DNA from: a virus
IMG/VR virus record: IMGVR_UViG_3300037845_000048
Location: 1-50,903 of that record
Reading direction: 5' to 3' (one strand)
Length of the DNA stretch: 50,903 nucleotides
The notes below the pieces were generated by a model. That model was given only the letters and a program-made list of their open reading frames with translations, was not told where the DNA came from and searched no databases. The translations under genes were made by a program, and so were the position numbers. Below are positions 1-50,903 of the stretch, piece after piece. Within the stretch, counting starts at the first letter, position 1, and the number at the start of each line of letters is the position of its first letter.

Positions 1-1
1 C

Positions 2-244
2 ATGCGGGTCAGCTATTTCGGCGAGGAGGCGTGCCCCGTCTGCGAACGGTGGCTCAGTGAAGAGCCCATCGTCACGGTGCTCATTGGGGTGAGCTATCCC
101 GACCGTCTCAGCGACAAGGCCCGGTGCAGAGCCGCCGTCGTTCTCGTCCACGCCCGGTGCGCGGGCGTCGATGGCTTCATCTTGGACGTGATAGCCACCC
201 CAACCGGCGCCGCGCCCGCGCCGACCGAGGCCGAGGCCCCGTGA
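2..244 (+). CDS. small zinc-ribbon-like protein, unknown function
   Basis: 80 aa from the ATG at base 2. The true start may lie upstream of the window edge, so the N-terminus is uncertain. It has a CPVC pair at residues 11-14, compatible with half a zinc knuckle. The tail is Pro/Ala/Glu rich. Its stop overlaps the GTG of the next gene (GTGA), as throughout this cassette. Function unknown. Confidence 0.6.
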   Translation: MRVSYFGEEACPVCERWLSEEPIVTVLIGVSYPDRLSDKARCRAAVVLVHARCAGVDGFILDVIATPTGAAPAPTEAEAP

Positions 245-627
245 CGACCGCCGAAGACCGGTGGCGGCGCGGCCTGGTCGTCCCCCACCGCATCACCCTC
301 GCCCTCGACATCCGCCAGCTCCACGGCCCGCAAGTCGACCGCGACTGCGGCGCCAAAGAACCCGACGTCGACCAGTGGGAGGCCGGCGAGAAATACCCGA
401 CCTGGGAGCAGCTGCTCGCCCTCGCGGCGCTCACCGACTTCGACCCCGCGTTCTTCACCCCCGAACCCGACCAGATCCACGCCCTCGGCCCCGGGGTGAT
501 GTTCGTCTGCTGCCGCTCGCGCCGCACCTGGAACCCGAGGGTGGATATCCCGGCGCCCGTGCTCGCGTTCACCCCGGCCGCCATCGCCGCGACCGTGGGG
601 GCGTGCGAGCAGGGCGCGTTGTTCTGA
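241..627 (+). CDS. putative HTH (XRE-like) DNA-binding protein
   Basis: 128 aa with a GTG start at 241 chosen from the 4-nt overlap with the upstream stop. The middle third reads like the end of an XRE-type helix-turn-helix: DVDQWEAGEKYPTWEQLLAL resembles the 'W E x G x x x P' turn and last helix of that fold, followed by an 'LTDFDPAFF' segment. A regulatory role is inferred. The C-terminal half is Ala-rich and unrecognised. Confidence 0.6.
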   Translation: MTTAEDRWRRGLVVPHRITLALDIRQLHGPQVDRDCGAKEPDVDQWEAGEKYPTWEQLLALAALTDFDPAFFTPEPDQIHALGPGVMFVCCRSRRTWNPRVDIPAPVLAFTPAAIAATVGACEQGALF

Positions 628-649
628 CAACCGACGAAACGGAGAACAC

Positions 650-973
650 GTGAGCGCCCCGACGCCTTTTCCCGACTGCGGTACCGAGCGCGCCTACTGG
701 CGCCACGCCAAACGCCGCGAAACCGCAGACCAGCCATGCCTCCAAGCCCACGCCACAGCCGAACGCGAGCGCCGCGACACCGAACGCGGCGCCCCGCCAC
801 GCGTCCCGGCGCCCTGCGGCACCGAGGCCGCCTACCGCCGCCACCGCTACCGCCGCCAGGACGCCGACCCCGCGTGCCTCGCCGCGCACACCCGCGCCAA
901 CCAGCTGCGCGAGCAGGCCTCCCACCTCGCCGCCGCGATCTTCGGCGCCCCCGACACGAAAGCCGACCAGTGA
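650..973 (+). CDS. small protein with two CGT-x-AYxRH repeats
   Basis: 107 aa, GTG start with GGAG upstream. It contains two copies of a module of the form CGTExAYxRHxxRRxxADxxCL-AH, around residues 9-34 and 55-80. The spaced Cys/His residues suggest one small metal-binding or DNA-contacting unit per copy. The module type is common in actinobacteriophage small proteins, but I know no assigned role. Arg-rich and probably cytoplasmic. Confidence 0.7.
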   Translation: MSAPTPFPDCGTERAYWRHAKRRETADQPCLQAHATAERERRDTERGAPPRVPAPCGTEAAYRRHRYRRQDADPACLAAHTRANQLREQASHLAAAIFGAPDTKADQ

Positions 974-1404
974 CCGACCTGACCCGATACCCAATCAGCA
1001 ACGACGGCGCCGGGCGCATCACCCTGTGGTACACCGACTGCCCCACGCCCACACCCAGGATCGATCTCCTCCCGATCTGGAATGAGGACGACGCCTCCGA
1101 GCAGGTCACCGAACTGTGCCTCGCGAACCTCGTCGCCATCGCCGAGGAACACGAGCAACTGCACCACGCCGACGAGGGGCCGACGACCGAGCGGCTCGCT
1201 GGGTTTGACGTGGCCGACTTCGAGTACAGCTTCGCCAAACTACACCGCGACGCCGCGCCCGAGCTGAAGATGACCGGCACGATCAAACCCAGCGCCGAGA
1301 GCTTCATGGCCGACTACCGGGCCGCGCACCCGGAGTGCGAGTTCGTCCTCTACCGCCGCGCGGTCGGCCACTGGCTGCCCGCACCCGAACCGGAGACACC
1401 GTGA
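970..1404 (+). CDS. hypothetical protein
   Basis: 144 aa, GTG start in a GTGA overlap with the preceding gene. Acidic, with no signal peptide or membrane segment. The C-terminal part (AAHPECEFVLYRRAVGHW) is the most distinctive stretch. I do not recognise a family. High GC at third codon positions and 4-nt overlaps on both sides support it as a real gene. Confidence 0.65.
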   Translation: MTDLTRYPISNDGAGRITLWYTDCPTPTPRIDLLPIWNEDDASEQVTELCLANLVAIAEEHEQLHHADEGPTTERLAGFDVADFEYSFAKLHRDAAPELKMTGTIKPSAESFMADYRAAHPECEFVLYRRAVGHWLPAPEPETP

Positions 1405-2456
1405 GCCGCCTGACGCCCGAACGCCTCGCCGAACTGCGCCGCATGGTCGCCGACGAGGTCTGGACCCTCCCGAGCCGCGAGGACGTGGCCGCGCTGATCG
1501 CAAGCCGCGACCAGTTCGAAACCGACCTGGCCAAAGCCCGTCACGACCGCGACTCGTGGCAGGCGATCGGCGCCGACCGCGCGGGCGCCGTCGTCGAGTG
1601 CGCCCGGCTCGAAACCGAGCTGGCCGAGACCGTCCGCGAGCGCGACCGGCTGTGGCTGCTACTGGAGACCGAACGCGGCCTGACCGGCTCCATCCGACTG
1701 CACGCCGAGGCCCTCAAGCGCGTCACCGCGTTCGGCGTCGCGCTCAAGATCGGAGACGACGCGTGGGCCGTCGCGGACTACCACGCGGGCGCGCTGCTCC
1801 TCGGGCTTAGACCGCGATGGCCTCAGGGCGCCCCGCAGCCGCACGCTCCCGGCTCCGGAGCGGCTTTCGCGGGCAACGAGACACCCGAGGCCCAACGGAC
1901 GGCCCAGCGGGCCGCTGAGGACGTCGAGCCGCCGCGCTGCCCCGCGCCGAACCCGCTATTCCTCGGGGAGACCTGCTCGCTAACCGCCGGACACGATGGC
2001 GACCACCGCGACGGACGCCGCGGCGGATGGCCGAACCATCCCCATCAGTACCCACGGGACGGCCGCCTGTACGCCGACGGCCCACCGTGCCGCCACGACG
2101 CCACATGGCTCGTCGCCACACCCGACGGACCCCAGTGCATGGTCTGCGGACCCGCCACGTCAGCCGACGCCATCGCGCCCGAGGACGAGGGCGTCTCCAC
2201 CGCCGACGTCCACGCCCAGACCGCAGCCGACGAACACGCTGAGCTGCGCACCCCCGAGTGGTGGTGCGACAAATACGACCTGCGCGTCTACGACCCTGAC
2301 GGCTGGCGCTCCGCCACCGACCCGCGCGACTGGGACCAGCCGATCACCCTCGCCGAGTTCGAGCGCCGCACCCGCACGTCCACCGTCGACAGCCGGGGCG
2401 GATGGGACCGCATGAACGCGGACCTGCGCCGCGCCGGGAACGGGGACGGTGCCTGA
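1401..2456 (+). CDS. coiled-coil protein with Cys/His-rich central region
   Basis: 351 aa, the longest gene of the left cassette; the GTG start overlaps the upstream stop. Residues ~1-110 are charged and heptad-like (coiled coil). A central part holds PPRCPAPNPLF, CSLTAGHDGDH and a later CMVCG pair, a Cys/His set suited to zinc. The C-terminus is Asp/Trp rich. It looks like a fusion of a coiled coil to a small metal-binding module. A related Cys/His pattern (CYREAGHPGGH) occurs in the leftward gene at 46980-47639. Function unknown. Confidence 0.65.
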   Translation: MSRLTPERLAELRRMVADEVWTLPSREDVAALIASRDQFETDLAKARHDRDSWQAIGADRAGAVVECARLETELAETVRERDRLWLLLETERGLTGSIRLHAEALKRVTAFGVALKIGDDAWAVADYHAGALLLGLRPRWPQGAPQPHAPGSGAAFAGNETPEAQRTAQRAAEDVEPPRCPAPNPLFLGETCSLTAGHDGDHRDGRRGGWPNHPHQYPRDGRLYADGPPCRHDATWLVATPDGPQCMVCGPATSADAIAPEDEGVSTADVHAQTAADEHAELRTPEWWCDKYDLRVYDPDGWRSATDPRDWDQPITLAEFERRTRTSTVDSRGGWDRMNADLRRAGNGDGA

Positions 2457-2671
2457 TGGTCTCCAACCGCGACGCCGCCGACACCGTCACCTGGGCACGC
2501 GACCAAGGCTGCGAAGCCACCTGGTCGAACGGCGCAGGCCACTGGAAGGTCACCTACCAGGGGAGATTCGTCGGCACCATCGGCTCGACCCCCTCCGCAC
2601 GCAGAGCCATGCTCAACGCGAAATCCCTGATACGCCGCAACGTAGCCAAGATCAGACAGGAACAGGCATGA
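2456..2671 (+). CDS. HicA-like small protein
   Basis: 71 aa, ATG overlapping the upstream TGA. The order GAGHWKVTYQGRFVGTIGSTPS followed by a basic helix recalls the dsRBD-like HicA mRNA interferase fold (Gly-His-x-x then a beta strand and 'TPS/TPSD' turn). No HicB-like partner is adjacent, so a toxin role is not supported. Other phages carry similar lone proteins; this assignment is inferred from pattern only. Confidence 0.5.
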   Translation: MVSNRDAADTVTWARDQGCEATWSNGAGHWKVTYQGRFVGTIGSTPSARRAMLNAKSLIRRNVAKIRQEQA

Positions 2672-2946
2672 CCCTCGAAACCGCACGCGAAGAACACTTC
2701 CCCGACTGCCACCCGCAAGACGGCGAAGCGCCGGGCAACCCGGAAGGGTACGAACCTCAGCCGGTCGAACCGTGCTGGCACTGCGGCGCGATGACGACGC
2801 GCGGCGCGTGCCACTGCCCGCACTGCCGGGACGAGGACGACGACGACATCCCGCAGTCCGCGATCTACCACTGTCCGTTGTGTCGCCGGTGGTGGGCTCA
2901 CATGTATCTGAGCGTCACGAAGATCACGTTCGGCGCGGCGAAGTGA
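2668..2946 (+). CDS. zinc-ribbon protein, unknown function
   Basis: 92 aa, ATG in a 4-nt overlap. Cys pairs CWHC, CHCPHC and CPLC form up to three knuckles, separated by a run of acidic residues (DEDDDD). It ends with an aromatic stretch, RRWWAHMYL. Metal binding is likely; the partner is unknown. Confidence 0.6.
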   Translation: MTLETAREEHFPDCHPQDGEAPGNPEGYEPQPVEPCWHCGAMTTRGACHCPHCRDEDDDDIPQSAIYHCPLCRRWWAHMYLSVTKITFGAAK

Positions 2947-3170
2947 CCCCCGAGACCCGAGCCGCACGCGACCGCCTAGCCCGATACGCCGGCCCCGACT
3001 TCCAGCCCCCGCCGATCGACCTCCCACGCCACCTCAACTGCCTCACCATCGCCGAAGTCGAACGCCTGATCGGCCGGATCGAGAGCGACATCCGCGACAC
3101 GCTCGCACCCGACATCCGGGCCATCGTCGAAGCGCTCGACCAGCACGACGAAGCCGAGAAAGACATCTGA
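2943..3170 (+). CDS. hypothetical protein
   Basis: 75 aa, GTG start in a GTGA overlap. Mostly helical and charged, with no motif I recognise. The stop overlaps the next ATG. Gene status rests on packing within the cassette and GC-rich third codon positions. Confidence 0.55.
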   Translation: MTPETRAARDRLARYAGPDFQPPPIDLPRHLNCLTIAEVERLIGRIESDIRDTLAPDIRAIVEALDQHDEAEKDI

Positions 3171-3508
3171 TGCAACCCCACGCGCAAGCCGCACGCGACA
3201 GGATCACCGCATACCTCGACGCCATGGCAGTCGACTCGCCGTGGGACTGGGAAATGGTCGGCCTCCACGGAACGAAACTCGAAAGCCGCGACCTGCGCCT
3301 GGTCCTGGCCGCGCTCGACCGGCGACCCACCGCCGTCATCGTCTGCGACCACACGCTCACCGAGGAACAGGCCGAAGACCTCAAACGCCGGTTCCTCGAA
3401 GCACAGCACGAGTCACCGATCCGCGACACGGCCGCAATCGTCCACCGCTACCTCAATCCGCCAGGCATGCCCTACGGCCTGACACCCCATCAGGCACCCG
3501 ACCGGTAA
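3170..3508 (+). CDS. hypothetical protein
   Basis: 112 aa, ATG overlapping the upstream TGA by one base. Begins QPHAQAARDRITAYLD, similar in tone to the start of the preceding protein (TPETRAARDRLARY), so the pair may share a short helical N-terminal element. No catalytic motif seen. Confidence 0.55.
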   Translation: MQPHAQAARDRITAYLDAMAVDSPWDWEMVGLHGTKLESRDLRLVLAALDRRPTAVIVCDHTLTEEQAEDLKRRFLEAQHESPIRDTAAIVHRYLNPPGMPYGLTPHQAPDR

Positions 3509-3513
3509 CGGCC

Positions 3514-3708
3514 ATGGACCAGATCGGCTGGTACATCGCCACCCTCCACGGGCTACTCGGCCACGACACGGCCGCCGCCGTGCTCGGCCAAGACCCCGGC
3601 GACAAGAACGCATGCGCACTCTGCGCCTACGAACGCGAACCCACACCCGAACACAAGCACGCGGTCGAGGCCGCCCTGACGCCAACCGGGAAAGCGAAGA
3701 CGACATGA
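3514..3708 (+). CDS. hypothetical small protein with CxxC
   Basis: 64 aa, ATG start. Contains a CALC pair near residue 34. No membrane segment. The stop overlaps the next ATG (ATGA). Confidence 0.5.
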   Translation: MDQIGWYIATLHGLLGHDTAAAVLGQDPGDKNACALCAYEREPTPEHKHAVEAALTPTGKAKTT

Positions 3709-3866
3709 GCGAGAGCCCCACATCCCGTTACCGCAAGAACCGGGCCAGGGCCTACCAGAACAAATTCGGCATCCGCTACACCCACGCCCTGCGCCTGGTC
3801 AACGCCGAGATGGAAGCACCCGACTTCGACCCGCGCTCACCGATCCCCGAGGAGCTGCCCGCGTGA
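3705..3866 (+). CDS. hypothetical small basic protein
   Basis: 53 aa, ATG in a 4-nt overlap. A basic N-terminal helix (SRYRKNRARAYQNKF) followed by an acidic tail. Possibly nucleic-acid binding, but that is inference from charge only. Confidence 0.5.
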   Translation: MSESPTSRYRKNRARAYQNKFGIRYTHALRLVNAEMEAPDFDPRSPIPEELPA

Positions 3867-4078
3867 ACCGCTCAATCGTCTACGCGCGGCCCACCCCCGA
3901 AGGCATCGAGATCCTCTGCGACTGCGCCTTCACCACCGTGCTGGTCGTCGACGGCGTCCTAGAACGTGCCATCGAGCAGGCGTTCACCTGCGACGGATGC
4001 ATGACCGTCCACTGGTTCACCCTCACACCGAACAACCCGCAAACCTCCGATGACTCCGAAGCGAAAGGCACACAGTGA
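3863..4078 (+). CDS. hypothetical protein with Cys pairs
   Basis: 71 aa, GTG start in a GTGA overlap. Cysteines at CDC and CDGC with a nearby His could bind a metal. Beta-rich appearance. No family recognised. Confidence 0.55.
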   Translation: MNRSIVYARPTPEGIEILCDCAFTTVLVVDGVLERAIEQAFTCDGCMTVHWFTLTPNNPQTSDDSEAKGTQ

Positions 4079-4365
4079 CCATCCAAGTCGAGTTCACCGG
4101 CGACATAGTCCACATCTACGATGGCGACGGCACGCGCGCAGTCGAAGACACGCTCATCGTCACCGCCATGCAATGGGCACACCTCGTCGCGGCCATCCGC
4201 CTGCCGCCCCCCGAGGGCAGCGACGGTCATCCCCTCGTTCCTGCCTTTGCCGCCGCGTTCCTGTGCCCCTCCTGCCAGGGGCGCGGCACCGACCGCGACG
4301 GTTGCGCAGACTGCGACACGTGCAACGGCACTGGCTTATCCATCACCGAAAAGGACACGCAGTGA
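4075..4365 (+). CDS. protein with DnaJ-type CxxCxGxG zinc motif
   Basis: 96 aa, GTG start in a GTGA overlap. Residues ~65-86 read CPSCQGRG and CDTCNGTG, the paired CxxCxGxG repeat typical of DnaJ-like zinc knuckles. The N-terminal ~60 residues are a separate small domain. A role in protein or nucleic-acid contacts is inferred; there is no J domain. Confidence 0.65.
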   Translation: MTIQVEFTGDIVHIYDGDGTRAVEDTLIVTAMQWAHLVAAIRLPPPEGSDGHPLVPAFAAAFLCPSCQGRGTDRDGCADCDTCNGTGLSITEKDTQ

Positions 4366-4652
4366 CCGACACCACCGATGGACTCGGAGACCTCGCGGCC
4401 GAGCTCGCCGCCCTCGCCGCAGACACCACCGCGCAGATCACCGCGCTCGCCCAGCAACTCCAGCAGTTCATCATCCAAACCAGCCCACAATGCGCCACGT
4501 GCCTCGCCGAAGCACGCCAAGGAGCCCGGCCTGGCGCCAACCTCGTCAACGTCATCCTCGACGGCACCGGCTACTGCCACGACCATTGCGACGTCGTCAA
4601 CGGGCGGCTCGTGCCCAAGAAAAGCAGCGGCCTGATCGTCGCAGGAGGATGA
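4362..4652 (+). CDS. hypothetical coiled-coil protein with Cys/His pairs
   Basis: 96 aa, GTG start in a GTGA overlap. The N-terminal half is a Leu/Ala/Gln-rich helix. The C-terminal half holds CATC and CHDHC, a possible zinc site. Unknown function. Confidence 0.55.
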   Translation: MTDTTDGLGDLAAELAALAADTTAQITALAQQLQQFIIQTSPQCATCLAEARQGARPGANLVNVILDGTGYCHDHCDVVNGRLVPKKSSGLIVAGG

Positions 4653-4653
4653 C

Positions 4654-4944
4654 GTGATCGGCACCTATTTCGCGCTCACCGGCGACGTCATCGCCCTCGC
4701 AGCCGCCTACTTCGCGCGCCGCGCAACCGTCCACCAGCGCCGCGCGCAACGCAAACTCGACGCCATCGCCGCCCTCGAAGTCCACGGCCGCGAATTCGTA
4801 GACGCCGCCCAGCTCTACGCCATCCTCGGCCGGCCCATCCCCGAACCGATCGACCACGCCGCCAACCTCCGTGCCAGAGTCGAACAGATCTTCACCCCCG
4901 GCCAACCCGACCCGCACAGTCCATACCGGAGCCCGTACACGTGA
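4654..4944 (+). CDS. hypothetical protein with N-terminal hydrophobic helix
   Basis: 96 aa, GTG start two bases after the previous stop and preceded by AGGAGG. The N-terminus (FALTGDVIALAAAYFA) could be a short membrane anchor, followed by a basic stretch and a helical domain. Cytoplasmic side facing inwards is inferred. Confidence 0.55.
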   Translation: MIGTYFALTGDVIALAAAYFARRATVHQRRAQRKLDAIAALEVHGREFVDAAQLYAILGRPIPEPIDHAANLRARVEQIFTPGQPDPHSPYRSPYT

Positions 4945-5372
4945 AGGCGTGCCCGGCGTGCGGAAGAGTGGTCGGCCTCTATTCGAACGGAAAACCGCCG
5001 CCCTCGCCTACCTCGGCGAGACACCATGAACGACCGGCGCCCGGCGTACCCCATCCCGGAATCCCTCACCATCCACCCCGCCGACCGCCACGAACTCAAC
5101 CGGCAACTACCCACCGCCACCGTCTACGGCCAACCCATCCACGGCAACACACCCATCATCGAAGACCCCGGCATGACGCCCGGGACACTACGCATCCGCA
5201 TCCAAGGCACCGACGCCACCGTCACCCTCGGACACCGGCCCACGCCGCGCTGGATACGCTGCGACCCCCACACCGGGCTACCCATCGGAGAACACGCGTT
5301 CGAAACGTGACCACGCCCGAACACACAACTACCCTGGATAACGCCACACCACGCAGGGCAACACACGTATAG
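4941..5372 (+). CDS. small zinc-ribbon ORF, probably frameshifted
   Basis: The GTG at 4941 sits in the normal GTGA junction and starts MKACPACGRVVGLYSNGK, a typical phage zinc-ribbon opening. Past about residue 19 the frame becomes Pro/Arg/His rich and runs antithetically through the well-supported gene at 5026-5310. A -1 shift near GGAAAACCG (4989-4997) would instead give TAALAYLGETP and stop at 5027-5029, exactly overlapping the ATG of the next gene. So the true product may be ~29 aa, and the printed end is only the open frame. Confidence 0.3.
   Translation: MKACPACGRVVGLYSNGKPPPSPTSARHHERPAPGVPHPGIPHHPPRRPPRTQPATTHRHRLRPTHPRQHTHHRRPRHDARDTTHPHPRHRRHRHPRTPAHAALDTLRPPHRATHRRTRVRNVTTPEHTTTLDNATPRRATHV
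5026..5310 (+). CDS. hypothetical protein
   Basis: 94 aa, ATG start. Third codon positions are almost all G or C, so this is the coding frame over this stretch. Pro and His rich, with a beta-strand-like segment GTLRIRIQGTDATVTLGH. No family recognised. It is the last gene before the terminase. Confidence 0.6.
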   Translation: MNDRRPAYPIPESLTIHPADRHELNRQLPTATVYGQPIHGNTPIIEDPGMTPGTLRIRIQGTDATVTLGHRPTPRWIRCDPHTGLPIGEHAFET

Positions 5373-5405
5373 GGGCCGATAGGAACCGATAACCGGGAGG
5401 CGATC

Positions 5406-5894
5406 ATGAGCGAGCCGAACAGCCGCAACCGGACCGCCGACCGCGACTTCGACATCTGGCAGCGATACAGCGACGGCCAAACCCAGGAGCAAATCGCAGC
5501 CCATTACGACCTCAGCCAACCGCAAGTCAGCGCGATCATCGCCCGCATGCGCGACGACATCCCCATCGAAGAACGCCGCGCACGCCAACGCCGCCAACTC
5601 GCCGACCTCGACCACCTACGCCAAGCCGCACTCGCCCTCGCCGACGCCGACCCCATCCCCGCCTACTCCAACGGCCGACCCATCATCCTCGCCGACGGCC
5701 ACACCATCGCCGAAGACCACACCAGCCGCGTCCGCGCCATGGACCTCGTGATCAAACTCCAAGAACGCGAAGCCAAAGCCCTCGGCACCGACGCCGCCAC
5801 CAAAATCAACCTCGAAGCCGAACAGACCGGCGAACGCATCAAATCCCTCCTGCGCAGGATCGCCGGCCAGAGCACCACCGATGACGCAGATTGA
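5406..5894 (+). CDS. terS: terminase small subunit (putative)
   Basis: 162 aa, ATG with a strong GGGAGG site. The N-terminal region (IWQRYSDGQTQEQIAAHYDL followed by SQPQVSAII) is a helix-turn-helix suited to packaging-site recognition. It is followed by a helical, charged oligomerisation-like region. It overlaps the large terminase gene by 14 nt, the usual order. No sequence identity could be tested, so the assignment rests on HTH, size and position. Confidence 0.75.
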   Translation: MSEPNSRNRTADRDFDIWQRYSDGQTQEQIAAHYDLSQPQVSAIIARMRDDIPIEERRARQRRQLADLDHLRQAALALADADPIPAYSNGRPIILADGHTIAEDHTSRVRAMDLVIKLQEREAKALGTDAATKINLEAEQTGERIKSLLRRIAGQSTTDDAD

Positions 5895-7383
5895 CCTCGG
5901 CGCAGCCCAAGCCGACATCGACGCACTCATCCGCACCGGCAACCTCAAAGCCCTGCGCGCCCTCGAAGCCGACCTTCAATCCGTCGCCGACCGCATCGAG
6001 GCCGGCCAGCGCCAGGAACGCTGGCAGCACGACCCGGCCGCGTGGGTCAGCGAGCGCCTGGGCGGCTTCGCGTGGTCCAAGCAGCGCGAGATCCTTGCCG
6101 CGGTGCGCGACCATCGGCGCACCGCGGTGCGCTCCGGGCACGGCGTCGGCAAGTCGCACACCGCCGCGCTGGTCGCGTGCTGGTGGCTGGACACCCACCC
6201 GCCGGGCTCGGCGTTCGTCGTGTCCACGGCGCCGACGTTCCCGCAGGTGCGCGCGATCCTGTGGCGCTACATCCGCCGACTGCACACCGCCGCCGAGCTG
6301 CCCGGGCGCGTCAACCAGACCGAATGGTTCATCGACGACGAGCTCGTCGGCTACGGGCGCAAGCCCGCCGACACCGACGAGTCCGCGTTCCAGGGCATCC
6401 ACGAACGCTACGTGCTGGTCCTGATCGACGAGGCGTGCGGCATCCCCGAACAGCTGTGGGTCGCGGCGGACTCCCTCACCACGAACGTGGACTGCCGGAT
6501 GCTCGCGATCGGCAACCCCGACAACCCCGCATCGCACTTCCGCAAGGTGTGCGCCCCCGGCTCCGGCTGGCACACGATCGGGATCTCCGCGTTCGACTCC
6601 CCGAACCTGTCCGGCGAGCAGGTGCCCAAGAAGATGGCGCTCAGCCTCGTATCGCGCGAATGGGTGGAGGAGAAGCGCGACGAGTGGGGCGAGGACAACC
6701 CCCTGTATCGCTCCAAGGTCCTCGGCGAGTTCTCCGTCGACCACCCCAATCAGGTGGTGCGCCAGTCGGACGTGGCCGCGTGCCGACTGCCGGCCGAGAC
6801 CGCGCCGGCGGGGAAGGATCTGCTGCCGGTCGAGCTCGGCGTGGACGTCGGGGGCGGCGGCGACGAGACGGTGATCCGGGAGCGGCGCGGCCGGGTCGCC
6901 GGGCGGGAGTGGCGGGCGCGCACGGACCGGCCGGAGGCGATCGCGCCGTTGGTGCTTCAGGCGATCCGGGAGACCGGCGCGTCCGCGGTGAAGGTGGACA
7001 GCATCGGCATCGGGTTCGGGGTGATCGGCGAGCTGCGCAACATGGGCGCGGAGCTGCACCGGGCGCATGTGCAGGCGGTGAACGTCGCGGAGAAGCCGCA
7101 GGACCCGGACAAGTATGTGAACCTGCGCGCGGAGCTGTGGTGGGAGATCGGGCGCGGCCTGTCGGAGCGGGGAGGGTGGGATCTGTCGGGGATGGAGAAT
7201 GCGGATGTGACGGTCGCGCAGTTGCTGGAGCCGCGGTGGGAGATCGATGCGCAGGGGCGTATCAAGGTCGAGCCGAAGGCGGAGGTGATCAAGCGGTTGG
7301 GGCGCTCGCCGGACAACGCCGACGCCCTTCTTCTAGCTTTCTACGTGGGTCGTCGTCCGGGTTACCGTTCGTTCCAGCGTTGA
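5881..7383 (+). CDS. terL: terminase large subunit
   Basis: 500 aa ATPase-nuclease that drives DNA into the prohead. Walker A is SGHGVGKS (residues 85-92) and Walker B is VLVLIDE (178-184). The RNase H-like nuclease half shows GVDVGGGGDE with Asp322, KVDS with Asp373, and the PDNADA motif near 477-482, all as expected for the metal-binding acidic residues. Length is normal. A perfect hairpin terminator follows the stop. Confidence 0.93.
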   Translation: MTQIDLGAAQADIDALIRTGNLKALRALEADLQSVADRIEAGQRQERWQHDPAAWVSERLGGFAWSKQREILAAVRDHRRTAVRSGHGVGKSHTAALVACWWLDTHPPGSAFVVSTAPTFPQVRAILWRYIRRLHTAAELPGRVNQTEWFIDDELVGYGRKPADTDESAFQGIHERYVLVLIDEACGIPEQLWVAADSLTTNVDCRMLAIGNPDNPASHFRKVCAPGSGWHTIGISAFDSPNLSGEQVPKKMALSLVSREWVEEKRDEWGEDNPLYRSKVLGEFSVDHPNQVVRQSDVAACRLPAETAPAGKDLLPVELGVDVGGGGDETVIRERRGRVAGREWRARTDRPEAIAPLVLQAIRETGASAVKVDSIGIGFGVIGELRNMGAELHRAHVQAVNVAEKPQDPDKYVNLRAELWWEIGRGLSERGGWDLSGMENADVTVAQLLEPRWEIDAQGRIKVEPKAEVIKRLGRSPDNADALLLAFYVGRRPGYRSFQR

Positions 7384-7391
7384 GCGCGGGA

Positions 7392-7423
7392 ACGGCCCGC
7401 ACCACGGGGAGGGTGCGGGCCGT
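7392..7423. terminator. strong hairpin terminator
   Basis: A perfect 12-bp GC-rich stem (7392-7403 with 7412-7423) and an 8-nt loop, 8 nt after the terL stop. No U-run, as is common in high-GC genomes. It lies between convergent genes and could serve both strands. Confidence 0.8.
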
Positions 7424-7473
7424 CGGGTGGGGACGGGCATCGGGGGGTCGTCCCACCGTCCACGGTAGCGCGG

Positions 7474-7779
7474 TCAGGCTTCCAGCGGGCCGAACATCTC
7501 CCGGAAAGCCCCCAGCGCCTCGGCGAGAACCTCCGGGTCGTCCACGATCGCGCGCATCCACGACGGAACCAGGAGCCGCAGCGTCGAGGCCAGCGGGTCA
7601 CCGTCGCACACGTCCGCGATCGCCAACTCGAACAGCAGCGGCAACCCGAAACCGGCGCGCTCGGTCCCCCCCGCCTTGGCGATCCGGGGGTAGAAGTGCT
7701 CGATGTTCCAGTGCAGGTCGTTGGCGGCGGTGAGGCGCCGCATGATCTCGTCGGGCTCGGGCAGGATGGTGGTCTTCAT
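7474..7779 (-). CDS. hypothetical protein
   Basis: 101 aa. The ATG at 7779 is preferred over an upstream in-frame ATG because GGAG precedes it. Helical, acidic, no motif recognised. Last gene of the leftward cluster, ending ~50 nt before the terL terminator. Confidence 0.6.
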   Translation of the reverse strand: MKTTILPEPDEIMRRLTAANDLHWNIEHFYPRIAKAGGTERAGFGLPLLFELAIADVCDGDPLASTLRLLVPSWMRAIVDDPEVLAEALGAFREMFGPLEA

Positions 7780-7811
7780 CGTTTCTCCAGTCGTGGCGTA
7801 GGGATGGTCGG

Positions 7812-7985
7812 TTAAGCGCTGGCCGACTGTGCGTGCTTCTCGCGCCACGCCTTGTCCACCGCGGCCTCGAACGCCCGGCGCGCGTCGCCCTTCAGACGTG
7901 CGCGGACCTCGGCGTAGTAGTCGTCATCGACCAGGGCCAGCGCGATATTGATCGCACGGCCACGCGTGTGACGGCCGGAAGCCAC
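7812..7985 (-). CDS. hypothetical small protein
   Basis: 57 aa from the GTG at 7985, which follows the upstream stop by one base. It reads ASGRHTRGRAINIALALVD then a charged helix rich in Arg, Lys, Glu and Ala. Third codon positions are strongly GC, supporting real coding. Function unknown. Confidence 0.55.
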   Translation of the reverse strand: MASGRHTRGRAINIALALVDDDYYAEVRARLKGDARRAFEAAVDKAWREKHAQSASA

Positions 7986-7986
7986 G

Positions 7987-8244
7987 TCAGGCCCCCGTCT
8001 CGTGGTCGCCGTGGCCGTTCTCGCAGTGCCAGCACGGCGGGTTGATGTGGCACGAGCAGCCCCCGCACTCGCCGTCGCCCGAGATCATGCTCTGGCGTCG
8101 CGCAAGACCCTCGTCGCGGCCCCATGCGGTCTCCGGTAGCCACGAGGCGCCCTGCGGGATCTGCCCGGCGACGAACCGGTCGTAGTCGCGTTCCTCGGGG
8201 GTGAGGTTGCGCCAGATCGCGAGACGGCGCTCCTGCGCGGTCAC
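7987..8244 (-). CDS. Cys/His-rich small protein
   Basis: 85 aa, GTG start at 8244 in a GTGA overlap with the upstream gene. The C-terminus holds CGGCSCH, CWHC and a final HGDH, a dense Cys/His set that likely binds zinc. N-terminal helix RLAIWRNLTPEERDYD. Unknown role. Confidence 0.6.
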   Translation of the reverse strand: MTAQERRLAIWRNLTPEERDYDRFVAGQIPQGASWLPETAWGRDEGLARRQSMISGDGECGGCSCHINPPCWHCENGHGDHETGA

Positions 8245-8591
8245 CGGGACTCCAGCGCGGCCTTGACAGCGGTCTTCACGGCTGCGTCGCGCCAGGCGAT
8301 CAGCCGCTCCGGGATCATCGTCTCCTCCACCGCCACATACCCCGGACGCGGGTTGCGCGAGGGGTCGTCGTCGACCTCGTCGAGCAGGTACAGGCCCAGC
8401 AGGATGTCGTCCAGGCCGCCGTCGTCGCTGTCCGGGTCGGTGACCATCGGCGCCCACGCGGTGGACATCCCCAGGGGCCGCAGGCTCTTGTTCACGGCGT
8501 CCGCGGTGATCCGGGCCATCCTGTCGGCCTGTGCGGGGGAGTTGGCTTCGATGTGGTGTAGCTGGGCGACCAGGCGGCGGTAGAGGGTCAC
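8241..8591 (-). CDS. hypothetical protein
   Basis: 116 aa, GTG start at 8591 fixed by the GTGA overlap with the upstream gene. Helical, with an acidic middle (DPDSDDGGLDD) and an Ala-rich C-terminal helix. No family recognised. Confidence 0.6.
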   Translation of the reverse strand: MTLYRRLVAQLHHIEANSPAQADRMARITADAVNKSLRPLGMSTAWAPMVTDPDSDDGGLDDILLGLYLLDEVDDDPSRNPRPGYVAVEETMIPERLIAWRDAAVKTAVKAALESR

Positions 8592-8962
8592 TTGGCCACC
8601 TCGGCAGCCGCTTGGACGGGTGCGGGTGCGAGCGGGAAGCCCCACACCGAACGCCCGTCGGGCATCACGATCTCCCACGGCCCACGGAACAGCCCGTACG
8701 CGGTCCAGTCGCAGCCGCGCTCGGCGATGGAACGGCCGCCGTCATCGGTCGGCTCGCCCTTCAGTGCGCCGCGCCAGCGCCCCATGCACTCCTGGCCGAG
8801 GCGTCCCTCTTCGCCCTCGGGGAAGTCGCCGACGACGGCGATGTCGCCGCAGCGCGGGCATTGGAACGCCCACGTCTTGGGGTCGGGACCGAAGCGTTCG
8901 GCGGCCTCGGCGCACAGTTCGGCCTGCGTGAGTTTGCGGTGGGTGTTCAGGTCGGTGGTCAT
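8588..8962 (-). CDS. conserved-type phage protein with zinc ribbon
   Basis: 124 aa, ATG start. A CPRC pair at residues 35-38 with later Cys residues near 59 and 83. The layout (CPRCGDIAVVGDF, CMGRW, RGCDWTAYGLF, then a 'DGRSVWGFPLAP' end) matches a small protein type I associate with actinobacteriophages, where its job is unassigned. Confidence 0.65.
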   Translation of the reverse strand: MTTDLNTHRKLTQAELCAEAAERFGPDPKTWAFQCPRCGDIAVVGDFPEGEEGRLGQECMGRWRGALKGEPTDDGGRSIAERGCDWTAYGLFRGPWEIVMPDGRSVWGFPLAPAPVQAAAEVAK

Positions 8963-8963
8963 G

Positions 8964-9275
8964 TCAGGCTCCGTTCTTCGCGCGCTCGTCGGCGAGGTAC
9001 TGCCGGGCGACCTTCACGCCACCCTCGACGGCCTCCCGCGAGATGGCCGGTGCAACGCCCGCGGTGAGGAAGTTGGCGATCCACTCGGCGAGGTCTTCGA
9101 CGCTCGCCGTACGCCAGCCCTCCCGCGAACCAGTGGCGTGCGGCAGGGCGTAGGCCACCTCGCGGCGGAAGTAGGCGCGCAGCGCCTCGAAGTCGAGTTG
9201 GACGCCATCGGCGTTGTATGCGTCGGCGAGGGTGGCCTGTTCAACAGGCATATGAGTTGGCGACATCTCGGGCAT
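8964..9275 (-). CDS. hypothetical protein
   Basis: 103 aa from the ATG at 9275; a second in-frame ATG eight codons later is an alternative start. Helical, acidic, no motifs. One base separates it from the next gene downstream. Confidence 0.55.
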   Translation of the reverse strand: MPEMSPTHMPVEQATLADAYNADGVQLDFEALRAYFRREVAYALPHATGSREGWRTASVEDLAEWIANFLTAGVAPAISREAVEGGVKVARQYLADERAKNGA

Positions 9276-9278
9276 GTG

Positions 9279-9716
9279 TCAGGCTCCGTTCTCGGTGGCG
9301 AGCTTCGCCTCGTTGGCCGCGATCATCAACGCGATATCCGCGTTGCCCGCAGCCGCACGCGCGAACTCGGCGATCTGCCCCGCCCCCCGCACGCCGCTAC
9401 CGGCGGCGGCCAGGGCGAGCATGTCGTTCGCGGCCTGGTCCAGCAGCGCGATGGCCTCGGTCAGGCGCGCGACGGTGCGGGCGGTCTCAGCTTGGTCGCG
9501 AGTCTGCGCGCCGCCCTCGTCCACCGGGCGCAGGTTCAGCGCCAGGACGTGCCAGGTGACGCGGTAGGCGACGCCGGGCTCCCGGTCCTGCTCGACCGCG
9601 AACTGGTCGGCCATCCACGGCCCGTTGACGGTCCCGGTGTAGGTCTTGCCGGTGCGCTGCGAGCTCCAGGTGACGCGGTCGCCGGGCTGGTACTGGACGG
9701 TGGTCGCGGTGGTCAT
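9279..9716 (-). CDS. hypothetical protein with N-terminal beta-barrel-like segment
   Basis: 145 aa, ATG start. The first ~65 residues (PGDRVTWSSQRTGKTYTGTV) look like a small SH3-type barrel. The C-terminal half is an Ala-rich helical region. A DNA- or RNA-contact role is possible but unproven. Confidence 0.6.
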   Translation of the reverse strand: MTTATTVQYQPGDRVTWSSQRTGKTYTGTVNGPWMADQFAVEQDREPGVAYRVTWHVLALNLRPVDEGGAQTRDQAETARTVARLTEAIALLDQAANDMLALAAAGSGVRGAGQIAEFARAAAGNADIALMIAANEAKLATENGA

Positions 9717-9745
9717 CGGGTCTCCGATTCGGGTCGGGAGGCGGT

Positions 9746-10171
9746 TCAGGCGGCGAGTGCGAGGGGGGCGGTGGTGCGGGTGTCGAGCATGGTGGCGGCC
9801 ACGTTATGCACGCAGTGCCCGGTGTAGGTGTAGCCCTTGCAGGTGCACGAGCCCTTCAGGGTGTCCACGACGTACCCGTCCCGGCCGCTGCTCGATACCG
9901 CCAGGTACCGCCAGGCGTCCAGCGGGATCAGGCCGCCGAGTTCGACGATCTCCTCGGCCTTGGCCTGCGCGGTCTTGGCGTCGGTGAACGCGGCGAGCTG
10001 CGCCTGCACGGTGCGGCGGGTGAGGGCGATGCGGTGGCGCAGGCTGTCGGTGTCGATGACCCACCGGCCGCCGGCCTTGACGGCGGAGACTGCGCCGATC
10101 CGGCACCAGGTGCGGATGGTGGCGGTGGTGACGCCTGCGTGGCGGGCGGCTTCGGCGGTGGTGGTGGTCAT
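9746..10171 (-). CDS. HTH plus SWIM zinc-finger protein
   Basis: 141 aa, ATG preceded by GGGAG. The N-terminal ~45 residues form a MerR/excisionase-like HTH (AARHAGVTTATIRTW then 'GRWVIDTDSL'). The C-terminal part is a SWIM motif, C109-x-C111-x8-C120-x-H122. HTH suggests DNA recognition; SWIM fingers bind DNA or protein. As the first gene of the leftward operon, facing an HTH gene across a CTAG-rich promoter region, it is a good candidate for the operon regulator. Confidence 0.7.
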   Translation of the reverse strand: MTTTTAEAARHAGVTTATIRTWCRIGAVSAVKAGGRWVIDTDSLRHRIALTRRTVQAQLAAFTDAKTAQAKAEEIVELGGLIPLDAWRYLAVSSSGRDGYVVDTLKGSCTCKGYTYTGHCVHNVAATMLDTRTTAPLALAA

Positions 10172-10264
10172 CGGGGGACTCCCTAGTCGGTAATGCTTGC
10201 TACATGACTAGTGTCTAGCTTCCGGATACTGGTGTCAAGTACCTAGGGCCGGTAGGCTAGGGAC
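10172..10264. promoter_or_regulatory. divergent promoter/operator region
   Basis: On the minus strand TTGACA (10238-10233) stands 17 nt from GACACT (10215-10210), a good promoter for the leftward operon. On the plus strand TAGGCT (10253-10258) lies 6 nt before the ATG of the rightward gene, which fits a leaderless mRNA. Four CTAG tetramers (10183, 10208, 10215, 10243) and a fifth at 10257 fall in under 80 bp. CTAG is normally rare in such DNA, and two copies extend to direct repeats of CTAGGG (10243 and 10257). These may be operators. Confidence 0.65.
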
Positions 10265-10492
10265 ATGACGCAAGAGTTAATGGGACTACATGAGGTCCGC
10301 ACATTGCTGGCCGTCAGCCAGCAGCGCGCAGGCCAGATCGTCCAGAAACCCGACTTCCCCACGCCCGTTACCCACCTCGCATGCGGCAGGATCTGGGACG
10401 GCGACGCGATCCGCACCTGGATCGCTGCGTGGCGGCGCGCGGCGGGCCGACCCAAAAGCAGCGCGACCGACACCGCGATGAAGGTGGACTGA
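10265..10492 (+). CDS. AlpA/MerR-like HTH protein (putative excisionase or regulator)
   Basis: 75 aa, ATG, probably leaderless. The sequence (GLHEVRTLLAVSQQRAGQIV, then a 'KPDFPTP' turn and GRIWDGDAI) matches the winged HTH layout of AlpA/excisionase-type proteins. It heads the rightward cassette and faces the HTH-SWIM gene, so control of this switch region is likely. No integrase is present in the window to support a specific Xis role. Confidence 0.75.
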   Translation: MTQELMGLHEVRTLLAVSQQRAGQIVQKPDFPTPVTHLACGRIWDGDAIRTWIAAWRRAAGRPKSSATDTAMKVD

Positions 10493-10493
10493 C

Positions 10494-10670
10494 ATGGCCG
10501 CAGCGGCAAAAGGCATCCGCATCCACATCGACTACCCGCGCTCGATCCGCTGCCTGCTGGGCGTCCACGACAAGGGCGACGCCGAACACGGATGCCAGGG
10601 CGGCTTCAAACCGGTGCTCGGCCGGGCCGTGCGTTTCTGCCAGTGCGAGTGCCATGAAAGCGGTGAGTGA
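10494..10670 (+). CDS. small Cys-rich protein
   Basis: 58 aa, ATG one base after the upstream stop. Cysteines at residues 20, 34, 49, 51 with a final CQCECH. The spacing suits one zinc site. GC-rich third positions support coding. Function unknown. Confidence 0.6.
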   Translation: MAAAAKGIRIHIDYPRSIRCLLGVHDKGDAEHGCQGGFKPVLGRAVRFCQCECHESGE

Positions 10671-10671
10671 C

Positions 10672-10764
10672 ATGGCTCAGGCGTTCGGCAACAAGGTCCC
10701 CGTCACCATCGAATACACGCTCGACGTCAGCCAAGTAGTCGCCGCGTTCGAGGCCATCGCCAAT
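10672..10764 (+). repeat. direct repeat copy 1 (93 bp)
   Basis: 93 bp almost identical to 11428-11520, with only about four or five mismatches by eye. It covers the first 31 codons of two genes. Copies are in the same orientation, 756 bp apart. Confidence 0.8.
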
Positions 10765-10863
10765 GCGCGCCCTTGGCACTTGGCCAGCGGCGGCAGCGTC
10801 ACCATCCCCTTCACCGGCATCTTCGATAACGGGGCCACCGACGCACCGAAGGAAGGCGGCTGA
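10672..10863 (+). CDS. hypothetical protein, paralogue of 11428-11655
   Basis: 63 aa, ATG. The first 31 residues (beginning MAQAFGNKVPVTIEY) are nearly identical to the start of the gene at 11428, at both protein and DNA level. After that the two diverge completely; here the tail ends with a beta-like GSVTIPFTGIFDN stretch. This looks like a recent partial duplication. Confidence 0.6.
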   Translation: MAQAFGNKVPVTIEYTLDVSQVVAAFEAIANARPWHLASGGSVTIPFTGIFDNGATDAPKEGG

Positions 10864-10864
10864 C

Positions 10865-11197
10865 ATGGCCGAGCCGTCCCTCGGCGCCCTGCGCGCCGCC
10901 AGCGCGAACCTCATGGCCGCCAACCTCGCGCTGAGCATGTTCCCGTACGCGGCGAAAGCCGCCGTCGACCACGAGCAGTACATCGCCCGCGCGGCCACCC
11001 TCGGGTTCGACCGTGAGACCGCCCAGCGGGTCTCGGACGAGGTCTGGCGCAGCGGGATGGTCCCGAGCTCTGAGATCTACCGGTGGGCGCTCATGCGCCT
11101 CTACGAGCTTCTCGACGACCCCAAGCCGAAGCCGATGACCGTGGAGGATGCGCGCCGGATCGTCTCGGCACTCGCCAACTGCAAGGGCGGCGAGTGA
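10865..11197 (+). CDS. hypothetical protein
   Basis: 110 aa, ATG start. Helical throughout, with a Pro/Lys-rich linker (DDPKPKPMTVEDA) before a last helix. No family recognised. Confidence 0.6.
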   Translation: MAEPSLGALRAASANLMAANLALSMFPYAAKAAVDHEQYIARAATLGFDRETAQRVSDEVWRSGMVPSSEIYRWALMRLYELLDDPKPKPMTVEDARRIVSALANCKGGE

Positions 11198-11198
11198 C

Positions 11199-11426
11199 AT
11201 GGACGCGGCTTCCTGCGCAATCCTCGCTGAGGGCGCGCTCCGGTTCGAGATCAAATGGGGCGACGAATCCGGTACCGCCGTCGCTGCGAACCAGTTCATG
11301 CGTGACGGCAAACTGATCCACTTCTGGTGGATCGATACCACCCGCATGAAGCAGTCCTACGTGCTCACGCTGCATAGCGCGGGCATCAGATCGATCCGGC
11401 CGGTCTACCCACCGAAGGAGGCGTGA
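11199..11426 (+). CDS. hypothetical protein
   Basis: 75 aa, ATG start one base after the upstream stop. Beta-rich with an aromatic strand (LIHFWWIDTTRMKQSYVLTL). No family recognised. Confidence 0.55.
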   Translation: MDAASCAILAEGALRFEIKWGDESGTAVAANQFMRDGKLIHFWWIDTTRMKQSYVLTLHSAGIRSIRPVYPPKEA

Positions 11427-11427
11427 G

Positions 11428-11520
11428 ATGGCTCAGGCGTTCGGCAACAGGGTCCCCGTCACCATCGAATACAAGCTCGACGTCAGCCAAGCGGTCGCCG
11501 CGTTCGAGGCCATCGCCAAA
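11428..11520 (+). repeat. direct repeat copy 2 (93 bp)
   Basis: Second copy of the near-identical 93-bp segment described at 10672-10764. Confidence 0.8.
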
Positions 11521-11655
11521 CAGTGCGCCGACGCGGCCGAGGCGCTGCGGAAGCTGGCCGCCGAGCAGGACGAGGCGCCAGAGGACTCAACGCCCGAGCC
11601 TCCGGCCCGGGACCTGCTGCGCGAGGCGTGGACCGAGCGCAAGGCAGGCGCCTGA
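11428..11655 (+). CDS. hypothetical protein, paralogue of 10672-10863
   Basis: 75 aa, ATG. Shares the first ~31 residues with the gene at 10672; the rest is a Glu/Ala-rich helix and a Pro-rich link ending LLREAWTERKAGA. This copy appears to be the fuller protein. Confidence 0.65.
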   Translation: MAQAFGNRVPVTIEYKLDVSQAVAAFEAIAKQCADAAEALRKLAAEQDEAPEDSTPEPPARDLLREAWTERKAGA

Positions 11656-11656
11656 C

Positions 11657-11980
11657 GTGAGCGTCCCCCTGAGCGTCCCGCAGGAGCGCATTCTGCTCGA
11701 ACTGTTCGGCCGAGGTCGCGCCATCAGCGTCCGCGACCTCTGCGAAACCATCGGCATAGACCCCTCCGACTGCATGCGCGCCTGCACGGGTCTTTGGCTC
11801 GCCGACATGATCAAGCGCCAGTACGGCTTCGAAGAAGGATCCGACAACGCCTGGTACTCGATCACGTGGATCGGCGAGAAGTGGCTGGCCGACCGCCCGC
11901 AACCATCCACCACGCCCGCGCCTGCGCCGCGTCGCTGGTGGTTCCGGCTGACGCGCAGCTCCGCGAAAGCAGGCAAGTGA
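11657..11980 (+). CDS. winged-helix-like protein
   Basis: 107 aa, GTG start two bases after the previous stop. Residues ~8-75 (PQERILLELFGRGRAISVRD, then a recognition-like helix and WYSITWIGEKWL) look like a winged-helix DNA-binding domain. A Pro-rich basic tail follows. A role as a small regulator is inferred. Confidence 0.55.
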   Translation: MSVPLSVPQERILLELFGRGRAISVRDLCETIGIDPSDCMRACTGLWLADMIKRQYGFEEGSDNAWYSITWIGEKWLADRPQPSTTPAPAPRRWWFRLTRSSAKAGK

Positions 11981-11981
11981 C

Positions 11982-12170
11982 GTGTGCACCTGTGGCCTCG
12001 ACAACTGCACCGAATGCAACCCCGGCGAACCCGAGCACCCCGAAGGCACCCTCGAAGCGGCGGCCTGGCAGCTCCATGACGCCGCCGCCGCCCTGTGGTG
12101 GTCGATCGTCGATGGGCTGCGCCTCGAACGCGTGGTCGACTGGTGGATCGCCCGGAAGGCGGGTGGATGA
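11982..12170 (+). CDS. small Cys-rich protein
   Basis: 62 aa, GTG start. The N-terminus is MCTCGLDNCTECNPGEPEHP, with four Cys residues in a possible zinc or disulfide set. It is followed by a Trp/Ala-rich amphipathic helix. Function unknown. Confidence 0.55.
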   Translation: MCTCGLDNCTECNPGEPEHPEGTLEAAAWQLHDAAAALWWSIVDGLRLERVVDWWIARKAGG

Positions 12171-12171
12171 C

Positions 12172-12471
12172 GTGGGATACCGCTCCGGCCCCATGACACC
12201 CGCACTGGTCGGCGGCGTCACAGCCGCGATGGCCATGGCGAACCTCACCGCCGCACTCGGCGGCTGCCCACACCCCAACGCCGTCCCCGTCGAACTGCTC
12301 GACGACGGTCAGCGCGTCGCCGTGCTGTGCCCGGACTGCGACACGCAACTACCCGCCGAATGGCGCACCGCCGAAGAAGGCGCGGCACTGGAGCGCGCCA
12401 AGGCGGCAGCGGTACTCATCGGCGCCGGGTTCGACCCGGCCGATGCGCTCGAAGTCACAGGGGGCGAGTGA
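12172..12471 (+). CDS. zinc-ribbon protein
   Basis: 99 aa, GTG start. Central CPHPN and VAVLCPDCDTQLPAEW resemble the zinc-ribbon element seen in many actinophage small proteins. It is flanked by an Ala-rich N-terminal helix and a C-terminal UBA-like turn (LIGAGFDPADALE). Confidence 0.6.
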   Translation: MGYRSGPMTPALVGGVTAAMAMANLTAALGGCPHPNAVPVELLDDGQRVAVLCPDCDTQLPAEWRTAEEGAALERAKAAAVLIGAGFDPADALEVTGGE

Positions 12472-12472
12472 C

Positions 12473-12661
12473 GTGACCCTCGTCCGTATCCGCACCCACC
12501 GCCTGACCCTCCGTCAGGCCTGGCGCTACCGGCTCCCGCTCACCCGCCGCTGGCGCTGGACCTGCGACACCTGCCCCGCCACCGACTGGCGCGGCCACCG
12601 CACGCAGGACGCCGCGAAGAGCGGGATGGTCCGGCACATCGACGAAAGGCACACACCGTGA
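12473..12661 (+). CDS. small zinc-finger protein
   Basis: 62 aa, GTG start. A basic N-terminus precedes CDTCPATDWRGHR and a final RHIDERH. The C-x2-C plus spaced His pattern is C2H2-like. Nucleic-acid binding is inferred. Confidence 0.6.
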   Translation: MTLVRIRTHRLTLRQAWRYRLPLTRRWRWTCDTCPATDWRGHRTQDAAKSGMVRHIDERHTP

Positions 12662-12870
12662 CGCACGCGCTATGCCCGAACTGCCAAGAACCCATGACGC
12701 TAAAGCCGATCCCGTGCCCCGACGGGAATCCCGGGTGCCTCGTCTTGCACCGGTCGCTCGTCTGCGCGCCGTGCCAGCAACGCCAGTGGGAAGAGCGCGA
12801 CCGGCCGGCCACGATCGGCGAGCTGGCGGAGCTGAGCCGCAGGCTCGACCAGCTGGGGGCTGGAAAGTGA
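12658..12870 (+). CDS. zinc-ribbon protein
   Basis: 70 aa, GTG in a GTGA overlap. CPNC at the start, CPDGNPGC in the middle and CAPC later give a plausible four-Cys zinc site, followed by a short helix. Confidence 0.6.
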   Translation: MTHALCPNCQEPMTLKPIPCPDGNPGCLVLHRSLVCAPCQQRQWEERDRPATIGELAELSRRLDQLGAGK

Positions 12871-13121
12871 CCCAGGTCCGCGTGCGCTCCGAGAACGGCT
12901 ACACCCTCACCTACGACACCGGCGACGTCGAAAACGTCCACGTGAGCGCCCTGAACCACACCATGGAGATCCCCAGCGGCTACGCCATGCGCCGCGAGCC
13001 GACTGGGTTCATGTCCATGGACCTGCACATCGACTTCAAGTACGGCAAACAGGCGTCGTGGGTCAAGGACGAGGAACTGGCCGATACGTCCGACGTCGCG
13101 CTCGGGGCGATCGATGACTGA
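12867..13121 (+). CDS. hypothetical protein
   Basis: 84 aa, GTG in a GTGA overlap. Beta-rich (RVRSENGYTLTYDTGDVENV). No family recognised. Overlaps the next gene by 8 nt. Confidence 0.55.
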   Translation: MTQVRVRSENGYTLTYDTGDVENVHVSALNHTMEIPSGYAMRREPTGFMSMDLHIDFKYGKQASWVKDEELADTSDVALGAIDD

Positions 13122-13443
13122 CCCGCTGGACGCCTACCAGCTCGATCTCAAGCCACCCGAACCGGTCGCGTTCGACTACAGCACGTACGAGTGGCTGATC
13201 GCCGAGTATCAGCGCATCGACGCCCTCTACGGGCCGCGCCTGACCCGCGTGTCGGGGTGTGAGCCGCTGGTGCGCTGGTTCATGCGGCAGTTCCCCGAAG
13301 CCGACCCGGGCGTGAGCGCGGTGACGCTGCTCGGCTCGATCGCGCTGACGATCGACGACGACGTGCCGATCGACTCCCTGCGGCTGGCCTATGCGGACGG
13401 GACACACCGGGATGTGCGCGTGATCGGAGCGGGAGATGACTGA
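13114..13443 (+). CDS. hypothetical protein
   Basis: 109 aa, ATG. Acidic and mixed alpha/beta; no motif recognised. Overlaps both neighbours by 8 nt. Confidence 0.55.
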   Translation: MTDPLDAYQLDLKPPEPVAFDYSTYEWLIAEYQRIDALYGPRLTRVSGCEPLVRWFMRQFPEADPGVSAVTLLGSIALTIDDDVPIDSLRLAYADGTHRDVRVIGAGDD

Positions 13444-13696
13444 CCTCGACCAGGCCATTCGCGCCCGGCTGGACCACCTCTACAAGCAGGGCGGATCTTC
13501 GCCGCGACAGCTGCGTGCCGCGCTGCTCGGCGTACTGGCCTTCCATCAACCGGAGGATACGGACTTCACAGACGCCGATGGCCAGTCCCGCTCCAGCACT
13601 GACTGTGCGACCTGCGATAACGGCGGAGTCCCCGGGAACTGGCCATGCTCCACGCTGCGCACGATCGCCGAGAAACTGGGAATCGAACATGACTGA
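13436..13696 (+). CDS. zinc-knuckle protein with CxxC...WPC motif
   Basis: 86 aa, ATG. The end reads CATCDNGGVPGNWPCSTLRT, a motif I associate with many short actinophage proteins that follow a helical N-terminal part. Probable metal site; no assigned function. Confidence 0.6.
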   Translation: MTDLDQAIRARLDHLYKQGGSSPRQLRAALLGVLAFHQPEDTDFTDADGQSRSSTDCATCDNGGVPGNWPCSTLRTIAEKLGIEHD

Positions 13697-14219
13697 CCTG
13701 AACGGAGCGACCATGACCCAACCCGGCGTTCTCGAACGCATCGCCACCGCACTCGAAACCATCGCCGCCATGCTCACCGGCGAAACCCCCACCACCCCCG
13801 CCGCGCGCACGCCACGCCACCCCGAGACCCGGTTCGAATGGGAACCCGCCGCCGACCAGGCCCCCGCCGCACCCCTGCCCGAACCCACGCCCCCCGAAGA
13901 ACGGTGCGGGTTCCTCATCGAGAAATACACCCACCCCCTGGACCGCGTCACCCCCGTCTACCAGATCAGCAAAGCCGGGGCCACCATCCTGCTCACCGAG
14001 CAGGAGGCCACGGCGCTGGCCGCACTCAGCGACGAGGAGTTCACGGGGGTCATGGCCGCCCGGCTCGCCGAAGTACTCGCCCAACGGCACGCCGCAGCGG
14101 CGGCGACGCCCGCGCCGTCCGCGGCGGATGACATCGAGGACGAAGACGAGGCGCGCGAGCGCCAATGGGCGCGCACGTTCAACGCCCACCCCGACCCCGA
14201 CGAAGCAGCGCGCACATGA
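13689..14219 (+). CDS. hypothetical protein with Pro/Ala-rich linker
   Basis: 176 aa, ATG start at 13689; an in-frame ATG at 13713 is possible. A short N-terminal helix (VLERIATALETIAAMLTG), a long Pro/Ala/Thr linker, then a helical C-terminal half with an acidic end. No family recognised. Confidence 0.55.
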   Translation: MTDLNGATMTQPGVLERIATALETIAAMLTGETPTTPAARTPRHPETRFEWEPAADQAPAAPLPEPTPPEERCGFLIEKYTHPLDRVTPVYQISKAGATILLTEQEATALAALSDEEFTGVMAARLAEVLAQRHAAAAATPAPSAADDIEDEDEARERQWARTFNAHPDPDEAART

Positions 14220-14815
14220 CCGGCGTCCTGCTGTTCGTGGTCGTGTTCGCGGCGTTCTACCCGCTCGGGGTGCTTCGCGCGAGGCTGCGCCCGGGGCCGT
14301 ACGCTCGACCCCATGCACACCACCACCGAAACGAGTCCCGCCGGCGCCGGGGCCGTGCCCGATCTGCGCCGCATGCCGCTCGGGAAGGCGGCGCCGGGGC
14401 CGGCGGTCCGGCTGGTGCGGCGACTGCTGCGCGACGAGGTCGTTGCGGCGGCGCAGTTCCAGTCCTCAGTCTGACCGCCGGCACCATGCGCACGCGTCCC
14501 CGCATTCCGACGCCGCGCCTAAACTCGAACCCATCCAACCGAGCCGACCAGGGAGTACCCGTGAGCGTTTTCTCCGAGATCGCCGCCGAAGCCGAGACCT
14601 TCAAGACGAAGCTCGCCGCCGATGCCGGGCATCTGCTCGGCGAGTTCGAGGCCCTGTGGGGCAAGCTGACCGATCAGGCCATGACCGACGGCGCTGATGT
14701 CATCAAGAAGGTCGAGCCCGTGGCCGCCGCGGCGGAAGCGGACGCGGCCGGGCTCGCCGGTGAGGCCGTGGCCGGTGCCGAGGGCATCGTGGACCCGGCG
14801 AAGCCGAGCGCCTGA
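14216..14815 (+). CDS. small membrane-anchor ORF, nominally fused to the downstream gene
   Basis: The ATG in an ATGA overlap starts a clear membrane helix (GVLLFVVVFAAFYPLGVL) with GC-rich third positions up to about 14305. Beyond that the frame stays open but reads Arg/Gly-rich, out-of-phase sequence across the 53-codon gene at 14313, and only regains good codons at 14561, where a separate GTG start with GGGAG exists. Either the anchor gene lost its stop, or the real product is short and its end cannot be defined here. Confidence 0.35.
   Translation: MTGVLLFVVVFAAFYPLGVLRARLRPGPYARPHAHHHRNESRRRRGRARSAPHAAREGGAGAGGPAGAATAARRGRCGGAVPVLSLTAGTMRTRPRIPTPRLNSNPSNRADQGVPVSVFSEIAAEAETFKTKLAADAGHLLGEFEALWGKLTDQAMTDGADVIKKVEPVAAAAEADAAGLAGEAVAGAEGIVDPAKPSA
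14313..14474 (+). CDS. FxSxx-COOH type RiPP precursor peptide (putative)
   Basis: 53 aa, ATG. The leader-like part has PDLRRMPL (residues 16-23) and a basic amphipathic helix; the C-terminus is exactly FQSSV, fitting the F-x-S-x-x-COOH ending of the actinobacterial FxsA-type peptides that partner a radical SAM/SPASM enzyme (FxsB). GC-rich third codon positions mark this as the coding frame here. TACGCT at 14300-14305 stands 7 nt before the ATG, fitting leaderless expression. No radical SAM gene lies in the window, so any modification would depend on the host or on genes outside. Confidence 0.6.
   Translation: MHTTTETSPAGAGAVPDLRRMPLGKAAPGPAVRLVRRLLRDEVVAAAQFQSSV
14561..14815 (+). CDS. hypothetical helical protein
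   Basis: 84 aa, GTG start with GGGAG upstream. Entirely helical and Ala/Glu/Lys rich (EIAAEAETFKTKLAADAGHL onward), like a small coiled-coil or phasin-like protein. The stop overlaps the next ATG. Confidence 0.6.
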   Translation: MSVFSEIAAEAETFKTKLAADAGHLLGEFEALWGKLTDQAMTDGADVIKKVEPVAAAAEADAAGLAGEAVAGAEGIVDPAKPSA

Positions 14816-15096
14816 TGGGCACCGTGCCGAGTGTCGGCCGCGTCGTGCACTACGTCTCGCACGGCACCCCAGTCCGCGCCGACGGGACGCAGGCGTTCCA
14901 GAGCGTTTGCCGCACCGCGCTGATCACCGAGGTGGGCGAATGGCCCGAAGGGATCAGCGAAGCCGACCGCAGCAACATCGCCGTCCCCGTCGGGCTCGCC
15001 GTGCTCAACCCCACCGGCATGTTCTTCCAGCAGGGATGCATGCAGAGCGAGCTCGGCCACGAGGGCGGCTCGTGGCACTGGCCCGAGCGCGTCTAG
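14815..15096 (+). CDS. conserved-type phage hypothetical protein
   Basis: 93 aa, ATG at 14815. The layout (GRVVHYVSHGTP, then CRTALITEV, VGLAVLNPTGMFFQQGC and a GGSWHWPE ending) matches a small protein common in actinobacteriophages. I know no experimentally supported function. Confidence 0.7.
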   Translation: MGTVPSVGRVVHYVSHGTPVRADGTQAFQSVCRTALITEVGEWPEGISEADRSNIAVPVGLAVLNPTGMFFQQGCMQSELGHEGGSWHWPERV

Positions 15097-15118
15097 CGCC
15101 CAGAAGGGAAGCACTGGC

Positions 15119-15325
15119 ATGGAATGGACCTGGCAGATCGTCTACAACCCTGCGGCGCCTATCGACTCCGTCACGGCCGCCGCCCTCGAAGTCGACGAGA
15201 TCTCCTACGACCTGGTCGACGCGCAGGGCGCCGTGGTGTGGTCCGCACCGACCGGCAGCGTGCGCAACGTGACCCGGGGCGACGCCGTCACGCCGCCGAC
15301 CACCCAGAACGCGCCGGGGTCCTGA
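15119..15325 (+). CDS. hypothetical protein
   Basis: 68 aa, ATG with AAGGGAAG upstream. Beta-rich (WTWQIVYNPAAP, EISYDLVDAQGAVVW). Function unknown. Confidence 0.55.
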   Translation: MEWTWQIVYNPAAPIDSVTAAALEVDEISYDLVDAQGAVVWSAPTGSVRNVTRGDAVTPPTTQNAPGS

Positions 15326-15326
15326 C

Positions 15327-15524
15327 GTGGCGGAGCGCAGCGAGCACCTGAGCGACCCCGAGGGCACCGCAACCCACCGCCGCACCGGCCGAGGCGGCGA
15401 CGGCGAGATCTCCCAGAGCACCAGCGACGCACGCTACGACCAGGTGCAGGACGCCACCGCGAACGGCGACCCGGACGGTGTCGGGGACACGGCGCGCGGC
15501 TGGTTCCGCCGGTCGCGCAACTAA
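15327..15524 (+). CDS. hypothetical hydrophilic protein
   Basis: 65 aa, GTG start. Highly polar and probably disordered, ending with a basic RGWFRRSRN. Last gene of the rightward cassette; a strong terminator follows. Confidence 0.5.
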   Translation: MAERSEHLSDPEGTATHRRTGRGGDGEISQSTSDARYDQVQDATANGDPDGVGDTARGWFRRSRN

Positions 15525-15538
15525 CCGGTAGAGACGAG

Positions 15539-15575
15539 GAGAGCCGCATCCCGCGCTGGGGGGGATGCGGCTCTC
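15539..15575. terminator. strong hairpin terminator
   Basis: A perfect 14-bp stem (15539-15552 with 15562-15575) around a 9-nt loop, 15 nt after the last stop of the cassette. No U-run. Confidence 0.85.
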
Positions 15576-15618
15576 TGCGTGCTGCACTCGCGGCGCACGC
15601 CAACCGGAATCACCGGTA

Positions 15619-15690
15619 GCGCCTCGACGGGACTCGAACCCGCGCCTCTCCCCTCGAACGGGGAGCGCCCTGCCATTAGGCCACGAGACT
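15619..15690 (-). tRNA. tRNA-like gene, anticodon uncertain
   Basis: On the minus strand the 72 nt fold as a tRNA. The acceptor pairs at 6 of 7 positions (AGTCTCG with CGAGGCG). The D-arm has a 4-bp stem and AATGGCA loop. The T-arm is GCGGG-TTCGAGT-CCCGT. The anticodon arm is odd: CTCCCC-GTTCGA-GGGGAG pairs as 6 bp with a 6-nt loop instead of 5 bp with 7 nt. Standard numbering gives UUC (Glu) with G33; keeping U33 gives UCG (Arg) with a stem mismatch. No CCA encoded. It may be functional, decayed or a tRNA-like site. Confidence 0.6.
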
Positions 15691-15741
15691 GGGCCGCATG
15701 CACGCTGTCGGCCGAAACGGGAAATGTCCCTCAGCGGCTGC

Positions 15742-15762
15742 CTGCCGTGACTGCCACGGTAG
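15742..15762 (-). terminator. hairpin downstream of leftward operon
   Basis: An 8-bp stem (15742-15749 with 15755-15762, one G-T pair) and 5-nt loop, 25 nt beyond the stop of the leftward gene at 15787. Likely its terminator. Confidence 0.5.
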
Positions 15763-15786
15763 CAGCGGCGGTGTCAGCGCGGGACG

Positions 15787-16326
15787 CTACCCTGCGCGCT
15801 CCTCCAGCTCCCCGAGACGCCGCTTGAGCTCCGCGATCTCCTCTTCCGTGCGCTCCCCGCGCTCCATCACCGCGTCCAGCGCCTTCTCCGTGCGGCGCTG
15901 GCGCCCGGCGAGGCGGCGGTTGATCTCCATCTGCTCCGCGAACCCCCGCGCGACCACCTCGAACGCCTTGCGCACCTCCGGGTCGGCGTCGGACAGGTCC
16001 ACGTTCGTGGCCTTCGAGTACGCCATCTCCAATTGCGCCCCGGCGCGGCGCCCATGGGTGTGTGCGAGGCGCAGCTGCCCGTTCACGTCCACGACCCGGT
16101 AGCCCTCGTTGCGCACCCCCTCGATCGCGCGCTTGTCCTTCTCCTCGTGTTCTTCGGCCGCGCGCCGCATGGCGGTGATCATCGCGGAGCGGTGGCGCAC
16201 CGGGTCGAGGCCGAGGGCGTCGGCCATCGCCTGGTAGGTCACGATCCCGCCGACGGGGGTGCCCTTGAGCAGCCGGTAGAGGACCTTCCATCGCGGTTCG
16301 TCGCCAAGCGGTTCGAACGGGCTCAC
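15787..16326 (-). CDS. winged-helix and coiled-coil protein
   Basis: 179 aa, GTG start at 16326 fixed by the GTGA overlap with the upstream gene. Residues ~10-90 (RWKVLYRLLKGTPVGGIVTY then QAMADALGL and a wing-like VNGQLRL) suggest a winged-helix DNA- or RNA-binding fold. The C-terminal ~60 residues are a charged coiled coil rich in Arg and Glu. It is translationally coupled to the RAMP-like gene, so the two probably work together; their shared leader is the pentamer array. Function unknown. Confidence 0.65.
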   Translation of the reverse strand: MSPFEPLGDEPRWKVLYRLLKGTPVGGIVTYQAMADALGLDPVRHRSAMITAMRRAAEEHEEKDKRAIEGVRNEGYRVVDVNGQLRLAHTHGRRAGAQLEMAYSKATNVDLSDADPEVRKAFEVVARGFAEQMEINRRLAGRQRRTEKALDAVMERGERTEEEIAELKRRLGELEERAG

Positions 16327-16928
16327 GACACGTCCTTGACGACGGTCAGCGTGCCCTCGAAGCGCCCGTAGCGCGGGCGCCAGTCCCCGAGGCCGATGAG
16401 GCGCCCGGCGATGTCCACGAGCTGCGTGAGGTCGTCGTAGTCGAGGACTTCTGTGTCGAGGTAGAGCATCGCGGAAGTTCGCCACGAGTTGTCGGAGTTC
16501 TTGGGATCAACCGGAAACTTCGGCCGGGTGCGGATGATGCGCTGCTGTCCGACTTTCGCGGAGGCCTGGAGCATGAAGTTGCCGTCGCGCCACAGCTCGT
16601 CGGGTTCGCGGGGGCCTTTGTAGGCGAGGGGGTTCTCGTCGGTGGTGATGATGACGCCGGAGGTGACTTTGACGCCGAGTTTGCGTTTGCGGCCTGCGTC
16701 GACGAGGCAGCGGAAGATGTTGTCGGCGGGGATGTAGGGGCCGACGGGGCCGTTGTAGAGGCCGCCGAGGAATTCGAGGCGGGCGAGTTCGAGGTAGTCG
16801 TCTTCGGATTTGCTGCGTTTGGCGCTGACTTTCTTCATGGCGCGGGCGAGTTCGTCGAGGGGGTTGGAGAGTCGGGCGTTGTGCATGAGGAGTGGTGCGG
16901 TGCCGGTGATGTCGAGTTTGAGGTCCAT
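16323..16928 (-). CDS. phage protein with RAMP/Cas7-like motifs
   Basis: 201 aa. The ATG at 16928 is chosen over an upstream in-frame start inside the repeats because AGGACGG precedes it. The protein opens with a strand and PLLMHNARLSNPLDELARAM. It then has GPYIPADNIFRCLVDAG, comparable to the 'IPGSSLKGALR' element of RAMP/Cas7 proteins, and ends with a Gly/Arg segment IGLGDWRPRYGRFEG like a RAMP glycine-rich loop. A related hypothetical protein type is widespread in phages. RNA binding is inference; it would fit a neighbouring structured RNA. Confidence 0.7.
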   Translation of the reverse strand: MDLKLDITGTAPLLMHNARLSNPLDELARAMKKVSAKRSKSEDDYLELARLEFLGGLYNGPVGPYIPADNIFRCLVDAGRKRKLGVKVTSGVIITTDENPLAYKGPREPDELWRDGNFMLQASAKVGQQRIIRTRPKFPVDPKNSDNSWRTSAMLYLDTEVLDYDDLTQLVDIAGRLIGLGDWRPRYGRFEGTLTVVKDVS

Positions 16929-17069
16929 CGGGTTCCGTCCTGTAGTGGTGACCATGCCTAGGCCTGCCGGGCCTGGACCTGCCATGCCGAGTCACGCCCG
17001 GCAGAGCCCTGCGGAGCCGAGGGCTGCCCTGCCATGCACGGTCGAGCCATGCGCAGCCCTGCGTGCGTG

Positions 17070-17088
17070 TCCGGGATTCGGACCCGGA
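17070..17088 (-). other. type A hairpin 1 of the array
   Basis: A 6-bp stem (17070-17075 with 17083-17088) and 7-nt loop. On the minus strand the loop is TCCGAAT, close to a tRNA T-loop. GACGGCATA precedes it, as in the second copy. Confidence 0.65.
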
Positions 17089-17338
17089 TATATGCCGTCC
17101 GCGCTGGTGGAACCCATGCCGTGCCCTGCCGGGCGCTGACTCGCCGCGACACGCCGCGCGTTGCCTTGACCCGCCTAGCGTGGCCAAGTCCCGCCAGGCC
17201 ATGCGTTGCCCCGACATGCCGGGACGCGCCTCGCCGGGAGGAACACGCACGTGGTCACGCGCGCACTCCACTCGAAGAGGAACCCAAGCCGGGCCTAGAC
17301 CTGCCCTGACAAGCCATGCCGCGTCCTGCCGTGCCCTG

Positions 17339-17382
17339 CGTGTGTGCCGGGGACTCGGACCCCGGGGTATGCCGTCCACACG
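17339..17382 (-). other. type A hairpin 2 of the array
   Basis: Inner stem 17347-17352 with 17360-17365 and 7-nt loop (TCCGAGT on the minus strand). An outer CGTGTG/CACACG stem (17339-17344 with 17377-17382) encloses it. Stem bases differ from copy 1 while pairing and loop are kept, which is what conserved RNA structure would show. Confidence 0.65.
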
Positions 17383-17473
17383 GTGAAACCCAAGCCCTGC
17401 AATGCCCGACCAAGCCCAGCCGTTGCCACGCCGCGCCATGGCTTGCCCGGCCGGGACTCGCCCCGCCCAGAGA

Positions 17474-17499
17474 CCCGTGCGCGGACCACGCCGCACGGG
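17474..17499 (-). other. type B hairpin of the array
   Basis: A perfect 8-bp stem (17474-17481 with 17492-17499) and 10-nt loop, located between the (C)TTGGTTCC head motif and the next pentamer run. The other type B element (17235-17280) can form a shorter GCGCG/CGTGC stem. Confidence 0.55.
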
Positions 17500-17765
17500 A
17501 ATCACCCGAAGGGGAACCAAGCCGAAGCCAAGCCGGGCCTCGCGGAGCCTAGACCGGCCTCGCCATGCCCCGGCTCGCGCTGCCCGGCGCTGCCCTGCAT
17601 CGCATAGCCGCGCCACACGCCGCCGCGTGTCATTAACCATAGCACCACGCCAGTTCGCACGTGAAACCGCGCGATAAAACACTACGAAACCCACCTGTTG
17701 CCACCCGCGCAACACGCTGACCAGCCGCTACCGCCTGCCTAATCAGCGATGTACCCTCACCATCA

Positions 17766-17784
17766 GGCGCACTGACAATGCGCC
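17766..17784 (+). promoter_or_regulatory. inverted repeat in the late-gene leader
   Basis: GGCGCA and TGCGCC flank CTGACAA (6-bp stem, 7-nt loop), 32 nt before the first structural gene. TACCCT at 17752-17757 just upstream could be a -10 box, but I see no convincing -35. The remaining 17640-17750 stretch holds no gene I can support. Confidence 0.35.
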
Positions 17785-17815
17785 ATACTCAGCATCGAGG
17801 GGAGGCGGCGGTCCG

Positions 17816-18082
17816 ATGTCGGTCGGCACCATCACCCCCCCGCGCAACGCCGCCAGACCCCGGGACAGGTGGCGAAGCGCACGCACGGCACTCGACGCGG
17901 CGAGGCGTAGAGGTGCCACGGTGGTCGGCGCGGTGCGGCACCACAACTGGAGCCCCGCGCTGACCATCAGCGGACTCTCCTGCATCGACGCCGCGTTCTA
18001 CCAGCACGGGTGGTTCGCCGGACTCCTCGCCACCGGCATCAGCGCCCTGGTCTACGACTGGTCCCGCGAGCGCGGCGCATGA
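17816..18082 (+). CDS. small membrane protein
   Basis: 88 aa, ATG with GGGGAGG 9-15 nt upstream. A basic N-terminus is followed by two short hydrophobic helices (ALTISGLSCIDAAFY and GLLATGISALVY). It sits immediately before the portal gene with a 4-nt overlap; such small proteins occur at this position in other siphoviruses with unknown role. Confidence 0.6.
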   Translation: MSVGTITPPRNAARPRDRWRSARTALDAARRRGATVVGAVRHHNWSPALTISGLSCIDAAFYQHGWFAGLLATGISALVYDWSRERGA

Positions 18083-19575
18083 GCCTGATCGGCAAAGCCC
18101 TCGCCGTGCGCAACAAGGCCCCCATCCCCCTGGACAACGGTCGCGCCTACCGCCGCGGCGTCGCGTTCAACCTCGGCAACGGGCGCGCCGACGCCGAGAC
18201 CGCGATGCGCCAGTACGGCCTGTCCGGCACCATCTACGGGATCATCTCGCTGCTCGCCGAGACCGCCGCCACCCCGAAATGGCACCTGTACAAGAAGCAG
18301 CCCGTCGACGGGCGACGCAGGTACACCACCGCGGACAAGGGCACCGACCAGCGCATCGAAGTCGTGCAGCACGCGGCGATCCAGCTTTGGAACTCACCCA
18401 ATGCGTGGCACTCAAGGTTCGAATATGCGGAGGGTTGCCAGCAGCACGAGGAGCTGACCGGCGAGACCTTCTGGGTCCTGGACACGGACGCCGGATTCCC
18501 CACCAGCATGTGGTACGTACGCCCCGACCGCATGGAACCGGTCCCCGACCCCGACAACTTCCTCGTCGGCTGGATCTACCGAGGCCCCAACGGCGAGGAC
18601 GTCCCCCTGCGGGCCGACGAGGTCATCCTCGAGAAGCGCCCCAACCCCCTAGATCCGTACCGGGGTGCCGGGCCGGTCGCGTCGATCATGCCGAACATCC
18701 AGCAGCAGCGGTACGCCACCGAGTACCAGCGCAACCTCTTCTTGAACGGCGCGGACCCCGGCGGCGTGATCACCGTCCCCAACCGGCTCACCGAGCCACA
18801 GTTCGACGAGCTCGTGGACCGGTGGCGTGAGGCCCACCGCGGCGTCGCCCGCGCCGGACAGGTCGGCGTCCTGGAGGACGGCGCCACCTGGGCGCCCAAC
18901 GCCCACACCAACAAGGACATGGAGTACGGGCAGCTGCGCCTAGCCAACCGGGACGAGCTGCGCGAGGCGTGGCGCATCCACAAGGCCATGATGGGCACCA
19001 GCGACGACGTGAACCGCGCGAACTCGCAAACCGCGCAGGAAGTGTTCGTCGCGTGGCAGGTGCTGCCCCGCCTGAACCGGCGCCGCGACACCCTGAACAA
19101 CAAGCTGCTGCCGCTGTTCGGCAACGCCGACAAGACCGTCGAGTTCGACTACGAGGACCCCAGCCCCGAGAACGCCGAAACCGCGGCCCTCGAGCTGAAA
19201 GAAAAAGCGCAGGCCGCCCAGGCACTGGTCAACGCCGGATACGACCCCCACGACGTCCTCGAGACCGTCGGCCTGCCGGACATGGACGTCGTCGAGACCG
19301 CCACGCAGGCCCCGGCGCTACCCCCCGCGTGGGTACCGGCCGCGCCCCCCGCGCCCGAAACCGCACCCGCCGGCGCACCGGCCGTCCCGGCCGCGCGCGA
19401 ATCGATCAGCGTGTGGGCCAGCGCCCCCCCGATCCCGCAACTGCCCGCGGCCACGCAGGAACCCGAAGCCGAACCCGCACTGGACATCGCGCCGCTCGCC
19501 GCGTTCCTGCGCCACTCACTGAACGGCCGGATGAACGGCCACGCGATCAACGGAGACTCGGAGGCCCGTCGATGA
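18079..19575 (+). CDS. portal protein (HK97 type)
   Basis: 498 aa dodecameric DNA-entry ring. Family features: an early helix (SGTIYGIISLLAETAATPKW), a central core with 'PDRMEPVPDPDN' and the conserved run around NPLDPYRGAGPV, the LFLNGADPGGV segment, and MGTSDDVNRANSQTAQEVF in the stem. The C-terminal ~90 residues are a Pro/Ala-rich tail. Position between terminase and protease agrees. Confidence 0.9.
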   Translation: MSLIGKALAVRNKAPIPLDNGRAYRRGVAFNLGNGRADAETAMRQYGLSGTIYGIISLLAETAATPKWHLYKKQPVDGRRRYTTADKGTDQRIEVVQHAAIQLWNSPNAWHSRFEYAEGCQQHEELTGETFWVLDTDAGFPTSMWYVRPDRMEPVPDPDNFLVGWIYRGPNGEDVPLRADEVILEKRPNPLDPYRGAGPVASIMPNIQQQRYATEYQRNLFLNGADPGGVITVPNRLTEPQFDELVDRWREAHRGVARAGQVGVLEDGATWAPNAHTNKDMEYGQLRLANRDELREAWRIHKAMMGTSDDVNRANSQTAQEVFVAWQVLPRLNRRRDTLNNKLLPLFGNADKTVEFDYEDPSPENAETAALELKEKAQAAQALVNAGYDPHDVLETVGLPDMDVVETATQAPALPPAWVPAAPPAPETAPAGAPAVPAARESISVWASAPPIPQLPAATQEPEAEPALDIAPLAAFLRHSLNGRMNGHAINGDSEARR

Positions 19576-21020
19576 ACCCGAACGAGCTGCGCGTGCGCCT
19601 GCGCAACCTGGTGGCCGCGCCCCCGCGCCCGTGGTACCGCGTCGCCAACCAGAGCGCCGGCCCGACGCAGATCTACCTGTACAACGACATCGGCATGGGC
19701 GGGGTGTACGCCGACGAGCTCGTCGACGAACTCCGGAAGATCAACGGCCCGGTCGAATTGCACCTCTCCTCCGGCGGGGGCGAGATCTTCGAGGGCATTC
19801 CGATTTACAACAACCTGTGTTCACGCGACGTCACGGTCTACATCGACGGCCTCGCCGGCTCCGCCGCGTCGTTCATCGCGATGGCCGCGTCCCCCGGCAA
19901 GCTGTACATGGCGAAAACCGCGTCCATGATGATCCACGAAGGCCAGGTCATGGCGGCCGGCAACGCCTCCGAGCTCATGGCGCTCGTGGACGTCCTGGAA
20001 CGCGAGTCCAAGAAGATCGCCGGGATCTACGCCGACCGCTCCGGGCTGGCCGGCCACGACGCGGACTACTTCCGCGCCAAGATGAAGATCGAGACCTGGT
20101 ACGACGCCGAAGAGGCCCTGGCCGAGGGCCTGGTGGACGCCATCTTCGACCCGCGCACCGGACAGGACGTCGCCCTGTCCCGGCCCGCAGCCCGCGCCGC
20201 CGTGCAGACGGGCACGCTGGTCAACACCGCCACCGCAGCGGCAGGCGCCAAGCAGCTCGGCGACGGGTGGGTGCAGGACCCCGACGGCAAGACCCGGTTC
20301 GACCCCGACGGCGACGGCGACGACGACTCCACGCCCGAGGGCGACACCGACCACGACTACTTCGACCCCGACGGCAAGCAGATCAAGCCGATCCCCCCGC
20401 GCCCCACCCCCGCAGGCAACCACGCCGCCGCCGCCGTGGTGCTCAACGCCGTCCCGCCGGACCACGGGCCCATGAGCGGCACCCACACCCACCCGCACCC
20501 CGCCTACGCCGGACCCGAGGGGGGCGCCGACGCCATGCACTCCCACGAGCACACCCACAACGGCGACAACCTGCACCACCACACCCACGACGCCCCCGGC
20601 GCCGCGACCGAAGCCGCCGCAAGCGCGGGCACGGCGGTGCTCAACGCCGACGGCGTCGACACCACCCCCTGGGACGCCGACAAGGCCTGGCACAACGGCA
20701 CCACCTCGGAAGACCCGGCCGCGTTCTACGAGGCGATCTGCGCCGGCAAGAAGAACGGCGACCCCTCCACCCGCGCCGGCTGGGCGCTCCCGTACAAGTA
20801 CACCCCGTCCTCACCGCCGAACGCGGGCGGCGTGCGGGCCGCCCTGGCCGTGCTCGGCGGCGCACGCGGCGGCGTCCAAGGCCTGATCAACAGGACCGAG
20901 GCCCAGGACACGCTCCAGGCGGCGATGAAGAAGGTCAACCCGGACTGGAAACCCGGCGACCAGATCGAAACCGGACTGCTCTCCGCAGTGATGCTCGAAC
21001 TCGTGAAAGGCGGCAGGTAA
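19572..21020 (+). CDS. capsid maturation protease (ClpP-like) with extended C-terminal region
   Basis: 482 aa, ATG in a 4-nt overlap. Residues ~30-195 are ClpP-like: catalytic Ser97 in GLAGSAAS and His122 in MIHEGQ; the acidic residue is probably Asp163-178. Then comes an Asp-rich segment (DPDGDGDDD, later DHDYFDPDG) that looks like a calcium-binding loop, and a His-rich stretch. A separate ~110-residue C-terminal domain follows (AFYEAICAGKKNGDPSTRAG). The long extra part probably contributes scaffolding during prohead assembly. Confidence 0.88.
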   Translation: MNPNELRVRLRNLVAAPPRPWYRVANQSAGPTQIYLYNDIGMGGVYADELVDELRKINGPVELHLSSGGGEIFEGIPIYNNLCSRDVTVYIDGLAGSAASFIAMAASPGKLYMAKTASMMIHEGQVMAAGNASELMALVDVLERESKKIAGIYADRSGLAGHDADYFRAKMKIETWYDAEEALAEGLVDAIFDPRTGQDVALSRPAARAAVQTGTLVNTATAAAGAKQLGDGWVQDPDGKTRFDPDGDGDDDSTPEGDTDHDYFDPDGKQIKPIPPRPTPAGNHAAAAVVLNAVPPDHGPMSGTHTHPHPAYAGPEGGADAMHSHEHTHNGDNLHHHTHDAPGAATEAAASAGTAVLNADGVDTTPWDADKAWHNGTTSEDPAAFYEAICAGKKNGDPSTRAGWALPYKYTPSSPPNAGGVRAALAVLGGARGGVQGLINRTEAQDTLQAAMKKVNPDWKPGDQIETGLLSAVMLELVKGGR

Positions 21021-22454
21021 ATGGCCCCGACGATGAAAGTCCCGACCGACTCCGCCGGGATCATGGAACTGCTCAACGACGAGACCGCCCTCAAGGCCCG
21101 GTTCAGCCGGGAGGCCGTGGCCAACGGCGACACCAAGGAATTCCTGGACGCCTACGCCAAGATGTACCTGAAGAGCAACTCCGACACCGTCGACGACGTG
21201 CGCGAACAGGTCCAGTCCGTCATCTTCGACCTGGTGCGCGACAACGGCGCCAAACGCGGCCCCAAGCTCGGCGTGTCCATGGACAGCGGGCGCCCCCAGC
21301 TGAGCGTCGACGGCACCGCCCGCGTCTCGCGCGGCCGCGGCGCCGTCTACAACAAGACATCCGCCGGGGCGCAGCTGGAGCGGGCGTACAAGCCCGCGGA
21401 CCGGTTCAACTCCATGGGCGAGTACTGCAAGGCGATCTTCGAGCTGCGCTCCCCGTCCACCCGCGCGGACCGCGACGACATCATCCGCAAGCTCGACAAC
21501 GTGCGCACCTTCCAGAACTCCTTCGGCTCGGAGGAGCCGGGCGCCGGCGGGTTCCTCATCCCGGAGATCATGCGCTCCGAGCTGCTCCAGCTCGCGCTGG
21601 AGGAGTCGATCGTGCGCAACCGCGCGACCGTCATCCCCATGTCCACGCTGCGCGTCCCCATCCCCACCGTGGACGACACCAGCCACGTGAGCAGCGTGTT
21701 CGGCGGGATCGTGTTCTACTGGACCGAAGAGGCAGCCGCCCTCACCGAGTCCACCGCAACCTTCGGACGTGTCACCCTTGATGCCAAGAAGCTGACAGGA
21801 TTCTTCAAGGTCCCCGCCGAACTCCTCGACGACGCACCCGCGTTCGGCGCCTGGTTCGACGAGCGCGTCCCCGCCGGCCTCGCCTGGTTCGAAGACATCG
21901 CGTTCATGACCGAAACCGGCGCCGGAACCCCCGAAGGGTTCATCAACTCCCCCGCGTCCGTGTCCGTCACCAAGGAGACCGGGCAGTCCAGCGGCACCAT
22001 CGTCTGGGAAAACATCGTCAAGATGTACTCCCGCATGCTCCCCACCAGCCTGAAGAACGCCGTGTGGATCGCCGCCATCGACACCTTCCCCCAACTCGCC
22101 ACCATGGCCCTGTCGGTGGGCACCGGTGGCGGACCGGTGTGGATCGGCGGCTGGTCCCAGCCCGGCTCCGACCTGCCCCCCATGACGATCCTCGGCCGCC
22201 CGGTGATCTTCACCGAGAAGGTCCCGGCACTGGGCACCACCGGAGACATCAACTTCGTCGACCTCAGCTACTACCTCATCGGCGACCGCCAGCAAGTCCG
22301 AGTGGACTCCAGTGAGCATTTTTTGTTCGCCAATAACCAGGTCGCTTACCGTTTAATTTCCAGGGTTGATGGTAGGCCATGGATTCAGTCAGCCTTGACC
22401 CCCCACAACAATGGACCGAGTTTAAGCCCTTTTGTCCAGATTCAGACCCGCTAA
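21021..22454 (+). CDS. major capsid protein (HK97 fold)
   Basis: 477 aa, starts directly after the protease stop. The N-terminal ~130 residues are helical and charged, as for a delta domain removed by the protease. The HK97 core runs from about residue 170 with the N-arm and E-loop region (VPIPTVDDTSHVSSVF, YWTEEAAALTES), then VTLDAKKLTGFFKVPAELL. The last ~145 bp (from ~22310) use AT-ending codons unlike the rest of the gene, directly before an endonuclease gene; this looks like a co-converted homing flank. Confidence 0.92.
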   Translation: MAPTMKVPTDSAGIMELLNDETALKARFSREAVANGDTKEFLDAYAKMYLKSNSDTVDDVREQVQSVIFDLVRDNGAKRGPKLGVSMDSGRPQLSVDGTARVSRGRGAVYNKTSAGAQLERAYKPADRFNSMGEYCKAIFELRSPSTRADRDDIIRKLDNVRTFQNSFGSEEPGAGGFLIPEIMRSELLQLALEESIVRNRATVIPMSTLRVPIPTVDDTSHVSSVFGGIVFYWTEEAAALTESTATFGRVTLDAKKLTGFFKVPAELLDDAPAFGAWFDERVPAGLAWFEDIAFMTETGAGTPEGFINSPASVSVTKETGQSSGTIVWENIVKMYSRMLPTSLKNAVWIAAIDTFPQLATMALSVGTGGGPVWIGGWSQPGSDLPPMTILGRPVIFTEKVPALGTTGDINFVDLSYYLIGDRQQVRVDSSEHFLFANNQVAYRLISRVDGRPWIQSALTPHNNGPSLSPFVQIQTR

Positions 22455-22482
22455 AGCGCTCTGACGCTGTACAATTGGGGGT

Positions 22483-23106
22483 ATGCCAGGAAGAGCTAAA
22501 TGCGAGCCCGGATGTGACTGCGAAAAGCACAACCGGCCCCGCATGTCCCCAGAGCAGGCCGCCGAAGCCACGCGTGAACGGGCTCGGCGCCACTACGAGA
22601 AGAACAAAACCAAGATCCTGGAGCAAGAGCGACAGGAGCGGGCTGATCCCATCAAGGGTGAGGCCAGAAGAAAGCGGGAACGGGAACGCATCGCCGCACT
22701 GCCCGAAGAGCGGCGGGAGCGCCAGCGTGAGATGACTCGCGACTGGTACCGGCGCAATCCTCGTTCCCCCGAAAAGAACGCGGAGTTGCACTACAAGCAC
22801 CGCTACCGGATGACACCGGAGCAGCGAGAGGAGATGATCGCCATGCAGGAAAGCCGCTGTTACCTGTGCGGCGATCCGCTCCCCGAGGACCGGCGCAAGA
22901 TCCATGTGGATCACGACCATTCCTGCTGCCCGGACAGGTCGTGCGGAAAGTGCGTTCGTGGCATCGCCTGCGATCCCTGCAACCGGGGGGTCGGGTACTT
23001 CGCCGATGACCCCGGCCGGATGGAACGAGTGGCCCGCAATCTGCGGGCGGCCAATGACCGCGTGCGTGCACAGAGGGATCGAGACGTAAGCGAGGTAGGG
23101 GTATGA
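22483..23106 (+). CDS. endonuclease VII-like homing-type HNH endonuclease
   Basis: 207 aa. The C-terminal half matches the recombination endonuclease VII fold: zinc Cys pair C126/C129 (CYLC), catalytic HVDHDH (141-146), and second Cys pair in IACDPCNRG (161-169). The N-terminal ~110 residues are a charged helical region for DNA contact. TACAAT at 22470-22475 lies 7 nt before the ATG, suggesting its own leaderless promoter. It interrupts the capsid region and is lower in GC, as mobile free-standing endonucleases often are. Confidence 0.85.
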   Translation: MPGRAKCEPGCDCEKHNRPRMSPEQAAEATRERARRHYEKNKTKILEQERQERADPIKGEARRKRERERIAALPEERRERQREMTRDWYRRNPRSPEKNAELHYKHRYRMTPEQREEMIAMQESRCYLCGDPLPEDRRKIHVDHDHSCCPDRSCGKCVRGIACDPCNRGVGYFADDPGRMERVARNLRAANDRVRAQRDRDVSEVGV

Positions 23107-23372
23107 GCGAGGCCCAGGTCCAGATCTCCGAGGTCACCCCCGAGCTGATCCGTGCGGCGATCAAGCGCGGTGATCGGCTGATGGTGTTCGACGGCGGGGA
23201 GCCGATCGCGCTGATCACGGGTGCGGCGGCGGAGCTCGGGCGGCGTAGGGATTTCTTCGTGCATTACCCGCATGAGGCGTCGGAGTGTTTCGGTACGTGC
23301 TGGCGGCACGACGGGCGCGCGGAGGCCGAGGCGGTCCCGGCCGGTTCCGGGCCGGTTCCGGTTCCCGCGTAG
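23103..23372 (+). CDS. hypothetical protein
   Basis: 89 aa, ATG in a 4-nt overlap with the endonuclease gene. A compact alpha/beta start (VTPELIRAAIKRGDRLMVFD) and a C-terminal part with HYPHEASECFGTCWRH, a possible metal site. Ends in a Pro/Val tail. Not recognised. Confidence 0.55.
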   Translation: MSEAQVQISEVTPELIRAAIKRGDRLMVFDGGEPIALITGAAAELGRRRDFFVHYPHEASECFGTCWRHDGRAEAEAVPAGSGPVPVPA

Positions 23373-23379
23373 GCATGAG

Positions 23380-23874
23380 ATGGCGTGGCGCAGCAGGTCG
23401 CGGCGCAGGGCGAAGAGGAGGGCGTATGTGCACCGGCGCGGATATCACATCCACCATCGGGTGCATCACCGCTTCCACCATGTGCGCTTCCACCACGTGC
23501 GCAAGCACAGGGTGCGGTTCCACCATGTCCGCAAGCACCACATCCGGTTCCACCACGTCCGTAAGCATCACGAGCGTCCGCATCACGAGCGCCGCAGGCA
23601 CCATGCGCGGGCACACCGGGCGCGGCGTGCGAGGCGCCGCGCGATGGCCGCGCGGCACCAGCTGCACCGCCACCCCGGCCCGCACCGCCCGCGCACCGGG
23701 CATCCGCGGCACCGAGTGGTGGGGATCCGGCAGCACCGGGCGCACATGCGCCGGCGTTACCGGGCGCAGGTCGGGCGGCTGCGCAAGCCGCGCCACCACT
23801 ACCGCCCGCAGGTGGGGCGCCTTAAGAAGCATCGCGGCTACCGGGCGCAGACCGGGAAGCTGCGCCGCAGGTGA
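23380..23874 (+). CDS. His/Arg-rich tandem-repeat protein (protamine-like)
   Basis: 164 aa, ATG at 23380. By hand count 94 of 164 residues are Arg, Lys or His. From residue 36 there are four consecutive 10-residue units on the pattern RFHHVRKHHx (36-75), encoded by 30-bp DNA repeats. The C-terminus has three copies of YRxQxGxLxx (127, 141, 154). Third codon positions are GC-rich in this frame, which marks it over a parallel Ser/Thr frame. Placed just after the capsid gene, it could bind packaged DNA or the capsid interior. This is inference from composition and location. Confidence 0.7.
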   Translation: MAWRSRSRRRAKRRAYVHRRGYHIHHRVHHRFHHVRFHHVRKHRVRFHHVRKHHIRFHHVRKHHERPHHERRRHHARAHRARRARRRAMAARHQLHRHPGPHRPRTGHPRHRVVGIRQHRAHMRRRYRAQVGRLRKPRHHYRPQVGRLKKHRGYRAQTGKLRRR

Positions 23875-24001
23875 CAGGGCACCATCCGGGTAGCGGAAAG
23901 CCCCGGCGGCCGGTCCGGTCCCGGGTCCCTACCGTGAACGAGCAAGGCGGCATTGGCACCCCGCCCCAAGCATCCAGCCGCAGCAGGAGGAGGTACCCGT
24001 C

Positions 24002-24445
24002 ATGGCGGGCATGGAGGGCTTGGGGCGCCTTTTCAACATCGTCCCGGTGGCCGTCGGTTTGTGGATCAACTACAAGGACTGCTCCGCGGTCACGTTCATC
24101 TGCACGTCCGCGGGCACCGGTAGCGCGTGGCAGGTGCAGGAGGCCAAGACCAGCGCGGGCGGTTCCGCGCAGGACATCGGCGCGGTCATCTCCCGCTACT
24201 ACACGACCACGGACAACGACGGCTCGGTGGCGTGGACGAAGGTCACGCAGGCCGCCGCGGACGAGACCGGCACGATCGCGGCGGCCACGATCGCGGCGCT
24301 GTGGATTCCGGGTTCGCAGTTGGACGACGGGTTCGCGTATGTGGCGGTGACGGACGCGAACGCGCAGTCCGGCAGCGTGATCGCGATCCTGCACGATCTG
24401 ACGGTGCAGCGCACGCCCGCGAACCTGTCCCTGCCGGGAGAGTGA
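24002..24445 (+). CDS. structural protein (putative capsid accessory)
   Basis: 147 aa, ATG with a strong AGGAGGAGG site after a 127-bp gap that holds no other feature I can support. Beta-rich and Thr/Ala/Gly-rich (VTFICTSAGTGSAWQVQEA), as in decoration or head proteins. The exact role is not determinable by eye. Confidence 0.6.
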   Translation: MAGMEGLGRLFNIVPVAVGLWINYKDCSAVTFICTSAGTGSAWQVQEAKTSAGGSAQDIGAVISRYYTTTDNDGSVAWTKVTQAAADETGTIAAATIAALWIPGSQLDDGFAYVAVTDANAQSGSVIAILHDLTVQRTPANLSLPGE

Positions 24446-24451
24446 CCTGAC

Positions 24452-24934
24452 ATGGGCAACTTCATTCAGGGCACGCAGCTTCGCACGCTCAACCAGGGCT
24501 CGATCGTCACCAAGGCCGCGGCGAACCTGCCGCAGTCGGCCACCGCGACGCTGTACACGGTCGCGGGCGGCGCGGTGCTGGTCACCGGGCTGGTCGGGAT
24601 CGTGACCACGGCGATCGCGTCGAGCGACCCGGTGCTGTCGCTGGGCACGGCGCCGACGGTGGGCACGGCGCAGACCTCCGGGATCGCGACCACCACTGTG
24701 CTGACGAGCGCTGAGGCCGGGACGCTGGTCTCGGTGGTGGGGGCCACGACGGGGCTTCCGACGGCGTTGGCGGTGATGGCGACGGCGGCGAAGGCGGGTT
24801 CGACGGTGTTTCTGGGGACGCCGTTCGTGGTGTCGGCGGGGACGATCACGTGGACGACGGGCGCGTCGAAGACGGGCGCGTTGAAGTGGTATCTGACGTA
24901 CATCCCGTTGGATGACGGGGCGTCGGTGTCCTGA
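24452..24934 (+). CDS. structural protein (putative head decoration)
   Basis: 160 aa, ATG. Small hydrophobic and Thr/Ala/Gly residues dominate (ATLYTVAGGAVLVTGLVGIV), giving a beta-sandwich appearance. Position between capsid and head-tail connector genes suggests a surface or decoration protein. Confidence 0.6.
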   Translation: MGNFIQGTQLRTLNQGSIVTKAAANLPQSATATLYTVAGGAVLVTGLVGIVTTAIASSDPVLSLGTAPTVGTAQTSGIATTTVLTSAEAGTLVSVVGATTGLPTALAVMATAAKAGSTVFLGTPFVVSAGTITWTTGASKTGALKWYLTYIPLDDGASVS

Positions 24935-25455
24935 TGGCGGAGCTGATGGGTTGCCTGGGCTGCGATGGCGTGTACGCGGTCGGGCTGCCCGTCTGCCCCG
25001 AGTGCGGGACGGTTTCGCCGAGGTTCGAGGGAGTGGAGGATCGGGTGCCGAAAGCTACGAGCGGTGGCGCGTCGAGCGCGTGGGAGGAGACGCCGGTGGC
25101 CGAGGCGCCGGCCGAGGCGTCCCCGGCGCAGGCCGCGCCCGAGCCGCCTGCGTATGTGGCGCGGGCTGCGGTGGTGGACGATCCGGTGACGCCTTCGGGC
25201 GACGAGGCGCCGGATATCGCCACCGGTTCCGGCATGGAGGTCTTGGCGGCGCCGGATGCGCCCGAGCCGCTGAGCCCTGCGGATGTGGCGGCGGGGTACA
25301 CGGACCTGTCGTACGCCGAACTGCGCGCGGAGGCGAAGGCGCGGGGTCTGCCTGCGGGTGGCAGTGCGGTGGAGCTGGCGGCGCGGCTGTCGGAGCACGA
25401 CGAGACGCAGGCCGCGAGCGACACTGCGGGGGCGGCCACGGAGGGCGGCGGCTGA
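24934..25455 (+). CDS. zinc-ribbon and SAP/Rho-N-like protein
   Basis: 173 aa, ATG overlapping the upstream stop. The N-terminus has CLGC and CPEC (zinc ribbon). A long Ala/Pro/Glu linker follows. The C-terminal YTDLSYAELRAEAKARGLPA leads into a helix, a typical SAP/Rho-N style helix-extended-helix that binds nucleic acid. Such proteins are found in the head module of actinophages. Confidence 0.65.
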   Translation: MAELMGCLGCDGVYAVGLPVCPECGTVSPRFEGVEDRVPKATSGGASSAWEETPVAEAPAEASPAQAAPEPPAYVARAAVVDDPVTPSGDEAPDIATGSGMEVLAAPDAPEPLSPADVAAGYTDLSYAELRAEAKARGLPAGGSAVELAARLSEHDETQAASDTAGAATEGGG

Positions 25456-25456
25456 C

Positions 25457-25672
25457 ATGGCGGGCGGGACGACGGGCTGGGACCTCTATTCGACGCTGGT
25501 GCAGCAGTCGGAGTATGCGTCCTACTACAAGTCGATTCCGCCGGTCGCGTGCCCGCACGACGGCACTCCGCTCAAGCCCGGTCCGCCGCAGCATCCGGGG
25601 GTGCTCTTCTGTCCGATGGGTGATTTCCGGTATCCGGACGATTACGACGCGGAAACGATGGCAGGCTACTGA
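25457..25672 (+). CDS. small Cys-containing protein
   Basis: 71 aa, ATG one base after the previous stop. Contains VACPHDGTPLKPGP and a later FCPMGDF, a possible split zinc ribbon. Located in the head module; unknown role. Confidence 0.6.
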   Translation: MAGGTTGWDLYSTLVQQSEYASYYKSIPPVACPHDGTPLKPGPPQHPGVLFCPMGDFRYPDDYDAETMAGY

Positions 25673-25678
25673 TATAAG

Positions 25679-25960
25679 ATGACTACTACGCACCCCACGA
25701 CTGCCACGCTCGCGAACGTCGCCTCGTCCGCGACGAACGTCACCCTGTTCGCCGCCGCGTCCAGCACCAACGCCCGCACGATCTACAACGACTCCACCGC
25801 CGTCCTGTACGTCAAGTTCGGCGCTACCGCCACGACCGGCAGCTACACGGTGCAGATCGCCGCCGGGGGCTATTACGAGTTCCCGCAGCCGCTCTACGCC
25901 GGGCAGGTCGACGGGATCTGGGCGTCCGCGAACGGCAACGCACGCCTGACGAGCTGGTGA
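25679..25960 (+). CDS. beta-rich structural protein
   Basis: 93 aa, ATG. The run ATNVTLFAAASSTNARTIYN followed by STAVLYVKFG and YYEFPQPLYAG is a beta-sandwich pattern that recurs in phage structural modules, often as a virion accessory protein. Upstream Shine-Dalgarno is weak. Confidence 0.65.
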   Translation: MTTTHPTTATLANVASSATNVTLFAAASSTNARTIYNDSTAVLYVKFGATATTGSYTVQIAAGGYYEFPQPLYAGQVDGIWASANGNARLTSW

Positions 25961-25967
25961 CGCGCCG

Positions 25968-26363
25968 ATGCCGCTCTACAACCCAGGGATCGACTCCACC
26001 GGAGGCGCCATCTCCGGGAACCTCTCCGTCGGCGGCACGCTCGCCGTCGCGGGCGTCCTCTCTCCGGCTGACGGCGTGAACACCTCGGGATCAGCCCCGG
26101 CGATCACGCCCTCGTTCTCGAACGGCACTGCGGCGCAGCTCGCCGACACCACCCGCGACTACCTGGTGTACCTCCAGGTGGGCACCGCAGGCAGCGGGTT
26201 CACGCTTGCGATCGGGCCGACCAGCACCCCGGCGAACGCGATCGTCGGCGGCGTGACCCCGGTGGCGGGGGAGCTGTTCTCGTTCCGGCTTCCTGCGGGT
26301 TGGTATGTGAAGTGGGCGGGGACGCTCACGACGCTTGCCGACCAGATCGCGATCGGCTGCTGA
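25968..26363 (+). CDS. structural protein (fibre-like)
   Basis: 131 aa, ATG. Starts MPLYNPGIDSTGGAISGNLS with a 'SVGGTLAVAG' repeat-like strand typical of fibre shafts, then a beta domain. The MPLYNP start is shared with the next gene, suggesting a common virion-docking tag. Confidence 0.6.
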   Translation: MPLYNPGIDSTGGAISGNLSVGGTLAVAGVLSPADGVNTSGSAPAITPSFSNGTAAQLADTTRDYLVYLQVGTAGSGFTLAIGPTSTPANAIVGGVTPVAGELFSFRLPAGWYVKWAGTLTTLADQIAIGC

Positions 26364-26395
26364 TGTGCACGGGCCGCAGGGGGGGATGGTGACCG

Positions 26396-26947
26396 GTGCC
26401 GCTCTACAATCCGGCGTCGTCCGGCGCCTCCTTCGGGCAGAACGACCTGGTCGGCGTCGGGCTGCTGTCGGGTTCGGCGACGTACGACACGGGCTATTCC
26501 TCGACGCAGTCGGCGGGGGACCTGGTGTGCTGCCTGGCGGTCGCGCCCAAGACGGTCGCGGTGTCGACGCTGGGTATCCAGGTCACCGGCGCGGGGGTCA
26601 CCGGGTCGGGCACGAACGCGCTGGCGCTGTACACCGAAGCGGGCGTGTTGATCGACCAGACCGGCGACATGACCACCGCGTTCAGCTCGGTGCAGTACGC
26701 CGAGGGCGCGATGGGCGGTCCGCAGACGCTGACCGCGGGCACGAACTACTACTTGGTGGTGCTGTCGCATTTCAGCGGGACGGCGGTGAAGTTCGCGGCC
26801 ACCGGGACCGTGAACACGAGCAACTTCCCGGCGCTGAACAGCCACTATGTGGCGGTATACAAGTCGGCGCAGGCCTCGATCCCGGCGAGTTTCACCCCGT
26901 CGAGCTATACGCTGAACTCGGGCCTGTACATCATGTACGCGCGGTGA
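26396..26947 (+). CDS. structural protein (fibre-like)
   Basis: 183 aa, GTG start downstream of a G-rich run. Begins MPLYNPASSGASFGQNDLVG, sharing MPLYNP with the preceding protein, then a beta-rich Thr/Gly/Ala domain. Likely a surface-exposed virion protein. Confidence 0.6.
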   Translation: MPLYNPASSGASFGQNDLVGVGLLSGSATYDTGYSSTQSAGDLVCCLAVAPKTVAVSTLGIQVTGAGVTGSGTNALALYTEAGVLIDQTGDMTTAFSSVQYAEGAMGGPQTLTAGTNYYLVVLSHFSGTAVKFAATGTVNTSNFPALNSHYVAVYKSAQASIPASFTPSSYTLNSGLYIMYAR

Positions 26948-26992
26948 GGTAGCCAGGCGCAGTTCAACAACTGAATACGAACTCCGCAGGCC

Positions 26993-27006
26993 ACCCCTCC
27001 GGGGGT
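26993..27006 (+). terminator. weak hairpin in a 100-bp gap
   Basis: ACCCC-TCCG-GGGGT, a 5-bp stem with tetraloop, between two structural genes. A strong AAGGAGGTG site for the next gene follows. Could be partial termination or RNA processing; low certainty. Confidence 0.3.
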
Positions 27007-27048
27007 TCTCATGCGAGAAAGCAAGGCATAGCCATAAGGAGGTGAACG

Positions 27049-28128
27049 ATGGTAGTCTCGCGTGCGACCTACGCGACCCGCGAGGAAGTCAAGTCGGCGC
27101 TCGACATCAAGCTGACCGCGCGCAACGACCCCCTGGTCGACACCGCGATCCAGGCCGCGTCCGACGACATCGACGGCCAGATGCACCGCGTGTTCTACAC
27201 CACCCTCACGACGCGGTACTTCGACTGGCCGAACTGGCAGGCCACCTGGCCGTGGAAGATCTACCTGGACGCCTCCGAGGTCGCGAACATCACCACCGTC
27301 GCCCCCGTCGTCACCACCGGGGGCAGCTCGCCGCAGACGATCCCGGCCGGGAACGTGATGTGGCGCCCGGAGAACTACGCGCCGCCGTACACCTTCCTCG
27401 AGCTGGACCGCTCCACCTCGTCCGCGTTCGGCCTGGGGTCCACCCCGCAGCGCGACGTGCACGTCACCGCACTGTTCGGCTACCAGGACCTGTTCGCCCC
27501 GGCCGGCGCGCTCGCGGCCGCCATGTCGGACACGACGGGCACGACGGCGCAGGTGACCAATGGCGCGGCCGTCGGCGTCGGGGACGTGATGCTGGTGGAC
27601 ACGGAGCGGCTGCTGGTCACCGGGAAAACGGCGATCACCACCGGGCAGAGCCAGCAGGGCGCGGGGGTGTCCACGAACTCGAAGGCCGACAACGCCCTGA
27701 CCGTCACGGACGGCACGAAGTTCTCCCCGCAGGAGACGCTGGTCCTGGACACGGAGCGCATGCTGGTCGTCGACGTGATCGGCAACGTGCTGTCCGTGAT
27801 CCGCGGGTGGGACGGCACGACCCTCGCCGCGCACACGGGGGCGACGGTGTACGCGCTGCGGCAGCTCACCGTCACCCGCGGCGCGTTCGGGTCCACCGCG
27901 GCCACGCACTCGAACGCGGCGGCCGCGCAGATCGCCGCGGTACCCGGGCTCATCAAGGAGCTCGCGATCGCCGAGGCCCTGGTGAAGGTGACGCAGAAGG
28001 TCGGCGGGTACGCGGTCGAGCAGGGCTCCGGGTCCTCGAAGGTCGCGCACATCGGCGTCGGCCTGGACGACCTGCGCGCCGCCGCCTACGAGGCGTTCGG
28101 GCGCAGCGCGCGATCGAGGGTGGTCTGA
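27049..28128 (+). CDS. head-tail connector (adaptor) protein
   Basis: 359 aa, ATG with AAGGAGGTG. The N-terminus (YATREEVKSALDIKLTARND then LVDTAIQAASDDIDGQMHRVF) matches head-tail connectors of the gp6/gp15 type. A middle part contains two related segments (DVMLVDTERLLVTGK and LVLDTERMLVVDV), an internal duplication that makes it longer than usual. Joins portal to tail. Confidence 0.75.
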   Translation: MVVSRATYATREEVKSALDIKLTARNDPLVDTAIQAASDDIDGQMHRVFYTTLTTRYFDWPNWQATWPWKIYLDASEVANITTVAPVVTTGGSSPQTIPAGNVMWRPENYAPPYTFLELDRSTSSAFGLGSTPQRDVHVTALFGYQDLFAPAGALAAAMSDTTGTTAQVTNGAAVGVGDVMLVDTERLLVTGKTAITTGQSQQGAGVSTNSKADNALTVTDGTKFSPQETLVLDTERMLVVDVIGNVLSVIRGWDGTTLAAHTGATVYALRQLTVTRGAFGSTAATHSNAAAAQIAAVPGLIKELAIAEALVKVTQKVGGYAVEQGSGSSKVAHIGVGLDDLRAAAYEAFGRSARSRVV

Positions 28129-28599
28129 GTGGCGTTCGACTTCCAGGCGCTGATCGACGCCGTCGCGTCGCACGCCGAGACCACCGGGGAGTTCGAGAAC
28201 CCGGTGCCCACCCACGAGCCCAAGGCCAAACCCGGCGCCGGCATGACGTGCTCGGTGTGGGTGGACGAGATCGCGCCGATCGCCGCCGCGTCCGGGCTGG
28301 CGTCGGTGACGGGCCTGGTGACGATGGCGCTGCGCCCGCAGACCCCGTTCCTCCAGCAGCCCGCCGACCAGATCGACCCGCTGATCATGCGGGCGGTCGG
28401 GGCGCTGATGACCGCGTTCGCGGGCAACTTCCAGCTGGGGCTCGCCGTGCCGGGGGTGCGCAACGTGGACCTGCTCGGGGCGCATTCGCAGGGCCTGCGG
28501 GCGAAAGCGGGATATGTGAACCAAGACGGCACGATTTTTAGAATTATGGACGTGCTTCTCCCCATTGTTGTTAATGACTTGTTTAGGGAGGCGCCCTGA
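28129..28599 (+). CDS. head-tail joining protein (putative)
   Basis: 156 aa, GTG directly after the connector stop. Alpha/beta, with a hydrophobic core 'GLVTMALRPQTPFLQQP'. Position fits a head-closure or tail-terminator protein. The last ~85 bp, from about 28510, use A/T-rich codons (GGCACGATTTTTAGAATTAT) unlike the rest, resembling the tracts beside the endonuclease genes although no endonuclease follows. Confidence 0.6.
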   Translation: MAFDFQALIDAVASHAETTGEFENPVPTHEPKAKPGAGMTCSVWVDEIAPIAAASGLASVTGLVTMALRPQTPFLQQPADQIDPLIMRAVGALMTAFAGNFQLGLAVPGVRNVDLLGAHSQGLRAKAGYVNQDGTIFRIMDVLLPIVVNDLFREAP

Positions 28600-29000
28600 T
28601 GGCCAACTCCATCCACGTCGTCGCCAGGGGGCCGCTGTTCGACGGCGTCGCCAAGCACGAGCTCCCCGCCGCGGTCGCCGCGGTGCAGCACGAGGTCGCC
28701 TCCTACGCCGAATACCAGTGGCAGGCGAACATGTACGGCTCGTTCCAGAACGCGACCGGCCGCTACCAGTCGCACGTGAACATCGCGCAGCGCGGCCCCG
28801 ACCTGGTGGTCAACGACGGCTACCCGGGCTCGGGGCTGCTGTACGGGCCGTGGCTGGAGGGCGTGGGCACCCGCAACAAGACGACCCGGTTCAAGGGCTA
28901 CTTCGCGCTGCGCCGGGCGCGCAACTCGGTCGCGCAGAAGGTTCCGGCGATCGCCGCACCGGTGATGCGCGCCTTCACCGCACGAGCGAACGGAGCCTGA
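28599..29000 (+). CDS. neck/tail completion protein (HK97 gp10-like)
   Basis: 133 aa, ATG overlapping the upstream stop by one base. The order (LPAAVAAVQHEVASYAEYQW, ATGRYQSHVNI, then GYPGSGLLYGPWLEG and a basic FKGYFALRRAR) is typical of the gp10-like completion proteins found between connector and tail tube genes. Confidence 0.65.
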   Translation: MANSIHVVARGPLFDGVAKHELPAAVAAVQHEVASYAEYQWQANMYGSFQNATGRYQSHVNIAQRGPDLVVNDGYPGSGLLYGPWLEGVGTRNKTTRFKGYFALRRARNSVAQKVPAIAAPVMRAFTARANGA

Positions 29001-29003
29001 CCC

Positions 29004-30212
29004 GTGCCGAAGATCAACGGGCTCGGAGATCAATTCCTTGTCGCGGGCTACGACCTGTCCGGGGACATCGCCAGCCTCGAATCCGTCGCACAGCCCCTCG
29101 CCGTCATCGACGACACCGCGATCAACAAATTCGCCCACGAACGCCTCGCCGGGCTGCAAGACGGCGCCCTCGCGTTCACCACCTACTTCAACCCCACCGC
29201 CGGACAGCAACACAAGGTGCTGTCGGTGCTGCCGCGCACCGACGTGCACATGATGTACCTCAACAACCCCGCCGTCGGCTCCCCCGCCGCCGCGCAGATC
29301 AGCAAGGAGACCGACTACGCGCCCAAGCGCGGCAACGACGGCTCCCTGACCGTCACCGTCAACGGGCAGGCCAACAGCTTCGGCCTGGAGTGGGGCAACC
29401 AGCTCACTGCCGGCGACCAGGCCCTGGCGTCCACGCTGACCGGCAACGCGTCCGGGTTCGAGGGCGGCATCGCGAACTGGACGGCGGTCACCAACTGCGC
29501 GGTCGCGCAGAGCGCGGCGCAGGCGCACACCGGCACCAAGTCCCTCGCGCTGACCTCCACCGGGGCCGGGGACATGGTGGCGGAGTCCTGCGCCGCCGGG
29601 TCGATCACGACGCAGGGCTTCGCGGTCGTCCCCGGGCAGATGGTCTCCGCGCAGGTGTGGATCCGCACGGCGGTGTCGGCGCGCACGGTGTCGATCGGCT
29701 GCCACTGGTTCACCTCCGGCGGGGCGTCGGTGTCCACGACCTACGCCACCGGCGTCGCGGACGCCTCCGGGTCGTGGACCGTGGACCCGGGGGTGCTGAC
29801 CGCACCGGCCACTGCGGCGTTCTACTCGGTGTCGGTCAAGGTCGCGGCGACGGGCGCGGGCGCGGAGGTGCACTACGTCGATGACGTGCTCGCGTTCACG
29901 CTGCCGGGCTCGTACGACACCTTGGCGTCGGCGGCGTTCGGGGCGCAGGCGTACTTGCAGGTGACGGCGTTCACGGGAACGGATATGACGGTCGCGGTGT
30001 ACGACTCGGCGGACAACGTGTCGTTCGCGGCGGTCGCGGGGCTGGCGTTCGCGCAGACGGTCGCGGCGAACACGGTGCAGCGCATCGTCCTGGGCAACAC
30101 GTCCACGGTGCGCCGGTACGTCGCGGTCGCGGTCACCACCGCCGGCGGGTTCACCGCCGCGACGCTGGCGGTGTCTTTGACGAAGAATCTGGTCGCGGGG
30201 ACGGCGTTCTGA
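29004..30212 (+). CDS. tail tube-type protein with inserted carbohydrate-binding-like domain
   Basis: 402 aa, GTG. Residues 1-138 (INKFAHERLAGLQDGALAFT, TDYAPKRGNDGSLTVTV) and 300-402 (AFGAQAYLQVTAFTGTDMTV onward) form the usual tail protein of this actinophage type. Between them, ~139-300 is an extra jelly-roll domain: it starts GFEGGIANWTAV, includes AHTGTKSLALTSTGAGD and ends AEVHYVDDVLAF, the signature layout of CBM4/9-like domains. The insert would decorate the tail shaft. Confidence 0.75.
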   Translation: MPKINGLGDQFLVAGYDLSGDIASLESVAQPLAVIDDTAINKFAHERLAGLQDGALAFTTYFNPTAGQQHKVLSVLPRTDVHMMYLNNPAVGSPAAAQISKETDYAPKRGNDGSLTVTVNGQANSFGLEWGNQLTAGDQALASTLTGNASGFEGGIANWTAVTNCAVAQSAAQAHTGTKSLALTSTGAGDMVAESCAAGSITTQGFAVVPGQMVSAQVWIRTAVSARTVSIGCHWFTSGGASVSTTYATGVADASGSWTVDPGVLTAPATAAFYSVSVKVAATGAGAEVHYVDDVLAFTLPGSYDTLASAAFGAQAYLQVTAFTGTDMTVAVYDSADNVSFAAVAGLAFAQTVAANTVQRIVLGNTSTVRRYVAVAVTTAGGFTAATLAVSLTKNLVAGTAF

Positions 30213-30664
30213 TGCAGATGCAGCAGCAGCCCTCCCGGCCGTGGCAGCCCGCTGCGGGGCCGGAGGCGTACAAGACGTACCGGATGTTCTCGCCGCCCGA
30301 GAATCGGCGCCGGGCGACCTGCGAGGAGGTGGGGTGCGAGCGGTGGGAGCACGGGTGGCTCACGGCGCTGGACGTGTCGGATCCGAAGGCGGCTGAGGCG
30401 GCGAACTGGATCCGGATGAAGTCCGGGCGCAGGTTCACGGTGACCGAGGTCGGTACGGCGGTCACGTTCACGTTCCCGGCGGGGCAGTCGTGTTTCAAGC
30501 CGCACACGGTGCCGGACCGCCCGTTCATCCTGCTCGTGCAGGGCGGGGACTGGCGCGGCAATCCGCGGCGCGTTCCGACGGTGCGGCATTCCACGATGGA
30601 TGACTGGGTCGACGACTTCGCCACCAACCAGCAGGCGATCCGCGACCGCATAGAAAGGGGTTAA
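30212..30664 (+). CDS. conserved-type tail-region protein
   Basis: 150 aa, ATG overlapping the upstream stop. Features TYRMFSPPENRRRATCEEVG, CERWEHGWLTALD and a middle 'SGRRFTVTEVG', a set I associate with a small protein found beside tail genes of many actinophages. Role unknown. Confidence 0.65.
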   Translation: MQMQQQPSRPWQPAAGPEAYKTYRMFSPPENRRRATCEEVGCERWEHGWLTALDVSDPKAAEAANWIRMKSGRRFTVTEVGTAVTFTFPAGQSCFKPHTVPDRPFILLVQGGDWRGNPRRVPTVRHSTMDDWVDDFATNQQAIRDRIERG

Positions 30665-30665
30665 C

Positions 30666-31070
30666 GTGAAGGTCACCGGCCTCGGAGCGACCGTGACAGT
30701 GGGTGACGTAACCAACACGGGCCAGAACATCACCACGGACGTCACCGACTACCAGTTCTCCACCCCGTACGGGGTGCAGGACACCACCGGCGTCGGGAAG
30801 CTCGCGCACGAGCGGCTGCTGCTGCTGGAGGACTTCTCCGTCACGCTCAGCGGCGTGTTCGACCCCGGGGCGTCGCTGGCGCACGTGGTGTTCTCCAGCA
30901 ACAAGCGGGTCGTGCGCTCGGTGGTGATCATCAACGAGACCACGTCCAGCTCGACGATGACGGTGAACTGCCTGTTCACCGACTACCAGGTCAAGCGCAA
31001 CAACACGGGCGAATTGACCTACTCTGCGCCCGGCGTCCTCGCCGACGGCGTCGCACCGGCATGGACATAA
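30666..31070 (+). CDS. second tail tube-like protein
   Basis: 134 aa, GTG. The segment GVGKLAHERLLLLEDFSVTL parallels INKFAHERLAGLQDGALAFT in the 29004 protein, and overall size fits a compact tail tube subunit. One of the two is probably the main tube protein; which one cannot be decided here. Confidence 0.6.
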   Translation: MKVTGLGATVTVGDVTNTGQNITTDVTDYQFSTPYGVQDTTGVGKLAHERLLLLEDFSVTLSGVFDPGASLAHVVFSSNKRVVRSVVIINETTSSSTMTVNCLFTDYQVKRNNTGELTYSAPGVLADGVAPAWT

Positions 31071-31080
31071 AGGAATAGAT

Positions 31081-31485
31081 ATGGGTTTCGAGCTCCCCGA
31101 GAACGTCTACAGGCTCACGTTCGCCGACCCCCCCTACGCGGGACTCGAAGTGACCCTGCGGGGTTTCAGCATGGGCTACGTCTTGGCGTCCAGGGCCGCG
31201 GCGAGGAGCGGCGGCGACAACGGCGCCGATCCCGTCGCGGAGGAGATCGACCTGCTCGTCGAGAGCATCGAGGGCTGGAACGCCGAGAAGGGGGGCGTGC
31301 CGGTGCCCCCGACGCGGGAGAACATCCTGGCGCAGGACCCGAAGATGGTCAAAGCGATCATCAGGGAGTGGATGGCGGCCGTCACCGGAGTGCCGGCCCC
31401 TTTGGACGGCGCATCGACCTCTGGCGAGCCGTCCCCGGAGGCGTCGATTCCGATGGAAACACTGTCACCGAGCCCCCCGAGCTAA
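31081..31485 (+). CDS. tail assembly chaperone (G-type)
   Basis: 134 aa, ATG. Helical protein that guides tape-measure assembly. It ends with a Pro/Ser tail containing the C CCC CCG slippery site at 31473-31479. Located between tail tube and tape measure, as expected. Confidence 0.75.
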   Translation: MGFELPENVYRLTFADPPYAGLEVTLRGFSMGYVLASRAAARSGGDNGADPVAEEIDLLVESIEGWNAEKGGVPVPPTRENILAQDPKMVKAIIREWMAAVTGVPAPLDGASTSGEPSPEASIPMETLSPSPPS

Positions 31486-31628
31486 GGCGCGCCGAGTTCA
31501 TCCTCGGCGTCTGCCAGCGCTTCGGCACCCTGCCGTGGCCCGGGTCGCTCATGGAGCAGCCCGCCGAGTTCCTGCAACTTCTGGCCATCGAGGCACGAGG
31601 GAGGCCTGATGCCGGTGACGGCTACTGA
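31081..31628 (+). CDS. tail assembly chaperone, -1 frameshift product (GT-type)
   Basis: A slip on C CCC CCG moves ribosomes into the -1 frame (CCC CCC GAG CTA). The product adds 49 residues (ELRRAEFILGVCQRFGTLPW onward), giving about 182 aa. The alternate-frame extension has good codon bias and ends 31 nt before the tape measure start, the classic G/GT arrangement. Confidence 0.75.
31473..31479 (+). promoter_or_regulatory. -1 frameshift slippery site
   Basis: C CCC CCG fits X XXY YYZ: zero-frame codons CCC and CCG re-pair as CCC and CCC after a -1 slip. It lies two codons before the zero-frame stop. Confidence 0.75.
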
Positions 31629-31658
31629 GCCCCCCCGCGCGCACCGCCGGGGGGTGCT

Positions 31659-34600
31659 GTGAACCTTATCGAGATCGTCGTCACGGCCAAGGACATGGCC
31701 GGCGCCACCCTGGACGAGGTGGACGCCAAGGGGAGCAAACTCGGCCGGTCGCTGGGTGCGATGGGCATGATCGGCGCCACGGCCCTGGCGGGCATCGCCG
31801 TCGAGTCGGTGAAGATGGCCACCACGTACGAGTCGGTCACCACCCGCCTGGTGACCTCGGCCGGCGAGCAGAACAGCAACCTGAAGATGGTCCAGGAGGG
31901 GATGCTGGACATGGCCGGGCAGGTCGGGGTCTCCGCGACCGACCTGGCGAAGGCCATGTACTACGTGGAGTCGGCCGGGTTCCACGGCGCGGACGGCCTG
32001 ACGGTGCTCAAGGCGGCCGCTCAGGGCGCTGCCGCTGAGGGCGCCGATACGACGACGGTCGTGCAGGCGATGACCGATGTGCTGGTGGACTACCACCTGA
32101 AGGCGTCGGACGCGGCAAACGTCACCTCGAAGATGATCACAGCGGTCAGCTTCGGGAAGACTTCGCTCCAGGACTTTTCCAGCGCCTTCTCCAACATCGT
32201 CCCGGCCGCGTCGGCCGCCGGGATCTCGTTCAACGACGTCGCGGGCGCCCTGGCGGAGATGACCAACCACGGGTTCACCGCGCGCCGGGCGTCGACAGAC
32301 CTGGCGCAGGCGCTGCGGTCGCTGCTGAACCCGACGGGGCCGATGACGGCGGCGTTCGTGGAGTTCGGGGTGTCGTCGGACGAGTTGAAGGCGAAGCTGG
32401 CCGGCCCGAACGGGCTCACCGACGCCATGGAGTACCTGTCGCAGAAGGCCGAGAAGGCGGGCAAGGAGGGCACCCCGGCATTCGCCGCCGCTTTGAAGCT
32501 GCTGATGGGCACGGCGCCGGGGGCGAACGCGGCCCTGGCGACGGTCGGCGAGAACTTCGACGCCACCTCGAAGGCGATCGCGGGGATCGGTACGGCGTCG
32601 GCGGACGCGTCGGGCAACGTCCAGGGCTTCGCGGAGATTCAGAAGACCCTCAAGCAGCAGCTCAAAGAGGTCGAAGCCGAGGCACAGTCGCTGGGCATCC
32701 GCCTCGGCGACTTCCTGATCCCGCAGCTCTCGAAGCTGCTCACGTTCGGCACGAACGCGTTCAGCGGCATCGCGTCGGGATTCAGCGGCGCCGCGACGAA
32801 ACCGGTCGCGCATCCGAACGCGGGCAACGCGTTCCTCAACCAGGAGCTGGCGACGCCGCCGCCGCTCACGGGCTGGCAGCGGTTCGGCCAGACCGTGCAC
32901 CAGGTGCTCACCGACATCGAGCAGGGCGCCGTGCGCCTGGAACCGGTGGGCAAGGACCTGCTGCGGTTCGGCGACGAGGTGTGGCAGGGACTGACGAAGC
33001 TCGCACCCGCGCTGGAACCGACGGCGGCGCTGCTGGGCGGCACGATGTTCGTGGCGCTCGAAGCGGTCGGCAAGGTGCTCGCCGACGTGGTCGGGCCGGC
33101 GTTCAAGGACTTCGCGCAGTTCCTCGATGACCACAAGGCCCTGATCGAATTTTTCGCCGGCACGGTCCTGGGCGGCCTGATCGTGAAGATGACGATCCTG
33201 GGCGGCATCAAGGCCGCGCAGGGAGTGGTCGGCCTCGCGACCTCTATCGCGCAGTTCCCCCTGAGCCAGGCCGGGCAGATCAAAACGGCGTTCGACGGGC
33301 TGAAGGCCGCGTGGTCCGGCAAGGAGGCCGCCGAGGGCGAGCAGGCCGTGCAGGGCCTGGCGGGGGCGTTCGGGGACCTGAAGGCCAAGGCGTCCGGGGT
33401 GCTGGACAAGATCCTGCCCGACTCCGGGAAGCTGGCCGGGCTCTCGCAGATGAGCAGCGACTTCGAGGCCGTCAAGATCGAGGCGCAGGCCGCCGACGAG
33501 CAGATATCGCTGTTCGGCGTCACCGAGCAGGGAATCGTCCAGGTCGCCGCGCACCAGCAGTTGGGGCTGTTCGAGCAGGACCTGAGCGACATCGAGACCG
33601 AGGCCGCCAACGTCACCGGCGGCCTGGGGAAGGCGGAGGAGGCTTCGACGAGCCTGGCGGGCAAGCTGGGCAAATTCGCGATGACCGGCGGCGTCATCGG
33701 CGGGGTGCTCGTCGGCCTCGGGATGCTCGGCAGCTACCTCGGGAACCTCGCGGGCGTGGGCGACCATACCGCGCAAAGCCTCGACCAGTTGCAGAGCCAG
33801 CTCCAGCTCGCCGGCAGCGGCTCGATCCAGGCCGACCAGCAGTTCACGAAGATGGCTGTGGGCATGGCGATGGCGCAGACGGCGATCAGCCAGCTGCACG
33901 GGGGCGTCGAGGCCTTCGGGAAGGGGAACGACCAGCAGGTCCAAGGGCTCAAGGACGTGGACACCGCGCTGGCGAACCTGGTCACGGGCGGCCACCTCGA
34001 CCAGGCGAAGGCCCAGTTCGCCGATATCGCGGGCGCCCTGCAGAAGCAGGGCATCGACGCCTCGAGCGCGGCGGCCGACTTCCCGGCCTACGAACAGGCG
34101 GTGAAGAACGCGGGCGACGCGGCGCAGACGACCGACGGGCAGCTGTCCTCGATGCAGGCGTCGCTGAACGAGAATCAGGCCCTGACCGTGTTCAACAGCG
34201 ACCTGGGGACGCTGACGGACCAGCTCAAGGCCAGCGGCAACTCGATGGACGCCACGACGCAGGTCGGGCAGCAGAACCAGCGCATGTTCGAGACTCTCTC
34301 CCAAGACGTGATCAACTACTACCAGCAGCAGCGCGCCGCCGGGGGCGACACGAACACCGCGACGACGATCATGTCGGCGCAGGCGCAGCAGATCGAGAAG
34401 CTGGGCGTGCAGTTCGGGATCTCGAAGAACGTGGTGGACCAGTTCCTCGGGAGCCTGTCGGGTATCAAGCCGTTCTACAGCTTGACGGTGACGGCGAACG
34501 TGGGGCCTGCGGAGCAGGTTTTGAACGGCCTCGTGCAGCGGATCAACGACTCGACGGGGACCGTGCAGATCTACGGTTCGTCGGTGGGGCCCGGCACGGG

Positions 34601-34940
34601 GGGGCGCGCGTTGGGCGGTATGGCGCACGGTGGTGTGGTGGGCGCCGCCGCGTCGGGTGGTGCGCGGGGGAGTTGGACGATGGTGAATGAGCAGGGCGGG
34701 GAGTTGGTGCACCTGCCGACGGGGGCGACGGTGTATTCGAGCCCCGATTCGCAGCGGATGCTCGCCGGCGCGGGTGGTTCCGGTGGCGCCGGCGGTGGCG
34801 GGGTGATGCAGCTCGAAGTGCTGCCCGGGGGGGCGTCGGCGTTCGAGCAGTTCATGGTGATGGCGCTGCGCCAGTGGGTGCGCGCGCGTGGGGGCAACGC
34901 GCCGGACAGCGTGCAGAAAGTCCTCGGGCAGAACTTCTAA
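31659..34940 (+). CDS. tape measure protein
   Basis: 1093 aa, the longest gene; GTG start. N-terminal region with MGMIGATALAGIAVESVKMA, then the TP901-type core (TTYESVTTRLVTSAGEQN, ASDAANVTSKMITAV, MTNHGFTARRAST). Long Ala/Gln-rich helical stretches follow, and hydrophobic segments near residues 500-530 and 680-700. A Gly-rich C-terminal end resembles 'GG-HGGVVG...NEQGGELVHLP'. By the usual ~1.5 angstrom per residue, the tail would be near 160 nm. Confidence 0.9.
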   Translation: MNLIEIVVTAKDMAGATLDEVDAKGSKLGRSLGAMGMIGATALAGIAVESVKMATTYESVTTRLVTSAGEQNSNLKMVQEGMLDMAGQVGVSATDLAKAMYYVESAGFHGADGLTVLKAAAQGAAAEGADTTTVVQAMTDVLVDYHLKASDAANVTSKMITAVSFGKTSLQDFSSAFSNIVPAASAAGISFNDVAGALAEMTNHGFTARRASTDLAQALRSLLNPTGPMTAAFVEFGVSSDELKAKLAGPNGLTDAMEYLSQKAEKAGKEGTPAFAAALKLLMGTAPGANAALATVGENFDATSKAIAGIGTASADASGNVQGFAEIQKTLKQQLKEVEAEAQSLGIRLGDFLIPQLSKLLTFGTNAFSGIASGFSGAATKPVAHPNAGNAFLNQELATPPPLTGWQRFGQTVHQVLTDIEQGAVRLEPVGKDLLRFGDEVWQGLTKLAPALEPTAALLGGTMFVALEAVGKVLADVVGPAFKDFAQFLDDHKALIEFFAGTVLGGLIVKMTILGGIKAAQGVVGLATSIAQFPLSQAGQIKTAFDGLKAAWSGKEAAEGEQAVQGLAGAFGDLKAKASGVLDKILPDSGKLAGLSQMSSDFEAVKIEAQAADEQISLFGVTEQGIVQVAAHQQLGLFEQDLSDIETEAANVTGGLGKAEEASTSLAGKLGKFAMTGGVIGGVLVGLGMLGSYLGNLAGVGDHTAQSLDQLQSQLQLAGSGSIQADQQFTKMAVGMAMAQTAISQLHGGVEAFGKGNDQQVQGLKDVDTALANLVTGGHLDQAKAQFADIAGALQKQGIDASSAAADFPAYEQAVKNAGDAAQTTDGQLSSMQASLNENQALTVFNSDLGTLTDQLKASGNSMDATTQVGQQNQRMFETLSQDVINYYQQQRAAGGDTNTATTIMSAQAQQIEKLGVQFGISKNVVDQFLGSLSGIKPFYSLTVTANVGPAEQVLNGLVQRINDSTGTVQIYGSSVGPGTGGRALGGMAHGGVVGAAASGGARGSWTMVNEQGGELVHLPTGATVYSSPDSQRMLAGAGGSGGAGGGGVMQLEVLPGGASAFEQFMVMALRQWVRARGGNAPDSVQKVLGQNF

Positions 34941-34950
34941 GGAGTCACGG

Positions 34951-35460
34951 ATGGCCTACTACAAGGTGTTCAACGTCGCGCAGCCGACCATCGCCGCGCC
35001 CGCGGCGGTCGCGACCGGCACGACGATCAAAACAATGCTGCAACTCACCTCCCCGACGAAGAACCTTCAGGTCGTCTCGTGGGGATACACGATCTCGGCG
35101 CTCCCCGGCGGCATCGGGGTGTTCGAGCTGATCCAGACGGACGTCGCGGCGACGGTGACGGCGCACGTGGCCTCCGGGATCGTCGGCCTGGACCCGAACG
35201 GCTCGACACCTACCCTCACGGTGGGATCGGTGACGGGAACCGGGTACACGGCCAGCGCGGAGGGGACCGTCACCGCGACCCGGCTGTTCGACGTCGACCA
35301 GATCCCGACCGCGTCCGGTTTGGTGCCGATCAACTACGACTACCAGTTCGTTCCCGACGAACGGCCCGTGTGCGCCGCCGGGAAGTTCCTGCGGGTGCGC
35401 GTGACGACTCCGACGTCGGGGACGAACATGCTCTGCTGGGTCACCGTCAACGAGATCTGA
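34951..35460 (+). CDS. tail-region structural protein
   Basis: 169 aa, ATG with AAGGAG. Beta-rich, Thr/Val/Gly heavy (NLQVVSWGYTISALPGGIG), ending TSGTNMLCWVTVNEI. Follows the tape measure, so likely a minor tail or baseplate component. Confidence 0.65.
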   Translation: MAYYKVFNVAQPTIAAPAAVATGTTIKTMLQLTSPTKNLQVVSWGYTISALPGGIGVFELIQTDVAATVTAHVASGIVGLDPNGSTPTLTVGSVTGTGYTASAEGTVTATRLFDVDQIPTASGLVPINYDYQFVPDERPVCAAGKFLRVRVTTPTSGTNMLCWVTVNEI

Positions 35461-35478
35461 TACCGAAGGAGAACCATC

Positions 35479-35688
35479 GTGTGGGTGGAGACGATCGACG
35501 GGAACTACCTGAACCTCGACCAGGCGCAGAAGGTGTTCGCGGCGGACCAGGGCGACGGCGTGGTGCTGATCATCGCGACCGTGGGGGGGTCCGAGGGTGT
35601 CTTGCAGACGTCCTCGGTGTTCGCGACGGTCGCCGATGCGCAGGCCGCGATCCGGGCGATCGTGTCCGGCACCACGCTGACCAACTGA
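35479..35688 (+). CDS. small tail-region protein
   Basis: 69 aa, GTG with GAAGGAGAA upstream. A compact beta/alpha protein (ETIDGNYLNLDQAQKVF, DGVVLIIATVGGSEGV, then an Ala-rich helix). Often found next to minor tail genes; role unknown. Confidence 0.6.
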   Translation: MWVETIDGNYLNLDQAQKVFAADQGDGVVLIIATVGGSEGVLQTSSVFATVADAQAAIRAIVSGTTLTN

Positions 35689-35689
35689 C

Positions 35690-37993
35690 ATGGGGTCGGT
35701 CGCGCCGCTGGTCTCGTCGTGGGCGAGGCGTCCCGCGCCGGGGTACGTGTACGCCCCGGCGCCGACGCGCGGCTCGGCGCCCGCGCCGCAGGGCCCGACC
35801 GACCCGATCGGCCTCGGGGCGGAGATCTACCTCGGCGGTCTGGGCTGGACGGACATCAGCCCGTTCGTGCTGTACCGCGACTCGTCGCAGTTCGTCTCGA
35901 TCGGCCGGGGGCGCCCGAACGAGGCCTCCAGCACCGTCTCACAGCCCCAGACGTGCCAGTTCCAGCTGAACAACCGCAGCAACCAGTTCAGCCCGCGCAA
36001 CCCCGCCGGCCCCTACTTCCAGCTGATCGGGCGCAACACCCCGATCCGGTTCTGGCGGATGCAGAACGGCATCCGCCGCTACCGGTTCGCCGGGGAAGTG
36101 GTCGAGTGGCCCAGCACCGCGGACCTGTCCGGCACCGACGTGTGGACCTCCGTCACGGCGGCCGGGATGCTGCGGCGCCTGAGCCAGGGCACCGCGCCGA
36201 CGTTCTCCTCCATGTACCGCGCCTTCATGAAGGTCGGCGGCCTGCCGAACGTGGTGGCGTACTGGCCCTGCGAGGACGGCGCGAGCGCCCAGCAGATCGC
36301 CTCGGCCCTCTCCGGCGGCTCGCCGATGAAGGTCGTAGGCTCCCCCGCGTTCGCCGGCGACAGCTCCTTCGGGTGCTCCAAGGCGCTGCCCGTCCTGAAG
36401 AGCAGCACCTGGAGCGCGCCCGTGCCCTCCGGCGTCACGTGGACCGACAACGTGGTCAGGTTCCTGGTGAAGATCCCGTCCGGGGGCGACACGAACGGCG
36501 CGGTGGTCGCCCGGTACTACACCACCGGGACCGTGGCGCGGGTGGACCTGATCTACAACACGGCCTCCAACGGCACGTTCACCATCGCGGGCTACAACGC
36601 CGCGGGAGTGCAGACGACCGCCACCATCGCTTCCCCGGGCCCGGACGGCTCCGGTTTCAACGGCGTGCTGGCGCACGTCTCGATGGACCTGCGCACGGGC
36701 ATCAGCGGCGTCACCGCGCAGGTGAACACGGTGTCCAACGGCACCGAGGCGCTGAGCGGGTCGGCCCTGACGCTCACCGTCGGGGCGGTGCAGACCGTCG
36801 TGATCGATCCGAACGCGAACCTGGCCGGGACCGTGGTCGGGCACGTCAGCGTGCAGAACGTGGAGGCGAACATGGTGGCGCTGCTCGAGCCGCTGCAGGG
36901 GTGGAACTTCGACAGCGCCCCCGGCCGGCTGGAGCGGCTGTGCGTCGAGGAGGGCGTGAACCAGGTCTCGGTGTACGGCGACGATCCGAACGACGCGTCC
37001 CTGATGGGCTTCCAGGACGTGGACACGTTCCTGAACCTGGTGCAGCAGTGCGCGGACGTGGACGCGGGCACGCTGTTCGAGGCGCGCGACCAGGTGGCCC
37101 TGGTGTACCGGGAGCGGTTCACGCTCTACAACCAGGGCACCGCGTACGGCCTGAGCCCGTTCCAGCTGACCCTGGACTTCGCGCAGAACCAGCTGAGCGC
37201 GCAGCCGCAGCCCCAGGACGACGACGCATACGCCCGCAACGACGTCACGGTGGCGCAGCTGGCGGGCTCCTCGGCGCGGCAGGTCCTGAACGACGGGTCG
37301 GCGCTGTCGATCTCGCCGCCGCCGGCCGGGGCGGGCGAGTACGCCACCACGTACACGATCAACATCGGCCCCGACGGGCAGTTCGCCGGCCAGATGTCGA
37401 TCGCCGACCACGCGGGGTGGCGGCTGCACCTGGGCACGGTGAACGAGGCGCGCTACCCGCAGGTGTCGGTCAACCTGCGGCACCCCACGTTCACCGGGAG
37501 CCTGGACCTGATGAACGCCGCCCTGTCGGTGGACGTCGGGGACGTCATCGTGCTCAACAACCCGCCGGCACGGCTGGGCCCGGACCCGATCCGGCTGGTC
37601 ATCCTCGGGCACAGCGAGACCATGGGGACCTGGGAGCACGACATCGTGTTCAACTGCGCCCCCGAGTCCCCGTACCGGGTGATGGTGCTGGACGATCCCG
37701 TGCTGGGGCGCGCGGACACGGACGGCTCGACGCTCGCCGCCGCGTACCCGCTGGGCACGGAGACGACGCTGCTGGTCGCGACCGCGAACGCGAACTCGCC
37801 GCTGTGGACCACGAGCGCGGGGGATTTCCCGTTCGACGTCGCGGTCGGTGGGGAGCGCATGACGGTCACGGACGTCACCGGGGCGTCGTCGCCTCAGGCG
37901 TTCACCGTTACGCGGTCGGTCAATGGTATTATAAAGTCCCAGACGGCAGGAACCGATATCCGTCTATTTCAGCCGGCAATCTTAAGCTTGTAA
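35690..37993 (+). CDS. minor tail protein (large)
   Basis: 767 aa, ATG. The N-terminal ~170 residues (YLGGLGWTDISPFVLYRDSS, CQFQLNNRSNQFSPRN) resemble distal-tail domains. A middle jelly-roll like part contains AYWPCEDGASA and 'TLTVGAVQTVVID', followed by a C-terminal domain with DVGDVIVLNNPP. Probably baseplate or receptor-proximal. The last ~70 bp are AT-rich and precede an endonuclease gene. Confidence 0.8.
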   Translation: MGSVAPLVSSWARRPAPGYVYAPAPTRGSAPAPQGPTDPIGLGAEIYLGGLGWTDISPFVLYRDSSQFVSIGRGRPNEASSTVSQPQTCQFQLNNRSNQFSPRNPAGPYFQLIGRNTPIRFWRMQNGIRRYRFAGEVVEWPSTADLSGTDVWTSVTAAGMLRRLSQGTAPTFSSMYRAFMKVGGLPNVVAYWPCEDGASAQQIASALSGGSPMKVVGSPAFAGDSSFGCSKALPVLKSSTWSAPVPSGVTWTDNVVRFLVKIPSGGDTNGAVVARYYTTGTVARVDLIYNTASNGTFTIAGYNAAGVQTTATIASPGPDGSGFNGVLAHVSMDLRTGISGVTAQVNTVSNGTEALSGSALTLTVGAVQTVVIDPNANLAGTVVGHVSVQNVEANMVALLEPLQGWNFDSAPGRLERLCVEEGVNQVSVYGDDPNDASLMGFQDVDTFLNLVQQCADVDAGTLFEARDQVALVYRERFTLYNQGTAYGLSPFQLTLDFAQNQLSAQPQPQDDDAYARNDVTVAQLAGSSARQVLNDGSALSISPPPAGAGEYATTYTINIGPDGQFAGQMSIADHAGWRLHLGTVNEARYPQVSVNLRHPTFTGSLDLMNAALSVDVGDVIVLNNPPARLGPDPIRLVILGHSETMGTWEHDIVFNCAPESPYRVMVLDDPVLGRADTDGSTLAAAYPLGTETTLLVATANANSPLWTTSAGDFPFDVAVGGERMTVTDVTGASSPQAFTVTRSVNGIIKSQTAGTDIRLFQPAILSL

Positions 37994-38002
37994 AGGCTAT
38001 CG

Positions 38003-38659
38003 ATGGGCATCGCAGAACGCTTCTGGAGTAAAGTGGACACCTCGGGTCCTTGCTGGGAATGGACCGCCGCGAAACAGCTAGGTTACGGGGTGTGCTGGAA
38101 CGGTGTCCGCACGATGGGAGCGCACCGCTGGGCATGGGAATATCTAGTAGGTCCGATACCTGAAGGCCTTGAGATCGATCACCTATGCCGTAATCGGGCG
38201 TGCGTTAATCCGGATCATCTCGAGCCAGTCACACATGAAGAGAACGTGCGGCGAGGTGCTGGGGGATGGAATACCGCGGCCGTGACGCACTGTCCCCAGG
38301 GGCATGAATACTCCGGCGACAATGTTTTCGTGAGCCGAGGCTCTCGGCGTTGTCGAAAATGCGCCAGAGAAAGAGATCGGGAAAAATATGTGCCAGTCCC
38401 CCGCCAAGAGCCGACGCATTGCCCTCAGGGGCATGAATATAACGAAGAGAATACGGGGTGGAAGAAGGGAAAGCACAGATGGTGTCGCGCCTGCGACCGA
38501 GCTCGCTATATCGCCCATCCTCTGCCAAAGGTCGCGGAGTGCCCGAGGGGGCATCCATACAGCGGGGAGAATCTGGTGATCGACTCGGCGGGCTACCAGC
38601 GATGCCGGAAGTGCGAGCGGGAGCGCTCGCGTCGGCGATCCAAGACCGCGAGTCTGTGA
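38003..38659 (+). CDS. HNH homing endonuclease with three zinc-type repeats
   Basis: 218 aa, ATG. HNH core: CWEW near residue 17, EIDHLCRN with Asp59-His60, NPDHLE with Asn69 and His72. It is followed by three ~40-residue repeats of the form CPxGHxY-x2-N...CxxCxxxR beginning near 97, 139 and 180; these probably bind zinc and read extended DNA. Lower GC and codon use unlike the flanking tail genes indicate mobility. Free-standing, between two tail genes. Confidence 0.88.
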   Translation: MGIAERFWSKVDTSGPCWEWTAAKQLGYGVCWNGVRTMGAHRWAWEYLVGPIPEGLEIDHLCRNRACVNPDHLEPVTHEENVRRGAGGWNTAAVTHCPQGHEYSGDNVFVSRGSRRCRKCARERDREKYVPVPRQEPTHCPQGHEYNEENTGWKKGKHRWCRACDRARYIAHPLPKVAECPRGHPYSGENLVIDSAGYQRCRKCERERSRRRSKTASL

Positions 38660-38666
38660 GGGGACC

Positions 38667-39155
38667 ATGGGGTATGTAGCGGGCCAGCGGGTCACCGCGG
38701 CCGAGTTGAACGTCGTGCCGCTGGTCCCGGTCGCGCCGACGACCACGGCCTCCAACAGCACCACGACGTCCGGGACCACCGATACCCGGGACGACGCGTT
38801 GGGCACCTACCAGTTCGCGGCGGTGGCGGGGACGCGGTATCTGGCGATGCTGAACAACGCGTTCGGTTCCGCCAGCGTCGTGGCGGACCTGTACACGATC
38901 CGTATCAGGGATTCCGGGAGTTCCTCGGCGCCGACGACGTCGAGTACGGCGGTGGCACAGGCCCAGTGGTATTGCGTGGCGACCGGCGGGGCTGGGCAGA
39001 CGGGGTTCGCGTTGCAGGCTTCGTTCCTGGTCGCGGCGAGCGGTGTGCATACGCTGGCGGTGTTCGCTCAGCGTGCTGCGGGCAGCGGCACGTTCAACGT
39101 GGTGTCGGGGGCGCTGATGCGGGAGCTACTGGTGGTGGCTGTCGGGAACGTTTGA
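38667..39155 (+). CDS. minor tail/virion protein
   Basis: 162 aa, ATG. Starts GYVAGQRVTAAELN, a motif seen at the N-terminus of many phage tail proteins, then a Thr/Ser/Ala-rich beta domain ending LMRELLVVAVGNV. Likely a tail fibre-associated or capsid-surface protein. Confidence 0.65.
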   Translation: MGYVAGQRVTAAELNVVPLVPVAPTTTASNSTTTSGTTDTRDDALGTYQFAAVAGTRYLAMLNNAFGSASVVADLYTIRIRDSGSSSAPTTSSTAVAQAQWYCVATGGAGQTGFALQASFLVAASGVHTLAVFAQRAAGSGTFNVVSGALMRELLVVAVGNV

Positions 39156-39163
39156 CGGGCGCG

Positions 39164-39328
39164 CTATGGGAGGGGGGACGCGTCGAGCCATCGGGCCGCG
39201 TCGGCGATCGTGTGCTGGGAGCCGAGCGCGATGGCGGTGAGGGCGGCTGCGGTGGGGGCGGACAGGCGTAGGGCGTTGAGCGTGATGGTGGCGGCGGCGC
39301 GCAGGACGGCGGCGGTGCGTCTGATCAA
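39164..39328 (-). CDS. small antisense-oriented membrane protein (putative)
   Basis: 54 aa on the minus strand from a TTG start; an ATG 22 codons upstream is an alternative. Contains a hydrophobic helix (APTAAALTAIALG) after a basic N-terminus and ends TIADAARWLDASPLP. Third codon positions are strongly GC in this frame and the plus strand has no sensible frame here. It is the only leftward gene inside the late operon. Confidence 0.5.
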   Translation of the reverse strand: MIRRTAAVLRAAATITLNALRLSAPTAAALTAIALGSQHTIADAARWLDASPLP

Positions 39329-39423
39329 GGGTGTTCTCTCGTGTCGGGGGTCGGCGGCGTGTTCAATGAGACATGTGCGGCGGACGCGGTGCAAGCGCAG
39401 GGCTTCCGATAAGGGGTGGTGGG

Positions 39424-39978
39424 ATGGCGCAGGACGTGTTGCCGGGGCTCGGCGATATCGGGATCGTGACGGTGCGCGGCGCGGGCGGCTGGCTGGTCGG
39501 GCTGGGCGAGCGGCTGGCGGGCGGGGGGCGCAACACGAGGTGGCGGCACGCGTTCGTCGTCACGGGGGTGGGGGTGGCGCGGGAGTTGACGCGGATCGTG
39601 GAGGCGGAGCCTTCGGGGGCGCGGGAGTCGGCGCTCTCGGAGTATCCGCCGGGTGCGGTGTTGTGGCTGCGCTGCCCGGATCAGTATCGGGAGGGCGTCG
39701 CTGCGGCTGCGTCGGCGATGGTCGGGACGAAGTATTCGTGGCTCGACTATGTGGCGGTGGCGTTGCACCATTGGGGCATCAACGCCGGGTGGCTGGAGCG
39801 GTATGTGGGGGCGAAGGGGCACGAGATGTGCAGTGCTCTCGCTGATGAGGCGGCGCGCAGGGGTGGCTGGCATCTGTTCGGCGCGCAGGCGGTTCCGCCG
39901 TCGGCGGGTGTTTGGGCTGGTGATGTGATGCCGGCGGATTTGGCTGCGCTAGCGGAGAAGCAGGGAGACGCGGCATGA
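39424..39978 (+). CDS. permuted papain-like (YiiX/NlpC-P60 type) hydrolase
   Basis: 184 aa, ATG with AGGGG upstream. Circularly permuted cysteine peptidase layout: N-terminal His42 in RHAFVV, a beta section with 'EAEPSGAR' and 'LWLRC', a helix [17 protein letters not shown], and C-terminal Cys136 in [11 protein letters not shown]. Such enzymes act on peptide or lipid amide bonds. Position between tail fibres and endolysin suggests cell-wall or entry function. Confidence 0.7.
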
Positions 39979-40508
39979 CCCTTGAAGACCTCTCGGTTCT
40001 GGACGCGCACAAGGCGGCGAGGTTCGCTCCGGGCTATCCGCCGCTGGTCAGGACGTTTTACAGCCCAGTCGACGATGTCCATGCGGCCCTCGTGGATCTG
40101 ATCAAGTCGGCGCGCACGAGCCTGGTGGTTGCGGTCTACGGCTTCGATGATGACGAGCTGGCCGAGGCGTTGCACGAGAAGCTGGACGACGAGCGCGTGT
40201 TCGTGCAGCTCACGCTTGATTCCAGCCAGGCGGCCGGGGTGCACGAGCGGGCGCTGTTGGCGAAGGACGCGTTCCCGTCGAACTCGGTGGTGGCCGGGCG
40301 CTCGGAGAAGGGCGCCATCATGCATCTTAAGATGCTTATTGTCGATAGCTTGGATGTGGTGACCGGTTCGACGAACTGGTCCACGAGCGGCGAGTCCCTT
40401 CAAGACAATCAACTCACTGTCATCAGAGACCCGCTGGTAGCGGCCGAGGCCCGCACCCGGGTTGACATGATTCATACGCATATGCTCACGGCTGCGGCGA
40501 AGAAGTGA
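39975..40508 (+). CDS. phospholipase D-family (single HKD) protein
   Basis: 177 aa, ATG in a 4-nt overlap. HKD motif H117-x-K119-x4-D124 followed by GSTNWS, and an N-terminal strand-helix [19 protein letters not shown], as in Nuc/PLDc_2 proteins that dimerise to form one active site. Likely a nuclease or phosphodiesterase. The HKD region is encoded by AT-rich codons including a 14-bp perfect palindrome (40322-40335), unlike the rest of the gene. Confidence 0.75.
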
Positions 40509-40696
40509 CCGCGGTCCTGTCGTATCTGAACCGGGACTTCTGGGGCCCGGTGTGGCCGAACCTGGTGGCGTCGGTGTTGTGGGCGGCTCCGGCGTTCACG
40601 GTGCACCACCGGTTGATGCGTAGGCATACGACGCGGGAGATCGACCGGCAGACCCGGGAGTTGAAGGCGCACATGGACAAGATGGGCGCCCCGTGA
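40505..40696 (+). CDS. small membrane protein (putative holin-like)
   Basis: 63 aa, GTG in a GTGA overlap. One hydrophobic helix ([16 protein letters not shown]) and a basic, then charged C-terminal helix. Adjacent to the endolysin gene, so a lysis role is plausible. Confidence 0.6.
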
Positions 40697-41640
40697 CCAC
40701 CATCGCGTACCCCGACGTCTCCAACTACGAGGGCCCGATGCCGCTTCAGGCCGGGACGGTCGCCGTGTGCGCGAAGGCGACCGAGGGCACGGGCTTCGTC
40801 GACGAGCAGTACGCGCACTTCAAGGCCGAGGCGACGCGGGTCGGCGCGGTGTTCTTCGCGTACCACTACCTGCATCCCGGGGGCGGCGCGGCGCAGGCGC
40901 GGTTCTGCTTCGGCGTGGTGGGGCGCGGGGTGAACGTGATGATCGACCACGAGCCGACCGGCGGCGTGATGCCCAGCTTGCAGGACGCGGTCGACTTCGC
41001 GGTGCAGCTGCGTTCGCTCGGCGCGCTGTGCACCCTGGACTACCTGCCGCACTGGGGGTGGCAGCAGCTGGGGTCGCCGTCGCTCGCGCCGCTGGCGTCG
41101 GCCGGCCTGTCGCTGGCGTCGAGCAGCTACACGGCGTACTCGGACACGGGTGTCGGGTGGCAGTCGTACGGCGGGATGTCGCCGGTGACGTGGCAGTGGA
41201 CGGATTCGCAGCCGTATTCGGGGACCCACGTGGACTTCAACGCCTACCGTGGGACGTTGGACCAATTCCGGGCGCTGCTCGGGCTGAAGACACTGGAGGC
41301 TGACATGGCGCTGACGGTCGCCGATGCGAACCTGGTAGCCGATTATGTCCTGAACCGCCCGCTCGGGGAGATCGACCTCGCCGGGCATCTGACCGGGCAG
41401 CAGCTGAGCCTGGGGCATCTGGTCGCGCAGGCGCATGCCGACCTGGACGGCAAGCTTGACGCGTTGGGCGTGAAGGTGGACGCGGCGAACACGGCGCTCG
41501 CGGCGCTCAAGCTGGGTGGTGTGGATCTGGCGGCGCTGGAGTCGCTGATCGAGGCGCATCTCGCGGCCGGTTCGGTGCCGTCGGTGATCGCTGCGGCGGT
41601 GGCGAAGCATTTCGGCGCGGACCTGACCGCCGGGGGCTGA
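40693..41640 (+). CDS. endolysin, GH25 muramidase
   Basis: 315 aa, GTG in a GTGA overlap. GH25 features: Asp8 in YPDVSNYEG, KATEGTGF (Glu31), catalytic pair Asp85-x-Glu87 in MIDHEPTGG, and a C-terminal strand WQWTDSQPYSGTHVDFNAY. The enzyme cuts the glycan strands of peptidoglycan. The last ~110 residues are a helical, Ala/Leu-rich extension, perhaps a wall-binding or oligomerisation module. No signal peptide, so export depends on a holin. Confidence 0.88.
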   Translation: MTTIAYPDVSNYEGPMPLQAGTVAVCAKATEGTGFVDEQYAHFKAEATRVGAVFFAYHYLHPGGGAAQARFCFGVVGRGVNVMIDHEPTGGVMPSLQDAVDFAVQLRSLGALCTLDYLPHWGWQQLGSPSLAPLASAGLSLASSSYTAYSDTGVGWQSYGGMSPVTWQWTDSQPYSGTHVDFNAYRGTLDQFRALLGLKTLEADMALTVADANLVADYVLNRPLGEIDLAGHLTGQQLSLGHLVAQAHADLDGKLDALGVKVDAANTALAALKLGGVDLAALESLIEAHLAAGSVPSVIAAAVAKHFGADLTAGG

Positions 41641-41641
41641 C

Positions 41642-41986
41642 GTGGGCGTCCTTGGCGACCTGGAGTCGGTGGAGGCGGATCTGCGGGTGGAGTTCGTGCG
41701 TTCGCATGTGCGGGCGCACGTGAAGCAGTTCGCGGGGCTGTTCGCCGGGGCGCTGGCGGTGTCGCTGGCGTCGGGGGGCTGGCATGTGGCGGGGTGGGCG
41801 GCTCTAGGTTCGCTGGCGCTGGCGGCTGCGGGTGCGGCGGCGCGGCAGGTGTGGCCGCAGGTGCCGTGGCCGGCGGTGCTGGCGGTGGTGCGCGACGCGC
41901 AGGACGTCGCGGACCGTCCGGCGCGCCCCGTCGCGGCCCTGTCGACGCCGACGATCCAGGCGCCCACGGCGCCCCCTGGGTCGTGA
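41642..41986 (+). CDS. membrane protein (putative holin)
   Basis: 114 aa, GTG two bases after the endolysin stop. Two hydrophobic helices (FAGLFAGALAVSLASGGW and AALGSLALAAAGAAA), a basic start and a polar Pro/Ala tail; this is the commonest holin layout next to actinophage endolysins. Confidence 0.65.
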   Translation: MGVLGDLESVEADLRVEFVRSHVRAHVKQFAGLFAGALAVSLASGGWHVAGWAALGSLALAAAGAAARQVWPQVPWPAVLAVVRDAQDVADRPARPVAALSTPTIQAPTAPPGS

Positions 41987-42441
41987 ACGCGGGGCCGCTG
42001 CTCGGGCCTTCCGGGCGCCGCGTGGGGTTGCGGGTGGTGCTGCGGCGCCAGTGCTATGAGGCGGGGGCGGCGGTGGCGTGCCTGTCGGGGGCGGTGGAGG
42101 CGTTCACGGGGCGCGGGAGCACGGTGGCGGCGCTGGTGTTCCCGTGGTGGGGGCTGCGGTTGGCGGGGTTGATGCTGGCGGGGGGCGGTGCGTGTACGTT
42201 GGCGGGCCTGGGTGGGGCGGGTCTTCTGGTGGACGACGTGCGGCGGGTGCTGGCGCGGCGGGTGGAGCAGTTGGGGCAGTTCGTGCAGGCGATTCTGCTG
42301 GTGGTTCTCGGGGCTGGTGCGTTGTCGCGGGGTTACAGTGGTGTGATCTTCGGTGCGGTGTTCTGCGGTGTGGGGGTGGGGGCGTTGGTGAGGGGTTGGG
42401 AGATCTCCAAGTCGTTCGCCGACGCGGGGAAGCTGCTGTGA
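41983..42441 (+). CDS. multi-pass membrane protein
   Basis: 152 aa, GTG in a GTGA overlap. About four hydrophobic segments (e.g. GLRLAGLMLAGGGACTLAGL, AILLVVLGAGALS, GVIFGAVFCGVGVG). No family recognised; a membrane or lysis role is inferred from position. Confidence 0.6.
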   Translation: MNAGPLLGPSGRRVGLRVVLRRQCYEAGAAVACLSGAVEAFTGRGSTVAALVFPWWGLRLAGLMLAGGGACTLAGLGGAGLLVDDVRRVLARRVEQLGQFVQAILLVVLGAGALSRGYSGVIFGAVFCGVGVGALVRGWEISKSFADAGKLL

Positions 42442-42863
42442 GCGGGGACAACTGGACGGCGGTCGGCGTGGTGCTGGCGCTGGGCGGTACCGCGCTCAAT
42501 TTCGCGCGTGCGTGGCGCAAGCGGGAGCGCGATGCGGCGGCGGCTCCGTTCCTGGCGGGGCATGAGGCGGTGGAGGCGGCGAAGGACGCGCTCGATCTGA
42601 GGAAGGCGGAGCTCGCGGAGCTGCGGGGGCAGCGGGAGAAGTTGCAGCAGGATCTGGCGCAGGCGTTGGCGGACAACAGGGCGCAGGCGACGCAGATCAC
42701 TGATCTGTATGTGAAGTTGGGTACGGCGAACGGGGACAACGCGGCGTTGCAGCGGCAGGCTGATCTGGCGCGGGAGCGTGAGGAGCATGATCGGGCGCGG
42801 ATCGCGGAGTTGGAGGCGTCGGTGCTGGATTTGCGTAAGCAGCTCGGGATGGGGATTCCGTAG
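42438..42863 (+). CDS. membrane-anchored coiled-coil protein
   Basis: 141 aa, GTG in a GTGA overlap. One N-terminal hydrophobic helix (AVGVVLALGGTALNFARAW), then a ~100-residue heptad-rich coiled coil. The layout resembles spanin-like or lysis accessory proteins, though actinophages normally lack canonical spanins. Confidence 0.6.
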   Translation: MSGDNWTAVGVVLALGGTALNFARAWRKRERDAAAAPFLAGHEAVEAAKDALDLRKAELAELRGQREKLQQDLAQALADNRAQATQITDLYVKLGTANGDNAALQRQADLAREREEHDRARIAELEASVLDLRKQLGMGIP

Positions 42864-42914
42864 GCCGGTGGGGGGTGCGGGTTGAGCGTGGGGCTGCGGG
42901 GGGATTGTGGGGGT

Positions 42915-43310
42915 GTGAGCGAGTCGTCGCAGGAGGCGTTCGAGCGGGGGCACCGTGCCGGGGGCGTTGAGGCGCAACTGGCCGAGCACCAGAAGCACCT
43001 ACAGACGATCAACGGGTCCATCGACCGGGGTGTGGACGGCCTCGCCAGTGTGAATCTGACGGTGCAGCACATGTATGACGAGCTGACGGCGAAGTTGGAC
43101 ACGGTGATCGCGACTGCGAAGGCGGCGGCGGATACCGTGGTGGCGACGGCTGAGGCTTTGCGTCAGCAGGGTGAGGCTCAGCGTACGGCGGATCAGGATG
43201 CGACGACGAAGTCTGATCGGTCGTGGACGCCGTTCACGCGGTTTTTCGCGGTGTTGGCGGCGACGGCGACGGGTGTGGTGATCTGGGCGACGCTGTTCCG
43301 GCACCACTGA
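42915..43310 (+). CDS. XhlA/holin-like protein with C-terminal membrane helix
   Basis: 131 aa. The GTG at 42915 is preferred (G-rich ribosome site) over an in-frame GTG at 42882. The N-terminal part (GHRAGGVEAQLAEHQKHLQT INGSI) is a coiled coil; one C-terminal helix (FFAVLAATATGVVIWATLF) anchors it. This matches XhlA-like lysis proteins. A modest GGCCC/GGGCC hairpin lies downstream before the convergent gene. Confidence 0.65.
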   Translation: MSESSQEAFERGHRAGGVEAQLAEHQKHLQTINGSIDRGVDGLASVNLTVQHMYDELTAKLDTVIATAKAAADTVVATAEALRQQGEAQRTADQDATTKSDRSWTPFTRFFAVLAATATGVVIWATLFRHH

Positions 43311-43377
43311 GCGCGCAAGCTGAGCCTGGGCCCGACGGGGGGTCTAGGGGCCTTTCCTCACTGCGCTTTTGCCGTTC

Positions 43378-43701
43378 CTATTCGCTCCGAGGCGCTGTGT
43401 GCTCGCAGCCGTCTGGCGTGAATGAGACGTGCACCCATCCGGACGCCTCGTCCGTCTCGCCACGCTTGATCGTGTACCCGTTGTTCATGGCGAGTAGGTC
43501 GAGCTGGTCGAGGATAGGCGCCTTGACCCAGCGTTCGGCGGGGGAGGCGCCGATGGTGCGCAGCAGCCGCATCTCTGTGTGCATGACGCCGCAGTCGAAG
43601 CCGCCCACGAATGCCGCGTCGTCGTAGGGTCCTCCGGCGCTGGCGCAGACGGTGAAGGGTACGGCGAGGCTGAGTGCGTCGGGGTTTTCGTTGTCGGTCA
43701 T
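43378..43701 (-). CDS. conserved-type phage hypothetical protein
   Basis: 107 aa, ATG. The series PFTVCASAGGPYDDAAFVGG, MHTEMRLL and IKRGETDEASGWVHVSFTPD recalls a small protein repeated in many actinophage accessory regions. Unknown function. Confidence 0.65.
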   Translation of the reverse strand: MTDNENPDALSLAVPFTVCASAGGPYDDAAFVGGFDCGVMHTEMRLLRTIGASPAERWVKAPILDQLDLLAMNNGYTIKRGETDEASGWVHVSFTPDGCEHTAPRSE

Positions 43702-43705
43702 GCGC

Positions 43706-44308
43706 TCAGGGTGACATATCGTCGGCCGCTTTCGAGTCGGCGATTAGCTTCGCCTTCCGCGCAGCCTTGAATCTCTGGTCTGCGGCGCGCTTACAGATCT
43801 TGCAGTCACGGCTGTTGTCGGGCCTACGGTATGTGTTCTCTTCGTCGTAGGGATGGCCCTGCCAGCAGTGGGTTTTCCTGGCACGGATCGCGCTAGGCCC
43901 ACGGCTTCGTAGCATGTTGGTCTGATGCGTGACAGCTTCCAGGTGCTCCGGGTTCACGCACAGGCGATGCGGACACGCGGGGCCGCCTGGGCAATCGGCA
44001 TCCCGCGTATGGCAAAGGTGGTCGATCTCCAGGCCGTCGGGGATCACGCCAACAAATATCAGATAGGAGGCAACATGCGCACTCCGGAACTTACCCTGGA
44101 ACCGGAATCTCCCATAACCCTCGGGGCTCGGCTTGTCGGTCCAGATCCAGCAGCCATCCGTCTTGACTACTTTCGACAGGAAGCGATCCCTGGGAGTGCG
44201 CAACTCGGTAGAACCGGTAAGCCTCCAGCGGCCGTAGTGTTTAGAGCACATCCTGCGAGCTAGAACCGGGCTGTCGCAGCCGTCGATTTCGCATGTACGC
44301 TGAGCCAT
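43706..44308 (-). CDS. HNH homing endonuclease with N-terminal zinc finger
   Basis: 200 aa. The ATG at 44308 is chosen for its GGGAGGGG site. N-terminal CEIDGCDSPVLARRMCSKHY is a zinc finger. The HNH core has CWIW, EIDHLCHT, a Cys-rich insert (DCPGGPACPHRLC) and NPEHLEAVTH. A last Cys/His repeat (HCWQGHPY to CKIC) matches the repeats of the endonuclease at 38003. Free-standing; codon use less GC-rich than neighbours. Confidence 0.85.
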   Translation of the reverse strand: MAQRTCEIDGCDSPVLARRMCSKHYGRWRLTGSTELRTPRDRFLSKVVKTDGCWIWTDKPSPEGYGRFRFQGKFRSAHVASYLIFVGVIPDGLEIDHLCHTRDADCPGGPACPHRLCVNPEHLEAVTHQTNMLRSRGPSAIRARKTHCWQGHPYDEENTYRRPDNSRDCKICKRAADQRFKAARKAKLIADSKAADDMSP

Positions 44309-44347
44309 GAGGCCCCTCCCACTAGGCGGTCTCCATCCCCCGGGCCG

Positions 44348-44377
44348 TTGACGCGGCTGCGGGGGTTTTACTATAAC
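44348..44377 (+). promoter_or_regulatory. strong sigma70-like promoter
   Basis: TTGACG (44348-44353) stands 18 nt from TATAAC (44372-44377), or 17 nt from CTATAA. Transcription would start near 44384 and run into a hairpin at 44412-44446, with no gene between. It points against the adjacent leftward genes. Confidence 0.65.
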
Positions 44378-44411
44378 GATCTTACCAGTAGGCACCCCCC
44401 GGGACAGAGCG

Positions 44412-44446
44412 GAACGCCCCGCGTCCTGGATGGATGCGGGGCGTTC
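44412..44446. terminator. hairpin terminator
   Basis: A perfect 11-bp stem (44412-44422 with 44436-44446) and 13-nt loop. It ends any short transcript from the 44348 promoter and may also stop leftward transcription. With the promoter it bounds a possible ~60-nt RNA. Confidence 0.7.
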
Positions 44447-44536
44447 GCTGGGTGTGCCGTCGCCGCCCTAGATCACGGACCAGACAACACCCTCGTGGAC
44501 GGGGGCCGAGAGCGCCCCCTCAAAGGGGTAGACAGC

Positions 44537-44564
44537 GGCCCGGCCACCGCGGGGCAACCGGGCC
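44537..44564 (-). terminator. hairpin terminator of leftward operon
   Basis: GGCCCGG (44537-44543) pairs with CCGGGCC (44558-44564) around a 14-nt loop, ~30 nt beyond the stop of the leftward gene ending at 44595. The rest of 44447-44594 holds no gene I can support. Confidence 0.5.
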
Positions 44565-44594
44565 TGACCGCACCATAGCAGCAGGCGGGGACAG

Positions 44595-44900
44595 CTAGAA
44601 CGTCCTGCGCAGGCCGAGGTCTTCGGTAATCGCAGGCAGGTACTCCATCACGTGCCGGCGAAACTCCTCCTCGCCGCTCTCCAGCGCCTTGGCGAAGTCC
44701 TCATCATCGGCAGCCACGAAGATGCCCCAGCCCTCGTGCTGGCGCTGCGCCTCGACGCTCATCCGCATCACGTCGCCCATCGTGTCGAACTCCTCCGGCG
44801 GCGTGTAGACGAGGCACGGACGCCCCTCGAAGAGGATGTGCGCCACCTTCATGGGGCGCCCGAGCCAGTGGGCTCTCTCGACGTGCTCGGTGACTTTCAC
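44595..44900 (-). CDS. hypothetical protein
   Basis: 101 aa, GTG at 44900 fixed by the GTGA overlap with the upstream gene. Mixed alpha/beta (KVAHILFEGRPCLVYTPPEE), acidic. Not recognised. Confidence 0.6.
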   Translation of the reverse strand: MKVTEHVERAHWLGRPMKVAHILFEGRPCLVYTPPEEFDTMGDVMRMSVEAQRQHEGWGIFVAADDEDFAKALESGEEEFRRHVMEYLPAITEDLGLRRTF

Positions 44901-46021
44901 GGCGTAGCTTCCTTGATCGCGGTGTAGGTCGAGCACGGCCAATCCTCAGCATCCGACTCATAGCCGAACGTCAGATGCGCACACTCCAACCGGCCCTCAT
45001 CATCCGGGCGGTGGATATCGAGCACCGCCACAACGGCCGGCGAGCCCGCGTACCGCTCGCGCAACTGCTCCCATTCGGTGACGGCTTCGGCGTGCTCGGC
45101 CTGCTTCCGTGCGCGGTACGCGGCGTGACGCGCCTCGGCTTCGGCGCGTTCTTCGGGCGTGGGCGTGCGGAAGAGGGTGGCTGCTTCGTCGAGCTGCTCG
45201 CGGGAGACCTGGACGTAGGCCTCCATCTTGCGCACCTCTAGGCGCGGCTCGACGGGCTTAGCGTTGGCGGCGGTGGCGATGAGGCCCCCGTACTGCTCGG
45301 CTAGCGCCTCGAAGCCCGTGGGGCGCCTCGGTTCGTCGGGCAGGTAGAACAAGCGCGAGGCGACATTCAGGAACGCCCCGTCGTCTGTGAGCGCCTCGTA
45401 CAGCCGCGCCGGGAAGTGCGTGTGCGTGCCGTCCTTGCCGATGCGCAGGTTGCCGGTGACCGGGTTGAACGTGCCGTGGCGGTCCAGGAGGGGCTCGATC
45501 CTGTAGCCGCAGCGCTCGAACGGCTCAGGGACGCCGGTCATGTGCGCGCTCGCCTCTATGATCACGGGCCGCTCGGCGATCCACGACTCGTACAGCGTCT
45601 CCAGGTCCTCAAACGCCGCGTCGCTGCCGCCGATAACCAGCCGTTCCAGAGTCCTGTCCGCTCGGCTATAGCTAACGCCGCAGTAGCAGGCGGCAGTCTC
45701 GAGCCAGTCGCACGGGCCGCCCTCTTCCAGTCCTTCGCGCGGCAGATAGGAGTGGCAGCCGACATACGCGCCGGAGGGATAGATGTCCGTAAGGCCCCCG
45801 TCCACGCCGGGCTTGTGGCGACGCTCCTGCTCGCGGCCCGGCACGAAGCGATCGACGAGGGGTGCTGCCATCCACCCCGTCATGATCTTCGCGGCGATGG
45901 CCCCGAGCGGCCCGCGCAGGATGAGGACGAGTTCGGCTCCGTGGGCGCCGCGCGGGTCGGCGGGTTCGTCGCGGTAGTCGTAGCTGGCGTTGACTTTGAT
46001 CTCGCGGGTGAACTCGGTCAT
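44897..46021 (-). CDS. two-part hypothetical protein
   Basis: 374 aa, ATG. The N-terminal ~170 residues (ELVLILRGPLGAIAAKIMTG, GAYVGCHSYLPREGLEEGGP, CDWLETAACYCG) resemble a conserved actinophage hypothetical domain with a 'GxHS-P...C-YL-CYY' layout. A charged helical linker is followed by a C-terminal part ending in ECAHLTFGYESD and a WPCSTYTAI motif found in other small proteins here. It looks like a fusion. Function unknown. Confidence 0.65.
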   Translation of the reverse strand: MTEFTREIKVNASYDYRDEPADPRGAHGAELVLILRGPLGAIAAKIMTGWMAAPLVDRFVPGREQERRHKPGVDGGLTDIYPSGAYVGCHSYLPREGLEEGGPCDWLETAACYCGVSYSRADRTLERLVIGGSDAAFEDLETLYESWIAERPVIIEASAHMTGVPEPFERCGYRIEPLLDRHGTFNPVTGNLRIGKDGTHTHFPARLYEALTDDGAFLNVASRLFYLPDEPRRPTGFEALAEQYGGLIATAANAKPVEPRLEVRKMEAYVQVSREQLDEAATLFRTPTPEERAEAEARHAAYRARKQAEHAEAVTEWEQLRERYAGSPAVVAVLDIHRPDDEGRLECAHLTFGYESDAEDWPCSTYTAIKEATP

Positions 46022-46134
46022 GGCTTCTCTCTACGGGTGTCGGTTCGGTCTCGCAACCGGGTTACGCGCCGCCGCTCGCGCCAGTCGCGCCAGTAGTGCA
46101 CGCCCAACGCGGCCGGCGTCACGGCGAGGATCAC
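46018..46134 (-). CDS. tiny membrane peptide (putative)
   Basis: 38 aa from the GTG at 46134; its TGA overlaps the ATG of the next gene in the usual 4-nt way. A short hydrophobic start (ILAVTPAALGVHYW) and a very basic tail. Supported by the overlap and codon bias only. Confidence 0.35.
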   Translation of the reverse strand: MILAVTPAALGVHYWRDWRERRRVTRLRDRTDTRREKP

Positions 46135-46172
46135 GTACGAGGCGGCCGTGAGCGGTAGCTACCCTGGCACGC

Positions 46173-46358
46173 ATGCTGACCGTCACCACCGTCACCGCGA
46201 TCCTCGCCGCGCTCGCCGCTTTCGCCGCGGCCACCGCGGCGCTGTGTACTTGGCAGGCTGTTGCGGAGCGGAGCATGGGGTTCGCTGCGGCGGCGGTTGC
46301 GGTGGCGGGGGTCGCCGTGTTCCTGGCGGTCGCGGCGTTCAAGGTGTCCGGCTGGTGA
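46173..46358 (+). CDS. small two-helix membrane protein
   Basis: 61 aa, ATG. Two hydrophobic helices (AILAALAAFAAATAALCTW and FAAAAVAVAGVAVFLAVAAF). TACCCT (46160-46165) lies 7 nt before the ATG, suggesting a leaderless mRNA, and GGTAGCTACC (46155-46164) is a palindrome overlapping that box. It is the only rightward gene between 43310 and 49544. Confidence 0.6.
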   Translation: MLTVTTVTAILAALAAFAAATAALCTWQAVAERSMGFAAAAVAVAGVAVFLAVAAFKVSGW

Positions 46359-46521
46359 GCGACCGGCCAGATCTCCCGTTCGGGCACCGGTCGGCCGTGT
46401 CCTGACGCGTATGACGGATCGAGCAGCCAGCGTGCATGAAGTAGCGTGCGCGGCGCCGGGTGCTGAACAACGGAACCCACACACGCAACGGACCCAACGC
46501 ATACCGCAGACCGACACGCAT
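46339..46521 (-). CDS. small basic hypothetical protein
   Basis: 60 aa, ATG overlapping the upstream TGA (TGATG). Basic, with FMHAGCSIRH and CPNG. Codon bias is weaker than its neighbours, and its 3' end overlaps the convergent gene by 20 nt, so it is uncertain. Confidence 0.35.
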   Translation of the reverse strand: MRVGLRYALGPLRVWVPLFSTRRRARYFMHAGCSIRHTRQDTADRCPNGRSGRSLTSRTP

Positions 46522-46658
46522 CAGCCGTCCTCGGTCTCGTGCCGGTGGCAGCGCGGGCAGTGGCGCTCACGGTAGAACCGGCCGCGCCCGGCACTGGTCC
46601 ACGCGGACCAGTCGGGCCACGGATGGCCGTTGATCAGGCAACGCAGTCGGTCGATCAT
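46521..46658 (-). CDS. small zinc-binding-type protein
   Basis: 45 aa, ATG overlapping the upstream TGA. Reads MIDRLRCLINGHPWPDWSAW and then HCPRCHRHETEDG, a C-x2-C plus His set. Too short to classify, but the junctions and codons are good. Confidence 0.5.
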   Translation of the reverse strand: MIDRLRCLINGHPWPDWSAWTSAGRGRFYRERHCPRCHRHETEDG

Positions 46659-46987
46659 CAGCCCTCCCGCCCGTCGCTATCGGTGCGCACGCCCCACGCC
46701 CCGCACGCGTCCGCCACCGCCTGGTCATACCCGGCCTGCCAGTCCCCCGCCTGCCCAGGCCCCTCACCCCGGGGCCGCACGATCACTTCGAGGCCGAACC
46801 ACCCCGCATGCTCGATCAGCCCCGGGAGGGTGAACGCGCGGTCGCCGACCTCGTGGCTGCGGATGGTGGGGGCGGCGCCCCCGTGCTTGTCGGCGAGCTG
46901 CTGGAACGAGAGCCCGGCGCGGTGGCGCGCGTCGCGCAGCTGGCGCAGGATCTCGTTGGCTTTCGCGGTCGCGGAGGGGTCAGGCAT
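46658..46987 (-). CDS. XRE-type HTH regulator (putative)
   Basis: 109 aa, ATG. Residues ~10-65 (EILRQLRDARHRAGLSFQQL, then a recognition region with GGAAPTIRSHEVGDRAF) match an XRE/Cro helix-turn-helix. A C-terminal helical part follows. In a leftward accessory operon; DNA target unknown. Confidence 0.7.
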   Translation of the reverse strand: MPDPSATAKANEILRQLRDARHRAGLSFQQLADKHGGAAPTIRSHEVGDRAFTLPGLIEHAGWFGLEVIVRPRGEGPGQAGDWQAGYDQAVADACGAWGVRTDSDGREG

Positions 46988-47639
46988 CGGGTCCGTCCTC
47001 GGTGACGATCTCGTATTCGCCGTCCTTGAGGCACCACGGCCCTCCGTAGAGGGTGATGGTGGGGTGGTGTTCGCGGCGGGCGTGGTTGGGGCTGGTGCAC
47101 CAGTAGGCGTCGCGTGGGGCGTCTTCGCGCAGGATGCCCTGGGTGACGCGCACGCGCAGCGGCTCGACGGGCTTGCGGAGCATGTCGCGTGCGGCCCGCA
47201 GATCAGCCTCGACCTGTTGCGCGGCCTGCTCGTCGTCGGCTTGGGCGCGCGACCACGCGTCGGAGGCCTCCAGCGGATCGGGGTCGCGCTCGCGCCATTC
47301 GGTGCCGTCGGTGTTGCGGTGGCCGCCGGGGTGGCCCGCTTCGCGATAGCACGGGCGCAGGGCGTCGCCGAGCAGGCCGGTTGTGGTCTCGCCGCATCTG
47401 GTGATCCGGTGCAGTTCGGCGTTGGCCTCGTTCAGTGCGGATTCCGTGGCGTCGCGCTGGGACGCCACGCGCGCCACCGCCAGCGTGGCCACGGCCAGCT
47501 TCTGGGCCAGGTCGCGCCGCTCGTCGAGGAGCGCACGCGCGTCGGCGGTGGGGACCTCGACATATACGTCGTCGGTCTCTTCGGACGCGTGGACGGAGAT
47601 GGCGACTCGTTCGATGGCCGCGGTCCTGTCGTCGCTCAT
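46980..47639 (-). CDS. coiled-coil hypothetical protein with Cys/His motifs
   Basis: 219 aa, ATG at 47639 in a 4-nt overlap (an upstream in-frame ATG is rejected). A helical N-terminal two thirds, CYREAGHPGGHRN in the middle, and a C-terminal YWCTSPNHARREHHPTITLY then CLKDGEYEIV, suggesting a metal site. Not recognised. Confidence 0.6.
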   Translation of the reverse strand: MSDDRTAAIERVAISVHASEETDDVYVEVPTADARALLDERRDLAQKLAVATLAVARVASQRDATESALNEANAELHRITRCGETTTGLLGDALRPCYREAGHPGGHRNTDGTEWRERDPDPLEASDAWSRAQADDEQAAQQVEADLRAARDMLRKPVEPLRVRVTQGILREDAPRDAYWCTSPNHARREHHPTITLYGGPWCLKDGEYEIVTEDGPDA

Positions 47640-47977
47640 GCCCCGCTCCTGACGGTCAGGGTGAACGGGAACGCCCCGGGCACCGTGGCCTGCGAGCAGT
47701 AGTGGACGTCGTAGACGTCGTTCGTCACGCCCGGGTCCAAGCGGAAGTGCTGCATGGCGACCACGCCACGGCATGCGCCGCATTCGATCCGGACGACTGC
47801 GGACGACGCGACCGGCTCGGGCGCTGCCGCGGGTCCGACGGTGAGCCCGGCGAGTTCCGCGAACTGCGTAGCCAGCTCGACGAGCCGGTCGGGTGGCGTG
47901 GGTTCCTCGCGGTCCCAGTCGTCGTAGTCGGCGGGGTCGCCCATGCCGGTCATGGACTCGTCAAGCGACTCGGTCAT
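47636..47977 (-). CDS. hypothetical protein
   Basis: 113 aa, ATG. Acidic N-terminus, then IECGACRGVVAMQHF with a CxxC pair. Unknown role. Confidence 0.55.
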   Translation of the reverse strand: MTESLDESMTGMGDPADYDDWDREEPTPPDRLVELATQFAELAGLTVGPAAAPEPVASSAVVRIECGACRGVVAMQHFRLDPGVTNDVYDVHYCSQATVPGAFPFTLTVRSGA

Positions 47978-48267
47978 CGGATGTCCTTGCGTCCGCTGAT
48001 CGGCGTACGCCGCGAGACCGCCGGGTTACTGCGCGCTGCCTCGATCGCCCGTCGTCGGCGTAGTGCCGCCACGGCGTCGATAAGGGCTGCGACGATCAGC
48101 CAAGGGATACCGACCGCGGCGACCAGCGCCAGGCCACCCCACAGCGGGACGGTGACCCACCACCAGGACCAGGCGAGGACGTGGCCGAGCTTCAGGCCGA
48201 TGAACAGCAGCCCGAGGGCGTCGAGGAACGTGATGCCGCCGGACTGGTTGTTGCCGGAGTTGGACAT
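47974..48267 (-). CDS. membrane protein
   Basis: 97 aa, ATG at 48267 with AGGAG. Two to three hydrophobic segments (FLDALGLLFIGLKLGHVLAW, PLWGGLALVAAVGIPWLIVA), ending in a basic cytoplasmic-type tail. Unknown function. Confidence 0.6.
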   Translation of the reverse strand: MSNSGNNQSGGITFLDALGLLFIGLKLGHVLAWSWWWVTVPLWGGLALVAAVGIPWLIVAALIDAVAALRRRRAIEAARSNPAVSRRTPISGRKDIR

Positions 48268-48343
48268 GCGTGTCTCCTGTCGGTGGGTGGTGTGCGCCGC
48301 CCGGGGGAAACGCGGGCGGCGCACACCGGAACGGGGTTGCTTC

Positions 48344-49015
48344 TCAGGAATGCGCCGTGTTCGACGGCTTCGAACCCGCGTTGTACTTGACCACCGCAGG
48401 CTGTTGCAGCACCTCGAGCGGTGCGTCCAGGTACAGAATCGGGCCGTCCCAGAACACGTACACGTCGTCTGCGGTGAAGAAGAACTTGCCCGCCGGGCCG
48501 CCCTCGTTCGGGCCGAACGACAGGTCGTCCCCCGGCAGGTCCACCGGGACGTTTCCGCCGCCCGAGTTGCCGCTGCCGTTGCTCGACTTGTACACCCCGA
48601 CGCTCGTGGTCATCGTCGACTGCGTCGAGGAGATCTTGCCCTTGACCGGAAGGATCGCGATCAACTGGCCCAGCGGAGTGAACAGGTACGCCCAGCCGAG
48701 CTTGCTCGGGTCGTTGAACCGCAGCAGCTTCTCGCGCAGATTGCGCATCTCCAGCGAGTCGGTCAGCAGCTTCGCGGGGTAGGCGTCCAGCGGGTTGGTC
48801 TTGATCCGGTCGTACGGGGTGATCGTAAGGGATTCCTGCTGGTCTTGCAGGTCGTTGACGTTGCCTGCGGCCTGGGTCACTGCGCCTCCGGTGTTGCCGT
48901 TGGATGAGCCGGTGCATGCCGCCGCAGTGGCGGCAACGGCCGCTGCGGCACCTCCGATGGCGGCGCCCCTGGTGAGCAGTTGGCGGCGCGAGGTCTGGGG
49001 CGTCTGGTCGGTCAC
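48344..49015 (-). CDS. Tat-type lipoprotein
   Basis: 223 aa, GTG at 49015 fixed by the GTGA overlap. The start has a twin-arginine motif SRRQLLTRG (9-17), a hydrophobic Ala/Gly core and a lipobox-like TAAAC with Cys34. The exported domain is beta-rich, with a Ser/Gly/Asn linker and FFFTADDVYVFWDG. A surface lipoprotein encoded beside the repressor suggests lysogenic conversion, such as superinfection exclusion; this is inferred. Confidence 0.7.
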   Translation of the reverse strand: MTDQTPQTSRRQLLTRGAAIGGAAAAVAATAAACTGSSNGNTGGAVTQAAGNVNDLQDQQESLTITPYDRIKTNPLDAYPAKLLTDSLEMRNLREKLLRFNDPSKLGWAYLFTPLGQLIAILPVKGKISSTQSTMTTSVGVYKSSNGSGNSGGGNVPVDLPGDDLSFGPNEGGPAGKFFFTADDVYVFWDGPILYLDAPLEVLQQPAVVKYNAGSKPSNTAHS

Positions 49016-49452
49016 GGGGCGGTCTCGCATTCCTGCGCGGGGTCGATCTGCGCGGGGTCCTGCGCGGGTCGCCAGTCGCGCATGGTCGTGTTGAGGGTGT
49101 CGGCGTTGTACTCCTGGACCGCGCTGCGGCAGGTCTGCTGCTCGGCGGTGAGCACCGAGTGTTGGTAGTCGTCGGCGGGGTTGGTTTTGACCGCTGCGGC
49201 GGCGGCCTGGATGTTGTCGTGGTAGCCCTGGATGTCGCCCCAGAGCTTGTTGAACGTGGATTGGGCCTGGATGCGGTTGTCGCCGCTGTTGTTCTGTTTG
49301 ATCACGTCGCCCTGGCCGCGTACGCCGGAGCTGAACACGCCGAATGCCCAGAGGCTGATCGGCAGGATCACGAAGAGGACCAGGGCGGTGAGGCAGCCGT
49401 AGGCCCAGACGCGGCCTGCGCGGATGCGGTCGTGTTCGTCGAAGATGCTCAA
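49012..49452 (-). CDS. membrane-anchored exported protein
   Basis: 146 aa, ATG. One N-terminal helix (AYGCLTALVLFVILPISLWA) after a short charged start, then an exported helical domain with TCRSAVQEYNADT and RDWRPAQDPAQI. Translationally coupled to the lipoprotein, so both probably act together at the cell surface. Confidence 0.65.
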   Translation of the reverse strand: MSIFDEHDRIRAGRVWAYGCLTALVLFVILPISLWAFGVFSSGVRGQGDVIKQNNSGDNRIQAQSTFNKLWGDIQGYHDNIQAAAAAVKTNPADDYQHSVLTAEQQTCRSAVQEYNADTLNTTMRDWRPAQDPAQIDPAQECETAP

Positions 49453-49508
49453 CGGTGCTGCTTTCGTCGGGTGTCGGTGTCAGGTGCGTCACTCACCGTA
49501 CAGACCTC

Positions 49509-49537
49509 TTGTGGTAACCGCAATACCACAGTAGCCT
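49509..49537 (+). promoter_or_regulatory. promoter with palindromic operator
   Basis: TTGTGG (49509-49514) stands 17 nt from TAGCCT (49532-49537). Between them lies an inverted repeat TGTGGTA-N7-TACCACA (49510-49530). The ATG follows 6 nt after the -10 box, so the mRNA is probably leaderless. The palindrome fits autoregulation by the XRE protein, and may also affect the divergent leftward operon at 49452. Confidence 0.7.
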
Positions 49538-49543
49538 GCGGGC

Positions 49544-49798
49544 ATGAACCTGATCCCGCGCCAGTCCCGCCGGACACGCAACAGCGTGACCATCGACGGC
49601 GACAAGCTCACCGCCGCCCGCACGACCGCAGGGCTGACGCAGGTCCAGCTCGCCGACGCCGCCGACCTCTCCCAGACCTACATCAGCGCCCTGGAGACCG
49701 GCGACCGCGACCGCCTGAGCCGCGACGCCTACGCGCGGCTGTGCCACGCCCTCGGCGTCGGCGCAGGGGCCCTGCTGGCCGAGCAGCCCACCCCGTAG
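49544..49798 (+). CDS. XRE/Cro-CI type repressor-like protein
   Basis: 84 aa, ATG, leaderless. A full HTH covers residues ~20-78: LTAARTTAGLTQVQLADAAD, SQTYISALETGDRDRLSRDA, then YARLCHALGVGAG. Small, with no C-terminal dimerisation or protease domain. It sits directly behind a palindromic operator and opposite the lipoprotein operon, so it is a good candidate for the lysogeny switch regulator. Confidence 0.8.
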   Translation: MNLIPRQSRRTRNSVTIDGDKLTAARTTAGLTQVQLADAADLSQTYISALETGDRDRLSRDAYARLCHALGVGAGALLAEQPTP

Positions 49799-49873
49799 AA
49801 CACGGAAACGGCCACCCGCCCGAACGGATGACCGCCACCGCACCACAACACCTACACGAAAGGACCAGTTCCC

Positions 49874-50458
49874 GTGTGGCCTCGCAAGAAAAAGGATAAG
49901 GCACCGGCCGAACAGCCGTTCCACACCATCCCCGGGCAGCCCCGCCGCCACGCACGCCAGACCCCCGACCCCGACGGCGCACAGGCGCCCGTGGCCGCGC
50001 CGGTCGCCGAGGCGCTGATCCTCGCCGAACCCGTCCGCCAATGGCTCGCCGACGACGTCGCCCGCATGCAGGACGCCGCCGACGAACGCCACGCCACAGC
50101 CCAGCGCGCCGGAGCCGAACGCGAGCAGGCCCTGGCCGACGAAGCCCACTGGCGCACCATCGCCGCCGGGATCGCCCGCATCCTGGACCTGGCGCAGGCC
50201 ACCGCCCAGCGCGGCGAGGCCGCCGTGTACGAGCAGCCCCAGACCCTCCCGACCCCGCCGGACCCGGCCGAGTTCGCCGCGACCTGGCGCGTCCCGGACC
50301 CGGTGCCCGGGGCCTGCGTGTGCGACCCGATGCGCGGCGAGTCCTGCGAGCAGTGCGACGTGCTCCTGCCCGCGCGCACCTCGTCGTGGTGGTCGCCGGG
50401 CGCCTCGAACGACGGCCTGACCGCGACCCTCGCGACCGTGGACGGAGAAGCCCGATGA
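49874..50458 (+). CDS. hypothetical protein
   Basis: 194 aa, GTG with GAAAGGA. A basic start (WPRKKKDKA), a helical Ala/Glu-rich middle, and a C-terminal CVCDPMRGESCEQCDVLLP with four Cys residues. Probably nucleic-acid or metal binding. First gene of a rightward operon that continues past the window. Confidence 0.6.
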   Translation: MWPRKKKDKAPAEQPFHTIPGQPRRHARQTPDPDGAQAPVAAPVAEALILAEPVRQWLADDVARMQDAADERHATAQRAGAEREQALADEAHWRTIAAGIARILDLAQATAQRGEAAVYEQPQTLPTPPDPAEFAATWRVPDPVPGACVCDPMRGESCEQCDVLLPARTSSWWSPGASNDGLTATLATVDGEAR

Positions 50459-50790
50459 GCGTCGAGACCGACGAGGCCAACGACACCTTCGAGCTGACCG
50501 TGAAACTGGCCGGCCTGGACACGCCCAAAGCCGTCCGCGTCACCCAGGACGGCGAGAACGGGGTGCGCGTGATGATCTCCATCGAATCCCCGCGGCAGGT
50601 CCACGCTTGGGCGCGGCAGATGGGCACCGTCGCCGAGACGAAGGAGCCGACCCAGTTGGGCGGGGGCACGTGGTGGTACCGGCACACGGTGGCCTCGATC
50701 CGGCGCGAGGGCCTGTACATCCAGGTGACGGCCGTGCAGATGGCCCTGGACCTGGACGACGCGTCGATGACCGAGCCGGTGACCGCATGA
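50455..50790 (+). CDS. hypothetical protein
   Basis: 111 aa, ATG in a 4-nt overlap. Beta-rich (TFELTVKLAGLDTPKAVRVT, YIQVTAVQMALDLD). Not recognised. Confidence 0.6.
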   Translation: MSVETDEANDTFELTVKLAGLDTPKAVRVTQDGENGVRVMISIESPRQVHAWARQMGTVAETKEPTQLGGGTWWYRHTVASIRREGLYIQVTAVQMALDLDDASMTEPVTA

Positions 50791-50903
50791 CCGCGATCGA
50801 CCCCCGCGTCCCCGACGCCCTGCCGCGTATCGGGCAGGTGCGGTTCGTGCGCGACATCCGCATGGGCTGGCACGCCCAACTCCCCGGCCGCGGCTGGGCG
50901 CTG
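50787..50903 (+). CDS. hypothetical protein (3' end outside window)
   Basis: 39 codons from the ATG, which overlaps the upstream stop; cut by the window edge. Reads PRIGQVRFVRDIRMGWHAQL. Too short to classify. Confidence 0.5.
   Translation, partial: MTAIDPRVPDALPRIGQVRFVRDIRMGWHAQLPGRGWAL

What the first reader, a model, noticed from the sequence alone, without database searches (positions are those of the whole stretch)
15742..17640. Candidate RNA-protein system: pentamer/hairpin array upstream of a coupled RAMP-like and winged-helix gene pair
A leftward two-gene operon (RAMP/Cas7-like motifs, then winged-helix/coiled-coil, GTGA-coupled) has a ~700-nt leader made of degenerate GGCNN pentamers and four head-tagged hairpin elements. 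It is the only large non-coding stretch in a densely packed genome, so it is probably maintained for function. A plausible reading is a structured RNA bound by the RAMP-like protein. My recollection that similar pentamer tracts lie near this protein type in other phages is unverified.
Basis: partly seen in the sequence, partly recalled or inferred. Interest (0 to 1): 0.85.

Follow-up and report, generated by a model that had tools for sequence, protein, structure and literature searches.

The report
Phage RNA-guided VIPR locus, tRNA-like spacers
This actinobacterial phage carries a VIPR system, a recently described RNA-guided DNA-recognition machinery related to CRISPR, and its guide-RNA array is interrupted by tiny tRNA look-alikes that probably let the host's own tRNA-maturing enzymes cut the guides apart.

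Summary
On the minus strand, 16949-17614 is five GGYNN pentamer tracts separated by four structured elements, upstream of a GTGA-coupled gene pair. It is a VIPR system (PMC13142463, 2026 preprint). P0001 is Vipr: its family profile matches the solved SUSP1 Vipr at E=1.7e-52, and its model has a Cas7/Csm3-like RAMP fold. The tracts are vrRNA guides. The second gene is a distant relative of SUSP1's accessory protein Vap1.

What I did not find in the preprint's main text is the spacer. Two of the four elements here, and 67 elements in 29 of 79 loci searched, form a minimal tRNA-like fold: 5-7 bp acceptor-like stem, 10-11-nt bulge with a D-loop-like GG, 5-7 bp T-stem, TTCGANY T-loop. Stem sequences change freely while pairing is kept (covariation score 0.727 against 0.166 shuffled). 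All lie on the vipr strand. The likeliest role is an RNase P/RNase Z signal that separates vrRNAs, a natural tRNA-guide array; this step is inferred, not shown. No natural target of the window's guides was found. The preprint's supplement could not be read and may already describe the spacer.

The parts
16323..16928 (-). vipr: 201-aa RAMP (Cas7-like) protein, phrog_4652
   Evidence: 33% identity to SUSP1 Vipr, E=3e-35; profile A1 matches PDB 36pp_D 'SUSP1 Vipr protein' E=1.7e-52; AF2 pLDDT 94.3; PDB fold hits with E<=0.001 come from type III/VII CRISPR effector complexes
15787..16326 (-). vap (vap1-like): winged-helix domain plus long coiled coil, 179 aa, GTGA overlap with vipr
   Evidence: hhalign with SUSP1 second gene: probability 95.1%, E=3.4e-8, no BLASTP support; AF2 pLDDT 83.5; weak PDB winged-helix hits
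17525..17614 (-). guide tract 1: 18 pentamers, NN = GC TA GA AG AG CG AG GA GG AT GA CG TA TC GA CC TT TT
17468..17524 (-). double-hairpin element B1 (tail-like)
   Evidence: similar element in L030 3290-3323; MFE z-score only -0.93
17387..17467 (-). guide tract 2: 15 pentamers with one extra base after the ninth, then GGGTT
17337..17381 (-). tRNA-like element 1: GTGTG/CACAC acceptor, GACGGCATACC bulge, CCGGGG-TCCGAGT-CCCCGG T-arm, then ACGCA
   Evidence: CM R1 53.9 bits, E 3.9e-11 (it was used in building the model)
17281..17336 (-). guide tract 3: 10 pentamers, NN = AC AG GC AT TT AG AG TA CC TT, then GGGTT
17236..17286 (-). double-hairpin element B2 (tail-like); overlaps the end of tract 3
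   Evidence: MFE z-score -1.01
17111..17235 (-). guide tract 4: 24 pentamers (longer than the published 9-16; perhaps staggered guides), then GGGTT
17061..17105 (-). tRNA-like element 2 (one C-A mismatch in the acceptor)
   Evidence: CM R1 49.3 bits, E 7.2e-10 (it was used in building the model)
16949..17058 (-). guide tract 5: 22 pentamers, ending about 20 nt before the vipr start codon

Best explanation
A phage-borne VIPR system of the SUSP1 (type II) kind. The leader is transcribed toward vipr. Vipr subunits coat each pentamer tract, holding the GGY bases, while the NN pairs read double-stranded DNA with a one-base skip and repress a competitor's gene; Vap assists at DNA (all by homology to the tested SUSP1 system). 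In this actinobacterial clade the precursor is a polycistron whose tracts are separated by minimal tRNA mimics. Host RNase P would cut at the 5' side of the mimic and RNase Z or another nuclease at its 3' side, releasing guide units (inferred). The last tract, just before the vipr start codon, could also let Vipr bind its own mRNA (speculative). The confidence given is for the whole statement, processing included; that the locus is a VIPR system is about 0.95.
For: Vipr identity: PDB 36pp_D E=1.7e-52, SUSP1 33%, RAMP fold. Vap: hhalign 95.1%. Tracts in 84 of 88 fetched loci. tRNA-like elements: of T-loop seeds, chosen without regard to stems, 53 of 96 in array context form the full >=11-bp fold against 1 of 914 outside; of the 58 with a T-stem, 53 do so against a mean of 3.5 (maximum 9) when 3' arms are swapped. 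Covariation on A3: 93.3% of cells paired, 195 two-sided changes against 52.5 shuffled, score 0.727 against 0.166 shuffled and at most 0.166 for slid partners. All 70 CM matches lie on the vipr strand. Conserved: T-loop, GG at one bulge position in 43 of 54, bulge 10-11 nt in 49 of 54, 11-13 bp in all. Element-to-element spacing 97-174 nt, median 120.5, leaving guide units mostly of 56-113 nt, near the ~100-nt vrRNAs of PMC13142463. RNase P binds stacked acceptor and T-stems, the rest of tRNA being dispensable for binding (PMC11221534); a T-loop or similar loop appears to be needed (PMC4919913).
Against: No transcript or cleavage data. The 3' end is RCGC, not RCCA. Element 2 has an acceptor mismatch, and single-sequence folding energies of the elements are not clearly better than shuffles. 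Not all actinophage loci have the elements. No natural target was found by the one-skip rule. Two of the window's four elements are a different hairpin type.
Confidence: 0.6

Rival explanations
1. VIPR system in which the tRNA-like element is not a cutting site but the retained 3' tail of each vrRNA, bound by Vipr or Vap, like the pseudoknot tail of SUSP1 vrRNAs.
For: The elements sit where other clades carry a structured tail; SUSP1's tail is part of the mature vrRNA (PMC13142463).
Against: Conservation falls on determinants read by tRNA enzymes (T-loop, D-loop-like GG, stacked-stem length) while stems vary freely; the tract next to vipr has none.
Confidence: 0.25
2. VIPR system in which the elements serve another tRNA-related end, such as nuclease protection of 3' ends, recruitment of an aminoacyl-tRNA synthetase or EF-Tu, or decoy of a host tRNA nuclease.
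For: Same tRNA-like features; L114 has CCA directly after one acceptor.
Against: Most copies lack CCA; placement between guides at near-constant spacing suits separation.
Confidence: 0.08
3. Relics of integration into tRNA genes (att-like T-arm repeats) or degenerate DNA repeats without RNA function.
For: Tyrosine integrases often use tRNA 3' ends (general knowledge).
Against: Compensatory changes, one-strand bias, D-loop-like GG and array-restricted occurrence.
Confidence: 0.03

Closest known systems
VIPR type II, Escherichia phage SUSP1 (NC_028808.2; PMC13142463)
   Same: Vipr family, vap1-like second gene, GGY/NN tracts flanking the genes
   Different: 33% Vipr identity; tracts up to 24 repeats against 9-16; GGC dominant against GGT; tRNA-like or double-hairpin separators instead of the SUSP1 pseudoknot tail
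Hammerhead-interspersed VIPR arrays (PMC13142463, fig. S19, named in the main text only)
   Same: Tandem guides separated by an RNA element that can drive cutting
   Different: Rfam found no hammerhead in the 28 loci scanned or the window; the element here is tRNA-like
Cas7/Csm3 subunits of CRISPR effectors
   Same: Fold, Foldseek E down to 6e-5
   Different: About 10% identity; no CRISPR array in the leader
RNase P minihelix substrates; MALAT1 mascRNA
   Same: Acceptor-T-arm minihelix used as a processing signal
   Different: Those are synthetic or eukaryotic; here the elements recur between phage guide RNAs; cleavage untested
Engineered polycistronic tRNA-gRNA arrays (general knowledge)
   Same: tRNA modules alternate with guides
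   Different: Natural, with anticodon-less elements; cleavage untested

Membership tests
VIPR | Vipr RAMP protein homologous to SUSP1 Vipr | tested here: met
VIPR | RAMP/RRM-type fold with glycine-rich loop | tested here: met
   (invariant GDWRPR, G188)
VIPR | Intergenic tracts of alternating GGY/NN | tested here: met
   some triplets depart from GGY
VIPR | 9-16 repeats per vrRNA | tested here: inconclusive
   10, 15, 18, 22 and 24 repeats; RNA ends unknown
VIPR | Invariable structured 3' tail | tested here: inconclusive
   GGGTT follows several tracts; two double hairpins and two tRNA-like elements
VIPR | vap gene for a DNA-interacting protein (vap1 in type II) | tested here: met
   distant homology, DNA binding itself not tested
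VIPR | vrRNA expression and binding to Vipr | not testable with these tools
   needs RNA sequencing or pull-down
VIPR | Targets matching the one-base-skip code | tested here: inconclusive
   no hit for guides 1, 4, 5; guide 3 gave one chance-like hit
CRISPR-Cas class 1 | CRISPR repeat-spacer array and cas gene set at the locus | tested here: not met
   pentamer tracts and two genes instead; PADLOC gave no match for P0001
tRNA | Full cloverleaf with anticodon arm | tested here: not met
   elements of 40-45 nt, no anticodon arm; Rfam tRNA does not match the window's elements at the gathering score or those of 8 loci up to E=1

The most novel reading that the evidence does not exclude
Actinophage VIPR arrays are natural polycistronic tRNA-guide transcripts: anticodon-less tRNA mimics hijack host RNase P and RNase Z to mature RNA guides, a processing route not found in the VIPR main text or in my literature searches.
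Probability: 0.5. Interest if true: 0.78.

Novelty: new variant of a known kind. Interest (0 to 1): 0.68.

Why it matters
VIPR is a newly described RNA-guided system proposed to be ancestral to CRISPR. This locus is one of many actinobacterial-phage members, hosts that the preprint's main text does not name. If the tRNA-like spacers are processing signals, phages found the tRNA-guide array that genome engineers built, and they did it with about 41-nt elements that could be useful minimal processing modules. It also makes the question of how VIPR guides mature directly testable.

Tried and rejected
Target search for the window's guides: exact 9xNN patterns of guides 5, 4 and 1 in IMG/VR gave nothing; 13xNN of guide 5 with up to 3 mismatches in 395 genomes of the actinobacterial class of G001 gave nothing; tblastn of decoded peptides gave nothing credible. 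Guide 3 and a guide shared by L086/L087 each gave one hit, in L123 and in a HicA gene of an HP1-like Haemophilus phage contig; neither extends much beyond the nine pairs searched for, and the skip base is not the wobble base, so both are taken as chance. All-against-all guide matching within fetched loci: mean 0.709 at skip 1 against 0.701-0.704 at others, too small to use. Hammerhead ribozymes: none in 20 + 8 loci. Sigma-70 promoter and terminator scan: nothing above chance. Covariation of the double hairpins: only three copies, not tested. MAFFT alignment A2 misplaces some acceptor pairs, so the CM alignment A3 was used for counting; A3 leans to the structure, hence the separate loop-seeded test. 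A genome-wide CM check in G002 found only the three array elements, but just 150 of 4828 candidates were scored.

Full report
WHAT IS THERE. The window is a 50.9-kb virus record. Around 18-22 kb it shares portal and capsid DNA with Streptomyces phage Dagobah and shorter stretches with Gordonia phages. On the minus strand, vipr (16323-16928) and vap (15787-16326) overlap by GTGA. Upstream, 16949-17614 holds five tracts of GGYNN pentamers (18, 15, 10, 24 and 22 repeats) separated alternately by a double hairpin and a tRNA-like element. Period-5 chains of this length do not arise in Markov shuffles.

WHAT IT IS. P0001 belongs to phrog_4652 and has no Pfam, NCBIfam or PADLOC name. Its relatives occur in Gordonia and Mycobacterium phages, in Felix O1-type coliphages including SUSP1, and in IMG/VR contigs. 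The AlphaFold model is confident (pLDDT 94.3), and its PDB neighbours with E<=0.001 come from type III and VII CRISPR effector complexes, Csm3/Cas7 among them. The family profile matches the solved SUSP1 Vipr protein, 36pp_D, at E=1.7e-52. A literature search led to PMC13142463, which describes VIPR: Vipr, vrRNAs of alternating GGY/NN with a 3' tail, an accessory vap gene, and dsDNA recognition with a one-base skip, shown by binding, reporter repression and phage assays. The second gene of the window is related to SUSP1's second gene only at profile level (95.1%, E=3.4e-8; BLASTP finds nothing); its model is a winged helix followed by long helices. I therefore file the locus as a VIPR system of the SUSP1 kind, with high confidence (about 0.95); the formal type was not assigned against the preprint's own tree.

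THE TRNA-LIKE SPACER. In many actinophage loci the tracts are separated by an element with a 5-7 bp acceptor-like stem, a 10-11-nt bulge carrying GG in the manner of a D-loop, a 5-7 bp T-stem, a TTCGANY loop, and mostly a purine followed by CGC. To avoid choosing elements by their pairing, I started from the 5' part of the T-loop alone: 53 of 96 seeds in array context give the complete fold of at least 11 bp against 1 of 914 outside; among the 58 with a T-stem, exchanging the 3' arms reduces 53 to a mean of 3.5. A covariance model built from 45 elements found 67 at E<0.01 in 29 of 79 loci, all on the vipr strand. On the resulting alignment 10 of 11 pairs show two-sided changes, with score 0.727 against 0.166 in shuffles and at most 0.166 when partners are slid. 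The alignment leans to the structure, but the size of the effect and the seed test agree. Rfam's tRNA model does not recognise the elements where tested; ARAGORN calls one as tRNA-??? in L013. On a Vipr tree the elements are clustered but patchy.

HOW IT PROBABLY WORKS. Shown elsewhere for SUSP1 and its kin: Vipr binds vrRNA, NN pairs specify the target, and binding represses transcription (PMC13142463). Inferred here: a precursor is transcribed through the array; Vipr coats the tracts; the spacers are cut by host tRNA enzymes. [quoted passage not shown] Spacing between consecutive elements is 97-174 nt, which leaves guide units mostly of 56-113 nt. The main rival is that the element stays on the vrRNA as its tail, because other clades carry structured tails at that place. 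RNA ends would decide.

WHAT IS NOT SHOWN. No expression, no cleavage, no target. Guides 4 and 5 exceed the published repeat number. The double hairpins resemble tails but rest on three copies.

VERDICT. System: already described as a kind. Spacer: probably a new variant, strongly supported as a conserved RNA structure, moderately supported as a processing signal.

Noticed in passing
window 15619-15690 (-): Phage tRNA gene just downstream of vap; ARAGORN cannot assign it (tRNA-???, two-base anticodon), and the sequence suggests an 8-nt anticodon loop (CGTTCGAG), perhaps a frameshift-reading or decayed tRNA.
   Followed up: partly
L114 3630-3672: tRNA-like element whose acceptor stem is followed directly by CCA, in a locus with only 38% Vipr identity to the window.
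   Followed up: partly
L112-L121: Another group of VIPR arrays most of whose tracts end in a near-identical tail, GGACTCTTTTGAGTTGGTGGCGGTT.
   Followed up: no
L022 4614-5010: Compact array of seven tracts separated only by about 12 nt (mostly GGGTTTCRCGG), with no structured spacer.
   Followed up: no
L086 2688-2752 and L087 2691-2765: Two related isolate prophages share most of their first guide while other guides differ, as if guides are replaced one at a time.
   Followed up: partly
L012 about 1401-1610: Long run of GGTC-rich imperfect repeats (CCAGGTCTGGGG and similar) upstream of the VIPR locus.
   Followed up: no

Follow-up and report, generated by a model that had tools for sequence, protein, structure and literature searches.

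The window analysed here, a 50,903-nucleotide stretch of viral DNA (IMG/VR record IMGVR_UViG_3300037845_000048), carries on its minus strand a repeat array (17624-16949) followed by two protein genes, vipr and vap. The array is made of five tracts of the pentamer GGY/NN, four of which are followed by a structured tail, in the order B-A-B-A. Read leftward, the vrRNA 1 guide tract (17525-17624, about 20 units) leads to tail B1 (17469-17520), composed of GG, a short hairpin and an 8-bp hairpin CCCGTGCG/CGCACGGG. The vrRNA 2 tract (17392-17467, 15 units with one 1-nt insertion) leads to tail A1 (17339-17381), a tRNA-like 43-nt module with a GTGTG/CACAC stem, the linker GACGGCATA, a T-arm loop TCCGAGT and an ACG end. 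The vrRNA 3 tract (17286-17336, 10 units) precedes tail B2 (17238-17285), in which GGG is followed by a short hairpin and a 13-bp hairpin, and the vrRNA 4 tract (17116-17235, 24 units) precedes tail A2 (17062-17104), again a tRNA-like module; its loop is TCCGAAT, its pseudoknot consists of the pairs A-U and U-A, and its outer stem contains one C-A mismatch. A fifth tract (16949-17058, 22 units) reaches the vipr gene and has no recognisable tail. Tracts 1, 2, 4 and 5 were delimited with a pentamer tract finder, combined with periodicity statistics for the first, and tract 3 was read from the sequence; the B tails come from sequence reading and folding, and the A tails from two covariance models, R1 and R2, described below.

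Over 81 GGY/NN units of these tracts, the successive positions hold G at 80%, G at 81% and a pyrimidine at 100%, then two near-uniform positions, the first three columns being partly selected because the phase was chosen by GGY. At period 5, an average 100-nt stretch has GGY in 7.3 of its 20 units, whereas first-order Markov randomisation of the region yields 3.25 +/- 0.35. Tracts are 10-24 units long here, versus 9-16 reported for the VIPR system discussed below. Within them, GGY units alternate with variants that carry another base for one G (GTC, CGC, GAC, TGC), and the pyrimidine is always kept; the 1-nt insertion of tract 2 has a counterpart in tract 1. Could such a run simply be low-complexity or coding DNA, with tail-like hairpins arising by coincidence? 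A 402-aa ORF (16507-17715) does stay open on the minus strand across the array. We nevertheless give this reading almost no credence, since a Pfam search of the ORF returned no match, and many unrelated phages have the GGY/NN pattern and the tails as well, along with vipr and vap in this order. An annotated CDS likewise runs through a tract in Gordonia phage Trine, where gp40 (L266, 4591-5394) begins ahead of a vrRNA tract and continues across tract and tail; this read-through before the real vap-like protein is an annotation artefact.

The vipr gene (16323-16928, minus strand) encodes a 201-aa protein of the phrog_4652 family (PHROG E=3e-52) with a RAMP fold and a G-loop, GLGDWRPRYGRF. It is a small, single-RRM RAMP homologue, and the family alignment ends with the invariant G-loop GDWRPRYG. 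A profile built from 18 Vipr relatives matches the PDB entry 36pp, 'SUSP1 Vipr', with E=3.2e-52; the AF2 model of the protein has a pLDDT of 93.7 and retrieves Csm3/Cmr RAMPs with Foldseek, while Pfam and NCBIfam searches on the Vipr family gave no credible match. Next comes vap (vipr-accessory; 15787-16326, minus strand), encoding a protein of about 179 aa that BLASTP places in a DNA-binding type: its matches are LittleE gp33 (E=4e-21), prophiBWHA-1 gp42 (5e-17) and MakoManhole gp77, annotated 'DNA binding protein' (3e-16). The vap homologue comes after vipr in all three genomes. Just downstream of vap lies an odd tRNA gene (15619-15690, minus strand; Rfam tRNA, 44.7 bits) to which ARAGORN could not assign an anticodon. 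Its anticodon arm reads CTCCCC-GTTCGA-GGGGAG, with a 6-nt loop.

VIPR (Viral Interference Programmable Repeat) was reported in 2026 as a possible ancestor of CRISPR. According to the main text of that preprint (PMC13142463), Vipr of phage SUSP1 binds vrRNAs made of GGY/NN units with a structured tail, and skips one base at a time in reading DNA. Because the array, the Vipr protein and the neighbouring gene of our window all fit this published scheme, in which the units of a vrRNA are followed by a structured tail, we take the A and B elements to be the 3' tails of guides. With a probability of about 0.8, the segment 17624-16949 is a VIPR guide array with tRNA-like tails in the actinobacteriophage-like genome of an uncultured phage. 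Compared with the type II VIPR of the SUSP1/Felixounavirus clade, as the preprint's main text (PMC13142463) and phage wV8 (L272) present it, the window shares a Vipr of about 33% identity, a vap-type neighbour, GGY/NN tracts flanking vipr and structured 3' tails. The tails themselves differ: in the SUSP1 clade (PMC13142463, main text) the tail is an H-type pseudoknot hairpin (GGGTAG...GTCTCA...TGAGAC), whereas the A tail of the window is tRNA-like. The window-type array is also tight, the next guide beginning at a modal 6 nt past the tail, and it uses two kinds of tail. In wV8, the annotated 58-bp repeats DR_4 (2750-2807 and 4143-4200) coincide with vrRNA tails.

A sequence-only reading of this region had noted four minus-strand elements alternating B-A-B-A. 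We find the same alternation, with heads at about 17520, 17393, 17287 and 17117, hence spacings of 127, 106 and 170 nt where 129, 105 and 170 had been estimated. The proposed head motif, (T/A)TGGGTT(C/T)C, does not describe B1, which reads TTGGTTCC, and the head is not an element of its own: it combines the final GGYNN unit of a tract with the GGG at the start of the tail. That reading missed the GGY/NN pentamer tracts, which form most of the array and its informative part, and with them the VIPR character of the array, in which A and B are guide tails of two different kinds. It was right on sequence that in both A copies GACGGCATA leads into a hairpin whose loop is TCCGAGT or TCCGAAT, and largely right that their stem bases differ while pairing is kept, the exception being the C-A mismatch in the outer stem of A2. 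Its suggestion of tRNA T-arm-like loops stands for the A elements, where about 175 relatives show covariation, and falls for the B elements, which are not tRNA-like: these are hairpins that the mini-tRNA model R1 does not match. They are of the two-hairpin type that we see, by inspection, after the LESphi2 tracts and after the last tract of LittleE, and make up an alternative hairpin tail. Recognition by RNase P, for which the sequence-only reading had proposed a search, is a plausible idea taken up below.

The A1 element reads GTGTG-GACGGCATACC-CCGGGG-TCCGAGT-CCCCGG-CACAC-ACG and A2 reads GCGCG-GACGGCATATA-TCCGGG-TCCGAAT-CCCGGA-CACGC-ACG. Both describe one module, in which an outer stem of 5 bp is joined by a D-loop-like linker (GACGGCATA) to a second stem of 6 bp that carries a T-loop; linker and loop form a pseudoknot of 2 bp, at which A2 shows a double change (pair 15-28, C-G to U-A). 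Two A copies alone are insufficient proof of an RNA structure, and folding of single A elements, a check that the sequence-only reading had named, gives no significant signal (z of 0.0 to 0.3). Relatives supply the proof. A degenerate pattern run over 2.9 million viral contigs yielded five other loci, in all of which the outer stem pairs perfectly although the pattern left it free. A descriptor requiring both stems then gave 221 matches before duplicate removal, a few of which resemble ordinary tRNAs. In the 31-sequence set derived with this descriptor, only the pseudoknot and junction pairs are independent, since the descriptor chose the outer stem and five inner pairs; the junction pair 17-35, outside its demands, is retained in 30 of 31. 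In the family consensus, an outer stem of 5 bp encloses the 11-nt linker RANGGCANXCA and an inner stem of 6 bp capped by the 7-nt loop TTCGAGY, and R-C follows the outer stem. Covariation of the Watson-Crick type links X in the linker to Y, the final base of the loop.

An anchor-only search, in which no pairing was demanded, returned 181 matches, and at least 8 of the 11 stem pairs are kept in 175 of them. X and Y form a Watson-Crick pair in 81 of the 84 paired anchor-only matches in which the search pattern left them free. At stem positions, G-T combinations outnumber A-C by 50 to 9, which indicates selection on the RNA of the A-element strand. The claim that the A elements reflect RNA structure rather than DNA repeats thus draws support from some 175 covarying relatives, from a linker:loop pair that the search did not impose and from this strand asymmetry.

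Covariance modelling across phages, also named as a check by the sequence-only reading, confirms that the two copies belong to this family. Model R1 scores A1, a member of its seed, at 56 bits and A2, outside the seed, at 37.8 bits (E=1.9e-7), the next-best place in the whole window reaching E=0.11. Model R2 was seeded exclusively with tract-less elements of Vipr-less phages, excluding VIPR arrays; it detects A1 (46.6 bits, E=1.9e-9) and A2 (33.3 bits, E=8.5e-6), both outside its seed, together with 51 other copies in VIPR-phage loci at E<=0.01. The elements of VIPR arrays and those of tract-less contexts are one RNA family, because R2 matches both the window copies and those of other VIPR phages.

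In three dimensions, the A tail would resemble the elbow of a tRNA (loop and linker GG) set on an acceptor/T-arm stack. It has neither D-stem nor anticodon arm, and ARAGORN and Rfam call no tRNA at 16950-17630. The Rfam 15 scan of the window and seven loci gave nothing above the curated gathering threshold at the array, and a lax scan only a sub-threshold mascRNA hit (19 bits for a cutoff of 42.5). Canonical tRNA T-arms do not reach a full-match score with the mini-tRNA model; the odd tRNA gene downstream of vap resembles it in the T-arm only. The mini-tRNA is an RNA family missing from Rfam 15, and none of the publications we found on tRNA-like elements of phages, those of Streptomyces included, describes it; we have considered the conserved repeats of cluster M mycobacteriophages (PMC7953290) as a possible known equivalent. 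A second subfamily appears in the same arrays (L013, L051, L078, L266, L267), with linker GGTC or GGTT and loop TTCGACT or TTCGATT; there, the concerted change of linker and loop appears to follow a different pattern.

Mini-tRNA loci fall into two classes, according to whether a GGY tract stands just upstream. A tract precedes 52 mini-tRNAs, 8 of which have none downstream, and one further copy has a tract only downstream; where another tract follows, it begins at a modal 6 nt past the outer stem. We searched 23 full records for Vipr: 6 of the 7 records with tracts have it, the exception being an array at the end of a contig, and the 16 records without tracts gave no Vipr match. Its absence is established for these 16 metagenomic records, while the Streptomyces phages Caliburn, Lannister and Amela (L273, L274, L275) were compared by regions. 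In the latter, the model has 26 unannotated matches, all on the gene strand of a leftward early operon: 24 have annotated genes on both sides, one precedes the operon's first gene and one falls inside a gene. The 24 intergenic copies stand 6-39 nt past the upstream stop and 10-68 nt ahead of the next start, and of the 33 gaps of at least 60 nt in the early-operon regions compared, 24 carry a mini-tRNA. The copy inside a gene (Amela, 47862-47904) falls within annotated gp73, whose start has perhaps been placed too far upstream. A record may hold up to 15 copies. The family is common in phages of Actinomycetota and Bacteroidota; in GTDB genomes, the matches listed, for the subset of loci tested, come from records of these two phyla plus one unassigned bin. 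Single or few copies appear in Bacteroidota-type phages and prophages (L003 50-96, L045, L046, L133, L139, L256 and others), and the L003 copy lies directly upstream of a gene resembling a Mu-type transposase. No such element was found with model R1 in wV8, of the SUSP1 clade, and no significant match in the Pseudomonas phages Medea1 and LESphi2.

This distribution bears on the view that the repeats act as DNA, either as attachment sites derived from a tRNA 3' end or as integron-like recombination sites between cassettes. A T-arm with an acceptor stem does recall tRNA-derived att sites, and the Streptomyces-phage copies do sit between small variable genes. We consider a DNA role very improbable, as the G-T excess over A-C singles out one strand selected as RNA, the tertiary linker:loop pair is conserved, a record can contain as many copies as just stated, 25 of the 26 Streptomyces-phage copies are on the gene strand without overlapping an annotated gene, and canonical T-arms stay below a full-match score.

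What could an anticodon-less tRNA mimic do between guides? In our proposal, a leftward transcript would contain successive vrRNAs, each a GGY/NN run with its structured tail, then vipr and vap. By homology with the SUSP1 system, for which this has been shown (PMC13142463), Vipr would polymerise on the GGY scaffold and the NN dinucleotides would read double-stranded DNA with a one-base skip, silencing competing phages. The tRNA elbow would be recognised by RNase P, acting on the 5' side of the outer stem, and/or by RNase Z, acting after the R73-like base, and these host tRNA-maturation cuts would release the individual guides from the precursor, a role proposed for hammerhead ribozymes in other VIPR arrays. 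We put the chance that the mini-tRNA tails are punctuation cut by host RNase P and/or RNase Z at about even. The element lies at the points where a precursor has to be divided, be it guide from guide or gene from gene, and its conserved parts are limited to the elbow-like linker and loop (GG linker, TTC loop) and R41 C42, while the stems vary freely. Positions -1 and 41 stay unpaired in 115 of 123 tract-less copies; in the other 8, the base preceding the stem pairs with R. The partner of the mini-tRNA is probably a host factor rather than Vipr, because the same module appears to punctuate Vipr-less early operons. Two features speak against cutting by tRNA enzymes: a helix of 11 bp (5+6) compared with 12 bp in tRNA, and an RC(G/U) end where RCC or RCCA would be expected. 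The outer-stem mismatch of A2, the fifth tract with no tail and the failure to find a natural target for the window's own guides count against the explanation as a whole. The two enzymes would also have different consequences, since a cut by RNase P 5' of the stem would deprive the guide of its tail and a cut by RNase Z on the 3' side would leave the tail on. Separation of guide and tail by RNase P would be at odds with the SUSP1 tail, reported within the vrRNA in the main text of the preprint (PMC13142463).

The main rival is that the mini-tRNA is a structured 3' end cap only, blocking exonucleases or serving as a handle for Vipr loading, with other nucleases separating the guides. The tail kept on the SUSP1 vrRNA (PMC13142463, main text) is in its favour, as are the alternation of A and B tails and the fact that a plain hairpin can replace the mini-tRNA. 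We find a mere cap rather unlikely, because an identical module occurs in 16 Vipr-less records, and once per gene gap in Streptomyces phages, where there is no Vipr to load, and because a generic cap would not need a conserved tRNA elbow with R41 C42. Far less plausible is a charged minihelix, that is, a substrate for aminoacylation or a tmRNA-like function, or a decoy for tRNA-attacking defences. The acceptor-like stem, the T-arm and the ACCA of rare copies (L005) would suit such roles, but CCA is mostly absent, no identity pair of the G3-U70 kind is conserved among the freely varying pairs of the outer stem, and a decoy would offer no anticodon to anticodon nucleases.

Returning to punctuation, acceptor and T-arm mimicry without an ordinary anticodon arm is known from the tRNA-like domain of tmRNA, from mascRNA and from plant mitochondrial t-elements; of these, mascRNA and the t-elements are substrates of both RNase P and RNase Z. 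The mini-tRNA differs from these in having no D-stem or CCA, a 5+6 bp stack and a specific linker:T-loop pseudoknot. RNase P is also known to cut the phage M3 and C4 RNAs, polycistronic mRNAs and RCC-ended pseudoknots (PMC11143913, PMC12710915). Cutting by host RNase P, which we infer for the mini-tRNA, would be common to it and to the M3 and C4 RNAs and polycistronic mRNAs (PMC11143913); unlike these single cases, the mini-tRNA is repeated, dedicated and covarying, and stands between genes as well as guides. Closest in layout are the VIPR arrays interspersed with hammerheads (PMC13142463, main text), which also place between guides a structured RNA able to separate them, the difference being that the element of the window is tRNA-like, not a ribozyme, and would need host enzymes. 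Leaving its supplement aside, the main text of the VIPR preprint (PMC13142463) makes no mention of tRNA. The new part of our observations is the tRNA-like punctuation element; the wider object, a VIPR guide array, is of a known kind.

The presence of the mini-tRNA both in VIPR arrays and in the gene gaps of Vipr-less phages suggests that phages cut long transcripts by means of tRNA mimicry. Its wider form, that the mini-tRNA is a general phage device for transcript punctuation by RNase P or RNase Z, seen in Streptomyces-phage operons and recruited into actinophage VIPR arrays for the release of guides, is a tentative proposal that we rate a little short of an even chance. The array type of the window offers a testable answer to how packed guides may be released outside the hammerhead-interspersed type, namely by host tRNA-processing enzymes. 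Culturable phages with mini-tRNA VIPR arrays are at hand, LittleE in M. smegmatis and Trine in Gordonia terrae, as is a VIPR-free version, with Caliburn, Lannister and Amela in Streptomyces. The once-per-gap occurrence in phage operons bears on the processing of polycistronic mRNAs and, if true, punctuation by mini-tRNAs would be a natural counterpart of engineered tRNA-gRNA arrays.

Do guides with such tails find targets under the published code? For the window, guides 1, 2 and 3 gave chance-like matches to viral contigs, with no matching flanks, the decoded peptides of guides 4 and 5 had no tblastn match, and no self-targeting was seen in the DNA examined. We searched the LittleE guide that directly precedes a mini-tRNA (L268, 3791-3860) by nine consecutive NN. 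Under the one-skip code it decodes to DVGLKRDTTAV, and its five viral-contig matches all fall in the same conserved stretch of coding sequence (GLKRDTTAV), where the skipped base is the wobble position. The matched genes belong to the terminase large subunit family (four scanned). Agreement reaches 11 of 11 NN in the terL of three IMG/VR records, two of which share their match context, and 21 of 22 nt in two more; these matches are not independent, because the targets are mutually homologous. In the matched loci the best permuted code agrees at 18 of 22 positions, against 21-22 for the true code, a test of specificity within the loci rather than of overall significance, since the true code selected them. 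The three NN adjoining the tail of this guide do not match. A second LittleE guide had no exact match. LittleE itself agrees with its own guide at 16 of 22 positions at most in the two stretches checked. We see in the LittleE terminase matches good support, not proof, for the NN code in mini-tRNA-tailed guides. Among 297 Mycobacterium genomes, four match the 22-nt code of the LittleE guide with one or two mismatches, while the reversed code and a permuted code match none.
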